From assembly GCA_033439765.1 (NCBI GenBank), contig JAULSN010000003.1, positions 2,294,001-2,358,000 of the forward strand: 64,000 bases of DNA, read 5' to 3'. Position 1 is the stretch's first letter. Every line of letters starts with the position of its first letter. The notes under the pieces were generated by a model that was given only the letters and a program-made list of their open reading frames with translations, did no database searches and was not told the DNA's origin. This DNA comes from Lasiosphaeria ovina. Taxonomy: Eukaryota; Ascomycota; Sordariomycetes; Sordariales; Lasiosphaeriaceae. The position numbers and the translations under genes were made by a program. Below are positions 1 through 64,000 of the stretch, piece after piece.

Positions 1-243
1 TGCAGTATTTTCCTCACGTGCCTACCTACCTTTCCAGGTCCGTTCCATTACCTGGGTAAATGTGATTACTCTACACGACGAACCCGGCCCGCCTCCAGGG
101 CGGCGGGCCTTTCTCCTCCCTTCTCCTATCCCTCATAATTCCCTCTCCGCAATGTGATCTCTGCAAGGACGAGCTTGGGTTGGCATGCTAAGCTGAGCAG
201 AAGAAAGAAAAAGGAGAAAAGGAAAAGAGAGAAAGATATCTCA

Positions 244-1814
244 TCACTTGTGGGTTCCGGACCCAGCAGATGCCGCAGCAGACGGTTTCGCCGCCGCTGC
301 TGCTCCCTGGCTAGTAGGGGTCGGACCGGCCGTTACAGTAGGTGGTTTCGTTGCGGTTCCTTGGCTATTAGCCGAATGCACCGGCAGTCCCACTGCTGCT
401 GCCTGTTTTGTTGCTGATGTCGTCGTAGCCGCGGTTGTGCCGTGGCTGGCAGCACCAGCACCGGCGGCAGTCGGCGAACTTGGCCTGGTGGTTGCGGCGC
501 TCGAGGAGGCGGTGCTGGAACTATTAGTGCTGCTGCCGCTACTGGTCGCACCGCCATTGGCGAAGGCCGACGACGACGAGCGCAGGTAGCGCCGCACCCT
601 GGCCATGGACTCCACGTTGCTCGTGTCCAGGGACGATGACGCGAACGCCGGCTGCAAGTGCTTGTACAGCTCGAGCTGCCGCTCCTTGGCCCTGGCGACG
701 GCGAAGGCCAGGAAGCTGGCCGGCAGGAACGCGGCGTGCTCAAAGTCGACAACGTAGAGCCGCGCGTGGCTCACGTCGTCTCTGCCAGTGCCCCCTCCCT
801 TGTCCGCCGTCTTGAACTTGAAGTTGGCCTGGCTGAGGTCCGTGTAGCAGAAGATAAGCTTCTGCTCTAGCACGACGGGCTTGTATTGCTTTGCGCGGTG
901 GACCTTGGGCTGCTGCGCGGCCGGGGTTAAATGCGTGGTGGTCGACGGGGGTTTGGATGAAGATGATGATGATGATGATGTGGGCTTCACTCGCGGCCCG
1001 GGCTCGGGGTTTGCTGGAGGAACCATGGCACGGATTAGAGCCTAGAGTCCCATTGTTTTCATTTGTTCGTTAGCATTAGAGCAATATTCGGCCGGGTCGG
1101 CGGGGAGAGGGCCGGGGGGGGGGGGGGGCTGGAGCCCGGATATAGTTTCTTTTGCAACAGTAGTACCTCGTTTAGGTGTTCTTGTAGATCGTGTATACTC
1201 TTGAACGGTCTGTCGGCCTGCTCATCATAAAACATGGTGTTTTTAATGAGGCGACTTCCCCCGGCCGATGGCGCTGGGCCCGGGATATCGTCGACTGGGG
1301 GGATCTCACGAAAGAGTTTAATTGCGTCAACTACCATCTCGTAGCAGGCCTTGGCCTTGGCGTGGTCCAGTTTCTGGTCCTTTATGAAACGATGCATGTC
1401 TTTCGAGTCCTGCACCAGCTCCATGACGACGACCTCCTCGCCTCCCGCAGTACTAAACATGGCGAAGACTTCTGGAACGTGGATCTGAAAGCTTGGGTTG
1501 TCGCTTCGCTTCTTCTCCATGTGGTGGAAGGCGAGTTCCTGCATCTTCCCCTCTGCCATCACGCCGTCGCCGGTCTTGACGAAGACGGTAGGCTGGGTGG
1601 CTGGGTATGGAAAACCCAGCTTCCCAACATACTGCCCATCGCCGAGGTCCTTTTCGAGCCTCTGTTTGAACTGGGCAGTCCTGGCTACTTCCCGCGCAGT
1701 GGCGGCGTTGGTATTGGCACTGGAGCTATTCACGTTGACGTTGGTATTGTTGGCCTTGGAACCGCTGGCGTTGACGTTGGTGCTGGTACCTGGCTTGGAG
1801 GCGACTGACTGCAT
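244..1814 (-). CDS. Phosphotransferase (APH/choline-kinase fold) family protein
   Basis: Two exons, 1814-1167 and 1041-244, give 481 residues; both intron edges are in phase 0 and the intron has a branch-like CTAAC near its 3' end. The N-terminal third is Ser/Asn/Thr-rich. Residues around 80-200 resemble an aminoglycoside-phosphotransferase N-lobe, with VFVKTGDGVMAEGK and a hinge-like VVVMELVQDS. Exon 2 has the C-lobe: FCYTDLSQANF matches the D-x4-N catalytic loop (Tyr where many relatives have His), followed by LYVVDFEHAAFLP, the metal-binding Asp segment. The C-terminal ~90 residues are Ala/Ser/Thr low complexity. The family phosphorylates small molecules or is catalytically degenerate; no substrate can be inferred. 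It is divergent from the gene at 2902, and the pair is repeated in decayed form at 6363-8653. A 15-G run (1114-1128) lies inside the intron, so a frameshift model is not needed. Confidence 0.7.
1114..1128. repeat. Poly-G homopolymer in intron
   Basis: Fifteen consecutive G on the plus strand, inside the proposed intron of the kinase-like gene. Such runs vary in length and are error-prone in sequencing. Confidence 0.9.
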
Positions 1815-2901
1815 GTTGAGGGATGGCTAGGTTTTTGTTCAGATATCTGGACTATGTACGGTGCAGAGGCTTTCGGCAGGCGGCAGTCTCGGGAAACGGG
1901 GATAGTTATTGTCTGCTTTGATGCGGTCGAGAATACTGCCGAGTCATTTTGCGCCATTTCCGTCTGCACTCTGCCGTGGCTTCATTATTAAATACCCGAC
2001 TCGCAAGCCTCGAACCTTCCTTGCTGCGGCGCCCCTGGTACGCTCAAGATGGACCATGAAAACCGTAACAGCAACAGCAGCAAATCGGTTTCAGCTGCAA
2101 CTGCCCCCGTGCCTAGTGAAAAGGGGGACCAGGAGGGGGCGGGGGCTCGACCAGGCCATCTGCGTGGCCCACAGTGCGCCGAATCTGTGCCATCGCGGAT
2201 TTCGAGAATCTGACTTTCACCCCTCCCCAGCGTGCGATTGGAGGACCTGGACCCCGCATTGCGCTAACTTTGGTGGCGTGTGTGGCTCGGAATACGAATA
2301 CGTGAACGAGGAGGGTGCCCGGGCTAACTTTATTTACAGTTGAAGGGCATGTCAGGGGGCTGGGGCGAGAAGACTCCATTTCAAAAATCACTACTTCCTG
2401 AAGGATTCACGTGGGATATCAAAGCCGCATTAGCCCCGCCTAGGTGGATCAGCAAATAATAGAAACACCCGAGAGGCAGGCCCTGTTGTGGCCGGCCGTG
2501 GCATATATTACACGAGCTTGACAAGCCCGCCGCCCACAGAACACGCTGCGGCGTGCTGTACCCGGCTATCCCGGGAATCAAAGGCAAACTATGGTGAACA
2601 TGGCGGCTCCAGAGACCAGAATAGCCCCAAGTGCGTATTGTCGGACGGGGCCAATGTCGTGGCTTACGAGAAAGGGCGACGGGAACAGTCCAACAGGTGT
2701 TTCATGATTCCATTCCGTGTCCAGCATGGATCATGTGGACGCGAACTCGCCTTTATGGCCAATGCCCTTGCAAGTGGCACATGGCCGGCAGATTTGTATA
2801 TAATTGTCAGTCCATACTGGTAACCTCAACCGTGCGAATGACAGTCAAAGGAGTCGAACACAGAAAACAAAATATCGGGATAACGGAGCAAGCTTTTCGC
2901 C
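1815..2901. promoter_or_regulatory. Divergent intergenic region of the kinase/partner pair
   Basis: About 1.1 kb separates the two divergent start codons and must hold both promoters. I see no convincing gene in it. In the second copy of the pair this spacer is cut to under 200 bp, so the promoters there are probably lost. Confidence 0.5.
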
Positions 2902-4124
2902 ATGGCAGAACAAAGTAGTAGACAACAAGAACGAGAGAATGAGCGGGCGTCAAGGCGGCAACTCCGCGCGATAAACGAGGTTGCGACACTGTCGGCTGAA
3001 TACCGCGGAAACTATGATCATTCAGACGTACAACTAAGGCGACCCAGGTATATTTATGATCTTGTTTGTTCGTTACCCCAAACATCGGCGAATTCGGACA
3101 GTCTTAAGTATCAGACACTCTGGTCGGTCTTGCAGTCAACCGTCTACAAGGTCGAGGTTGACTTTCTCGAAGGGCCCAACAAGGACAAATGCCACGTGGT
3201 ATTAAGTTTGTGGTTTAACCCAGCCGTCCGTGTTCAGGGAGATCGAGGAGTGCGGGAAGCCGTCTTCTCACGTGCCGAGCTCTCGGTGGAAAAGGAGGGC
3301 GGTGCATTACAATCCGGCGGCGGTAAGGTGGGATGCGTGAAGCTCAAACTTCGCACCTACAATTCCGTGACAAGATCTTCCCAAGCTCGCTTCGCCTTCA
3401 ACGCGCTTTCGGGTTTTACGCTACTCGACTTGATGGACGTTGTCTTTGGTATTCGCAATAATATGAACCCCGTCTTCCAAATCAATTTGGCTCTCTTCAA
3501 TTTTTCCATGGTATATAACGAGGAGGCTGGAGAGGAGTTGGAAGTCGGATGCCGAGACTGGATGTAAGCTCACCCACCCCACCGTTACTCGAACGAGTCA
3601 GCTGATATCTTTTTGTAATTAGATCCCAAGTCTTCATCCGGCTACACCACATGGGGTGGGTCGACTGGTGGGTCGACACCAGCATTCCCGAAAATGCCAA
3701 CATCGTAGAGAGATTAATTCTCAATCCCGAGTTCAATGTCAAGAGGTTGAGTGGAACTCTAGGCTTCCACGACATCATCAGCAAGGTGTACCAATGGGAT
3801 GGTGGCGATGATCCCGTTTTCTACCGCGACTCGAACGTGACGAGAGGCATATTTCTCGATACGGCGGGCTGGATTATAGAGTCTGGTCATCATACCAGGG
3901 ACCACACCCACACGTATGCGATACCATACAACACGACGGCCAGCAGCGGCTCTAGCTCCAGCGGGGGCGTCCAGGGCACCAGCGCGGCAATCCCCGGGAC
4001 CGTGCAGTTTGCGGCGTCTGTCACCTCAGCCTACTATGCACAGCAAGGTGGTGGCGGCGAATCCTCATCTGCCGGGCAGCATCATCTTCCTCATTCGCAA
4101 GATGGAGGGAGTGGTGGTTGGTAG
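2902..4124 (+). CDS. Unrecognised protein, divergent partner of the kinase-like gene
   Basis: Two exons, 2902-3563 and 3623-4124 (donor GTAAGC, acceptor TTAG), give 387 residues. I do not recognise a family. The body (about residues 30-310) alternates short hydrophobic stretches with polar turns, as in a beta-rich soluble domain; it lacks a signal peptide and membrane segments. Conspicuous parts are LLDLMDVVFGI, GWVDWWVDTSIPE and FYRDSNVTRGIF, all matched in the decayed copy at 7840-8653, so they belong to a conserved core. The last ~90 residues are Ser/Gly/His/Gln low complexity and differ between the copies. The divergent arrangement with a phosphotransferase-like gene in both copies suggests co-regulation or joint function, which is inference only. 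Confidence 0.6.
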
Positions 4125-6362
4125 TAGTAGCGGACAAGAAGAATATGATGTGCGGGAGGCTTAACGTGGCTTTTGGCCCTATCAGCTTGGACCTTGATCC
4201 GTCATTTTATGTTCGCGGCTAGGCCATAGAACGTTGCGTTGTGCCTCAGCACTGGCTCCTGCCCTTGCCCGAGCACTGGCGCTGTGGCTTGCCCTACGGG
4301 GTCTGGGGACACAAACTCTTTTCTTGTTTCCCGTTGTTTGTCTGGGACTATGCGACGGCGCTGGCGGCCTTGGACCCGGCTGGCTTGGTACTTTTGCGGC
4401 TGTCTGCCCTAGGCGTATAAATGGGTACCTCAGTGAGTGCTGGCGCTCTGATTAGGCCTGGCTCTGGAAGCTTCAGGCCGTCAAACAGAATAATGTCATT
4501 CTTTTTGCAAATCTATCTGTCTGAGGTTCACCTCTCTGCAGGGTTACACATGCAGCCAAGTTCTTGTCACGGGATTATCGAAAGGACGGGCTGGTGGGCG
4601 GGCAAACAGCGATTACAGCCCATCCGTCGCTTCCGGTCCATGTGTGTGGCAAAATGCACTCGAAGGGGGCGCGAGGGAGAACCGGAAGTCGGCACAATCG
4701 ACCATTTCATCCCCTTAACCAACAATACCTACCAACGCGCGCGCTCGTCGAAAAGCGAATTTGCTCTCCTATTCTCGGGGATGTTGGGGAAAAGGCCACC
4801 GTTGGGAATCCTGTCAGCCCAATTGGTTTCCGATTGGCTCGCTCAAGTCGATCTGGCTTTAATCTGATTATCTTGCCGTTCTTATTTTCTTGCCCTTCTA
4901 AGTTCTTGCGAAATTCCACATCCCTCCCATTTACTATTTGTTACCGGCGGGGGCCCTGTTTGATACCTCTAGCAGGCCGGGGTTAATGTGACAGCGTGAC
5001 ATCATTAGTTTTAGGTTTTCCGTGGCTAAGATGGGGACTGTGGAAAGATTAAAACCAGCAAGTATTTCAGGGTCCTTTAGGCACAGGCGGCGTATGGGTC
5101 CCAGGAGGAAGCGTATAATCTCGCACCGCGGGAGCACCCGGCGCTCCCCAGTGGGGTGGATATTACAAATACCGATACTAATCGCCCCTGAGTGGCTGAA
5201 ACCGAGCCCCGTCCCTTCCGTCAATCTAACACCTCGATACGCATCCTGTACCACAGCCAACGGCGGGTCCCAGAGATCCATCATGACCAGCCTTGCGAGA
5301 TTGGATTGCGGGGGAATACGTATCTGGGCGGAGGCAGATCCGGGCTACGAAGGAACTTGTCACCACCGCTCCTTTGATCATTTGGAAGCACATCTTCCCA
5401 CTTCCTTCATTGTTCAGTACTACTAACAATCTTTCGAGGAGGTCCCGGGTAATACCGCCGCTGCTCTGGCGTTGAGCGAGTGGCACAGCATGGCACACGA
5501 CACCTGGCCAGAATCTCGCCTTGCTCGGTTTCATGTCCACAATGGAGGAGAGTAATACGGGCTAGGAACCTCACTATTGACGGGCCCCACCAATAAAACA
5601 ACATTGCGCGATCTACGCGCGGCCGCACAGGCAGCTCTTCCCCGCGTCAGCCGCGGCCGCTCTCTGGTCGATTGTGCCGTATTGTGCCAACCCCCGGGCT
5701 GACTAAGCCACAGTTATCTAGCTTATAGGTAGTTAGTGCCGGCCGGGGGATTCTCCTTGTGAAAATTGCCTGGTAGGTAAGAAGAAGACAAGGCATGGCG
5801 GATGTTTTGGCCGCGGCAAGGGGAGATTCATTTTTACGTAAATACGTAAATACGGTCCGTTGTTACCCGGTATTCTGTTTGTCCATTGTCTTCCCTTGCC
5901 TGCAGTCTTTTGTATTACCTGTTGTTCTACTATGTCAGTTTAGTTAGAAGCTTAAATTAGGTCCTTGGCTCGCCTCCGGGACGACCTTGCCCCTCTCCGT
6001 ATTTACTTACACGCAGCGGCATTTTCGTCGTCAACAACGCATTGCTAATATCTAAATGGGGGTGGTAGAAACACCAAAACTAGTCAAAGAGTACCGAGAA
6101 AGAAAGACCTGCCTGCAGCATTGCTCTCGTACCTACTATTCCAGCTTCGTAGGTATATGTGGTTCCTGTACATGATCGGGATTCGCTCGGCACCAGGGCG
6201 GCCATCTTTCCCCCTCCCTCCCTCCCTCCCTCCATCTATCTATCCCCCACGGACTCTCGCCACCGTTCAACATGGAGGAGAGGTGGGCGGGGCACTGCGG
6301 GGGTTTTCCATGTCCCTTGATCAAAAGACTGAGAACAAACGAAACCCGAAAAAAAAGAACAT
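4125..6362. other. Intergenic, no supported gene
   Basis: No reading frame here looks protein-like. The part at about 4431-4760 resembles about 8995-9270 (shared stretches include GGCTCTGGAAGC and CGGCACAATCGAC), so the duplicated unit extends past the partner gene. The rest is unique, with CT-rich tracts near 6210-6245. Confidence 0.5.
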
Positions 6363-7658
6363 TCATACGTTGTGGTGTACGGATTCGGCACGCGCGGGAG
6401 CAGTCAGTTTTGCCGTTGCCGTTGCCGTTGTTGTTGTGGTTTGGCCAGCGAGGGCCGTGACAGCCGGCACAGTAGCTGGTTTTGTCGCTGTGGCTCCGCC
6501 TTGTGCAGGAGAGGCCGGCGGACCAGTCGGTGCAGTGGTTTGCTGCATCGTTATCGTTGTCTTTACGTTGCCGTGTTGCTTGTTCCTGTATGACCACCAG
6601 GATGAGCACGGGCAGTAGGCGAATTAGGCCTGGTGGTTGCGGTGCTTGAGGATGCGGGCGTGGATGCGGACGCGGAACCGGATTTAAGACTAGCCGTGAC
6701 GGCAGAGAAAACACTGCTCGACCTCTTGTAGTAGCGCGACACTCTCTTCATCGAGTCCAGGTTGCTCATGTCCAGGTGCGCGTACACGGGGTCTAGGTAC
6801 TTGTACAGCTCGAGCGATTCCTGGGCCTCGTCGATGGCATGGACGAGAGGCTGTCGGGCATGAATGAGACGTGCTCAAAGTCGACAATGTATGGGTTCAC
6901 ACGGCTCATATCTACCTGGCCCAGTGCCGTGGTGGTGGTGGTGGTGGTGGTGGTTGTGGTTGTGGTTGTGCCGGTTGCTGCCTTATCCTTCTTGAAGAGA
7001 AAGTTGGTCTGGTTGAAGTCAGTATAGCAGAATTTGAAGTCCCTCTCCAGCACGATGGGCTTATACTTCTTTGCGGTCCGCTGGCCCGTTGGACTTTATT
7101 AGGTAGTCAACTGGGGATTCGACTGAGGGTTTGACGTGGGATTTGACGGGAGATTTGATGGGGGGTTCGGCTGTGAGTTTGGTTCTGAATTTGGCTGTGG
7201 ATGTTCCTGTGAATTTGATTTGGCCTTCCCTCGAGGAGCTGTAGCGCGTTTCGTCACTGGACCCTGGATATTGTCGGCCGGAGGGATCTCGCGAAAGACT
7301 CTAATTTCTTCGACAACCAGTTTATAGTACGCCGCGGCCTTGGTGTCGTCAATTCATTTGTAAACTTGTTAATCGGCTTCGAGTCCCGAACGAGCTCTAT
7401 GATTATAACCTCATCATCTTTTGCCGTCCCAGAGAAAAAGAAAAGCTCTGGCACGTGGATGTTGCAGGCTGGGTTATTTTTGCTCTTGATGTGTTCGAAA
7501 GCCAATTTCTGCATTTGTCCCTCGGCCATTACACCGTTTCCCCTCTTGACGAAGACGATAGGGTTGGTGGCTGGGTACTCAAACGTGCGGTTCCCTCGAT
7601 ACCGGGCATCGTTGAGACTTTCTTCAAGTGTCTTCTTGAAATCGGCGGTTTTGGCCAC
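6363..7658 (-). pseudogene. Decayed second copy of the kinase-like gene
   Basis: Translation of the minus strand recovers the intact copy piecewise. The N-lobe section (7658-7350) matches strongly, with IVFVKRGNGVMAEGQ and VIIIELVRDS. The reading frame then shifts near 7350; after the shift come YYKLVVEEIRVFREIPPADN, the catalytic-loop segment FCYTDFNQTNFLF (about 7030) and PYIVDFEHVSFMPDS, a second shift near 6840, and finally an Ala/Thr-rich tail. A TGG trinucleotide run at about 6931-6975 inserts a poly-Thr stretch just before the metal-binding segment. With at least two frameshifts in the conserved core, it is unlikely to encode a working enzyme. Confidence 0.7.
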
Positions 7659-7839
7659 GTCTGGGCACTGGCGTTGGTGTTAGTACTGGTAGGTGTGAAA
7701 CTGTTCACGCGAGGTTGGTCAAGGGCGTCAGACTTCATCTTCGGAGATGGGCTGGTTCTGGTTCTGGTTCTGGTTCAGGTTCAGGTTCAGGTAGAAGATG
7801 ACGGGCCAGCGCACCTTCCCGGCACGCAGGCACGCGTCC

Positions 7840-8653
7840 GGCCCAGGCTTCGCGATTACGACACGGCTACAAGGTCTTCTCATGCTCGCGTCTCCTACAA
7901 GTTCAAGTCAAGTGGTCTCCGGCTGATGGACATCATGGACGTTGTATTTGGCGTTTGCGAGAACGTGCATGTGGCCTACAAGGAGAATATGACCCTCTTC
8001 TGGTTTGATGTGGTATCCAATAAGGTGGTGTGGTGGATCACGACTTGGAAGTCGGGGGCCGAGACTGGGTGTGAGTTCAAATATTCTGACATCTCTGAGG
8101 CGAGACACTAATCATTTCTTTCCTTACCTACCTAATTAGATCACAAGTCTTCACCCACATGAATTATCTCGGGTGGGTGGATTGGGACATCGACACTAGC
8201 GATACCGAAAAGGCCAGATACGTAGCCGCGGCCCGCCCCAGCCTGGCAAGGGGAGCGGTTGCCACGCCCCTTCAAGCTTCTGGCATTGGCTTCCATCACA
8301 TCATCGCCAAGGTGGTCCGGAAGAGGGAAGGAAGAGGAGGGGAAGTTGAAATTAGGTATACCGACTCCAAAGTGACGAAAGGCATATCTTACAACACAAA
8401 CGGCACTGTCAACACCCTGTATCACTCCACTCAAGACCCCAGTCGACATCACACAATACCGTACAATCTGGACCCCAGGCCCGGCGGGGTAGCTCAGCTT
8501 CCGCTGCAGTATGGTCAGCCACTTCTGCCGACGCAGCAGTATGGCCAACATCCTCAGCCGCCGCAGCAGTATGGTCGGCAGTATTCGCCGCAGCCGCTGC
8601 CGCCTGGAGGTTGCTATCCTCCAAATTGGGCGCGTGGTGGTGGTGGAACCTAG
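7840..8653 (+). pseudogene. Decayed, 5'-truncated second copy of the partner gene
   Basis: Similarity to the gene at 2902 starts near its residue 150 (TATRSSHARVSYKF) and runs through LRLMDIMDVVFGV, then a one-base shift before the splice donor near 8070. The second exon begins after the acceptor at about 8140 with SQVFTHMNYLGWVDWDIDTS and continues to the stop at 8651-8653. The N-terminal ~145 codons and the promoter spacer are missing; the region upstream is already the opposite-strand kinase relic. The C-terminal tail has several Gln-Tyr-Gly units instead of the Ser/Gly tail of copy 1. A shortened product from exon 2 cannot be excluded. Confidence 0.65.
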
Positions 8654-9280
8654 TCTAGTGATTGATCGGTAGGAGAGGAGAGTATTGTGCTAAGAGGCTT
8701 CACGTGGTACACGGACATGGCTTGGATGCCGAAGTGTCCGACCTGGGGGGACGGTTGCAGTTCAATCAGCCCTTGCGAGAGCGATGGCGCTGCGAATTGC
8801 CATACGAGGCTTTGGGGTGTGAAGGTAATATTATAGGGCACTTCTGTTTTGCTCGTTTTGGAATATACGAAGGCGCTAGCGCCCCTGAACTTGACTTCTG
8901 TGAACTAGGTTATCTTTCGGGCTTGAGTTTCTAGTTTGGCAGTTTTGCAGTTGCCTGCATAGGTAAGTACCTACCCAGGTAGCTAAGGTAGGCACAGTGA
9001 GCGCTGGCGTTCCTGGTGTGGCTCTGGAAGCTTTCAACCATGCCGCAGAATAATTAATGTCATTTTGGCAGTAAAATTTACTATGGAGTACCTGCCTAGG
9101 TAACTAGAAATTGCAACGTGTCAAGTTAGATACTAAACTTAGGTACGAAAGAAAAGTTCTAGTCAATAATTACTGATGTATCGGCAGGAGAAAGGGAGAG
9201 GGGGCGAGTAGCAAAAGACGGCACAATCGACTGGTTTAGGCACCTCCCAAACAACCACGAGGAGCGCAATTTCTTTTTAG

Positions 9281-12005
9281 GCTAGGTTCTCAACCCCGGT
9301 GTCCGGACCTCGCGCACGTGTGAATCCAGGCAGCTGCATATCTCGAGTCCTCGGCCTACCAGAACCAAGTTTCTGTTGCAACTGCCCATTCTGCATGAAC
9401 TCGCCCCCATCGTCAAGTTTTATATCCTCTTTTGGATACGCCAAACCGCTGATTGTGTGTCCGGGTTGCGTCCGGCACCGAAGCGGTCATTGTTTAGAGC
9501 CAGGCAGCCTAACTTCCGGTGACGTTAGGGCTTATTGCTGTTGGTAGGGGTAGTCATTACTGATTTAAGCCTAGCCTTGACGGATTTGGCGCCGCGAAGT
9601 GCGAATGTCTTGAGAGATAATACCGGACTCCTCATATTTTCGTCTCAGGAGCCAACAGGCCCAGTCAGTGAGCCGTGGCGGGCTCAACAGGGCGAAGTTG
9701 TCGTGCAATCTTCAAACTCGGTCGAGTTCAAGGGAAGGGGGGCGGGATGGACAAAGGTCAGAAACGGATTTAATTCAACCACACCTCCCGAAATTATCAG
9801 CCGCAGCCTTTGTTGCCTTGTGTTTTGTCCGAGATTTGGCTCGGACCAACGTTCGCTCTCCTCGGCCACCATGGGACAAACACGACTAGCCGAGCCCGGT
9901 GCCGGTGAGGTGGTGGTAGTTCCACAGACCTGGCCGAGTCTGGCACACCATGCGCCGCATCTTGGACTGCGTCCACCAACAGGTCAACAGGAGCCGTGCA
10001 GGCGGGCGAGGAAGCCATTCCGGCCATGGTATATGTGACGTTGCTTTCCTCACGTCTGTTGGCGGCAGAATCGATTCTCCAACAGGCTGCAGCCACTCTG
10101 GAGTTGCGAACTGGCCAGCTTCGTGTGGAGAGTCGAGACTGGGAGACGGGCCCGCGGTCCCAGGCGCCGGGAGGTAGTTACAAGTCCCAAGCCCGAGTCC
10201 GAAGCCACACATTTCCACAGACGGCTGATGCTGGTCCTGGTCCATATGGATTTTCGTGTCTTTGGGAGACAACCAGGCTGCCTAACGGCGGCGGCGGCGG
10301 CGCCGTGGGCGGCTGATACCTGCGCGACCTAGATTCCGACCAGCTGCCTTGATACCACACGGGGAGGGACAGAGAGGGGGCCTCTTCTACGGCCTCTTTT
10401 GATGCACGCCTTTCTCGTCTGCGCTTCTGCCGTGCGGCATACAAAACGGCACCCCGCCGTTGCCCTTTCCAACTCGGGCTTGCTCGGCCAGCATCCTCGA
10501 AGCCGCCATCCTCGAAGCCGCCATCGGCAGGTCCGACTCGACCCTAGCGCAAGATCGCATCTAAAGAAGCGCCCCCTGCTGGACATAGAGTTGGTCGAGA
10601 ACACGCAACTGCTGCTGGCAGCTACGGCTGGGCCTCGACGCCGCTCTCGTTAAACGCCGCTCTCGTCAACCTCGTTTGCTAGTCTCCTGGCTGGGGCCAT
10701 CTCATGACGCCGAGACACTCGCCCTCGCGCTTTGGCCCAGACACTTCCTCCAACCCCATGGAGAGGGTGCTCTGCCCCGGTGGCCGACACAGGGACCAGA
10801 AGCGATCGGGCCGTGGTCGGACTCAGCGAGCCTGCTGTGAAGGTTGCGTTGGTGGCGGTGCTGGAGACAGCCAGCTCACGGCGGGGACTTGAACAAAGGA
10901 CCACTCGGGCAGGCCCTGGTTTGGCTGTTCAGCGCAGGGGTTGCCGTGGCGCGACGAGGAGCAGCACAGGGCGATGGGTGCATTTGTTTTTTTCTGTTGC
11001 TTTTGCTTATATTCTGGGGCATGAACGGCGCACATTGGACTGAATGCACTGGGAGGCGTCCATTCGGATTTTGATTACATTTCCCTGGCGGAGATGATCA
11101 GATTCGCGTGGCACGGACAACATGGCTGGAGGCTGGAAGCTGGACCAAACACTACTCGATTTCCCACGCATCACGAGACGGTCGGCAGGAACGAGAATGC
11201 AACAATCAGATTCGTTGCATTTTGGACCAACGGTGCGGGGCGGCGGCCGGGCTGCGAGATCTAGGATCCAGATCCCCTCCCTCGGTTGGGTCGAATTGAA
11301 TGCGGGCGGACTTGGCTGTGCCGGGCCGGCATGAATGAACAAGCCAATGGATGATTAACCCTGACCAAGGGGAGCGCGTCCCGCTTATGTGCGTACACCA
11401 GCTGCTTAACAAGAACCCGGTATATCGACCAGAGGCGGGGGCCCGTTGGGAATGGTTGGTCAGTGGCCGCGGAGGCAGCTGGGGAAAGCGCACTTTAGCC
11501 AGAACTTGCTTGCCCCAACCCTGACCTCCCCCCTTCGACTCTGCCCAGCCCGCCCACTGATTGGCGCTGCCGGTACCAAAAATGGCCATTGGGGGGGCAT
11601 CCCATATCGGCGGCCCACCCCTTCCCCCTTTCGGCCCTCGTCTTCCCCAGGTTCAATTTGGCCTCATTACGGAGCACTGCCGAGAATGGCCCCGAGTGAC
11701 GGTAGCATAGCATGCGAGCAGCCACGGGCCCAGACAGAGAGAAGCAGTGAGCCCCATGCCGTGGGTTAAAGAACGGTTGTCGCCGTGCCCACTTTTTTCT
11801 CGTCCTGGGGGGGCCCCCTTTCTTCAGTTTTGCTTTCCCTCCCGTCCTGGTCCGATCCCCTCCACCTCCACCTTTTCCTGCTGCTTTCCAGATCACTTCT
11901 CGCGGCGCTCGCTCGCTGCTGGCAGGACCTCGCATAGCCGGGCCTCTGAGACATGCCAGCGCAATTTTGGTAACAGTCAGACCAGACCAGCGACCGATCC
12001 GAGCC
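9281..12005. other. Intergenic, no supported gene
   Basis: About 2.7 kb with no frame that looks coding on both composition and splice signals. A 15-bp unit (ATCCTCGAAGCCGCC) is repeated twice at about 10493-10523. The last few hundred bases are CT-rich, fitting the promoter and leader of the gene at 12006. Confidence 0.5.
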
Positions 12006-13599
12006 ATGTCCTCACCAAGCAAGCCCTACGTCGATCCCGCCCGGGACGCCGAAAGCAACACCGCCCTGTTCCTGACCATTGTGTGCGTCGTCTGGGGGCT
12101 CGCCTTCACGGCGGCAGCCCTGCGCTTCTACACCAAGGCCGTGCTCGTGCGGTCCTTCGGCAAGGACGACGTACTCATGGCGCTGTCGGTGCTGTGCAGC
12201 CTCGGCGGGCTCGTCGCCTGGATCGTCGCCTGCACCAACGGCTCCGGCCGCCACCAGGACACCATCAAGCAGCCCAACCTCGTCGTCATCCTCGAGGCCC
12301 AGTTCTTCCAGTCCATCGTCGAGGCCTCGTTCGCCTTTGGCTTCCTCAAGATCTCCATCGCCATCTCCCTGCTGCGCCTCAGCAGGGGCAATTGGTACAA
12401 GTGGATATTATGGTCGCTCATCGGTACCTGCCATCATGCTGCCCAATCACAGACACGCTGTTTTGCTAACCGCATCCTCGGCTAGCCTTTGTCTGCTTCT
12501 ACACGCTATTCGCCTTCATCACCTTCCTGACCTTCTGCCAGCCGATAGCCGGCCAGTGGGACCGGTCAATCCGCCCAAAATGCTACAACAAGGAGCTATA
12601 CCGAGACTTTGGTCTCTTCAACACATGTCAGTTCGACCCTGAAAGATTCTCCTGACATGTTTGGTCTTCTTCGCCTGCGCATACGAGAACTGACGATACC
12701 TACTCCACATAGCATGCAACATTGTCACCGATATCGCATTTGCGACGCTGCCAATACCCCTGATATGGAGCCTCCAGCTGCAGCGCCGGATACGACTCTA
12801 CCTGATTGCCATTCTTAGTGGAGGGTACTTGTAAGCCATGCCCCTGTCTCTCGTCGCAGAATTTTGGGTTCGCCACTGACAAGAGACATAATCAGTGCCG
12901 TCGCTTTGGGCATCGCAAGGGCCGTGTTCATCATCGCTTTTGTCCACGAACGGGACGGGACATAGTAAGTCGACGCAACTTTGGCTCCCCTAATTACTAC
13001 AGGATTCGCCACTGACAAGCCCCCTCCACGTACTGCAGTTACCCGTGGGCGCCGTTCTTTGCATCGTAAGTCGCCGCCCATTGAAGTCTCGCAATCTCCA
13101 ACTAACTTATCATCTCCCGACCAACAGCCTCCAGCTCGACATCGGCATCATAGCCGCGTGCGCGCCGACACTGCGGCCGTTGCTCGGGCGCGCGCTGCGG
13201 CTGTCAGGCAACCTCAACCACTACCGCGAGGCCAACTACTACCGCGCCGGCAAAGCGCTAGACCGGCTGCCGGTGAGCGGGAGCGGCAACCGCGGGTACC
13301 TGCGGCAGAACACGGCGTCGGGCGAGTTCCTCGAGATGGCCGGCAAGGGCGGCGAGAAGTGGGCGACGGTCAACCGCGGGAACACGGCCTTCTCCGCGTC
13401 CGTCAACAACAACACAACAAATAATGGAGGCGGCGAAGGCCACGGCCACGTGCCAGAGATGACGGGCGCCCTCGCCCTCGACTCCGCGGCAGAGAAGCCC
13501 AGAGTCAGCGAAGAAGACGTCATCCTGCCCGACCCGGACGACCTCGACCCGGAATTCAAGGGGATTGTCAAGACGACCGAGTTCCGAGTCGAAAAGTGA
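12006..13599 (+). CDS. Fungal rhodopsin-domain seven-TM protein (PTH11-like, no CFEM)
   Basis: Six exons: 12006-12423, 12486-12626, 12713-12830, 12896-12964, 13039-13065 and 13128-13599, all with GT-AG borders and consistent phase, give 414 residues. The first ~290 residues hold about seven hydrophobic segments typical of the fungal rhodopsin domain, including FLKISIAISLLRLS in the third helix, the CQPIAGQWD loop, and CNIVTDIAFATLPIPLIWSLQL. The ~125-residue C-terminal tail is hydrophilic and presumably cytosolic. The family sits in the plasma membrane and is implicated in sensing; no ligand can be inferred. ATG 12006 is the first ATG in the frame after a long CT-rich leader. Exon 5 is only 27 bp. 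Confidence 0.85.
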
Positions 13600-16331
13600 G
13601 ACGAAGATATCACGGGGACTGGTGCCCACTGATAACGACAGCCAGGACATAACTCCAAAAAAAAACATTCATGTGTGTGTGTGATGAAACGAAAGCAAAA
13701 AGCAACACTCATTTCCACCCGGTTGCGATGAACGAAATTATATATCATGACATGACCGAGACGACGAACTGACTGGACATCGCGCCATCCACCTCCTCGT
13801 CCCTTGCTGACTCGGCTTTCTGTGCCCTGGCGAACGACCACAATAAGCCGAGCCAAGGACAAGGAGGTGTATTGGGAACGATATCAACCACGACTAGATG
13901 GGTTGCGAGTGGCGCTTGATAGTGTTGGCGTGGATGGGGAGATCAAGCGATTTGCGGGGAGCCAGGATGCCCTGGTCTTACTCTTCTGGGTCATTTTCCA
14001 CGACCCGGATTCATGGCCCAAGTGTGCTGGATGAAAGCACTGGGACGGAGCTTGATCAGATAATGTGCGAGGCTCTCTGCCGCCGTTTCCTCTGCTTGTC
14101 CAGGGGTATAGCGAGCGAATGGCAGAAAAGGCTGGATACCTAGGTATGTATGGCGTTTAGTCAGCCAACGTCAGCCGGCCGTCCTGACTTCAGACACTGT
14201 ACCCTCGTGCTTCGGTTGTGAAATCAGTCATTACTGCGGCGTGGAAGTGCACGGCTTTATGACCTGGCGGCTTGGTATGAAAGGCTGCAATGCAGGTGGC
14301 TGTATGCTCAGGTCGTTAAGAATACCAGCTAGCCTGCCTAGCAAATATGACTCTGACCGAACTGCGGCCAGTTTCTTCTTACTCTAGCCAATCTCACTGA
14401 TCTAGTTGTGCGTATGAATTATTGTTCCATGTTGTAGGTTATGAACCCCGGTTTTTTTTGGATTTTTTTTTTTGGAAATAAAGTGCAGATGTGAATACAA
14501 GATCCAACACCGTCATTCAAGATTCTTAGCCCAAGCCTGGTGCCTTGGTACGTAATGCATGTACTTCGAATGCAAGGATTAACCCTGAAAAGCCTAACCT
14601 AGCGTACCAAGCGAGGAAAACAGAGTCGTCCGCTTTTTGCTAGCACAAAGTTTAAAATTTCCGCAGCTTTTGATGTGGTCAATGCGGATGTTCCACTGTA
14701 GGGTTTCTTGCCTTTGAAATTCCTTTGAAATTCTGTATTCCTTTCCGTGACTTTCTTCGCCCAACATTCCACTACTGACCCGCAACAGCAGATTGCCCTG
14801 CCATCTCTTTCTGTTTGCACCATCAACCAACTCGTTAGCCAACATCTTCTTTTGGGCCTCAGTGCCTCCATAACAATCGCAGATACAGGGCTCGTCAGTT
14901 ATTCGATTTAAACGAGGACCAGGAAACTCTGCGTCACTTTCCATCACGATTCAACCCCCAAAATCGCCGATCGGCCACGAGTCACCCGCCCGACCAAAAC
15001 GAGACGCCCTCACAACCGATACCACCAGACATTGAGGCGAGCCAGGGCAATGAAATGAAAAACAGCCTCTACATTCTTCCAAACTCACCACAGTACCGCC
15101 ACACCCCTTTCCAGAAAATTCGCAATTCCTTTACGCTACAAAAGCAATCGTACTAACCAGAGTGTCTGCGGTCGTAGGCGGCAAACACAGACAATCGATT
15201 TTGTTCGGCAAAGACCAAGAACGCCCTATTCCAAAAATACCAGACTCCGCTTTACCGAAGCTTTTCTCGTCAGCCCAGGGGCACACCTCTCGCTGGGCCA
15301 TGGACAAGCATTTGGAACCAATATCATCGATGAAGTCGAGGTTCCGATTGGACAGGACCTATTTCACGGCGTGAAGGAGGAGACCCCAAACCGGTGGGAA
15401 ACTCAAAACTAAAACAAATGCAGATGACCCGAGCTGCTCGTCAACGACGCCCGACCGCTGAGCAACGATAAACTTGACTTATTGGAACAAAGGCTACCCT
15501 CTGTCTCTACAAAGAAGTGTCATCGGTCAATCTGCTAACATGTTCTTCTTTATCAGGGACAAATATTATGCACTGCTGACGCTCACTTCTGCCGGAGATA
15601 ACCTGTCAATGCGAACCCCAGCTCAACTGATGGCGTGAAACCCATGAGAACAACGAGCTACTTCGTCTACCACTCCAATTCACTATCCGGCCGCCGGGTT
15701 GGCGGGTCAGGTACCGCGCGTTGCGGCTCGGCCCTGGATCGAAACGATTTCCTGGTACGGACCCCCAATGAAGTCTTTAGGCCATCTGCAAGTTTCGGCA
15801 ACAAACCTTGGGATACTCCACAACTTCTCCTCGTAATTCCTGGATCCGGAATTTCTCGCCCTCTTTATATGTGGTCGGCTAGATGTTCGGTTGGATGATC
15901 GGCCGAGCCCCGTTCCTGGGTCCAAATCGGGCTGACAAGAAGTGTGTCAGCGCTGCGCATAGGTAGCCAGCTAACAAAAATGGCAACAGTCCGCCACACA
16001 CCTTGTTACCTGTCGAAGCTCTAAGTACCGGACGAACCTGATTCCCCCCTCTCGGCCCAAGAACTTGGCGCGGCTGAGAGATGACGGCTAAACCTTTTCC
16101 AACCGAGACACCGACGCAATGACCGACACGCCCTCTTGGACAGCTATAGTCAGTTCACCCGGGAATATAGCCCTGAAAGGGGCGGCCCGGTGCGGGAGAC
16201 CCTCCATTCCCGCCTCATTTCCTTTAAAATAGACACTCATGGAAGCCCGTTGTCGCTGATACTTAGCGAGACTGCAGAGCAACATCCCAGTCTTTGCGAA
16301 ACACCTTCATCTTCAAACCAAGACCTCCACC
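13600..16331. other. Intergenic, one doubtful small ORF
   Basis: About 2.7 kb. Apart from the doubtful minus-strand ORF at 14594-14947 I see no coding signal. T-rich runs occur near 14452-14472. Confidence 0.45.
14594..14947 (-). CDS. Possible small protein of unknown function
   Basis: An ATG-started frame of 117 codons with mixed, non-repetitive composition, including ITDEPCICDCYGG and a basic C-terminus. No family, signal peptide or splice signal is recognisable, and it is isolated from other genes. It may be a chance ORF or a relic. Confidence 0.2.
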   Translation of the reverse strand: MMESDAEFPGPRLNRITDEPCICDCYGGTEAQKKMLANELVDGANRKRWQGNLLLRVSSGMLGEESHGKEYRISKEFQRQETLQWNIRIDHIKSCGNFKLCASKKRTTLFSSLGTLG

Positions 16332-17162
16332 ATGTATTCTTTCTTGCTCACATGGGCAGGCCTCGCCGCCGGCGTCTCGGCAGCATGCACGCGGGCGGCG
16401 CTGCAAGACGCGACGGCGACGTACCTCAAAGCGCAGGCCGCGGGGCAGCCGTCGCTGCTGGCCGGTACGCTGGCCAGCAACGCCAGCTACGCCGAGAACG
16501 ACGCGCCCGTATCCATCGCCGCGAGCGTGCTGGCGCAGGCCCTGACGATCGACTTCAGCCGCAGTATCTACGACACGACCGAGTGCGCGTCCTTTACCGA
16601 GATCACTTCCGCGACGTCGCCGCACCCGTACATCATCCACACGCGGCTGCTGTTCAGCGGCGCCGCACCGCTTGTCATCACGGCCATCGAGTCCGTCGTG
16701 ACAGACGCCGGCGACTGGGCGTTCAACGCTACGGCCGGGCTGAGCTGGACGCTGCAGGAAACCTGGGACGCGATCCCGGCCGCCCAGCGCGATACTCGGG
16801 CCGTGATCCAGGCGGCGGCCGACGCGTACCTCGACCAGTGGGGAAACCCGGACCTGCCGGTGCCGCTGGGCACGCCGTGCGCGCGACTCGAGGGCGGGAG
16901 CTACTACTCGGGCGCGAAGGACCAGGCCGCCAACACTTGCGCCATGGGCGCCTTCCCCGTCCCGCTCGCTGTCGGCCACCGACGCTATGTTGTTGACGAG
17001 GAGCTCGGCGCCGTCGACGTCTTCAACGGCTTCCCCTGGCTCGAGTCGACGCGCGCGGCTAACTTCTCGACGCCCAGCAGCAACTTTGTCAGGGTCGTGC
17101 AGGGCAAGATTCGGTATATCCATGAGGCTACCGTGTGCCAGACTCCGAACTGCGGGAGGTGA
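16332..17162 (+). CDS. Secreted DUF8021-type protein
   Basis: Single exon, 276 residues. Residues 1-17 form a signal peptide (LLTWAGLAAGVSA, cleavage before Ala-Cys). The mature part starts CTRAALQDATATYLKAQAAG, followed by an NTF2/SnoaL-like region with NASYAENDAPV and FTEITSATSPHPYIIHTRL; this layout is what I know as the fungal DUF8021 family, whose function is not established. Six cysteines in the mature part (about 19, 95, 181, 201, 269, 274) could form disulfides, fitting an extracellular protein. ATG 16332 gives an intact signal peptide. The family name is from memory of its sequence style. Confidence 0.65.
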   Translation: MYSFLLTWAGLAAGVSAACTRAALQDATATYLKAQAAGQPSLLAGTLASNASYAENDAPVSIAASVLAQALTIDFSRSIYDTTECASFTEITSATSPHPYIIHTRLLFSGAAPLVITAIESVVTDAGDWAFNATAGLSWTLQETWDAIPAAQRDTRAVIQAAADAYLDQWGNPDLPVPLGTPCARLEGGSYYSGAKDQAANTCAMGAFPVPLAVGHRRYVVDEELGAVDVFNGFPWLESTRAANFSTPSSNFVRVVQGKIRYIHEATVCQTPNCGR

Positions 17163-17285
17163 GCTTTATCAGGAAAATCTGCATTTAATGCCTCGTGTCG
17201 GGCGTATCTAGAACGGAATTCTCTATGTTATACCTTTAGGTGACAAAGGAATTGTAAGAGCAAAACAAAACTGAATTATGACGAG

Positions 17286-17738
17286 TCAAGGCAGGAAGGT
17301 CAAACAGGAAAGTGTTTGTCGCAGGGAATAGATAAGAGCTCGGTCAATACTCAATGTTGAATTTTCTATCCCCACAGGCTCCATTACTTCAGTGCCCAAC
17401 GATTCCAGAACAGAACACGAAGCGGGGGTGCTCGCCAGTTTTCCGTCACTGACTATCAGCCCCAACCGATCTAGATCTCCGTGCCAGCTCGAGCCACTAC
17501 CACGTCCGGCGCTGATACCAAGATACACACAATCACCTTCCTCACTGAAGGCGAAAATCAAGGACAAATCCGGTCTTAAGTTGGCCGCCATCTCATTGAA
17601 AACGATAACAATATCTTGCACCGCCGCGCCCAAGATATCCAATAGCTCTTGGTGTGGATTGGGTTCGTGTTGACTGGCCACAATGTCGTTGTCCAGAGTT
17701 ATTCGTGATAAGCCTTCAAGGATATCGTAACAAACCAT
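17286..17738 (-). CDS. Hypothetical protein, 150 residues
   Basis: The frame from ATG 17738 has a coding-like composition (ITLDNDIVASQ, DIVIVFNEMAANLRPDLSLIFAFSEEGD) with no signal peptide or membrane segment. The same frame is open for about 40 more codons upstream, with protein-like sequence, until a TGA near 17850, so an upstream exon is possible. I do not recognise the family. It is convergent with the DUF8021 gene, with 120 bp between stop codons. Confidence 0.4.
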   Translation of the reverse strand: MVCYDILEGLSRITLDNDIVASQHEPNPHQELLDILGAAVQDIVIVFNEMAANLRPDLSLIFAFSEEGDCVYLGISAGRGSGSSWHGDLDRLGLIVSDGKLASTPASCSVLESLGTEVMEPVGIENSTLSIDRALIYSLRQTLSCLTFLP

Positions 17739-18434
17739 CTTGCCCGGTTTGGGCCCAGATTCGCGGTATTTAGACAGTTGACTAGGCTTGACATCGAAGA
17801 TTTGGATGGTTGAAAAGGGGGGCGCTTTTGGTGTGTGTGAGGCCCAAGATCATAGTGCGCGATTTTTCCCCCGGATTTTCCGGTCGCAGAGGCTTACAGA
17901 CCCAGCTCGAAACAAACACAGAGCGGCAGAAGTCCAAATAACACATGCCGCGAGCAATGTTTCAAAGACCATTTCTCTTTTAGGGTCTGGATCCTCGGCA
18001 AACCGTGCCTTTGGCGTCTGGCGTCAAAGAATTGCAGGGCGACCTAGATTGTTGCACAAGACCCTCCAAGTCCCCATGAAGAAACATATTTTCATGTGGT
18101 CAAGAACTGAGTGTATGAGGTCAGGCTAGGCGAACTTGGTTGCCCCCCACGTGACCTATCCCAAGCCGGTGTACAGATACCCGTCGCCCTATGCTCGAAT
18201 CCATATCTAATAAACCGCATTTTCCAATATCATGATCTAACCGGATACTATTTATATACAACAGAAAGAAATAAAGACACGACTATTTATCCAAAAAGAA
18301 AGAAAGAAAAAACAAACATGGCTGCTCATTTTACACCCGCTTTTCCACACGATACCAATTGTCAACGCTTTTCCACGTCTGGCCCGACCCTCACCCGCCT
18401 CATAGCAAAAGCAGTTCAACAGCGATACCAGTTT
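17739..18434. other. Intergenic, no supported gene
   Basis: About 700 bp between the hypothetical gene and the 3' end of the kinase-vWA gene. An A-rich tract at about 18270-18320 fits a 3' untranslated or terminator region. Nothing else is seen. Confidence 0.5.
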
Positions 18435-21400
18435 TCAATCGTCGTTTGCTTGCGAATGCAGCCTGTTTTTGAACTTCTTGATTCCTCTGATCAGCGACGA
18501 GCTGGATTTTGAAGGGTTGTGGCCCGACGGCTGCGGCGAAGGGCTCTCTGGCCGGGACGAATACTCGACCAAGGGCTCTCCGGTGCTAGGCGTCTTCTTG
18601 TCGGGGGAATTGAGGTTGTCCATGGAAGCCTTGATGCTGCCCAGCAGCATCTGGTCGGGGTTGCCCTTCCACGATTCGGTGTCGATGACATCCCTATTAA
18701 TTAATATGCGTCAGCAACCGGCCGTGGGTGGTCTAGACAGGTGTGTTACTCGACTTACGGTATTTTGAACCGCTGGCCGAGCGTGTCGTCGAGGTCCTTC
18801 AACCTCTTCAGTGCCTCGGGCTTGTCGCCGAAGGACACAAACTGGATGGTGCACCAACGCTCGACCGGGAAGTTCGGTTTCACCGCCCACATGTCTTTGA
18901 TGGCGGTCGCAATAATGTTCTCAACATCGTCTGGTGCGCTCCGTTCCCACTCGCCGTTAGTGAGGATGATGATTGTGAGCTTTTTTGACATGTCTTGGCG
19001 ATATTCGTTGAGCAAATTTGAAAGGACCTCAGCCATGGACGTCTGATACAGGTCTTGGCGGTTGGAGGGGGCTCGGGCCTCCACCATGGCGCCACGGAAA
19101 GTGGTGGGTATGTCAAACCCCTTGATGTTGTTCTTGTTATGATCATGCCCGATGGTGAAAAGCAAATCCAATCCGTTTTCGTCCAAAGGGCCGAGCTTCA
19201 TAGCCAAGGTTTCCAAAACCTTTGTGGCGTTGGACCAGTGCGGTCGCATGCTCCAGCCATTGTCCACGACGAATTTCTGTAGTTATAGTTAGCAGGAGAT
19301 TTGACCTGCGGGCCTCGGTGCTTGTAACGGGGTATGCCTACAATATCTCGATCTTGGATGAAGTCCCTGAGCGCTTTGTCGGCCGTGATTTTGTTTCTTA
19401 GTACAGTGAAGATGTTTCTTTCTGAGTCCCAAGCCTTCCGGAGTTCGCGGTGTAGCCTGCCGATGGGATATGAATCAAACTCGGCTCTAGGCGATAGAGT
19501 TGACTTTGTCTGTAGCATCAAGTGTCCTGGTCCGGTGAACGACTGTCTGGGATTGTTTTGTGGGTGAGAGATTTCCGTTTCCGGAACTGTATTGTGGACT
19601 CGGTAATCGGAAGCATGCTTGGAGGATGCTTGGGCGGCCAGCAATGCTCGATTTGCTGCAACGTTTTGTGTTGATTTGGGAGGTTCGGTAACAGCTGTTT
19701 CTTCTGCGGCGTCGAGTTCTTGGGCTGTGGAGGCTTCAAGATCCAAAGCTTCTCGCACAGGTGTAAGATTGGTGGGCTGGTGTTTGGGGCTCTCAAAGAT
19801 GACGGCCAACTCCGTGTATGGCTCATTTTGCTCTCTGAGGGCATTCTGCAGCACCTCCTTGCGTCCAACAACCTTGGCCTGTACGACCATCTCCCCAATG
19901 CGTTCTGACTTTTTGACACGAGTTGTGATGGTGCGACTTGGCCGCTCCAATACTGTGACCCGGCGATCACGGGAGTGTTCGGTCGGCTTTGCTTCCAGGC
20001 GGACATCTGGCGGTGCCACATTATCCACTGCAAGCAAGGCCTTGAGCATCGACGCGGGAATAGCAGGCACCTCATGGTCTGTCAGGGCAAAGTTGTATCG
20101 CTCTCTGGCCTCCGAAACGATCCTCCGAAGTTCCCTGGCTACTTTCCCGGATGAATATCGCTCAGTGGGTTTAGATTTGAGCATATTTTCTTCGACGAGC
20201 TTGAGGACATCGGCGGTGATGGTGTCCGACCTTCTCATAGAGTTAAGGAGGTACTTGTGCCATGACTTTACAGCATCCAGCACTTCTCGTCCATCATGAA
20301 AGCCATCGTTTGCAATCGGTATCAATGCCCCTGGGTTCGAATTATGTTTTTCGATGATCTCGTCAATGGCCAACTTGCGTACAGCCTGGTATTGGTATTC
20401 GTAAGCATTAGAGCCGAGAACGACCCAAGTTGCAATACTCGAAAGAACACACCCAAAAGACCATGTATCGATCTTTTGTGTATGCTTGGTAATGGTTTGT
20501 CTCCTTAGACGTCCCGGATCGCATTCTGGAGCGCCTGTAACTGGTCAGCCCAGGTCAGTGGTCAAGATAAAAACCTTGGGAATTTACCATAGGTGTGGGT
20601 TACACCCAAAAGCTCCGCCGTTGGCACTGCCCCTCGGGTTGGCTCAAACTTGGCAAAGCCAAAGTCGGCAAGCTTGCATTTGCCCTGAACAAAAAGAATA
20701 TTGCTTGGCTTGACGTCTCCGTGCCACCTATAGATGTCGGTATTAGGGTCGGAGAATTGAAGTATAGGGGGAAAGTATCATAGCCCTTACCCGTCAAAGG
20801 TCGTTGTGCTTCCGTCGTGGCGCTGGTACTCGAAATTGTGGAGTTTTGCCAGGGTCATGGCAACCTGGAAGATGTTTTCCCAAAAGTTTATTATCTCCGA
20901 GTTCAGGACTGGGGGATATTGTATTGCAAGGTATTCATCGAGGTCAAGCTCGCCATACTCGAGCAGAATGTTGGAAGTGGTTCGGAGAACACCTTGGGTG
21001 TTTGGCTCTTTGAGTTTGAAGCAGCCAATGTATTGCACCACTCCTGGCAAGCTCTTAATGCCCATAAAGTTTGTTATTTCGGTTTTGAAGACATCTTGGG
21101 CCTCCTGCTGGAAAGACTTGATGGCAAGTTGGTAGCACTGCGGGCGCACCTGCACATTAGCGTCATCGAGGTTCATCGCGAACACGCAGTGGGCAATGCA
21201 TTGCACATACCGAGCCAAAGACCTTGTCCTCGTGTTTGCAGCCTCTCAGCGTATCCTTGAAGGTGTCGGGGATGAGATCCTCCTGGATCAACACTTCATC
21301 AACGACAGCGGTGCCGCCTTTACCAATGTTATTTCTCTTGCAGAAAGGTAGTATCCAGCGGGCATTGTCTTGGTCGAGTGCTTTCGTCTGATCGTGCATG

Positions 21401-21840
21401 TCTTCTATCTTGGCGGGGCAGAATGCCCATTTCTCCTTGTCGAACTGAGTGAGAATATCAGATGGAAACTGGAGGCCGGAGGATTTCAGCGCGTTCAGAA
21501 TGTAAGAGGGCAGGTCGTTGTCAAGGAAATCGTCCCGAATGTATTGCTTGAAGATGTGAATCAAGTTACCACAATTGAGTCGGAGGAGAATAGCAAAAAC
21601 GATCAGGGCATTGTTGATTTGGTCAGGGCTGGTAGGGGAGAATATGGAGGGGTCGTCAACCATCTCCAGCAGCCTGGCGGTATTGGACGATTTCTCTCCA
21701 TCCTTGACAGCGCTCATCCAGCGCTTGATGTCGTCAATGGGATGGTAGAATTCGAGCCCCTTATAGTTTCTCCGTTTGCAACTTTCGAGCTTCGCGTCGA
21801 ATTCGGCCTTTAGGGCATTGTCGCGGGAAGTCGGGGTCAT
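18435..21840 (-). CDS. Protein kinase fused to a von Willebrand factor A domain
   Basis: Six exons: 21840-21211, 21149-20791, 20727-20588, 20534-19342, 19276-18759 and 18693-18435; the sum is 1032 codons plus stop with matching phases. Residues 1-165 are a polar, mostly helical N-terminal region. A complete kinase domain follows (about 165-470): glycine loop IGKGGTAVV, a VAIK-like YQLAIKSF, the catalytic HGDVKPSN, metal-binding DFG, APE (here APECD) and DTWSFGCV. Residues about 480-770 are a basic, disordered-looking linker. Residues about 775-946 are a vWA fold opening with FVVDNGWSM, a MIDAS-like D-x-G-x-S motif, with LTIIILTNG further on. The tail is Ser/Pro-rich. It probably signals through a metal-dependent protein contact. 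Not recognised as a named gene. Confidence 0.8.
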
Positions 21841-23037
21841 TGTCGCGTGGCTCTGACGTCGCTAGCGTATTCGACGGGACGCAGCGAGTACCGGGGGCGT
21901 GGCGGCTATCGATGGGCTGGGGGACGTGCGACTAGGGCCAGAGCTTGGCGGTATGTACAGGTAGTGAGGTACCTTAGGTCTTGAGATGGCCGTCGCGGTC
22001 GTCAATCTGCGGGCGACAAGTGGCGGCCTTTTTGAAGGTGCGATGGAAGGAAAATAATCGAGGGGTGTTAAGGAGAAAAGCATCGTCGGTCGCCAGTTTG
22101 TTTTCCCTAGGTAGGTAGGTAGGTAGGTAGGTAGGAAGGTAGGGAGCATGACTGTCAAGGACGAGGCTGCGTGTGTGCAAGGGCTGAAGAACTGCAGCAT
22201 GTTCGATGTATGTACACATACGTCGATTGCCGCCGCTATGGGTTGGTTGCCTCACACTGCCCCTCCCACTTCAATCTGGGGGGGCAGATACGAGGTACAA
22301 ACACCACGATCCAGCGTGGTCAGTGTTCAGTTATCGACGCTTCTATAATGTAATTTTGTTCAAGTCCACTTCTGGTAATGTCTTTGGAAAGGTTCGCGAT
22401 GGTTTTGCATCCGCTTGTTTTGATATTTTGCAATGGACGCCAAGGCGGGACCATCCTCGTTCGACGCATTGAATGGGTTGGGTGCAGAATACCACTCCGT
22501 ATTACCGCTTTTCGTTACGCGCTGGAGACCTTTGGCTACGCGGTACTTACTACTCCGTACCTAGCGGTAGTATACAGGTACCTTGGTGCGGGCAGGTAAG
22601 CCCGATGTTTTCCGGGCTACAGCACATCCATTACATACAATATGTATGGTACTGATGTATGTCATGTAGTATCCTATGTACCTGCCATGCTCTCCTTTGT
22701 CGGTCGGTTGGCTCCATTCCATCCCATCTCGCCGGGTCGAGAACCTAAGACCTTGCTCCGCTGACAGGGCTACTCGAAAGCCTGGCAGCCTATCCCGCCC
22801 TCCACTATCCTAGCGCTTTGCGGGAGTGTCCGCGAGGGGTTTGTTTGTTCGGACGTGAGTATCCGTAATCCAATTTCACAAAAAGGCATCAAAGAAGCTA
22901 GAACGCACAGTTGCATGAAGGCCGCCATGCGCGATTTGCTCTAGAGGTCGTCGATTTATGTGTTCTAGGTGCACAACATACATTACAGAACGCCGGAAAT
23001 AATTGGAAATTACCCTCTGCCTACGGAAGTAAGGTAA
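21841..23037. other. Intergenic with kinase-vWA promoter and a tetranucleotide repeat
   Basis: About 1.2 kb between the kinase-vWA start and the stop of the CorA-like gene (both on minus). Apart from a GGTA microsatellite nothing is recognisable. Confidence 0.5.
22107..22141. repeat. GGTA tetranucleotide microsatellite
   Basis: About eight copies of AGGT/GGTA in a row, the last ones imperfect. Shorter versions of the same motif occur elsewhere in the window, for example near 8940-9000. Confidence 0.85.
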
Positions 23038-25146
23038 TTACGGAGGTTGTTGTCCAGCGACCCCATTCACTGGCTGCGCTTGCGTTGTCCGCTTGCTCAG
23101 TGGTAACAGCGGCATTGCTGGCGACTGCCGCACGGGCCATTTCCCTCGGGACTTCACCCATTCCAACCAGTATCCCACCTGAAGTCGTTCCGCCAGTGGG
23201 GGCACCTCTATGCCGCCATCGTCGATTGCCTCGTCGGCCTTCTTTGATGCATACATCTTACCCACCCACGCCGCAAGCAAGGTCAGGAAGGTTAGAGGCA
23301 GTGTGACCTGGAGCCAGCGGTACATGGCCGTGTTGGAGAACTTGCCGTTGGGATACTGGTCATCCTGGTACTTTATGATGTCGGTGCTGAAAAAGGTGGA
23401 CACAAATGTGGCGGGCAGGTAAATCAGCGTCACGAGTGTGATGATGCGGACCACAATCGTCTCCTCCTCCATGTTCTTGTTGAGCCTGTGCATCCGGTCC
23501 GCCGATTCTTCGCCGCGGTATTGTATAATCTGCCACCGAAAGGAGGAAAATGTCAGCAATCGTTTTTTTACGCCTCGTCGTTCCCAAGTTCTTACCAGCT
23601 CTTTTCTGTCTGCTGTGGTCTTTACCAGAGCCCTGGCCCTCCCGCTGTTGTTCTTCAGGTCGCTTATCATTGCGTCGAGCTGGTTCACAAAGTCGGTTAA
23701 CTCGCCCGCGCAGGAGTTGCGACACGGAAACCTGTCGTCCTTGGACAGGCCCTCGTATAACTGCCGCAGCGATGTCATGATATCGACGTTTCCCTCGAGA
23801 ACCACGGCCGCCTCGCTAGCTTTCTCCTCCAGCGCTTGCATCAGTTGAATGTCGCTGGGTCGGTATCGCTTCGCATGATGGCCATGTTCACGTAGGCCAA
23901 TCACTGCCATCTTGCTCTCCTTGTCCACCTTTTCTTCTAGTAATCTGATGTACCCTCGCCAGTCTTCGGTCGACCAGCGACAAAACAAGAGGTGTGGCGA
24001 GAGACTGGCAGCGAAGCAATCTTCCGCCGAGGTGAACGTCTTGTCTTCCGGTCGGCCATCCGAACCAGTCAACTCCTTGTAGCTCTCATAAATGTCCGTC
24101 CCGCCCTTGGTGACGATCCACAGAGCACGGTTCGTGCCCACGTCGTACTGGTGGTAGAAGGCGGCGTTCCTTATCGACCACACTTCCTCTCCCTTTTGCG
24201 TTACGCCCTTCAAGTTGTACGCTATCTGGTACTGATGTCCGGATCTCCCCAAGACGTTGCCCGTGAGGGCCACCGCCGGCTGCTTAAGAGACATCTGTCG
24301 CCGGAATGCGCTGTGCCGGACGTCCCGCGCCGTGCTTTGGAAGCCGAACGAGGCCAGGAAATCGAGATAGTCGGGCATGACCTGGTGGTATGAGAAGAGC
24401 AGGGCTAGCATGGGCTTTTGGATGCGGAGTCGCGCCCGCGAATCTACCCCGTGCATATATCTAGAAACATATTCTGTCAGCCGTCGGCGATACAACATAA
24501 AACACCCCCACCCCGTACAATATCCTAAAATGGAGTGCGTATCTTACATGAAACGGGATTTTGGGTCCTCCTTCGATGCCGTGATGATATCTCGTTGGGG
24601 ATCTGTTGGGTGGGGCTTTTTTGTAACCCCGAGCCAGTTGTCCAGACCCTTTCCATCATGCACGTTGCGCTTCTTCACTGCTTCAGTTTGTATCGTCAGC
24701 AAAACTACTGCCTCAATTACGGGCAGACATGACTTACTGTTCGTTCCGAGATCTCGAAAACAAACTTCGACATCTTTTTCGGACCCAACAAACAGATCGA
24801 ACTTGACCGTTTCGAGTTTAGCTCGATATGTCTCAAGGGCGCTGGGACTAATGCCGGTTGTGCTTGGGACGAGGTTCCTCGGATACCGTGCCCATTGCTC
24901 AAGCGACCGACTCAATGCGGCTGGCAAGGGGAGAGGTGGTGTGTTGGGGGTTGGCATCGTAGTTGACGCTGCATTCGGAGCGTGCATTGGAACACGCGCT
25001 GTGCCTGGAGCTGGTGCTGGAACTGGTGCTGGTAATGGTGCTGGCGATGGTGCTGGCGATTGAGTTGTAGCGGCAAGAGCCTGCACAGAGACGTGCGGTG
25101 GAAGCAAATTGGACGATGGTGTCGGATATTGCGTTGGAGCTGCCAT
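23038..25146 (-). CDS. CorA-like transporter-domain membrane protein
   Basis: Four exons: 25146-24738, 24680-24548, 24460-23596 and 23529-23038 give 632 residues in consistent phase; introns 1 (57 bp) and 3 (66 bp) are multiples of three, so the frame also reads through unspliced. The first ~80 residues are Pro/Ala-rich. A long cytosolic region with helical, charged segments (residues about 380-480) leads to two C-terminal membrane helices, IVVRIITLVTLIYLPATFV and LPLTFLTLLAAWVGK, the CorA two-helix layout. The GMN signature that follows helix 1 in true CorA Mg2+ channels is absent; FFSTDII stands there, as in the fungal CorA-like group. Ion specificity is therefore unknown. Confidence 0.75.
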
Positions 25147-25586
25147 TGCAGTAGTGTCAAAGCATTGAGGTGCTACTAAATTAACGGTGAGGCTCTTTAG
25201 TCCAGCAGACACGAGAAGGGATGGGTTTTAAACCGAGAACCCGATGCAAGACTGCCTGGTGGGAAGCCCACAAGGCTGGCTATGTTGGGGCATTGCGAGA
25301 GCTCGCGACCAAACGATGGCCACGAGGGCAATTTGCATTGTGTCTTGTGGCGGTAAGGAGGGTTCCAGGTTACTCGAAATGTGCTGGGGAGTGTATGTAC
25401 ATACACGTAACAGCAATCGTGGCAGGCCTCCCCCTGATGAATGTGCAATTTCTGTTTATGCAGTACCGTACCGTACTGTACGATTTTAATCTACCTCGCT
25501 TGTACGGAGTAACCTGCAGGCAAATGCTGCATAAATGCCTGATCCGTCCCGTTACATCAAATGATCCCAGAGCCTCGTCACACAGT

Positions 25587-26194
25587 TCAGGACCCCGCCT
25601 GGTTAGAGCCCGAGCCCGAGGACGACTCGGGCTCTGGTGATTCAGAGAGCCGCCGTGGAAGAGACGGACTGCTGTTGCTCGTGCGCAGCTCTGCAATCTT
25701 CTTCTCGTTTTCCTAATGTAATTGCAACGCTGTTTAGCAGGTCGGTGTTGGCTGACACATTTCCACGTGAGGGGTGTTGGGCTGACCTCGGTAAGCCCTG
25801 GAAATGGGGCATTGAACACATAGAAGTCATTGACCTGTTCCAGGGAGTTGGGTTCAGCTTGTCTTGTTTTAACGGCCTCCTATGTGTGTCATTCTTACCA
25901 AGCACTTTTCGAATTCTTCGTCTGGCCAGATGCCCAACAGGTATTCCTCCAGGACCACCCAATCAAGGTTGTACGCAGAACATGAGCATTGCACAATCTG
26001 TGGCGAAAGGTCCGAGTCGTCATTCGGTCGCCCCCAGGTGCTAGCACGAGTACTTCGGCGTCTCGGTCTCTGGGAGGTTCTCGAGTCATTTGTTTTGGCT
26101 CGTCGGCTGAGGCGAAAGTTGTGCCGGGCACTTGAATCCATCCCAGTTGACATACTTGCAAGACGGTTTCAGCCTCTACGAGAACGCCTGGGTC
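25587..26194 (-). CDS. 3' exons of an unrecognised multi-exon gene
   Basis: Four consecutive exons can be read, each bounded by plausible splice sites and all in phase 0: 26194-26054, 25997-25899, 25834-25787 and 25712-25587. Together they give 137 residues plus a stop. The acceptor before the first has a good pyrimidine tract, so the gene starts upstream; protein-like pieces on the same strand at about 26600-26900 may be earlier exons. Readable parts include DWVVLEEYLLGIWPDEEFEK and FYVFNAPFPGLTE; the C-terminus is Ser/Glu/Pro-rich. No family is recognised. Confidence 0.45.
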
Positions 26195-29100
26195 CTGCAA
26201 AGCGGCAAGCGTGGGCGAAATAACCGGGCGGGAGGTAGAAAGCTGTGAAGGGACGGCAGGGCTCTCCTCGTCCAGCTAGTTCACGAGCACGAGGGCAGTG
26301 GGGAGTGGCAGAGTCGGCCCTCAATATATGTCCAGACTCCACGGCAGTCTTCGCGTAGCCATCATGCGACCTGGCCGCCTTGCATTAGATTATTCCAGCG
26401 ACGAGGTTCATTGTGGGGGGGCAGATGCCTAGACTTCTCGGCGCGGTGACGGACGCGGGGATGGGGGCTTGCCCCCTGTTAGGATAAGATGCAAAGCTGA
26501 CTTGCATGCTCACCCCCGCCCTCCAACAAGCCATCTGCCAGCCTGACTTCAACCAACTCCCGTCAATTCAATTACACAGCAGTCAAGGCCAGCGTCGCCT
26601 AAGTAGCACGAGTAGCTGTTGTGAAAATGATCGATTGCGGCGGTCCAATGCTCGTACTACCTCTGTAATGCGATCAGTGCTGAAGGTTCCGCCTTTGGAC
26701 ACGCTCCAATGCCTCATGCTCTGGTCGCCTTCCACCCGTGGGCAGGCAAATTCCGGGCGCACCCTTGCAGCCTTCCCGTTCCCGTGAATGGGTCCAGTAC
26801 AGGACTGGTGAGGTGAGTCTATTTCATTGGCCCAGAACCCGGCTGTGTCCTCGGAAGATGTGCGTCTTACCACCTCGCCAAGCAACCCAAACTGCACGTC
26901 CTCATTAATTGAGGCCCTGAGGGTTCAAGCCACCGAAGAAGGTATCAGCAAGTTTTGGTGAGGCTCTCAGTGCGGATACAAAGACATTCCTGCGCCGTTC
27001 CGCCTTTACATATACTATTGTCTTAAAAGGTCAAGGTTGAAAGGCGGGGATGGAAACCGCCAGTGTTAACGGATACCAACGATTAGTTAACTATTTACAT
27101 ATTTATTTCCTCCGCAACTTTACTCCAAGGTAGAATCGGGCGCCATCATCCAAACTCAAATGGACTCCCACGCCCCAGAATGCAAGTTCAAATGTTTTCC
27201 CGCCTGCACTCTCATTGGTCTACGAAGGACGTTAGTGCATAAAGCGGGTCCGTGGCGCTGCCCAGCCACAAGAGCCACTTTGATTCTTGACGTGACCCTA
27301 ACCCTGAGCCAATTGACGTGGTTCGTTCTTTTTTTTTTCAGAACCTCATCACTCGTGGACTTCCGCGTCCGCCTCCCCCCAGCCCCCCACACCGAAATAT
27401 TTTTGAGCTGTGCGGCCAGTAGCATGTGCCCCTGGAGCTATTGCTTGGCAGACCATTCTTGCATTTCGCCAATAAGAACATCGAGAACTTTGATTCCGAC
27501 TAGGCATATCTTCTCTCCTATTTCTCACGTGGGTGACTGAAGCGACCAATCTAGAAGCTCTATTTGGCTGCATACAAAATCAGTCGTTTCCAGAATACGG
27601 ATTTGGATGCGACGACTGCTAGCAGTTATAAGGGCAGGTTTCATCGAATAATAGGTTTACTACGGTAGAGAAGCCGGTTGTCGATCTCGAACGATTCAAC
27701 TGCATTGTAAATAACCAGACGGCTCTGCATTTGCTAGCCATTGTCGACCCGTGTATCGCTGTGTAATGTACAGACAGCTTCGACTTCCAGAAATGCTAAT
27801 GCGCTGGCGAGACGAGCTACCAACGACGTAGTACGACTGCAGCGCGTCCTGGACGCGGCCTAAACCGGCGTGGTCGATATTGTGTGGTGAGGCGAGACTA
27901 TCGAGTCGTCCATGGCCGTAATTATATGGGTCATATTTCTTTCTTTTTTGTCGTCTGCTCGAGGGGGCTCTGCTGAAGGAGGGACTTTGATACTTAGATT
28001 TTTCACCAAAGTGAAATCATACCCATCACCACGCACAAAGTAAAAGTGAACACAGGCATTCGCCGCAGTACAGCAAAAAGTCAAACAGTTGAACAGCACT
28101 AACAGAGTTATACTGGCTGACTCACAAACCTTAGATGGGCCATGTTTGTTGCCTGGCACCCTGGGCAACAGCAGCTATATGGTCGCAGCCCCCGCCACAC
28201 GCCCCCTCTACTCTCTCTTTTGTATAAATAGCTAGACACTTTTCTTTGTAAATACCTTCAATCTATTTCCATTTCTCAATGCAGTTCCCCAGCTTTATAT
28301 TCTCTGTCAAAATTTAACCTTAGGGTGTCAGGGAGTAGCACGTTCCATGAACAGGTTTTCCTGGCTCTGATCTCATCGTCATTCAACTAGACCTGCTCAC
28401 GAAGCTCGAAGATGTGGGATGTAAGGCCTTGCTTCTTTCTTGGATCTTCACTCTCCTAGTGTTCTGAGCCATGTCCAAGGTATCTCCGTTCATCCGCACC
28501 TACCATTTGCTATGTTCCCGCCACCATCAGCTTTGATGAGGTATTTCTCAACTATACCTTTAGCTTCCTCCATATCGGAAAATTATTCCTGAAGGGTTGT
28601 TTGTAGCTCACTTCCAACTAGGCAATGTGTTTCCTATCCCTTAATTTAACTACAGCTTTTCCATATAGGGAGAGTAGCCAAGTAAACGATCCCTTTGTAG
28701 CCATGATTATTGCCTCCCTCCACAGATACGAAGAACAACTGAAAAGGCCCAACCCTTTCACCCCCCCGGGATGTTTCCATCTCTCTATGGAAAGCGATGG
28801 CTTTCTATTATGTAGTAAATATTTACTGAGGTTCACATTAAAAAACGAATTTGTCGATAACTAGAGTCGTTCTCGAAGATGTTATCGTTATCGTACCAAA
28901 AATAGGCTCACAGTCAATACGCACCTATAGGAAAAAGGAAAATACCGACTACACAAATTTTAAACTGTCTAATTCAATACATTGAAGTAATAACAATCAT
29001 TGGATTCGTGGCCCGCCCGATGTTGACTTTTTTTTTTGGTGACCAACTTTAATCTATATATCGCATTGGATACATGGTAGGTATGCTTTCACTTATTGAA

Positions 29101-31416
29101 GCATGTCAAAGGGGCAAGCCGTTCTTTGGTAAATGCTCGAATCCGTCGTGTAACCTTATCCCTACAATTTGACGTCACATGCGGGGCGATCATTCAGGGG
29201 GAAAGGAGAAGGAAAACTCTCCCCCTTGCAGAAGGTTGCAGATGTTGCGGGGGAGGTGGTATTTCGCCAATTGATCCCAATTCAACTTCGCACCCCTCGG
29301 CCAGGCCGCCTTTCCATTTCCAGATAACACAGCCGCTGCGCGACGCGTGCCATTGGACAAGCATACGGAGTCGGGATCGTGGGCAATCGTGTGCGTAGCC
29401 TGCCTGCAACTCATTTGCAGCCCCGCTCGCTTCTTCTGAGGGCGCGGTGAGGGGTCGGAAAACACTCTCGGTTCCGTCGATTGCCCGTGTAAACCATAAC
29501 AACGTCCTGTAGAAACTCGTGACTGCATGGAGGAGGAGACGCAGCTCTTCTGTAGTTAGGCCCTTCTCTTTTTATTACATTTTTGTTTAGAATGCCTTGA
29601 CTCGGAGATTGAATCCCGCTTCGGTGGGGACACGGACACAGGACCGTGCTAGACCCGGCAACAATGGCGCTGTAGACCTGGGACATCGATAAGCGCCTTC
29701 ATCTCGCTTTCGCAGCGTTCGAGAGGGACGCTTGATGTGTGGACGCGCGCCTAGAGTTCAAGAGTTTGAAGGCATTACCTCGGAGGAATGGCGAGGCAAA
29801 TGCGGGGGTCGACGCCGACTTGGGATAAGTCGCCATGTCGGCTTCCAATAGTGCAAAAAGACCAAGAGGACGACGAGTGTGAGATATAAATATGTATGTA
29901 GGTAGAGTGAATGCTGTGTGCTGCACATCTATACTAATCCAAATCTGTATTGCATCGCGTTGGGCTATCCGTACAAGGCGATGCAAACATGGCAACTGTA
30001 TCCCGACGAGTCGCGATTGGATGCGTGGGGATCACATCTAAGAGAGCCCCTCTTTCCTGTGGGCCAGCATCCTTCGCATGGCAAGCAGCCTCTGACTCGC
30101 CACGTTCATTACCCTGAAACGAGCCAAGTTGCCCTCTCGGTCAAGAAAAGAAGCAGCCACGGCCATAAAACACGGCATGGACGTCAAGAGCCAATTCGGT
30201 GTATCCTGCCGCTCTCAACCTAGACAAAACTGGTTCGCCATCTTTCCGTGCGGGAAAGAATGAACAGCGATGATGCCTGTCCACCGGGGATGGCCTAACG
30301 AATTCCAGGCCAGTCAGCCGGCTTGGCGACCAAGGGCGGAGCCGGCGCTGGGCGATGGACAGCGGGCTCGATGGCGCGAAAGCCTTACAGACCACATAGA
30401 ACACGTACTAAAGGACGCGCTAGAGTAGATTCGATGACCGGAGGCGACCGAAGTTGCAGCAGTGATATTCAGTGCCTTCTTTCAGCAATCTTGGCCGAAT
30501 CCTCAAACCGGAAAGCGCGTCGGAGCTCAAATAGGAAGGCTTCTAGAACAAGAGGGGGCAAGAAAGGAAATTAACCCAAAACCACCGCCAATCCTGCCCA
30601 ATGCAGTAACCGATCATCAAGCTGCTGTCGCTTTATATTTATTTGATAAGTAATAAAGTATTTGAAGCTATGCGAGCTTTCCCTCACTTGTCACCACTCG
30701 TACGACGAACCTGCAAGCTACACTGTACTGTGCCACTTGTGCTCTCCTAAGCCCGGTGTGCAGGTCATCGTCTTAGTGAGGCACAGTGCAATATTGAGAC
30801 CCAAACGGTATGGGCCGGTTTGTGTGGGCCTGGGACGGATACCTAACCGAATGGCGTTGGTCTGCCGGCACCTGCAGCTTGCCGTAACATGGGTCCGCCG
30901 TCCTTGCACGCAGACGGCCCTCTTCCACAAGCCCCTGCTAAGGATGCACGTCGTCGTGATAGACTGCCTTGGATCGGCTTACCTGCAATGCCCGCTTAGT
31001 GCTCACGGCACCACTAGCACATGGCGACGTACCTCCCGAACTCCTCGATGCTGAGGACGACAGACGAGGGGGGAGGCCTTGGCCCTCACACAATGGCCCC
31101 CGACGCCACGCACGCAGCTGCACGCCAACTTGAACTCGGCTTTATCCCGCTGCCACGGCCCTGTCACTGTCGCTGTCAAGTGTCAACTATCAGGCCATCC
31201 GGCACATGGCTCCCCAGGGTTCTTATCTTACCATTGCCACCAGATCGTGGATACCGGCTGCCTTCCCTGGAGCAAAGTTTAAACACGGGGCGGTCCCACC
31301 ACTCCGCGCCCATCTCCTCGTTCGCTGCCCGGGACTCATTTCTCATAATCTCACATCTCCGCCTAGCTGAGGGGACTGTTTGTTTCCTCTTGCCTCCGAC
31401 ATTATCGGTTTGGACC
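26195..31416. other. Gene-poor stretch, partly AT-rich
   Basis: About 5.2 kb without a gene I can support fully. Minus-strand coding-like pieces at 26600-26900 may be 5' exons of the gene ending at 25587. From about 28200 to 29100 the DNA is AT-rich with short degenerate ORFs on both strands, like old mutated repeat. The last few hundred bases are the CT-rich promoter of the CFEM receptor. Confidence 0.4.
27860..28168 (-). CDS. Possible small membrane protein
   Basis: A 102-codon frame with one hydrophobic, Cys-containing stretch (ITLLVLFNCLTFCCTAANAC) and a polar C-terminus. It could be the last exon of a small gene, since an acceptor-like TAAG lies near its start. No homolog is recognised. 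Confidence 0.2.
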   Translation of the reverse strand: MPRVPGNKHGPSKVCESASITLLVLFNCLTFCCTAANACVHFYFVRGDGYDFTLVKNLSIKVPPSAEPPRADDKKERNMTHIITAMDDSIVSPHHTISTTPV

Positions 31417-33278
31417 ATGGGCGCCACCAGGAACAGACTTGCCTATGGCTTGTCTCTCGTCCTCGTGGCCCTCGTCCTGCCATTCGCCGCGAGCGCAGCA
31501 GAATCCACGACAACCCTCCAGGATGCCGCTGCCACTCTTCCCACCTGCGCCGTGAGTTCAACCGCCGGCGTGGCAGGACACGAGGAGGAGGAATAACGCA
31601 CACTGACACGGACCATCGAAATGTCTAGCTCGTCTGCCTCGGCGACGCTATAGCGAACTCGACCTGCGCGGCGACCGACACGCACTGCATCTGCACCAAC
31701 GACAACCTGAACCAAAATGCGGCCGCCTGTGTCACAGCGGCGTGCACGGTGAAAGAATCTCTCAGTTAGTTCACCACCCACCCGAATCTCGTCGGGGTAA
31801 CGAGCGACGAGGCCACGATGGCTGATTCCTGACTACAGCCGCCAAGAACATTACATCACACCTCTGCGGCAGCCAGGCCACCACCGATCATGCCATCATC
31901 CCCGTCGTCTCTGTGTTCCTTGGCCTGGCCGTCATCGCCGTGGTCTTTCGTATCCTGGCTCGTGTCCTCACCAAAGCCTACTTTTGGTATGACGACCTAT
32001 GCAACTTCTTGGGCATGGTATGTTGTCGCCTTGCCTTCCATTTCGCGTCATACCCAGATCTGACCTCGGAAGTACAGGCCGCGTGCATTCCCTTTACCGT
32101 GCTGGTGATCCTTGGTAAGCTCCGTCCCATGCCGTTAGGCCGGCGTGTTGGAGATCTAACTGTTGATGTCAAGGTGCACTCAATGGCATGGGCACCGACA
32201 TTTGGTTTGTGCCCTTCGATAAAATCACCTCGGTTCTGCGGGTAAGACGCGCGAAATCTATGGCAGGCCTGATCTATGGGGCAGACCTGCCTTTTCTTGC
32301 GGCAATAATGACCCGCTAACACGACCGCCCAGCTGTTCTTCGCCAACATGCTGCTCTACACCGCAGCTCGTTTCTTCATCCGGGCGTCTATCATCCTCTT
32401 CTACCTCCGCGTGTTTCCGCCCGGCAACGAAAACAAGCTCGGCCGGATCCTGATCGGAACCATGGTCGCCAACGTCGTCTACAACCTGAGCTTCTTTCTG
32501 GCCGTGGTATTCCAGTGCAAGCCCATCAGTGGGTTCTGGACGCGATGGGATGGCAGCGGCGAGGCGCAGTGCGGCAATATGGATGCCCTGGTGTGGGCTG
32601 CGGCGATCACCGGCATTGTCTTTGACGTGTGGCTGCTCGCCCTGCCGTTCCCGCAGCTGCTGGTACTCAACCTGCACTGGAAGAAGAAAGTCATGGGCGC
32701 CGTCATGTTTAGCATTGGAGCCTGGTGAGTACCTCCCATGCCAGTCCTGCGCCGGCTCCCCACTTGGCAACCTCTCTGACCACCCACCGCAGCGTTATGA
32801 TCATCAGTCTTGTCAGGCTCAAGACCATCAAGCAATTCACGAGCCTTGCCGACCCGACAAGTAAGCCCCACCTAATTACCCCGGTGCTCGTGGCCAGACC
32901 AACGCCACAGTCCCAATCACTAATCTCCCTCGCACAGAGGATATTTCCCAGGTCACGCTGTGGTCCGGGGTCGAGATCTACGTCGGCGTCATCTGCACGT
33001 GCATGCCGAGCTTCCGGCTGCTGCTGCGGCGGCTGCTGCCGCGCATCGTGGGCGGCACGTCGGATAACCAGAAGCACGAGCTGGACCACATGTCGAGCGC
33101 AGCCGCCGTATCGCGCGCCCGCGCCGGCAGTGGCGCCGTCCGCAAGAGCACCCACCACGTCGTCGAGTCGCCCATGGACGTCAAGTACCAGCCCAGCGAC
33201 AACGACGAGTCGCGCAACAGCGGCACCGGCTGCACGAGCATCGCCGAGCTTGTGCCGGACGAGGAGAACGCGAGATGA
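31417..33278 (+). CDS. CFEM-domain rhodopsin-type (PTH11-like) receptor
   Basis: Eight exons: 31417-31551, 31629-31764, 31839-32017, 32078-32114, 32174-32241, 32333-32724, 32793-32860 and 32938-33278 give 451 residues with every phase matching. Residues 1-27 are a signal peptide. A CFEM module follows with eight cysteines (about residues 44-100), including LPTC, CLGD, THCICTND and CGSQ across three exons. Seven hydrophobic segments then form the fungal rhodopsin domain, with GTDIWFVPFDK, FFIRASIILFYLRVF and CKPISGFWTRWD. The C-terminal ~90 residues are Ser-rich and cytosolic. PTH11-type receptors act at the plasma membrane in surface or nutrient sensing. The start has a Kozak-like CCATGG. Confidence 0.88.
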
Positions 33279-34707
33279 CGTTGAAGAAAAAAAATTAAGG
33301 ACAATATATAACGATATAGATATTTCCTTTTTCGGAGGATCTTTTTGCTTTATGAAGACTTTGCCTGGCGCGGCGCCTTTACCCCAGTATCACGACATCA
33401 CGGCAAATATCAAACGTGGAAAAAAAACAAATCATGTATATAAACGCAGCAGCATTGGTTTGCATGTATCTACCTACCTAGGCGAATGATTTTCTCTTTT
33501 GAAGTTCGTTTTAAAGTTCGGCTTTCAGCTCGTGAGAATGCGTTTCTTGCTGATCACGGCACAGCGACTTTTGAGGGTCGATATATTCCCACACTCGTCA
33601 TTGTCAATGAAAATGATTGTGTTGTTCTACATTTGTCAAGCCATTCTCGTAACGGGCACAACTTATTCTGCTCGTGCGCGGATCAATATCGGCAATGGTA
33701 CTTGACAGGCTGTTTGAAAACAAATGAAAGAAGCGACGCTGATGTCACACTGTGGACTCGTGGAGGTAACGAAAAGGAATTCCAGAGCGCCGAACTTGGA
33801 GCCGTGGGACCGTGAGACGTTATGGATTTGGAAGTGACTGGAAGTGTGGATCGGGCGTCCTTCCTTCACGTCCCTGCCTAAAATGAAGCCGCATCTGGCT
33901 CCTCGAGCGGCTTGAGCGATTTGTCCCTCGTGCTTTCCTCTATGATTCTAAGGCCCCTTTTCCAAACTGCTTCCCAGACCAAGGTTCAAAGCATAGATTC
34001 GCCCCCAAATCTGGTGAAAGGAAAACGTTTTGTTCTGAAAAGAAGACCTCAACTATGACTTACTTGTGTTTGCGTTTCATATTCCATTTTCTTTTCTGGG
34101 AGGCTTCATGAAAGTGCTGTAGCGGCATGTACAGAGGAAAGAAGGTTTGTTATCCATGGGTTTGACATTGTGGAGTCGACCGTTGACGATGGCGATCACT
34201 CGATTGTTCAGGAGCAAAATGTATCGGGTAATCACGAGGTAACGACATTTTCCAGTCTCCCCAATCTCCAAATTTCATCAATTTTCGTGCACGGCGCGAT
34301 GTCCCCGTGAAAGTCGTAACTTCCTGTATAGTCAGCTCTCAGTGGAAAGAGCTTTCAAGAGCATAACAGTGTTAAGCTGTGGCCCCACCTTTCTCCGTTC
34401 CTTCCCAATTTGTAAGTCCACGCGCCCGTCTGGATTTCGCTCTTTCTCATATCCACTGTGTAATTCAGTGTTGAACCTGCCAACCCGGGCAGCAAAGCCA
34501 GATATCTTAGGACAACCATCACGATAACGTGTCGTGTTCCCTGTAGCTGCGAAAATGCCACGAACAGTGATATGCGTGCTATGCTCCGGACTGAAGACTC
34601 AGACAGCTGCCCAAACTTGGAAGCAGTTAATTTCTCAGTCCCGTTCCAAATAATCACCAACCTTAAATGTTGCCTCGTCCATTTCTAGGGCAATTGGACT
34701 CTACTGC
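33279..34707. other. Intergenic up to the transposon
   Basis: About 1.4 kb. The first ~200 bp are AT-rich 3' flank of the receptor gene. A minus-strand ORF at 34077-34271 has protein-like parts but no context to support it. Nothing else is seen. Confidence 0.45.
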
Positions 34708-34735
34708 AGGGCATCTTATCTCAGTAATTCAGACC
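34708..34735 (+). repeat. Left target duplication and terminal inverted repeat
   Basis: AGGGCATC (34708-34715) followed by TTATCTCAGTAATTCAGACC (34716-34735). The first 12 bases match the right end perfectly in inverse orientation. Confidence 0.9.
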
Positions 34736-35318
34736 TCCTCTCCAGGTGTAGGGGTAGCTTCGCCACCAAGTGTAAAATGACTAAATGAATGGCCCACAAA
34801 GTGGGCCCACTTGCCGGGTCGGACAAACTGCCACCTATTTTATCTGTAAATTTGTCCCGCTAGCCCATTCGAGTACTTAGCATCCCAGACCCACATTTTT
34901 GCGCAGAACACCTGGAAAGGAGGTCTGAGAGCAAAGCTGGATTTTTGGCCCAACGCTTTACGCGCCACCATACAAATCGCGATATTAAAGAAAATTGAAA
35001 TGCGAATAGCCTCATTACCACAACAACTAGAAGGAAGCCGAAATATGTCTGAGGACACTAGAGACGAGGAGATCAATCTGGTAATATTTTGAACGAGTTT
35101 GCATGCAAATTGAAGAAATTGGTACAACTAGACCTTCAAAAGTTATCGCTTTACGCGTTTCGTCTAATCCGATGACCCCCCACCAAAAATGCAGCCAAAA
35201 TAGTTGGCTGTAAAGAAAATTGATGTTGAGAATCCTCTTCTTCTTGACAACCTCGGAGTACTATTTTCAGCCTCTCAATCCGTCTGTTTGCCCTCAAACC
35301 AGTACAAAACGCTCGAGA

Positions 35319-37518
35319 ATGGCCTCTCCAGACGACCTGGAGCTTGTCAGAGCGACCATTTGCTCCATCACTGGCCATGAAACCGCTCGCGAGGGTCAGG
35401 TCCAGGCCGTGGCTCGCCTGGCATTCGAAAAAGCTGACACCGTGCTCGTCGCTGCCACCGGCTACGGCAAAAGCGCAGTTTTATATGCCTGTTCATCGCT
35501 ACTGAAGAAGATCACGGTACAGATTGTGCCGTTAACGAAGCTGGGCGAGAATCAACGGAATGCGATCGCGAAAGACGTTACGGGCGCAAATCCTATATGG
35601 ATCGATGCCGATACGCATCTTAAGGCGAGTTGCGAATGCCCTGTCTTCTTCTTTGGTCGGTAACTAACTCCCTCTATTAATAATCTAGAATCGAGAGATA
35701 TGGAACGAAGTCCGCGACGGAAAATACACGCACGTACTGCTAAGCCCTGAATAAGCCGTCAGCGCCAAATTCAAGGCCGTTTTGAGGGACCCGGGCTTAC
35801 ATACACGTATCGGGCTTTTCGCTATTGACGAGCTACATATCGTCGGGGAATGGCGGGGATTCAGGGAGGAATTCACATACCTACATTCTTTAAGGGCCTT
35901 ATTACCTCGCGCGATTCCCTGGTTTGGTTGTACAGCGACTCTCGACCGGGACAATCAGGAATATATCCTCAAGCATGCCGGCTTCGATCAACAACGCCTC
36001 AAAATCATCAGGACCTCTATTGACAGGCCGGAAATCTCTATCGTCGTCCAGCCTCTGGTACGGGGATATATCAATGACTTCAGGCGCCTAGATTTCCTTC
36101 TCGAGGGAGCAACAAGCGCCACAGTCAAGGAGATTCCAAAGACCATTATCTATATCGATAGCAAGCCGAAGCTCTTAGAAGCTCGGTATTCCTTATGCCG
36201 TTATATACAAGAAGTATGTGGTTTTTCCAAGGAGTTTTCTCGGAAGGTTATCCAGCGTTACGACGCTGATGTCCGCGATGCCGATAAAGACCTCATTTTC
36301 AATAGCCTCGCTTCGGTTGATACAGACTGCCGTATTGTAATGGCGACAGTCTCTCTTGGAATGGGGATGGACCTTCCTGACGTTATTCGCGTGGTCCAAT
36401 TCGGCCTGCCTCGTACCCCGAGCCTCTCCGACATCTGGCAACGAATTAGAAGAGCGTTGCGGAATAAAGAGAAGGCATCACGGCAGGGATTTTCTCAGGG
36501 CACGGCCTATATATTCGTGCCGTACTGGGCATTCAGTCAACTCGGTTCGCTCGAGAAACCTGCTACAAAACCAAAGGCACCAAGGCGACAGCCCCGAGCT
36601 CGTTAATAGAATATACCTGTTGTTGTAAGCCGGCTTCGAACTATGACCTTAGTCGATCGGGATCCTGAAGACGATAAGACTAGTCAGGCTAGTCAAGGAA
36701 GTCAGCTTAGTCAAACATCATAGGCTGAGGCTGAGGCTAAACAGCTTCAATAGCAAGAAGAGGCCCTGGTCTTGAACTCATAGGGACTTTGGGACTTTGA
36801 AGCTCGTTTGAAGTGGTCCAAGCAGGACCTAGCGGCGTAGGAAAAGCTCACGCCAGTTATTAGAAACTGGCTAAATAGCAGCTGCTTCCGGGCTTATATT
36901 CTTGAATATCTTCAAGAGCTTGACGACCCTGACCTGGAATATAAGTATGTAGTAAACCCGGAGCTTTGTTGTAACGGAAAAAACTGCAATCGATCGCTCG
37001 GCCGCGTCCCGGTAATGGTGCCCCGGAATAAGGGCCAAGAGAAGCCAACTGTCGGCTTACTTGCGAGCTTTGCGTTGTTGTAGCTTGAAGACTGGTGTAT
37101 AGAACAAGCATAAAGGCTTGTACCTAAAGAACATCGCCATTTTGATGTTGTTGGCGATATGTGGATGGATCAGAAACTTCAATACGGAATTGCCCGTTTA
37201 TTTGCCTAGGGACCTAGAGGAAAACAAGAGCTTCCTTTCAAGGACGTACCGAGCCTTGTTCAGAAGCTACCTAGCGTTAGGGACTAGGAGTACCTCGAAG
37301 ATAGAGGCGGCGACTTGGTGAGCTTCTATATATAGTCAGTCGCTAGGGTTCATAAGTTGTGGAATGAAGGAAAGAAAAAGAAGGCAGTTGAGAGGGCCGC
37401 AAAGGCTGTAGCAAAGGCAGCGGTTACGCCAAGCAATATCGGGTCTTTAACCCCTAACGACCGCCGGAAGCGGGCGGCCGAGTCGTCGAATCCCTTCGCC
37501 ATACCAGCTATAAAGTGA
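35319..37518 (+). pseudogene. RecQ-like SF2 helicase of the transposon, with 12 in-frame TAA/TAG codons
   Basis: Exon 1 (35319-35624) joins exon 2 (35689-37518) across a 64-bp intron with a GC donor (GCGAGT), CTAAC branch and CTAG acceptor; phase 0 is kept. The frame is 711 codons to TGA 37516. Helicase motifs are plain: Walker A AATGYGKSA, DExH box AIDELH, CTATLD (motif III), VSLGMGMDLPDV (motif V). Motif VI is QRIRRALRN, lacking the usual glycines. The C-terminal ~300 codons form a basic, Gln/Ala-rich region of unknown role. In-frame stops are at 35752, 36604, 36607, 36721, 36751, 36781, 36838, 37081, 37111, 37207, 37285 and 37333, all TAA or TAG, mostly where Gln would fit; no TGA or frameshift occurs. 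Translated normally, it is dead after about 123 codons. Confidence 0.8.
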
Positions 37519-37666
37519 TAAATCGCATCGGAATGATCGGCATATATATATAATATATAGAAAAGAGTAATAAAGAAGAAAGCGACGGTTTACAGTATAT
37601 GTAGCACCTATAAGAGTTAATACGGGAAGGGGGGTCTGGAAAAACAAATCCATTAAGATATATAGT

Positions 37667-37937
37667 CACGTGATGTAAGAGAGGGCAGGTATGCCTGATC
37701 AAGGTGGTCACAATGTGGGCAAGAAGAAGGGCGAGCAATGAGTGGCATTGGCGTAAGACTTCAACCTGGCCCTCGCAAAGGAAGGTGGGCGAGGGCCACT
37801 GCTTATATACATGTTCAGGGGCTCTGTTCCTTGTGACGGCAGTGGTTGTGCCAACTGGCAGTGGTCTGGCCAGTTGGTGACAGGTGGTGGGCGCACACAA
37901 AGGTGTGCGCATGTGCTTGGGGTGCTCTTTCCTTACA
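37667..37937. mobile_element. 271-bp nested insertion, solo-LTR-like, with 5-bp target duplication
   Basis: ATAGT flanks it on both sides (37662-37666 and 37938-37942). Near its ends are TGTAAG (37674) and CTTACA (to 37937), an inverted pair of the kind found at LTR termini, although the left border lies 7 bp outside (CACGTGA). A TATA-like tract on the minus strand (about 37800-37812) fits an LTR promoter. It interrupts the DUF6589-like gene after the codon at 37938-37940 and so is younger than the host transposon. It could also be a small non-autonomous element. Confidence 0.6.
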
Positions 37938-39551
37938 ATAGTTCAATTCTATATGAAAGAATACAGGTACTGGAAGCATCCACTTCTTCTACTCCCACAC
38001 TTCACTAGCCTCTAGCTATGAGTTAAGGATACGGCGAATAAAGGATGTAGTCTTTTGGTCCCCGTAAACGAAGATAAGTCGGTCGATATATTCCTTAAAC
38101 TCCAACCGGTACTTGAAAAGTTCCTCATACAGCTTATAAACACCAGAAATAGTACCTTCATCCTCGAAAATAGCTCCTAGTTATATATAGGGAGACTGCT
38201 GGTATAAGACTCTCTTGACGGCAGGTATTGGAGGGACCTCATCGTCAGACTTGAAGATCTTCATAAAGGAGTACTTCATAAGCCACCGAGAGGCGTTAGT
38301 AATGGTTTGACGCCTCGGGAGGATATATTTAATAACCATTTGACGAGTAAAAGGACTCGTACGGTCAATGCTTGACTAGTTATAAGGACCATTGAATTCC
38401 GGGCATATAATAAGGAGGGAAGTCGTGAGGTTAATAAATTAATCCTATTTACCGCCGGCAAGCTCCTGAATGCGGTTCTTGAAGTTGAAGTTATCGTATA
38501 TAATAACACCATTAGGATCGTGAGCGACCTTCTTAATAGCCCTCACTACCGTAGTCGCCATTCCGTTCAGCATTCTATTGAGAGTCCAGTATAAGGAAAC
38601 AATGCCTAGGTGGTTGAGGGTCTCGATCATACGGCGGGCGGTGCCATTTGCAAGGAGGTAAAGACCGAGAAGATCTCGCAAATAACTGGCTTTGTTACGT
38701 GCAACGCCGCCGAGTAGGAGAGAAACGACGAGGTAAATTTGGCTCTTGAAGTTATCGTCGGCCCGTATACCGGGGATCTCTTTATCTGCGATCCACTGGC
38801 TCTGAAGAACCTGTGATAGGAGCTTCACAGTACTAGGCGCTGAAGTCTTCAGCCGAGGCCAAGCATCATGAAGATGTTCACCAATCCAGCTAGTATTGCA
38901 GAGATCGGCGACCAATGTTGGATTGTTCTTTTGCTGATCAAGGGGCTTGAACTCGCTGAAGGAGGGGGTCTCTTGCAAGGACTTCAACTCCTTACGAATA
39001 TTGGTGGCAACATCAGTCGAATTGATCTCATGGCCAGCCTCCCGAACAACAAGATCTCTCTGAGCGAGGGCATTCTGCAACTCGGGTTGCAACAACACGC
39101 GGCGCAGGTAGCCGGCCCGGCGCGTATTACCGACCCAGGCCACCAGGAAAGACTCGAAGTTGAATGTGCTAGTGCCCTCATCTTCCTGACGTCGGTTCCG
39201 AGCATCTAGGCGCCGCTAGAGCCTGATTATCTCGGAAATAATGTCTTCTTGCTCAGGGTCTTCTTGCTCAGGGTCTTCTTGCACAGGGTCTTCTTGCTGA
39301 GGGTCTTCCTGGCGTTGAGGGCTCGAGGGAGGGGGCTGCGACAGGCTGGAAGACTGCGCATGACCACGCTAGTTGGCCTGAAGGTATCGCCGAGCCCGTG
39401 GAGGAGGTGTAGAGCTTGAGGGAGGTTCAGAGAGGCCCGAGGAAGAAGGCCGAATCGGGAGCGAAGAAATTCGCGATGGTCCGGCGCCTCTGCGCCACGA
39501 AGGCGTGGGCGGGGGGAGCACCGGGACTTCGTCGCTGTCGGAATCGTCCAT
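37938..39551 (-). pseudogene. DUF6589-like gene, candidate transposase, with 8 in-frame TAA/TAG codons and a 3' insertion
   Basis: From ATG 39551 a single frame runs 538 codons to the nested insertion at 37937, with no frameshift and no TGA. The N-terminus is Ser/Pro-rich with a QEDPEQEDPEQED-type acidic repeat. The conserved half contains LRDLLGLYLLANGTARRMI, VIIYDNFNFKNRIQELAGGK and, later, RLIFVYGDQKTTSFIRRI. The YDN-x-N and GDQ-x-T pairs are what I associate with fungal DUF6589 proteins. Two hydrophobic strands each ending in Asp would suit an RNase-H-type (DDE) active site, an inference. Stops: 39369, 39216, 38445, 38439, 38376, 38181, 38016 and 37989 (lowest base of each codon). The C-terminus is cut off by the insertion. 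Confidence 0.7.
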
Positions 39552-39710
39552 TTTCTATCGCCAAAATTAACACCGTTGAAAAGCGCCGATTCTAGCGATC
39601 AGAATGATGCATACGACGTATATTTCCGGGCGGAAATGGTGTTGTTGTTCGTGTTCGTGCAATTGACCGCATCAATGCGTAAAGCAAAGAGCAAAAAATC
39701 GAGAATTGCT

Positions 39711-39843
39711 CTCAGACCAGTGTTGGCCCTGATCCCGTTGCTCGAATATAAAAAGTTCTATTGCTTGGGAAATTATTTTTAAAAGTGGGTCTTACGAGCT
39801 ATTCCTAATAGGGAGCCCCCTCCCTCGCCAACACTGGTCTGAG
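39711..39843. repeat. 17-bp perfect subterminal inverted repeat
   Basis: CTCAGACCAGTGTTGGC at 39711-39727 returns as its exact reverse complement at 39827-39843, 99 bp apart. The outer arm overlaps the right terminal repeat, so a piece of the transposon end is present twice in opposite orientation and could fold into a hairpin or offer two transposase binding sites. Confidence 0.85.
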
Positions 39844-39864
39844 TTTACTGAGATAAAGGGCATC
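39837..39864 (-). repeat. Right terminal inverted repeat and target duplication
   Basis: Read from the plus strand, ACTGAGATAA ends at 39856 and AGGGCATC follows at 39857-39864. Read inward on minus it is TTATCTCAGTAA, then ACTCAGACC. Confidence 0.9.
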
Positions 39865-40195
39865 TGTTGATGCCACATTTATTCCTAGGAGCACGTGTTG
39901 AGTTCAAACCAAACCCCCGTGGCTATAGATGCCGTGACATAATTATGTAGGTAGTAGGGAAGGTCCGACGGGAGAACTTTCACGTTTTATGAATGTCATG
40001 AAGGTATGACTACACACAAGTTGGGAAGCACCTTCCGTCCAGTCCACGACACGGAGCGATGGAAAAGACGGCGTGAGTTTCGAGCTTGGGACCCAAGCAC
40101 AGATTTTCTTCCTCTGTCTTCCTCTGTCTGATATATCTTCCATCTCGTTTCGCTGCCGACGAATGTTCTTTTTCTTGTCCGACTCTGCATTCTGA

Positions 40196-40780
40196 TTCAA
40201 AACGGTTGAGACATCCCCCTTTTTTTCTGCGGCCTGCCCAGCCTGTAATTGCCCTGCCTGCCCGGCCTGCCCTCCCTGCCCTGCCTGCTCTGCCTGCCAG
40301 CCCTGCCAGCCGTGCCAGCCCTGCCCTCCCGTCGTCCTCCCAGCCCCCCTGGCGCCAGCCCCCCCGGCCCCGGTCGACGGCTGGGCCAGTATCTCGGCAG
40401 AGGCGGCGGCCGCATCCGCCGAATGGGCGAAGGTCCAAGCGATAACGAACATTGTGGCCGCTATCGTGGTGGCGGCGGGCGTTGTGGTGGCGCTGCTCAC
40501 CTTCCTGGACGGTGCACCACGACAATGGATAAGCCGTACCATCCGCCGTTCTCGCCTGGCCCTAGCCGGGACCCCGGACCCAGCTCCCGCCGCCCCCCAC
40601 CAACCCCGTGGCCTGGCCGCGGACATCGCGGACATCGCGGCGGCCGCCGCCGCCGCCCATGCCGCCGCCACCGCCTTCGCCGGTCCCGGGAACGCCGCCG
40701 TTACAGCCGCCACCGCCGAGGTCGTTGCCGCCGCCAACAGGGCGGCCGCTTGTCTTCCGCCGCCGCCGACTCTGCAGTAG
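40196..40780 (+). CDS. Doubtful Cys-Pro repeat protein with one membrane segment
   Basis: The frame is open from 40196 and stops at TAG 40778-40780. It reads a Cys-Pro-Ala/Gln tract (units such as CPAC and CQPC, about ten cysteines), a Pro/Ala linker, then VDGWASISAEAAAASAEW and a hydrophobic helix AAIVVAAGVVVALLTFLDG, followed by an Ala-rich tail. The order looks protein-like, but no ATG precedes the Cys tract, so an upstream exon would be required, and GC-rich repeats keep several frames open here. The longer opposite-strand frame is poorer in composition. Confidence 0.25.
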   Translation, partial: FKTVETSPFFSAACPACNCPACPACPPCPACSACQPCQPCQPCPPVVLPAPLAPAPPAPVDGWASISAEAAAASAEWAKVQAITNIVAAIVVAAGVVVALLTFLDGAPRQWISRTIRRSRLALAGTPDPAPAAPHQPRGLAADIADIAAAAAAAHAAATAFAGPGNAAVTAATAEVVAAANRAAACLPPPPTLQ

Positions 40781-40817
40781 CAGCAGCAGCAGCAGCAGCA
40801 CCAGCACCAGCACCAGC
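40781..40817. repeat. CAG/CACCAG microsatellite
   Basis: About seven CAG units followed by CACCAG units. Confidence 0.85.
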
Positions 40818-42088
40818 TGCAGCCGCAACTGCCGCCATTGCCACACGAGCGCCAGACCGGGCTCGGCTCCCGTTTTCGTCGCAACTCGCGAATTCCCATC
40901 CCGGACCCAGAGAGAGGGCAAAGGTATAAATCTAACGCGTCTGAGACTGTCGTGGAGGCCTCTAACTTTATATAAGTAGTCGGACATCGACAAGGGCGAT
41001 CAGGGCAAGCAGCTCTGATACGGCGCCGGCGACGCGTTAAAGCGGTCATTTATGGACACTGATCTTCCATTCCGCCAACCCCCCCTCCCCTTCATTCCGC
41101 ATATCAACCCCCTTGGACCTGACGGCTCAGAGGGCCTGTTTACAGGCGAGCTAGATGGTCGCCACTGTCACACGGTCCAAGCTTACCCGGTTGTGTCCTC
41201 TCACTCCTGAGCGTAGTATGGCTGTTGTGCTGCTGGTTAGTGGGCAATGATCTGGTCTTAGCGCCGGGGAGCCTACGTTCCGAAAACCCTGTTCTTTCTG
41301 ACATCTGCGGCATCTCCGATGGAGCTCTGCCAACGAGGAGGAAGGCAGGTCAAGGGGTGGACAGCAAAGTCGCACTCTACCCCTCCGCGTGGGGCTGTCT
41401 GGGTTCATCAAAACATTCAAGATGAAGCCAAGTAGAGGCGCAAATGGGGGTTGGATTCGCGACACAGGAATCGGCGAAGAGCAGCACGTACCGACCAAAT
41501 GGCCTTCGTGGTTTGCCGGCGACACCATTGCGTACGCCTATTGTTGGCCAGCCCATTCAGTTTATGCGGAAGTAATCGCAACAGAGCAGCCATCGGTGGT
41601 CCCGCCAACGTCACAGGGCCGCATGTCATAACATCTGCTGGTTGCTGAAGTTACCCCCCAGGATCCAAGGCGATCCAAGACCTTGGTGAGCGGGTGTGGG
41701 GGTAGCTTCACCAGTCCAGAGGCCAGTTCCGTCTGTGCACTTGGGATTATCGCGTTCCTGTCGCTTGGTATCGTCAGACGTATCTCCAAGTGACGCTTCT
41801 TATCTCGCGCGAGAGGGTCCTGAAGCTCGAACGTCGCAGTCAAAAATGCCCGGATAGTGTGGGTGAGAGCCCACAGCTGACTACCATTGTCACTCTACAA
41901 ACTACAAATACATCCCGGTCGCAATTGCCAACGTCGCAGCGGGCCTCGTGCACTTTGAGAGTCGATGTAGCCCCAGGTAAAACGACCGACTGACACCAGA
42001 CCATATCCGGGCCGCTGCCTTGGCATATCACACACGCCGTTCCACTCTCCTCGTCCCGAACCAACAGGCCGCCGCGGAGCCCGACACG

Positions 42089-43752
42089 ATGGCCGAAATC
42101 ACCCCCGTCACCGAGTGGCCGGACTGGCACGACAACCTCGACGGCGGCGACCCGCTCACGCAGAACTTTACGGCCGCCTATGACAAAGCATGCTCACCTT
42201 CTTGGATCACCATGCCCACAGACTAGCGACTGAACCAGGGCGACCTGTGCTGGATGCTCGTGTGCACGATCCTATGCTGGCAGATCACGCCGGCCATCGG
42301 CTTCCTGTACGCGGGCATGCACCGGCGCAAGGCCGCTGACCATGGTGCTGTAGTCGCTGTTCTGCTCGTGCGCCTGCGGCAACCAGTACTGGGTGTACGG
42401 CTACTCGCTGTACGAGGCCCGCACCACCAACCCCATCCTCGGCGACCTGTCGCTGGCCGGCTCAAGAACGTCCTCACCCAGCCGTCACAGGCGAATGCTG
42501 ATATTCCGGATATCCTGTGTGAGTTTTTTTTTTTCGGGTGACATGGGTTTCGGGGTTCGTGGTACTGACGGGTGTAGACGCGGCGTTTGGGTTTATCTTT
42601 GTCTCGGCCATGGCCATGATCCTCGCGGGCGCCATGCTCGAGCGTGGCCGGCTGTGGGCCATTTGTGTACTACGTGTAAGTCGAGAGGGCAAGCCAACCC
42701 AGCTTCTCATGACCCGCTGCTGATAAGACGTGTCGAACATCCTCGCGTACTGGGAATGGAACCCCAGCGGGTGGCTGTACAAGCTGGGCGTGTACGACTT
42801 TGTGGGGTCCGGTCCCGTACACATTGCCAGCGAGTTCACTCAGCGCACTGGCGTGGTCGATGATGCTGGGGCCGCGCATTAACGACAAGTCGAGCACGGC
42901 GACGGACCGGCGGTTGCGGCTGGCGCACTACAAGCCTCACAGCCCGCTGCTCCTGTGCATCGGCACGTGCTTCATCTGGTTCGGCTGGATCGTCCTCAAC
43001 GGCGGCAGCTCGGCCAACCTGACCATCCGCTCCTTCTACGTCGTCGTCAACACCAACCTCGCCGCCTGCGGCGGTGGCATCGGCTGGATCCTGCTCGACT
43101 ACGCCTACAAGCGCAAGTTCAGCCTCGTCGACTTCTGCTCCGGCATCATCGCCGGTCTCGTCGGCATCACGCCCGCCGCTGGCTACGGTGCGTCATTCTT
43201 TTTCACTCCTTTCTTCCGCTGAGCGGATGCTGACAAAGGTAAACAGTCCCCGTGTTTGTCGCCGCGCGGGTCGGCCTCATCACGGCCACACGCTGCTACT
43301 TCACCGTGCGGTACAAGTACCTGCTCTCGGTGGACGACGGGCTGGACAATTTCGCCATCCACGGGGTGGGCGGGCTCGTGGGGGACATCCTGACGGGGCT
43401 GTTCGCTGCGCAGTTTGTGCCGGCGCCGGACGGCGTGTCCGGGGCGTCGTACGCGGGCGGCTGTTGGAACCACCACTGGAAGCAGCTGGACTTGCAGCTG
43501 GCTGGAGCCACGACGTGCGCCACCTGGTCCGTCTTCGTGTCGTGTCTCCTGAATTTTGTCATCAACAAGATCCCCGGCCTGCACCTACGCGCCAGCGAGG
43601 AGAACGAGGTCTGTAGCTTTGACGCAAAGTATCTCGATGACATCGACTACGAGGAGAGCTACTTTGGGAACGACTACATGATCTCCGAGAGCGGGCCCAC
43701 GCCGCGCACTAGGACGGCGCCGGCATCGGAAGAAGAGACCAAGAAGGAGTGA
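42089..43752 (+). pseudogene. AMT/MEP/Rh-type ammonium transporter, broken
   Basis: From MAEITPVTEWPDWHDNLDGG the sequence follows an ammonium transporter with about 11 membrane helices: CWMLVCTILCWQITPAIGF, QYWVYGYSLY, YDFVGSGPVHIAS (family signature), GWIVLNGGSS, GITPAAGYVPVF, AIHGVGGLVGDILTGLFA and an acidic tail. The frame is damaged. An in-frame TAG stands at about 42350 where Gln fits (MVL-stop-SLF). One-base shifts occur near 42340 and 42460, and about four extra bases near 42840 break the signature helix. The first intron has GC instead of GT. The second half (42850-43752, with an intron at about 43187-43246) is intact. Normally such proteins carry NH4+/NH3 across the plasma membrane. 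It probably gives no full-length product. Confidence 0.75.
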
Positions 43753-44904
43753 TAGAGGGGTGCGATATCGGCTGGCCTTTTGGACATTGATGTTTTGTTA
43801 GGACTGTTAGAGGTCGACATAGAAAGGGGATGAATATATTTGATTCAGAATTCTTTGTATTTTGCTTTATATTACCATGAGATCATGATATATCTTATTG
43901 CCCCCCTTAGAGCTTAGCAGTGATAAAGTAGGAATCAACAAAGCGAGAAGAAACTGGGTTAAGTGGAATTCCGTGGTGGGATAAATGCCCAAGATCGTGA
44001 GGAATTAGTTTCATCTGCAAATGTTTGCGACACAGGATAGTCATCATTTGATGGGAAATTCAGAAACCAAGTTCGAGGCTCAACTTTGATAACAGATTAG
44101 CCCCTCCCAGATATAAGGTTAAACTAGTAGCAATGAAGCCGGGGTAAAGTGCGGCTCTGCCCAGTTATGAGCCTAGGAGAGTATCCTTTCCCTACGAGCC
44201 TCTACAGGACTTTTCTCATAAAGTCCAAGTAAGGTACTCACAAAGCAGTTGGATAATGGGAGAAATTCACCCTTTCATTATTTAGCTATCACAGCTAATT
44301 AGTCAGTAGCACATTTACCGTTGTAAATGCCTTTTCCCTTGACGATGAACGAACCCGACATTCCCAACGTAGTTAAATTAGTAATTCTCGGTAAAGCCGC
44401 CCTTTCGTAAGGCATCGTTCTTGCGCATGATCTTTATGGTAACGGCTTTGTTTGATGCGAGATCGGTAGCACGAGCCACCTCCGAAACCATGCTAAATCA
44501 CCAAAGCCGGCTCCATCCCACGCGGGTGAGCCACCGTCGTGGTTCGTCGTCCAAGGATCAGCCCGGATCATAACCTTTGGCTTCAGAATAGCTCTTTTGA
44601 GCCAGTGCCACGCAGCGCAGACCCATGCCTCATCAGGTCCCCTTTCCCGCAGGCTTGGTATAATTGGGTGGTGGCATTTTCTCCCAATTCCAGCGCGTCG
44701 TCTTCATGTCCGTATGCTCCTTCCTCGCTATCGCCACGCATGTCGATTGTGTCCAGTGATCCCCCTTGGTCTATCTGCTTGTATGGTGGCTTGAGCAATA
44801 CTGTCGGTAGAGATTAATTATCAGTAGCCTTCTCGTCGTTCGATGTTGGAGCGGTACGTTGTAATTAGCGGATTACAGCGGCTGCGAGTATATTGAACTC
44901 CTTG
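43753..44904. other. Intergenic, AT-rich at first, no supported gene
   Basis: About 1.1 kb. AT content is raised in 43780-44500. A frame with coding-like but unrecognised sequence (44539-44814) lies in phase with the pseudogene downstream, separated by TAA 44815 and TAG 44866. Confidence 0.4.
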
Positions 44905-45705
44905 ATGACCGGAGAATCAAAGTTGTCCCATCGCTAGGGGGTGCTAGCAATGTCGGCATCTCCTGTTATGGCAGCGATGCGGATTAAAGCCTATTGGATA
45001 TCGAGCACTATCTTTGTCTTCTTAGGATCGGCGGTGGCGACAGGAAGATATCGCCAATTGTCAGGGGATCGGTGGTATCGACCAGATCCAAGAAACGTCA
45101 CCGATGTCCTGCACCAGATCGAGGACAACGTCCGACCTCCATTCCCCACCGCATGGTTCTAAGCCACACTTATCTTCGCGTTGGTGTGGATGGTTGCGCC
45201 CTTGCTGGTCAACCTCTGGGATGCAATCATTCGCGAATCGAAACGTATGACCAGCCTGCCCGAGGCCGAGCGCACGTGTTCGTGGATCCATTCCATCCTC
45301 CAGGGCCTCACGCGCGGAAAGCCGGAAAGCCGGAAAGCAGCTACCCGTCGCTCGACTAGGGTCCTGCGATCGTTGGCGAATGGTGATGTAGATCGCTTGG
45401 TCGTGCTCATCTCGGCAGTCTCGTTTCCACAGCGAGGTTGCTCGGGTGGTTTCTTTGCTGGTTCCAACTCTCGAGAGTCCCAAATAACACACAACAGCCA
45501 AAGAGTGCTGGGGTATGTTACGGCACCTTTGAGGCACTTGCGCCAATTAGCCAACCGACGTGACGGTGAGAACGGCTTCAAGGTGATGTTGGTCATATCG
45601 AGTTCGCCTGTGGGCTGTTTGCTCAATGACTTCGTCGAGTCCACGGCCAGTTCTGCCAAATGTGTGGTTCAGAAGGGAACGCGCATCACGGTCCTGGTAA
45701 AATAA
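44905..45705 (+). pseudogene. Hypothetical membrane protein with two in-frame TAG/TAA codons
   Basis: From ATG 44905 the frame runs 266 codons and is broken only by TAG 44935 and TAA 45160. Two likely membrane helices are readable: ISSTIFVFLGSAVATG and LIFALVWMVAPLLVNLW. Between them lies DRWYRPDPRNVTDVLHQIED; after them come MTSLPEAERTCSWIHSILQG and a basic, Ser-rich tail. I do not recognise the family. No frameshift and no TGA, the same pattern as in the transposon genes. TAG 44935 fits Trp TGG turned to TAG by a G-to-A change on this strand. Confidence 0.5.
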
Positions 45706-48011
45706 AAGAGCGTCAATATCGTGAGCTGGGCTGTTTCAAGTACTATATGGGTAAGATACCAATGTAGTATGGAGTAGAGAGTTGTAACACAACAAATCAG
45801 GTGTAGGAATGGCGTATCTCGTGGGTGAAGATAAGAAAGACAATCCAATATTCCAGGTGGAGGGCGTGGTCAAGGAAATGAAAGCAGGAGTATCCGCGTA
45901 TGAAAATAAAAGTGAAAAGTACAAGAGTGATGGGCAGGAACGTAGATGGCTTATGGAAAAGAAAAAAGCGTGCAAACTCTTACCTCTAACTTGGTCCTCA
46001 TGGGTCATACTGTGAACCTCTGTCAACTTGGAGGCACTGTACTTGTATAGCTCAGCTCAGCGACCGCGCTCATGTCTAGGTCCATCACGGCGGCCTCGCG
46101 CTTTGTTGGGTGTTGCATGGTCTGGTAGGAAAAAAGGACCCGAAAAGTGATGCAGTAAAAGGTGGTGACAGCTTCACCGTTTTGAAAAAGAAAGTGGTGT
46201 GTGCGGGTGTGGGTGTGCTCGAGTTGCAGGTCGGGAAGGGTGTGCAATGCAGACACCCGGCGTGGGGGGTCCATGGTATCAACAGCTTCAAACGAGGGTA
46301 GGGTGTGCAGAGTGGAGTGGGTTTTGCACGAGCGAATGCAGTGCAGCGGGTGGTGAGAGAACCAAAAGCTTCATGGTGGTAGGCGTGGCAGCCGGTGCAC
46401 GAGCGAGAGAGGTGGGTGCACGAGCAGAGACATCATCAGCTTCACCCAAGGAAAGGGCGTGCAGGGCAGGCAGGGCAAAATCAAGAGCGGTGGAGCCCGG
46501 GAAAAGGCGTCACGATGGCTTCGTAGAGGAAAAGGTTTAACGGAGGTGTGGGCTCGCCGTCGAGGGCTGGCGCCGTGGCATCAAGAGCCTCACGCGAGGG
46601 AAAGGCAGGGCAGACAAACCACCAAGCCAAAGAGACCCGGGCAGGGCAACAGCCTCACAACGCCTTCACGGGGAAGCCAACCAGCCGCGTCACGCGTGCC
46701 CTGCTCGCCTCCAGCTGTCCTCGCGTCTCGACGTGCCCGCCGGCCGCTCACGCAGCCTCAGCATTCAACCGGACTAGATGTATTATTTCCCGCGCCTTTA
46801 ATAATAACAAGGAAGAAGAAATGGCCTAGCTGGTATACGCGTCACGAATAAATGCTGATATCTCCAAATAGGTCCCCTCCCCTCCCCTACCCCCGTGGCA
46901 GGTACTAACTGTTCCCTTCCCCCCCAATGCGATGGAACTTTGGCTGACGTTTACTGTGGAACTCCCTGAGCGCCACAGAATAACGGAACCATCGGTACTT
47001 CGACAGGTGCGGTAAGCAAAAGTCCCTGACCCCTTCGGTTCGATTCCCGGCTAGGCCACTTCTTCTGATATTTTTTTGACTATCTGACTGTCTTCTTTTG
47101 TCCGACCTTCCTCCTGCCGTCCCGTGATGGAACGCACAATTTCTTTGCATTGTCGGGCATTTGTCTGTTCTTCATTTGCTTTTGATCCTGCTTGAAGTTG
47201 TAGAGGGGCACTGCAGTTGGTGGTTGCTGCGGCTAACCTTTTTCAAACGAAGTCATCACCACGGTAGCGCTCGCATTTTTGTCTCCTACCCCGGTCACAT
47301 GACACCCATTTTGGGACCCATTACTCCTGCCGAGTCCTTATCTTCTGTTCTTGACTTGGCCAGCTTCCTTCTCTTTTTCTGTGACTGGCGGTCGTTTCTG
47401 TTTTCGATGCGCACATCACTTACCAACACAATTGTCTTGTCGGCAAATTGGTTCTTTCATCTTGGCTTGGCCTCACATTTGAACCTTGGTCAGTACGACA
47501 CTCGCTACCTGCAAGAGAGCACCCGCTTGCCAGAGTTTCTCGTCCCTGAAGCTGTCCTTCCCAATGTGGCGATGGTGTTCCAGGCCAGTCCACTGACTTT
47601 TGCTGCATGCTGACATTTGTATGCATATGCGGGGACCAAATCTAGCGCCTGCGTCTTGATCGCACGCCACCTTAGCTGCATTTGACGTGCGCCAACTCTC
47701 CACAGCGCGATTCCGAAAGCCCGTCTCGCGCCTATCTCCAATCTTATGATTATCCTTGGCGCTGGGGGGGCTCACTCCCCCTCCACCAGTTCCGGCTTTG
47801 ACTGCGATTGCGACGATACATCAGGACAAATACCAAAAGAGCAGTTCAAATCCAACACTCCCCCTCCACCATCTTTCGTCTTGACAGTATCGGCATCAGC
47901 GGATTGAAACAAAGACACACAGCACCCTCGCTCACCCTCCTCCAGCTCCGGTCGCAAAAGACCTTCAACAGAAGAATATCAACAAATCCACCTCCAAAGC
48001 CACCCGGAAAC
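45706..48011. other. Intergenic with a degenerate tandem repeat
   Basis: About 2.3 kb without a supported gene. The repeat is listed separately. The stretch 47160-48011 is T/C-rich, with weak ORFs, and is probably promoter and leader of the FAD monooxygenase gene. Confidence 0.45.
46270..46700. repeat. Degenerate ~75-bp tandem repeat
   Basis: A block like CATCA-CAGCTTCA-C-AGG-AAGGGCGTGCAGGGC recurs near 46274, 46350, 46427, 46505, 46576 and 46645, a spacing of about 69-78 bp. Copies have diverged strongly. The G-rich bias on the plus strand runs through the whole array. Confidence 0.45.
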
Positions 48012-49527
48012 ATGTTACTCAAGGCGCCCGAGGAGGTACTCAAGGTGGCCATCATCGGCGGCGGACCAGGCGGGCTGAGCACGGCGATCGCGCTCTCGCA
48101 GATAGCCAACGTCGACGTGCGGCTGTACGAGCAGGCCAGCGTGCTGCGCGAGGTGGGCGCGGGCATCAGCATCGGGCAGAACTCGTGGAACGTGCTGGAG
48201 CTGCTGGGCGTTGCGGACACGCTCACGAGCGGCCATGTCACGGCGACGGTCCTCAACCTGTGCGTTTTTCCCTTCTTCTGCCATTTTTTCCCTCGTTCTC
48301 TTAAACAAGCTGATCTAACATACTCTCAGAAACGGCAAGACGGGCGAGGAAGTCCACCGCATGGCGCGGCCGCCGGCCCCGGGCCAGAAGCACGCCAACA
48401 TCCGCACGCAGCGCACGCAGCTGCAGTCGGCACTCTTGGCACACGTCAAGCCCGGCGTCATCCAGCTGTCCAAGAAGCTGGCGCGCATGACCGACAAGGG
48501 CGCCGACGGCGTCGAGCTGGTCTTCGAGGACGGCACGGCCGAGGTGGCGGACCTGGTGGTCGGCGCCGACGGCATTCGCTCGGTAAGCAACACCCAACTC
48601 CTCTTCATAACTAGAATACACGAAAACACATCCCTAACAGACGCATGCGGCAGGTGGTGCGGGACTCGGCGTGGCCCGAGTACGAGCTCAAGTTCACGGG
48701 CACGACCATCTGGCGGGCGCTGCTGTCGTGGGATGCCGTGGTGGCGCTGGACGAGCGGTTCGCGACGACGGGCTGGTGGCACGGCCCGACGACGCACGTG
48801 TGGCTGTCGCCCGTCGGCGACGGCCTGGGCGAGATCGCCGCCCGCGCCTGGCACGACCCGGCCGTGCACAGCGCCAGCAAGGTCAGCTGGGGCGTGCCGG
48901 TCGGCAACGAACACGTCGAGTCGCACTTCCCGGTATGCATTACCGCACTTGAATACTTATTAGGGTGCAGGGAAGAGAAGCACACAGAAATGGAGATGAC
49001 GGCACCGACTGACAGCAAAACAGGAATACCTCCCGCAGATCCGGGCAGCGCTCGCGCAGGTCAAGACAGGCGACTGGCGCGAGTTCGCAGCGTTCGCGGG
49101 GCCTGAGCTCGACCGGCTCACAGCATGGGACGGCAAGGTGGTGCTGGTGGGGGACGCGTCGCACGCGCTGTCGGGGGCGTTTGGTTCGGGGGCGGGGTTC
49201 GCGATGGAGGACGGCTGGGTGCTGGCGCAGGCGCTGCAGAAGTTTAACAACGACACGGTGCGCGCGCTCCAAGTTTTCGATGCGATTCGTCTGCCCTACT
49301 ACGGGCGCATGTACAGCCACCTCGCGGCCGAGGCAGCGGGGCGCGAGGCGAAGCTGGTGCAGTTGAGGAGCGAGGGGGTTAAGGAGGGGGATGAGGACGG
49401 TGTGAGCTATGATGACCGTGTGCGTGTCAAGGTTATCAAGGGTGGCGGTAAGGATATGAGCTGGATCTATGCGAATGATATTGGGGCCGTGTGGAGGAAG
49501 GCGGTTGAGGGCTTGGAGGAGGAGTAA
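48012..49527 (+). CDS. FAD-dependent monooxygenase, salicylate hydroxylase-like
   Basis: Four exons: 48012-48259, 48330-48582, 48654-48932 and 49024-49527 give 427 residues, phases consistent. All three class A flavoprotein hydroxylase signatures are present: the dinucleotide-binding GGGPGG at residues 16-21, the DG motif VVGADGIRS (about 159-167), and the GD motif VLVGDASHALSGAFGSGAG with GD at 303-304, followed by AMEDGWVLAQAL. The family uses NAD(P)H and O2 to hydroxylate aromatic or heteroaromatic rings; length and order fit salicylate or 6-hydroxynicotinate type enzymes. No signal peptide, so cytosolic. It is convergent with the MFS carrier gene (275 bp between stops), which with the oxygenase beyond suggests a pathway cluster. 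Confidence 0.85.
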
Positions 49528-49802
49528 GGAGTTTTAGCTGAGGATTTGGAGCTTTGAAGTTGGGGGAGGCGTGAGCTGGTTAGATGATTAAGAATAGAGG
49601 GAAATATCTGGATTGCAGCATTTTATACGAATTTTCACGGGGGTAGATGAAGTGGCATGAAATGTTTGTATTTCCATCTTTATTGTTTCCAATATCCATG
49701 TCCTTGCTCTTGGAAACGAGGCTCACTCGTATAAGTAGACCTAACTCCTCAGGATATGACTAGCTGGGTATATGGCTGTGTTTAACTGATTAAAGACGCT
49801 GT

Positions 49803-51793
49803 CTACTTCTTCCCGTCCACTACATCCGCAACTACAACAACCGCAGACTCGGCGTCATTCGACTCGCTGGCCGTCTCGGTCAGGTTCGCAAGACGCTTCT
49901 TCTCCCTATGTGATAATTAATGTCAGTTTCGTTTATAATCAGGCTAAGCAGCAGGAGAGACGTACCTCTTCTTGTGCACCACGATAGCCGTGATGAATCC
50001 CGCCCACAGCAAGAAGAAAAAGACCAGCGTGACGGGCCAGCCCTTGCGCCACCTCGGGGCGCCGTCCGGTCCCGCAGTCGGGAATAGGAGCAGCGGCACC
50101 CAGACATTGAACGAGTAGCCAATGGTCATCATTGAGCCCTGCAGTGCCATGTCAGTTTGGACTCTTATCTGTGCGTGTTGAAGGGACAGGACTGAACTCA
50201 CCAGGATCAGCGCTCGCTCCTCCGAGTCGCCCTTGACGATGGTGTTGACGGTCGAGTACAGAATCGGGCTCGCGCAGCCAGCGAGACCGAACAGGTACCA
50301 CGCAATGAACCTGGCAGACGGTTTCTGGTCAGTAACCAACTCGGTAATATTCAGGAAAGAGGGAAGAACTTACTTCAGCGGCTTGGGGACGTTCCAGATG
50401 ATCATGATCAGGCTGGAAAATATGCAGGCTCCCTCGACGATCGAATAAATGACCCAGCTGGGATAAATGGCGGCTAGCGTGGTGCCGAGCCATGACGCGA
50501 CGATGTTGATGGCCGAGGTGACGGTCGGCAGCGTGTTGATTTGCTGCACCGAGTAGCCCTCGGACTTGAGCCACAGGTTCATGTAACCAGCCGGGTACGA
50601 TGATATGATCATGCAACTGTCAAGGGGGGGGGGGGGGGGGAGGTATGCATTAGCCTTTCGATAATAGCAACTCGTGTGAGAGGTAGTAAGAACACGAGAA
50701 ACTCACATGTAGCAAAAGACAAAGACGTAGATGTGCCAGCGCGAGAGCGTGCGCTTGAAGACGTCAAAGTCGAGCTTGCCGGGGCGGCGGATGCCAGAGC
50801 GCTCGAGGCGCTGCTTGGCGAGGGTGACGTCGGCGTCGGTCAGGAAGAAGACCTTGGGCGAGTCGGGCACGCCGGGGAAGATCCAGAAGCCGAGCAGGGC
50901 GCACGGCACCGTGATGACGCCGTCGATGATGAACAGCCACTTCCACCCGGGCATGCCGTAGACGCCCGAGAGGTTCGTATATGCGGCCGACTGCAGGTAC
51001 CCGCTGACCATGGTCCCCAGCGGGTTGCACACGAACCACGTGCCCGCCCGCTTGAACAGCTCCGGCCCGCTGTACCACGAGCCTGAGACATGTCAGAGAT
51101 TATCTCTTTCGCTCTGTCTCGGTCTTCAACTTACCAAGGATGAAGTGAGTGCCGGCAAACACGGGCGCCTCCAGCATGCCGATGATGAAGCGGCAGGCGT
51201 AGATCTGTTGGATATTTGTGACGCGGCACTGCGCGAACGTGACGATGCCCCAGAGCACTTCAAGGGTGGGTAGGAGCCATCTCGCCCTGTTTCTCATGTC
51301 AACATCGATTAATCATACGCCAATAAACTGATACTTCAGATAAGGGGCAACGTACAGCTTGGGGCGGGACATCAAGAGCATCCCCGGCACCTGAAAGATG
51401 ACATAGGCGGTGAAGTAGCACACGTTGATGTAGTTGAGCTCGTCGCCGTAGAGGCTGAAATCCTCTTTGAGGCCGCTGACGTATGCATTGCTGATGTTTG
51501 TTTGGTCCAGGAATTTGATAAAGACTGCAGACCGCGTTAGTAAACCCAGTATCTCAAGACTTGACTTGCACGTAGGGAGGACTCACAACAGAGGCATGCA
51601 AAGGTCAGGATGGAAGTATCCAACTTGAACAAGAGCCTAAACAGCGCATGGTGAGCATCTCGGCATGCTAATCCCATGACAAGAAGCAGACTGACTTTCT
51701 CTCGGCGGCAGGTAGCTCTGAGGGGTACCAGTTGAAGACTTCTTTGAAGAGGCCAAGCGGCGACAGCCTCTTTCCTGGTTTGGGTTCTCCCAT
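49803..51793 (-). CDS. MFS carrier, pantothenate/allantoate (Liz1/Dal5, ACS) type
   Basis: Nine exons: 51793-51696, 51636-51587, 51524-51356, 51286-51135, 51082-50707, 50616-50374, 50310-50202, 50138-49966 and 49905-49803; the sum is 491 codons with stop, 490 residues, all phases matching. Twelve membrane helices are expected. Typical anion:cation symporter features are LDTSILTFACLCFFIKFLDQ in helix 1, NISNAYVSGLKEDF, the helix 2-3 region with LMSRPKL, and a long central loop before RWHIYVFVFCY. Family members import organic anions such as pantothenate, nicotinate or allantoate with protons. A frame-compatible ATG lies 24 codons upstream (51865), but 51793 gives the usual short N-terminus. 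A poly-G run (about 50625-50640) sits in intron 5. Confidence 0.85.
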
Positions 51794-52974
51794 GGCCAAA
51801 ATGCTTTCAGGGGTTGCAATGAGATGGTCGATGGAAAGGATGACCAAAGCAGCACAAAGCAGCACAAAGCAGAGGACGAGCCCCGTATTGATATTGCTTC
51901 AAGAACATGAAAACACCCAGTGATAGGTAGACTAGCCCATTTGTTTATGCGACGTTGGTCGCCGGGGCCATGAGAACCCGGAACCACGGCACCAAACCAC
52001 TCGCCCGCGTCCAATCTCGCCACCAGAGCCAAGGATTCCGCCTTTTACCTGCGACCCCTAGTAAGGCTGCATGTCCGGTTCGATGCTGCGTCTGTCGGCA
52101 CCGGTCTTCGGAGCCCACCCATACCATCGGAGACAGTACCCCGCCAACAGCTCCAGAACCGAAGGACGGCAAGCCTGGCACGCCACCATGCAGGGTGGCC
52201 TGTTTCCCCACAGCCCAGCCCTTGGTCGGTATCAAGCATCCCGTGGGCAAGGGGACAGTCTAGAACATCCGGCTGGGCGACAGCCGTTTTACATGTGTCT
52301 GTGTCTTGTGCATGCAGCCTAGCAACACGGAGCTGGAACTAGAGGCGCTCGCCATCTTGGCGTTGGCCCAGACGTGATCCGGCAGGCTGTTCGTTCACTA
52401 GCCAGAAAGACATCTAGAGCGCAGCGCTAAAAGTGGCGAGTATATTGCGTGCTGCTCCCTGCCCTTTCGGGTTCACAGTCGTGTCGTTGCAGCTTACCAA
52501 GCAAGACGGCGTGGGGGGGCCAAGGGCGGGTTAAGTAGCCTCATTGAGGCCGTGGTGCGGTTTTAGCTCGCAATTGCGTGATTCGCAGATTGCAACGGAA
52601 AAGGGGGCTAGCACCACCCGGCCCTGTCGGCCATCCTCCGTCACACGGCTGTCGTCTCGCGGCCACGGGCAGAAGAGCGCCTAATCGCCGAGATAACGGT
52701 CGCCGTCACGAGGCGAGATGGCGTGCTCTGGGCTAAAATGCGCGGTTGGCCGATTCGAGTGTTTTACCGTCTTGCTATATGCCGGAGTGCCGTGCAAGTT
52801 TGCGCGATCACCGGACGCGTTCGCCATTTCGGAGTATATAGTATAGACCTGTCTACGCGTGCATATACGCCCAGAGATAAAGAATATAACACAAGTTTAC
52901 TGATTATACGGCTTAAACCTGCTATCTCAATAATACCCCAAATAAACACCAATTTTCACCCAAACACCGCAAAC
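51794..52974. promoter_or_regulatory. Shared divergent promoter of the MFS carrier and the 2OG oxygenase
   Basis: 1.18 kb between the two divergent ATGs, with no supported gene inside. A TATA-like GTATATAGTA lies at 52834-52842, about 135 bp before the oxygenase ATG. The arrangement fits joint induction, but no known regulator site was identified with confidence. Confidence 0.45.
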
Positions 52975-54408
52975 ATGCCTGGCCGTATCGATCGCTACGA
53001 AGAGGTGACGCCCACCAAGGAGAACCGTGAGTACCTCTTCCACTCGCCACAGTCACTTCACAGGCCACTAACACCGAGCCAGTGGACTGGGCCGAGCTCA
53101 TTACTCTCGACCTGAGCCTCTACGAGCAGCCGGGCGGCAAGGAAGAGCTCGTCAAGCAGCTCGACCATGCCGTCCGCCATGTCGGTAAGTTCCTTCTCAA
53201 CCCCCTAACGACCCCGTTCCCAAAACTGACGCCCCATGCGACAGGCTTCTTCTACGTGAAGAACTTCAACATCTCGCAGGAAGAGGTCAGCCGGCAGTTC
53301 TCGCTGGGCAAGGAGTTCTACGCGCTGCCGCTGGAGGAGAAGCTCAAGTACCACAACCACGACGACCTGGTCAGGGGCGAGTACAACGGCTACCGGCCTT
53401 CCGGGCTCCGCGTGTAGGTGATTTCACTCATCACCCTTATATATTCGGTCTCCAAAGCTGACATTGAATGGCTGCACCATAAAGCGTCGGCAACGGAGTC
53501 AAGGACAACATCCAGGTCTACAACATCCCCAAGTTCGACGGCTTCCACCCGCGCGCACAGCCCGCTGTGATCCAGGAGCACATCGAAGAGGTCGAGGCCT
53601 TTAGCCGCGTAAGCACCACTCCCCTTTATCACCTCCTCCACAACACACATCTAACCCGCCGGCGCAGAAATGCCACAGCGAAGTCGTCGTCAAGCTCCTG
53701 CGCCTCTTCGCCATCCTCCTCGAGCTGCCGGACGAGGACCAACTGGTACGCGACCACCTGTACGACGTCAAGGGCGAGGACCACCTGCGGTACATGCACT
53801 ACGCGGCGCGCAGCGCGGACGAGAACAGCAAGGTGGGCGACCTGTACGCGGCGGGGCACACGGACCTGGGGACAGTCACCCTCCTGTTCCGGCAGCCGGT
53901 GGCGGCCCTGCAGATCCTCAACTCGGAGGGCAACTGGAAGTGGGTCAAGCCGCAGGACGCGACCATCACCATCAACACGTGCGACGCGCTCACGGCGCTG
54001 ACGGGCGGGCTGATCAAGTCGAGCATCCACCGCGTGCACGCGCCACCGGCGGACCAGTCGACCGTCGACCGGCTGGGGCTGCTGTATTTTGCGAGGTAAT
54101 TAACTACCCCTTTATTAGTCCGAGCCCTCTTTGCGTAGTCAACTGACACGGCAACGCAACACAGACCCAACAACCACGTCGTGCTGGATCCCATCCAGAA
54201 CAGCCCGCTGCTCAACCGGCTGGGCCTGACGACCAACGCCTTCACCGAGCTGGGCCAGCACCTGACCACCGAGGAGTGGGTCATCGTGCGCCAGTCGCAG
54301 CAGCAGCGCCGCAAGGTCGAGGCCAAGATCCTGCCCGGCGGCAAGTACGAGTACAATGAGAAGGACCTCGAGATCATCCCCGGGCTGACCGCCAAGATCT
54401 ACAACTGA
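52975..54408 (+). CDS. 2-oxoglutarate/Fe(II)-dependent dioxygenase, isopenicillin N synthase-like
   Basis: Six exons: 52975-53026, 53083-53184, 53245-53413, 53485-53608, 53668-54095 and 54165-54408 give 372 residues, phases consistent. The N-terminal DIOX_N-like part contains GFFYVKNFNISQEEV and RPSGLR. The iron triad is plain: H213 and D215 in GHTDLGT and H270 in IHRVHAP. The 2-oxoglutarate-binding R284 follows in DRLGLLYFAR. So the active site is complete. The enzyme hydroxylates or desaturates a small molecule in the cytosol with 2-oxoglutarate and O2; the substrate is unknown. It is divergent from the MFS gene and sits two genes from an FAD monooxygenase, consistent with one pathway. An alternative donor exists 2 bp earlier in intron 3 but would break the frame. 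Confidence 0.85.
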
Positions 54409-54698
54409 GAAAGCTTTGCTATTCTCGGCATGAATAGGCTAGGGCTGTTGCTGGTGTACATGTAGTCTTAGGCATGACGAGAGCATTTGTTGGACAAAAG
54501 CCCTCTGGAAACATTTCTCACGGACTGCGCAGCTCTGGCAATTGATTCTGTATTGTGGTCTCGTCAAGTACTTTGTGCTATGAACCGCCAACAGGAAATA
54601 GCCCATGGCTGCATCACAGCCAGTTTCAAACTTCATGCTTCGTCCATCTCCGGTCTCTGATACCTACGTGATCTACTCTCACACTTTAGCTGCCTAAT

Positions 54699-56591
54699 TT
54701 AGACTCTGGTGCCTGCTTCTTCTTCAACCACAAAATCCTTGGAGAGTTTTTCTAATCGCCTCTGGATAACTTCGCGCTCTTGGGCTTCGCCGAAAGAGTC
54801 ATAGAAAAGATAGCTAGCGCCGAACCGAGCGAGCTTAGAATTTCCAGATCTGCCAATTTCGCATTTCCTATCCGGACACCACAGAATTCCCCTTGTTTCG
54901 GCGTCTTCCTCCATACCCCATGATTCTGAATCCACTTGGGTAAGCCACATCCAATTCAGAGGGGAACGATGCTCGATCATACGGGTTTCATGGCTAACTT
55001 CGAGGAGGACGCGATTCCCTTCTCTGCTCCAGAGGTATGCCGTTAAACAATACGAGCAGGTTGTGCTATGGGTCGTCCCCTGCGTCAGGAACTTCCCTAT
55101 GATCGAATCATTCCAGGACGATAGTTCGACGCACTCCGACGTGCGTATCCCGTTGTGCGGGTGGATAAGATGCGCTCCATCTATTGCCCCGTAACGTCCC
55201 AACCACGGGAGAGCGACGTCGCCAAAGCAATGGCATACCTGAGCCGAGAATGCGTGGAGTAGCTTGCCATCGCCCCACGAGAAATGCGGACAAAGCGCAA
55301 AAGCACCTTCGTCGGGGTGTGCCTGCCGCAACTCAAGATGTCGCCGAAGATCTTGCATTGTCACGAGCCGGGAAGGGTCCAGATCGAACAGGTGCATCTT
55401 GCACCTTCTCACTGTGTCAACACCAGTAGTCCCCCGTACCTCGTTAAACTTCTTGAAGATGGCCAACGAGGGATGGGATGAAATGGTACTGCTTGGCGCA
55501 ATCTTCCCCGGGTAGCTTGCAAATAGCTGGTTGCGACTCTTGTGTGACGGGTGTAGGCAGCGAATCACAGATTCCGATGGCTCACAATCTTTGCCATGGC
55601 CCTGGGGCTGCAAACCGAGCTCCGCCCAGTTCACCGATAAGTGGGAGCAGAGCCGCACGCTGCCTTCGCGCCCAATACATATGCGCGTGTCGTCGTGGAC
55701 CGAGAGGTCCTTCTGTCTCGCCGAAAAGTAGATGGCGCAATGCCTCATCTTGCAGCCAGAGCAATAGAGAGTCCTTGACAGAGCCCACAGTCCTTTCAGG
55801 ACGCCCCCTGCCAGTTGGAAATCGACACACCATTCACAACACCGTGATTTCTGCATTCGGCACCACGATTTGTAGGTGCGTTTGATGTTGTATATCCAGA
55901 TATCATCGACCCCCCACCGCGGAATCCTTGCTGTGGTGTGATGAGCCGCAAATAGAGGGTCGCTGAGAAGGTCCATGAAGCGTCTCGACGTTGCGCGCAA
56001 GACATAAATATCGTCCAACTCGAGATTGTCCACGATAGCTACCATGAGCTCGTTGGGAAGGCGGTAGAGCGGACATTGGGAGGTATTTTGTCGAATTGCG
56101 TCCTCCCATTGTGGATATCCATCCTCGGTGCTGGTCAAGACCGTTACAGGCGTTGTTGTTGAAGTCATCCATGGCCGGCTGATTCGCGACATCTCCGGTG
56201 TTCTGTGTTTCTGGTTGGCGCGGTGGATCACGTGTTTCACCTTGGCTTTGATCCTGGAGAGGCTCAATGGCGATCTTGTCTTGCCAGACAGTCTCGCATT
56301 TTCCAAGGCTGAACGAGGTGTGTCCTTGCTCTTGGGCACCGGAGCACTGCCACGGGGTTGTTTTGTCAATTGTCTCCTTGCCCGCTTTGGCGCGTCTGCC
56401 ACGTGTGATCTCGCACCCGAGGTCTTTTGTTGCTCTCTGCCCGTGTGCCGCTGTGTTCTAGCCCCTGCCATTGCCGGGCTGGGCGGGTGTCCCGTTTTGG
56501 GTAAACCTCGCTGGTTGCGGCTTCGGCCGCTAGTCGGCACCGACATTGTTGCTATGTTCATCACCAAGTTTGTTGTGTGGGTTGCGATCAT
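54699..56591 (-). CDS. F-box protein with Cys-rich central region
   Basis: Single exon, 630 residues from ATG 56591; the in-frame ATGs at 56561 and 56546 are alternative starts, and the frame upstream of 56591 lacks an ATG. Residues 1-150 are basic and disordered-looking. The F-box is at about 173-215: PLYRLPNELMVAIVDNLELDDIYVLRATSRRFM. A Cys-rich stretch follows (CCEWCVDF, then LYCSGCKMRHCAIYFSARQK), a common zinc-knuckle-like companion of F-boxes in fungi. The rest has WSW/WGD-type motifs and conserved Cys but no repeat propeller that I recognise. F-box proteins select substrates for SCF ubiquitin ligases; the target is unknown. It is convergent with the oxygenase gene (290 bp between stops). 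Confidence 0.75.
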   Translation of the reverse strand: MIATHTTNLVMNIATMSVPTSGRSRNQRGLPKTGHPPSPAMAGARTQRHTGREQQKTSGARSHVADAPKRARRQLTKQPRGSAPVPKSKDTPRSALENARLSGKTRSPLSLSRIKAKVKHVIHRANQKHRTPEMSRISRPWMTSTTTPVTVLTSTEDGYPQWEDAIRQNTSQCPLYRLPNELMVAIVDNLELDDIYVLRATSRRFMDLLSDPLFAAHHTTARIPRWGVDDIWIYNIKRTYKSWCRMQKSRCCEWCVDFQLAGGVLKGLWALSRTLYCSGCKMRHCAIYFSARQKDLSVHDDTRICIGREGSVRLCSHLSVNWAELGLQPQGHGKDCEPSESVIRCLHPSHKSRNQLFASYPGKIAPSSTISSHPSLAIFKKFNEVRGTTGVDTVRRCKMHLFDLDPSRLVTMQDLRRHLELRQAHPDEGAFALCPHFSWGDGKLLHAFSAQVCHCFGDVALPWLGRYGAIDGAHLIHPHNGIRTSECVELSSWNDSIIGKFLTQGTTHSTTCSYCLTAYLWSREGNRVLLEVSHETRMIEHRSPLNWMWLTQVDSESWGMEEDAETRGILWCPDRKCEIGRSGNSKLARFGASYLFYDSFGEAQEREVIQRRLEKLSKDFVVEEEAGTRV

Positions 56592-57684
56592 ATAGCTGCT
56601 GTTGCCCAGAGTGCCAGGCAACAGGTTTCTGTTTTGTCTGCTGGCGTAACGGCACACGGTTACAAGGTTGGTGGTAGTTGCTCTTCGTGGTGGGTTCACT
56701 GGTTTCAGACACTGAGATCAGGGGGAGAAGCGAGACCGCCCGCCTTATATAGGTGGGAAAGTGTTCATTATTCTGCACTCTTGTTGCCGAAACCTTCTCT
56801 CCACATCGTCACCACCCAAACCAGTGAACTGTAAGAGAAAACTTTGATCATGCTCCAGACGGTAGAGTTTTGCAAAGAGGGCAAAGTCCGTCTGGAGTAC
56901 AACAATTTGCAACGGTTGCAGGTCCGGTCCTGGCCTTGGCGGGAATAATAACAGGAACAAGCAACTTTTGCTGTCGTGTAAAGCCTCAAATCACGGGACT
57001 GGGACACGTCGAGCTGCAGTCGATATTACGCGATTCGTATGTTGGGCCAGCGATGGTCAAGCTGGCTTCAATTATAGACGTTGATCTTAGTCTACTATGA
57101 TCGCCTTAGCGGCGAGCCACGGTGGGACCCTGCTTTCACGGTTTCCAGTCGTGTCCACCCACTCTGGAGATCTTGTCCCAACGGAGCTACAAAGTTCTTG
57201 TACATGTGCTGTACCTACAAACTTTGCCCATCCCGGGGCAATGATACCGTCCGAAGTCTAACTGAACTTCTGTTTGGTTCGGGTATTGTATGCTGTACCA
57301 GTCCTCTTCTGGGCCACGACAGCCCGCGAGATACCTTATCGGCCAAGGCCGCGACTCGCCGTGGAAGAGTAATATGACGTCTAGTGTGAAGGAGGTCTGA
57401 CTAGGCCGTGAACTGGAGTGTACATGGCAGGCCGGGAGGGGCGCAGTGCAGGTCGGGTTGTCATTGAGCTAATTTAGAAACCTAGCTGACTTCCAGATAG
57501 CGAAACATTACCGTGCACCTTGGGGCCAAAGGTAGCTCCCACACGTACTTTGTCGGCTCCAAAAAAGCGGGATGTCGGCCGCTAACCTGCGCGTATTATA
57601 ACGCAAAACTCGGCTTATCTTTGACAGATTCGCCACTGCGAAGCCATTCCTCTTGCTCACGGCGGGCAGGCCCACGAGAGTCCG
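56592..57684. other. Intergenic, no supported gene
   Basis: About 1.1 kb between the F-box gene start and the 3' end of the next minus-strand gene. It must contain the F-box promoter. Short ORFs here lack coding features. Confidence 0.5.
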
Positions 57685-58472
57685 TCACCTATTTTTTCTC
57701 CCTCTCGACTTTCCCTTCCGGTCGGCCGTCAGCCCGAACATCTCGCGAAAATTCCAACGCTTTCTGTCCGGGGTCGACGGAAACATGGGCGACGTTGGCG
57801 AAGACGATGGGAGCACGCTCGACAACAGCGACAATGTGGAGCCTGGGCGCCTCGCTGGGAAATTGATGACCTCCGTCGGCCGCCCTGTCAAAACCCGATA
57901 AGCTTGTTAGCGACCAAATCCACCCAACGAAGCGGAGCTGGACAGAGCTAGTGGACGTGGGACTCACGGATATTCCCGGCTCCACCGATGCCGTATCCTC
58001 TAAGCTGTCTGTCACGGGTTATCGTGTCGCGCACTTCCTCCTCCGTCTCGGTGTCGTCGCTGGCAGCTCCATCTGCCTCCTGCCTCGCAGCCCCGTCGTC
58101 CAGGCTCAGCCTCCGCCGGGCCGCCAGCTTGCTGACCCCAGCCGACTCGAACCGTGGTCCTGCGCTCGTCGGCGTGGTGCCCCCGGGAGACGGGGACACC
58201 GACTGTCTCCGCCCCGGCGGGGGCCGCAGGTTGGCCGTCGAGATGCTGCGGACGAGAACCAGCTGCCCCTGGATCCGCACATGGTGCCGTTTCGGGCGGA
58301 CGGGCAGCAGGCGGCTGGTGTCGGGGTCTAGCTCGCACATCTCTACCTCGCCGTCGCTCGCTCGCCGGTAGCGCGCGCCCCCTTGGTTCGGCAGGATGGC
58401 GGCCAGTTCGTCGGCGAGCTCGTCAAGGACCAGAGGCAGCGGCGGCGGCGGCGTGTACGGATGGGAGCGCAT
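57685..58472 (-). CDS. Small two-exon protein of unknown function
   Basis: Exons 58472-57968 and 57884-57685 (donor GTGAGT, acceptor ACAG) give 234 residues. The N-terminal part, LPLVLDELADELAAILP, is an amphipathic helix; then EMCELDPDTSRLLPVRPKRHHVRIQGQLVLVRS, and a long Ser/Thr/Glu-rich region with an acidic DDTETEEEVRD. Exon 2 is Ser/Pro-rich and ends in a basic RKGKSRGRKNR-type tail that could act in nuclear import. No family is recognised and no membrane or secretion signal is present. Confidence 0.55.
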
Positions 58473-60890
58473 TGTCGCGGGCTCGCGCTTGTTGGATCCC
58501 GCTTCAGCAGGCGCTGCAGGGCCACAATGGGCGGTTGCTTGTGGGCGTGAGAATCGCTGTTAAGGAGAGATGTCGTCGCGCGTTACCCGCACCAGGCCAA
58601 TTGCTGCAGGACCTGTGCGACCCTCCCGTCCTTCGATCCGTGGCGCCACAGGGGCAATCACACTAGACCGAGCACGGGTTGGGGTGGGTGATTTATAGCG
58701 CGTGTGTCTGTAGCTCGGCGCGGTATTTCGCATCGCGCGGCAGACAGCAACTCGGTGGCGAGGTCTGGCTGCAAAGTAGCATCGATGGTACCCGGCGATG
58801 CAGGGCTCGGGAACAGCAGAAACTTGTCACATCGAAACAGAGACATCGGGAAATCCGGGGAAGAAAGCAAGGCGAGTCAATGGAAGAAACAGGACAAGAA
58901 AGAGTCCCTGACAAACAAACACGCGCCCTAAACTCAAGGAAGGCAAGACCAATTTCGCAGCTGCAGGCACCTGCAGGGAATAGTTCCTCGAAAGGGCAGG
59001 GTGGGGCCACCCGAAAGTCGCCCAACGCGTCAACGTGTGTTGGCCGAGCCAGCCTCCGTGCAGAGCCACTAACAGCCAACTCGCAGTTTCCTTCTAGAAG
59101 CCGGCCGCGGACAGCGCGGGAATTACGGCCCGCATGATGACATGCGGTTCTTACATAAAGAAACTCCTATCGTCCCTTCCTCCTTTGTTTTCTCGTGTCG
59201 AGATAATGTCGTTCCGCAAAGTCCTCCCGCCGACCTGATGTTGGTCTGTCAATTGACAAGTACTCAATCTGTTTCGTTGGATAAGACAGCTTCCACCCGG
59301 GCGTCGCCAACCGTGTCTTTGCGGGGAAGCAAGAAGCGAAGAAACGCTACATTCTCCTAATTAGGAGGAAACGGGTGCCCCCGACTTCACTGCAAACTGC
59401 AACAGCAATCTACCTGCTACACCGGACTAGTCGCTTTCCGATCTTGGTAGCAGGAAGCTCGGGTTCTTCTGTGCTCTTTTGATCCTTCGTGCGGCGAGCC
59501 AGAGTCAATTCCAACGACTTCCGACCTGTCCGAGGAAAACACGACGCCTACAAAGTTCTGCCGCCTGGGTGCGGCTGGGTCGGCCCGCGATGCGTCTAAG
59601 CTCTTACATAAATGCTCACTTCTTGAGACTGCTTTTTAGGCTTTAGCTGAGAGCAACCAGTCGCTGAGCCAGACAGAGAATCGTGCTTCGGTGCTGCCAC
59701 TGTCACGAGAAATGGGAAAATTGGTCGGATTTCCCCTCACTCTCCGATGCTCAGTGGATGGACCACGGCTCGGTTGCTAGATCTCTTCCCGACTAGCCTT
59801 TCCACCCAGCCAGTTGCTGCTGCGAGCGCCAGTCAGCACCCTGGGCCACTGACACGCTATTCCTGACCCAGAGGAACCGAGCCGTTCATGGACAGAACCT
59901 TGGTTGCCCTCCAACCCCCTCTGGTTCTGGGCGGCGAGATGCAGTATCTCGGCCAGGGTTGCAAAGACGGTGAGCGTTGAGCGGGGTCATGAACATTGCA
60001 TCGTGACATTGGGAGTTTCCAGATGTCACGCCTCGCTTATTTTATGAGCTAAACGTAGCTACTCCAACTTCGCCAAGAGTTAAATGCATTTGGGGAAGCA
60101 TTCAGGAGTTTGTTGTTCGACCTCCCCCATTCCTGATCGTGGCGATTGATGCAAAAACCACGGGCATTCTGCATGCAGCGCGAATGTTTATTTCGACCCA
60201 GACATGCACAAGTCTTGCTAGCCTGTAGGACCCGGCGTTAGGATTCATCTCCAGCCCCAGTTCACCGGTGCGCGGTGTTCCGGATCATGGTATCCGGGTT
60301 CGACCCCGACATGACCATGTGAAGCGTCGTTACCCCAACCTCGTGGCGGCTTGGCTCGCTCGGGCATTCTCCGCAAAATCGTCACGAAGACCCCCAGAAT
60401 GCGGGGCTGGCACGCTTCTTGCAAGCGAGCCGAGAATCGAGATTCGAGCCAAGGCCGAGCCAAGAAACTGCCGAGTTGCTTGTCTGCCGCTCTGCCGATC
60501 TCACCCTGTAGGAAGCCGCGTCTCGAAACTCAACCACCAAATGCTACATTGGAGGTGTGGTCCTGTCCCGCCTTTTTCCATCTCGGCCGGGATTATTATT
60601 GGTGACCGAGTGTGGTAATATCTGGGTCTGCCAGCGTTCTTGCGCTTGTTCTCGACTGATCGGCCTACTTCTGATTCTCCGCATCTTCCCCCAACAACAA
60701 CATAATACTGCTGCCCTCCTGTACATCTGCTCTCTGTTTGGGCCATCAGCACCACTTTCACGGGAACGATGGTCGGGCAAACCCACACCGCCGAGAGGCA
60801 CTTGGTACACAGGTAAGGAACTCCTAATTGACGAACACGGCTCCCGAGTCGAGAGCAGGAGCTCACCTTAGTCCCTCCACGACCACAGCC
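58473..60890. other. Long intergenic region, no supported gene
   Basis: About 2.4 kb. Short ORFs occur on both strands at 58680-59140 and 60250-60990 but none shows splice consistency or a family motif. The last part holds the promoter of the MFS gene. Confidence 0.5.
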
Positions 60891-62971
60891 ATGCCAAAGA
60901 GGGAGATATTCCGGGAACAGTCGATCTTCGGGCCGCCGGTGAGTGTACCTGTCTTGCCACCCACTACCTGCCACGACACCGTGATCCATCTAACGCTTTA
61001 CTCTCAACAGAGGGAGACGATACTGCCTACGGTCAGGCTTTATACCCGGTGCCCGCCGAGGATCCCAATGATCCACTCCAAGTCAGTCAACCCGTTGCAC
61101 GCACTCGAAAGCCGGGCAAGAGAGATGCCTTCGAAGCTAGACCCACCTTTGGTCCCATACTATTAGCCCCATGCACCCGCTAGTTCAAGCCAGCTCGGCT
61201 AACCCTTGATACAATAGTGGTCGACCAGACGAAAGACGTTGATTCTTGTTGTTTGCTCGTTGTACTCGTTCCTGAGTAACTCGGCGCTTCTCGGGCCCTC
61301 GGTCTACATTGGAATCTATGCGGAGGAGTTCAACATCTCTCCGACTACCGCGAGTAACATTGTCAGCTATGCAAATCTTGCATTCGGTTTCGGTTGGTCG
61401 AAAGCCGCTACCCCTAAGACGTTCCGAGAAGGAGTCTGACAGTCGCGAACATAGGGTCTCTCGTCTTGGTCCCACTCTATCACAAGATTGGTCGCCGACC
61501 TGTTATGCTGGGGTCTCTCCTCTTAGTAAGCCTTTATGTCGGATCGTGGGAGGATAGTGCTTGATCAACGTGACTGGTCAAACTGACCTGTGTTTACGCT
61601 TCATTAGTACTGCGGCGGCCTGATTGGCTGCTCTCAGGCGACTTCCTACAGCTCGTTGATGGCGGCAAGAGTAATCCACGGGTTCGGTTCCTCGGTATGC
61701 GAAGCTCTTCCCGTGCAGCTGGTAAACGACATCTTTTTCCTACACGAGCGTGGCAAGCGACTTGGATATTATACCGGTAAGTTGTCTCACAAGATCTTTT
61801 TATTTTTGACTCGCACGGAAGATCGGTCTTACTCGACTTACACGCTCTTGCGAACAGTCTGTCTTTGCTTTGGTTCCACGGGCCCTTTGTACGCTGGGTA
61901 CATGCTTTCCGGCGGCCATGACTGGCGTCTCTTTTTCTACGTCGAGTTCGCCTTTGCCGTCGCCCTTTTCATCCTCGCCTTTTTCGTGGTGGAGGAAACA
62001 GCGTACCACCGCAAGCCTCCGACCGAGGGGCGCCAGAGTCAAGAGAATTTGCAACGAAGTTCTGATGGCGAGAAGACGTCTGATGCTGTTGTCGAACACT
62101 CGCCCCTGGCCCCTGAGATTCCGCCGCGAAAGACCTTTCTCCAGACACTCAAGTTCTGGGGCATTTGGGAGAAGGACTCGGACTATTTCTTGATGATGGC
62201 TCGTTCTTTTACGTATTTCCTTGTCCCGCACGTGTTCTGGGTTGTCACGACTTACGGTAAGATTTACCACGAATAGTAGCCCCATGCATTGTCCCGGCTG
62301 CTAACCCGTGATACGCTCCAGGTATCTACATCGGCCTGGGCGCCTTGACGTTCAACTACATCTTTCCGCTCAAGATCACTGCACCACCCTACAATTGGTC
62401 TCAGACCAACAGTGGTCTTATCGCCGTGGCCTCGTTTCTCGGCTATCTGCTGGCTATTCCATTCACGCCGTCCTCCGATCTGCTTGCGGCCCGACTGACA
62501 CGCAAGAACAATGGCATCCGGGAGTCCGAGATGCGCCTCGGCGCCATGCTCCCCGTGATGCTGCTAGCTCCGATGGGGCTGATCCTGTTCGGCATGGCGG
62601 CGCAGCACGACCTGCACTGGATTGCGTATTTCTTCGGCGTCGGAATTACGCAGTTCAGCAGCTATTTCTACTTCACCTTCACCCTGGCGTACGCCGTCGA
62701 CAGCTACACGGCCAACATCAGCGAGATGCTTATCGCCATGAACCTGGGGAAGCAGGCCATCAGCTTCGGCATGGGCCTCGACCTGCTCACCTGGGTCCTC
62801 GACCACGGCTACGCCGTCATGATTGCCGGCGTCTTTGTCAGCATCCTCACGGCCAACAACTTGGCTTTGATCCTCTTCATGCTGCGGGGCAAGCGCATCC
62901 GCGCCTACATGGCCAAGACTTGGCTCGCCAGGGTCCACCGCGAGAGTGTCAAGGAGATTGCAACGCACTGA
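60891..62971 (+). CDS. MFS multidrug/solute transporter (DHA1-like)
   Basis: Seven exons: 60891-60938, 61013-61081, 61218-61392, 61455-61525, 61608-61776, 61858-62256 and 62322-62971 give 526 residues, phases consistent; exon 2 begins after a CAGAG acceptor, using the second AG. The N-terminal cytosolic part carries DPNDPLQW before helix 1, usual in fungal drug:H+ antiporters. LGPSVYIGIYAEEF, PLYHKIGRRPVMLGSLLL (the helix 2-3 loop motif with GRR) and GFGSSVCEALPVQLVNDIFF follow. A polar central loop (about residues 250-300) separates the halves; the second half has SYFYFTFTLAYAVDSYTANISEMLIAMNL. Substrate unknown. Intron 2 is long for this window (136 bp). Confidence 0.83.
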
Positions 62972-63900
62972 TTGGCACTGCTGTATACGGCGTGGTTTTA
63001 ATATGTCTAAGGCCCGTTCGCACTACTTGAAATACCTAGACTGCTCGAGCGTTTTCGAGGGTTATTTGAATTATTCGAAAGCTCGTGGAAGTTGCCTGGA
63101 GAACTTGTCAAATAATATGAGGTGGCGCGCACGACGGTGCGAGGCACCCTGGGAGAATCAATTCACTTGTTCGACCCCACAGACACTTGCACTCACTATG
63201 ATTCAGGGGCAATGGAACTGGCTTTCATTATTCAAGCACACGGGGCAGACGGTGTCTGGTGGAATTGCCAATGGACATGCTTTGACTGGCAAATTCAACG
63301 TCAACCGACAACATGGATCAAATCTCTTGACATCCCAAATACAAGCAAGCGAACCAGATATGGACCCACGAGACTCTCAAAGCGGGCGGGGCTGGCCGCA
63401 AAGAGGGCTCGGAGAGCATTGCCCCGGGCTCGCCGGGAGGCCAAGCCGCCCCGGGTAAATCCCCAACACCCACACAGCTGATTGCCAGGGCTGCAGCTTC
63501 CGATCTAGATGCCGGGGTCAAAGTTTAATAAGGCACGCCGTGGTTCCTGCATGGTCGCCTATCTCGACAGGGTCTCGCAGCCAACAGACGCCCCGAGCCT
63601 CGCTCCGTTTCCACAGGCATGGGTAGCAATCTCGGAATCAGCATCACCATCCGAACAGGCTCCTCAACGCCAAGACGGCGGCCTTCCGGATGGCCCATTC
63701 TGCCAGCCTCTGCGCTAACCGGGTATGCAGACTGCAGCCGCAATATGTGCTCGCGGACGGCATCCCGCCTCTCTGGTGATATATAACTCGTGGACGCCCC
63801 TTGTGTCTCTCTCTTCTGCTGACGCCATCACCCACACGCCATCTCATCCACCCTTGTCTTGTATCTGTAGGTTCTTGTGCAGAGACATTATACAGACGCC
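62972..63900. promoter_or_regulatory. Intergenic with promoter of the GH7 gene
   Basis: About 930 bp. A TATA box TATATAA is at 63780-63786, 115 bp before the ATG. A CT-rich leader follows. GCGGGG at 63384 matches the fungal carbon-repressor consensus SYGGRG, but such short matches are frequent by chance. No gene is supported here. Confidence 0.5.
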
Positions 63901-64000
63901 ATGGCGGTCAAGTCAGCCCTGTTCACGGCATCGCTGCTGTCGTCTCTCGTCGCAGCCCAGCAGATCGGCACGGCCATACCAGAAGTCCACCCGCGGCTGA
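63901..64000 (+). CDS. Start of a GH7 cellulase (cellobiohydrolase or endoglucanase), cut by the window edge
   Basis: The 33 visible codons give a signal peptide (MAVKSALFTASLLSSLVAA) and the mature start QQIGTAIPEVHPRL. This Gln-Gln-x-Gly-T-x2-PE-x-HP-x-L start is characteristic of glycoside hydrolase family 7, secreted enzymes that cleave beta-1,4-glucan in cellulose. Whether it is a cellobiohydrolase or an endoglucanase, and whether it has a cellulose-binding module, cannot be judged from this part. Confidence 0.7.
   Translation, partial: MAVKSALFTASLLSSLVAAQQIGTAIPEVHPRL

Follow-up and report, generated by a model that had tools for sequence, protein, structure and literature searches.

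A RecQ helicase-carrying DNA transposon family in Lasiosphaeria ovina with DUF6589 as its probable transposase

DNA transposons that carry a RecQ helicase are already known, as KolobokH and AcademH, and the portions of their descriptions available to us give no mechanism for the pairing. KolobokH is reported only in fungi; Kolobok elements have termini 5'-RR..YY-3' and make TTAA duplications (PMC9587614). A RecQ helicase is also reported in Academ (PMC3627910), and AcademH comes from Basidiomycota, Ascomycota and Mucoromycota (PMC10799480) with target site duplications (TSDs) of 9 or 10 bp (PMC10045372). TSDs of 8 bp are usual for hAT elements and are found in Zisupton, of the KDZ (Zisupton/Dileera) elements present in fungi (PMC12730594).

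The family described here, from Lasiosphaeria ovina, resembles KolobokH in having a RecQ helicase within a fungal DNA transposon, and AcademH in having a RecQ/SF2 helicase beside the putative transposase. A RecQ-carrying, multi-copy transposon family is real in this genome, and there is good support for the Pfam family DUF6589 as its transposase. We give a probability of about 0.85 to the reading as a whole: a cut-and-paste family with ends TTATCTCAGYAA..CTCAGAC and 8-bp TSDs, with DUF6589 as the transposase and a RecQ-like SF2 helicase as accessory.

One copy lies in the window, the 64,000-nucleotide stretch analysed (C23:2294001-2358000 of the 51.7-Mb assembly). An earlier note on this DNA had described a perfect 8-bp duplication and perfect 12-bp terminal inverted repeats, and both are present at the two borders (Table 1). 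The perfect repeat TTATCTCAGTAA occupies 34716-34727 and, on the opposite strand, 39856-39845. Beyond it the left end continues as TTCAGACC and the right end as ACTCAGACC, and the repeats extend imperfectly to about 20 bp (TTATCTCAGTAATTCAGACC / TTATCTCAGTAAACTCAGACC).

Table 1. Features of the window copy, and the loci at which the two genes lie convergent
Feature	Position	Strand	Basis or remark
Transposon copy	34716-39856	.	within window (contig C23)
Left copy, 8-bp target site duplication AGGGCATC	34708-34715	.	sequence
Right copy, 8-bp target site duplication AGGGCATC	39857-39864	.	sequence
Left terminal inverted repeat TTATCTCAGTAATTCAGACC	34716-34735	+	12 bp at outer end perfect
Right terminal inverted repeat, inward reading TTATCTCAGTAAACTCAGAC	39837-39856	-	12 bp at outer end perfect
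RecQ-like helicase gene remains	35319-37518	+	ORFs, Pfam, PDB, DNA homology to C12 copy; borders by eye
264-bp solo-LTR-like repeat, TG..CA	37674-37937	.	borders by eye; replaces ~1.2 kb of C12 copy
DUF6589 gene remains (candidate transposase)	37938-39551	-	HMM, tblastn; start by eye, as in C12 copy
Convergent loci	C23 (window), C12, C5, C1, C6:304-308 kb, C28		
Convergent loci, continued	C32:599 kb, C32:679 kb, C32:411-413 kb, C29, C7		

The window copy had been taken for apparently complete, with two convergent genes. Remains of both genes are there, but both are broken by stops, and the C-terminal half of DUF6589 has been replaced by the solo-LTR-like repeat. The copy is a defective, internally deleted family member with intact ends. 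It lacks about 1.2 kb relative to the C12 copy (locus L021 3948-5159). Homology to DUF6589 ends at window 37932-37938, at residue 512 of 895 in protein P0002 (tblastn), where the 264-bp repeat begins. What is retained of DUF6589 is the N-terminal part and the first part of a predicted RNase H-like domain; the candidate catalytic glutamate went with the C-terminal part. The HMM match at C23:2331929-2332315 (window 37929-38315) covers positions 23-155 of 410 and contains two TAG stops and one TAA, and by tblastn the window matches DUF6589 proteins P0001, P0002, P0005, P0007 and P0008. An intact protein, P0001, is encoded in the same genome on contig C5. The 264-bp repeat occurs in at least 31 other places at 95-97% identity, a lower bound for which 40 of 195 candidates were scored. 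By eye, another copy of it is flanked by a 5-bp TATAT duplication.

The helicase of the window is, by its sequence, an SF2 helicase most similar to RecQ. It has motifs that we take to be Walker A-like (ATGYGKS) and DEAH-like (IDELH), together with SLGMGMDLPDVIRVVQFGLP. The Pfam Helicase_C model matches at 40.6 bits (E 3.4e-10; cut-off 23.5), and DEAD at E 1.3e-4, below the DEAD cut-off. Searches of PDB sequences gave RecQ 4tmu at E 3.4e-12 and WRN at E 6e-11. Among the 39 matches at E<=1, 34 carry RecQ, WRN, Bloom, Q1, Q4 or Q5 names, three are labelled no more specifically than 'ATP-dependent DNA helicase', and the remaining two, which score lowest, are unrelated proteins. Comparison with the C5 frame places in-frame stops in the window gene, and a probable intron lies near 35660-35690 (by eye).

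The shared ends, 8-bp TSDs and empty sites are those expected of class II TIR (cut-and-paste) DNA transposons. A genome search with the element recovered copies both complete and partial; apart from the query, the nine with the highest scores are 73-78% identical to it. The 51.7-Mb assembly contains 18 instances of the end pattern TTATCTCAGTAAN{0,4}TCAGAC and none of its reversed control, so these ends are not due to chance; eight of the 18 are without a partner in the stretch examined and stand outside the set of 12 elements for which both ends were located. Each of the 12 has ends 5'-TT..AA-3'. Their 8-bp duplications are exact in nine, differ by transitions only in two and fail in one, so that other copies with ends of the same type and 8-bp duplications, proposed as a check on the window copy, do exist in this genome.

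The family falls into two subfamilies. Their copies of either gene are about 39-40% divergent at the base level, and their subterminal sequences differ as well. The first contributes five end pairs, bounding elements of 923-8173 bp, all with exact 8-bp duplications. A further sequence of about 2.1 kb is nested inside the 8173-bp element; its ends are repeated, and it includes a frame judged gag-like by eye. The second subfamily, with typical ends TTATCTCAGCAAGCTCAGACCTCTTTTTCAGGCG (left) and TTATCTCAGCAAGCTCAGACCAGTACCGTGGCTC (right), contributes seven, of which six measure 6.19-6.66 kb and one, on C1, 12.3 kb. Four of these seven have exact duplications, two are off by 1 and 2 bases (transitions only), and one has none. 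In the 12.3-kb element the 264-bp repeat is present twice on the same strand (C1:8772699 and C1:8778513), and subtracting the 6.08 kb spanned by the two leaves 6.2 kb, in support of our reading of the repeat as an LTR. An undeleted element of the family is also about 6.2 kb long. Scanning the C5 locus for ends and a TSD found none.

Empty sites were sought in the genome with the joined flanks of 11 of the 12 elements, one 8-bp copy being kept (C6:302850, whose flanks do not match, was left out). For three of the 11 elements, uninterrupted paralogous target sites span the junction with no element inside, supporting insertion with an 8-bp duplication. C32:131618 has three such sites, on C27, C32 and C28 (73-89% identity); C32:678211 has one (80%), and C29:2205307 one (83%), in a repeat unit adjoining the element. 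The 8 bp are identical in two of these five sites, one base off in two and four off in one.

The two genes travel with each other and with the ends, as the earlier note had anticipated. At 11 loci the helicase and DUF6589 genes face each other in convergent orientation; these loci take up 11 of 21 DUF6589 matches and 12 of 27 helicase matches in the genome, some matches being pieces of one copy. The other 10 DUF6589 and 15 helicase matches are pieces, or copies without a nearby partner. Among these are two helicase-only deletion derivatives, C32:131618 and C6:139688. Pairwise divergences of the two genes correlate at r=0.995 over the seven of 11 paired loci for which both genes were in hand (4 of 5040 relabelings were as high), a value that rests mostly on three deep groups; inside subfamily B the correlation is weak (r=0.51; 7 of 120 relabelings).

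Two DUF6589 models match the hAT (Hermes) and P element transposases, and predict an RNase H-like fold nearest to those enzymes with a conserved candidate D-D-E triad at D220, D364 and E622 (P0001 numbering). The nuclease fold that the earlier note had proposed to look for is thus a predicted one, but Foldseek alone gave no significant match for the models. An alignment profile (A1, 31 of 44 DUF6589 proteins) searched against PDB sequences found nothing, the best match being a nanobody at E 0.44; a second alignment, A3, held 32 of 65, and the proteins dropped from both were mostly partial, short or near-identical. DUF6589 is probably the transposase of the element. Of 24 and 21 pattern matches in viral contigs, none was confirmed as a relative of DUF6589, and the name DUF6589 was not found in the literature searched.

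In the mechanism we propose, DUF6589 would bind the element ends, cut the element out with its D-D-E triad and join the ends to the two target strands at positions 8 bp apart; the gaps would then be filled by host repair, leaving the 8-bp duplication. The pairing of a RecQ helicase with a DUF6589 transposase, first suggested from the window alone, is supported by the ends, the linkage and the fold models, and linkage is what suggests that the helicase cooperates. As an accessory it would unwind DNA while the element is excised or joined to its target, or while the gap is repaired, and may open DNA at the element ends. By analogy with Drosophila, where a BLM-type RecQ helicase of the host acts after P element excision and P element repair requires BLM, it possibly stands in for the host enzyme. 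Given that requirement in the fly, elements of this kind would allow one to ask what a transposon-borne RecQ contributes to these steps. The family is a further, clear-cut example of a transposon equipped with a RecQ helicase of its own, and it gives DUF6589 a testable function as a DDE transposase.

The family may be a variant of Academ or a new superfamily. The first alternative, in which Pfam's DUF6589 and the Academ transposase are one and the same and the element is AcademH with a slightly different TSD length, is quite possible, if somewhat short of an even chance. Taxonomic range is in its favour: the named DUF6589 proteins come from 11 fungal genera, all of which we take to be ascomycetes, and DUF6589 is common in agarics, a spread to be set beside the three phyla reported for AcademH. 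The RecQ helicase reported in Academ also speaks for it. TSD length sets the two apart, since the 9 or 10 bp described for AcademH (PMC10045372, in the part available) contrast with the exact 8 bp of nine of our 12 elements. At the window copy the bases adjoining AGGGCATC mismatch, which fixes the TSD length there at 8 and rules out 9-10 bp by way of a shifted repeat end. The second alternative is more tentative in its full form: DUF6589 would be the transposase of an unnamed superfamily across ascomycetes, combining a hAT/P-type fold and 8-bp TSDs with an obligate RecQ helicase of its own that replaces the host BLM-type function in excision or gap repair. If true, a two-gene machine found across ascomycetes has hitherto been filed under a family of unknown function.

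Likeness to named superfamilies is partial. The DUF6589 models have Hermes-like and P-like catalytic folds, and the family differs from both hAT and P elements in its additional helicase gene. In the available part of one description, hAT transposases have a C/DxxH motif between the second D and the E (PMC9587614); DUF6589 has [AGV]xxH, at an H399 conserved in A1 and A3 that may be equivalent to the histidine of the hAT motif. No Pfam match at E<=1 was obtained from 12 DUF6589 proteins or fragments for hAT dimerisation or BED domains, THAP or P-element domains, or the KDZ domain PF18758, the scan being filtered so that few matches above E 0.1 are retained. A KDZ search of the genome gave no match, and neither did its control.

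It is highly improbable that the two genes are mere passengers of an element moved through its ends by another transposase, such as that of a hAT. The 8-bp TSD would suit a hAT, and defective copies with intact ends do occur in the genome. Against this, both genes have been retained across the two diverged subfamilies, and the predicted transposase fold of DUF6589 itself makes a pure passenger role unlikely. The ends, TTATCTC, are also unlike the hAT end consensus. KolobokH, a Kolobok transposase with a RecQ helicase in fungi, shares the helicase and the fungal host with our family, and has almost no chance of explaining it because its TSDs and termini differ (TTAA and 5'-RR..YY-3' in the available part of PMC9587614, against varied 8-bp sequences and TT..AA in 12 of 12 elements here); the helicase here is moreover a separate convergent gene.

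Under the reading we prefer, with DUF6589 as the transposase and the helicase as its accessory, interrupted gap repair after excision would yield internal deletions with intact ends such as those of the window copy, C6:139688, C32:131618 and C27:5143515. P elements acquire internal deletions with intact ends in this way. The deletion in the window copy sits at the LTR and may alternatively stem from LTR-LTR recombination. Copies of the family also bear marks resembling repeat-induced point mutation, which vary in strength up to a TA/AT ratio of 1.49. The window copy is mild in this respect, at 0.96-0.97, and the two window flanks have ratios of 0.62 and 0.75.

The 264-bp TG..CA repeat that occupies the place of the C-terminal half of DUF6589 in the window copy looks like an LTR (long terminal repeat). 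It is found in at least 31 further places in the genome at 95-97% identity, among the matches listed. A copy on contig C12 is flanked by a 5-bp duplication, TATAT, recognized by eye. In the family member on C1, a pair of same-strand copies spans 6.08 kb. The flanks of the window copy of the repeat do not match each other, a pattern that recombination between two LTR insertions would leave if it removed the stretch between them. The C12 member of the family (locus L021) has a stretch of about 2.1 kb with repeated ends within its DUF6589 gene, encoding a 330-aa frame that appears gag-like by eye.

Family copies are concentrated on two contigs, as C6 (549880 bp) holds 7 of the 21 DUF6589 matches and C32 another 6, some of the matches being pieces of one copy. 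One C6 element has two ends without a duplication common to its flanks (AGTTCCAA / TCCCCCCC). This element may be a recombinant between two insertions, because a further DUF6589 match lies 4.7 kb away.

Element ends belonging to the intact DUF6589 gene P0001 were looked for at its C5 locus (L025), and none were found. A right-type end in reversed orientation lies about 0.5 kb past the start of the gene. The P0001 protein, at 786 aa, has a shorter N-terminus than P0002, P0005, P0007 and P0008 (878-918 aa). Beside the window element, both strands carry long Ala/Gly/Pro-rich open frames that overlap one another.

Positions of the repeat and of other features in the window and on other contigs
Feature	Position	Remark
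264-bp TG..CA repeat	window 37674-37937	LTR-like
Repeat copy flanked by TATAT	C12:3192471-3192738	
Nested stretch, C12 copy	C12:4823647-4825730	L021 about 5453-7536
C6 element with two ends	C6:302850-309053	
Further DUF6589 match	C6:299859	
Reversed right-type end	C5:209888	L025 4889
Ala/Gly/Pro-rich frames	window 40200-41049
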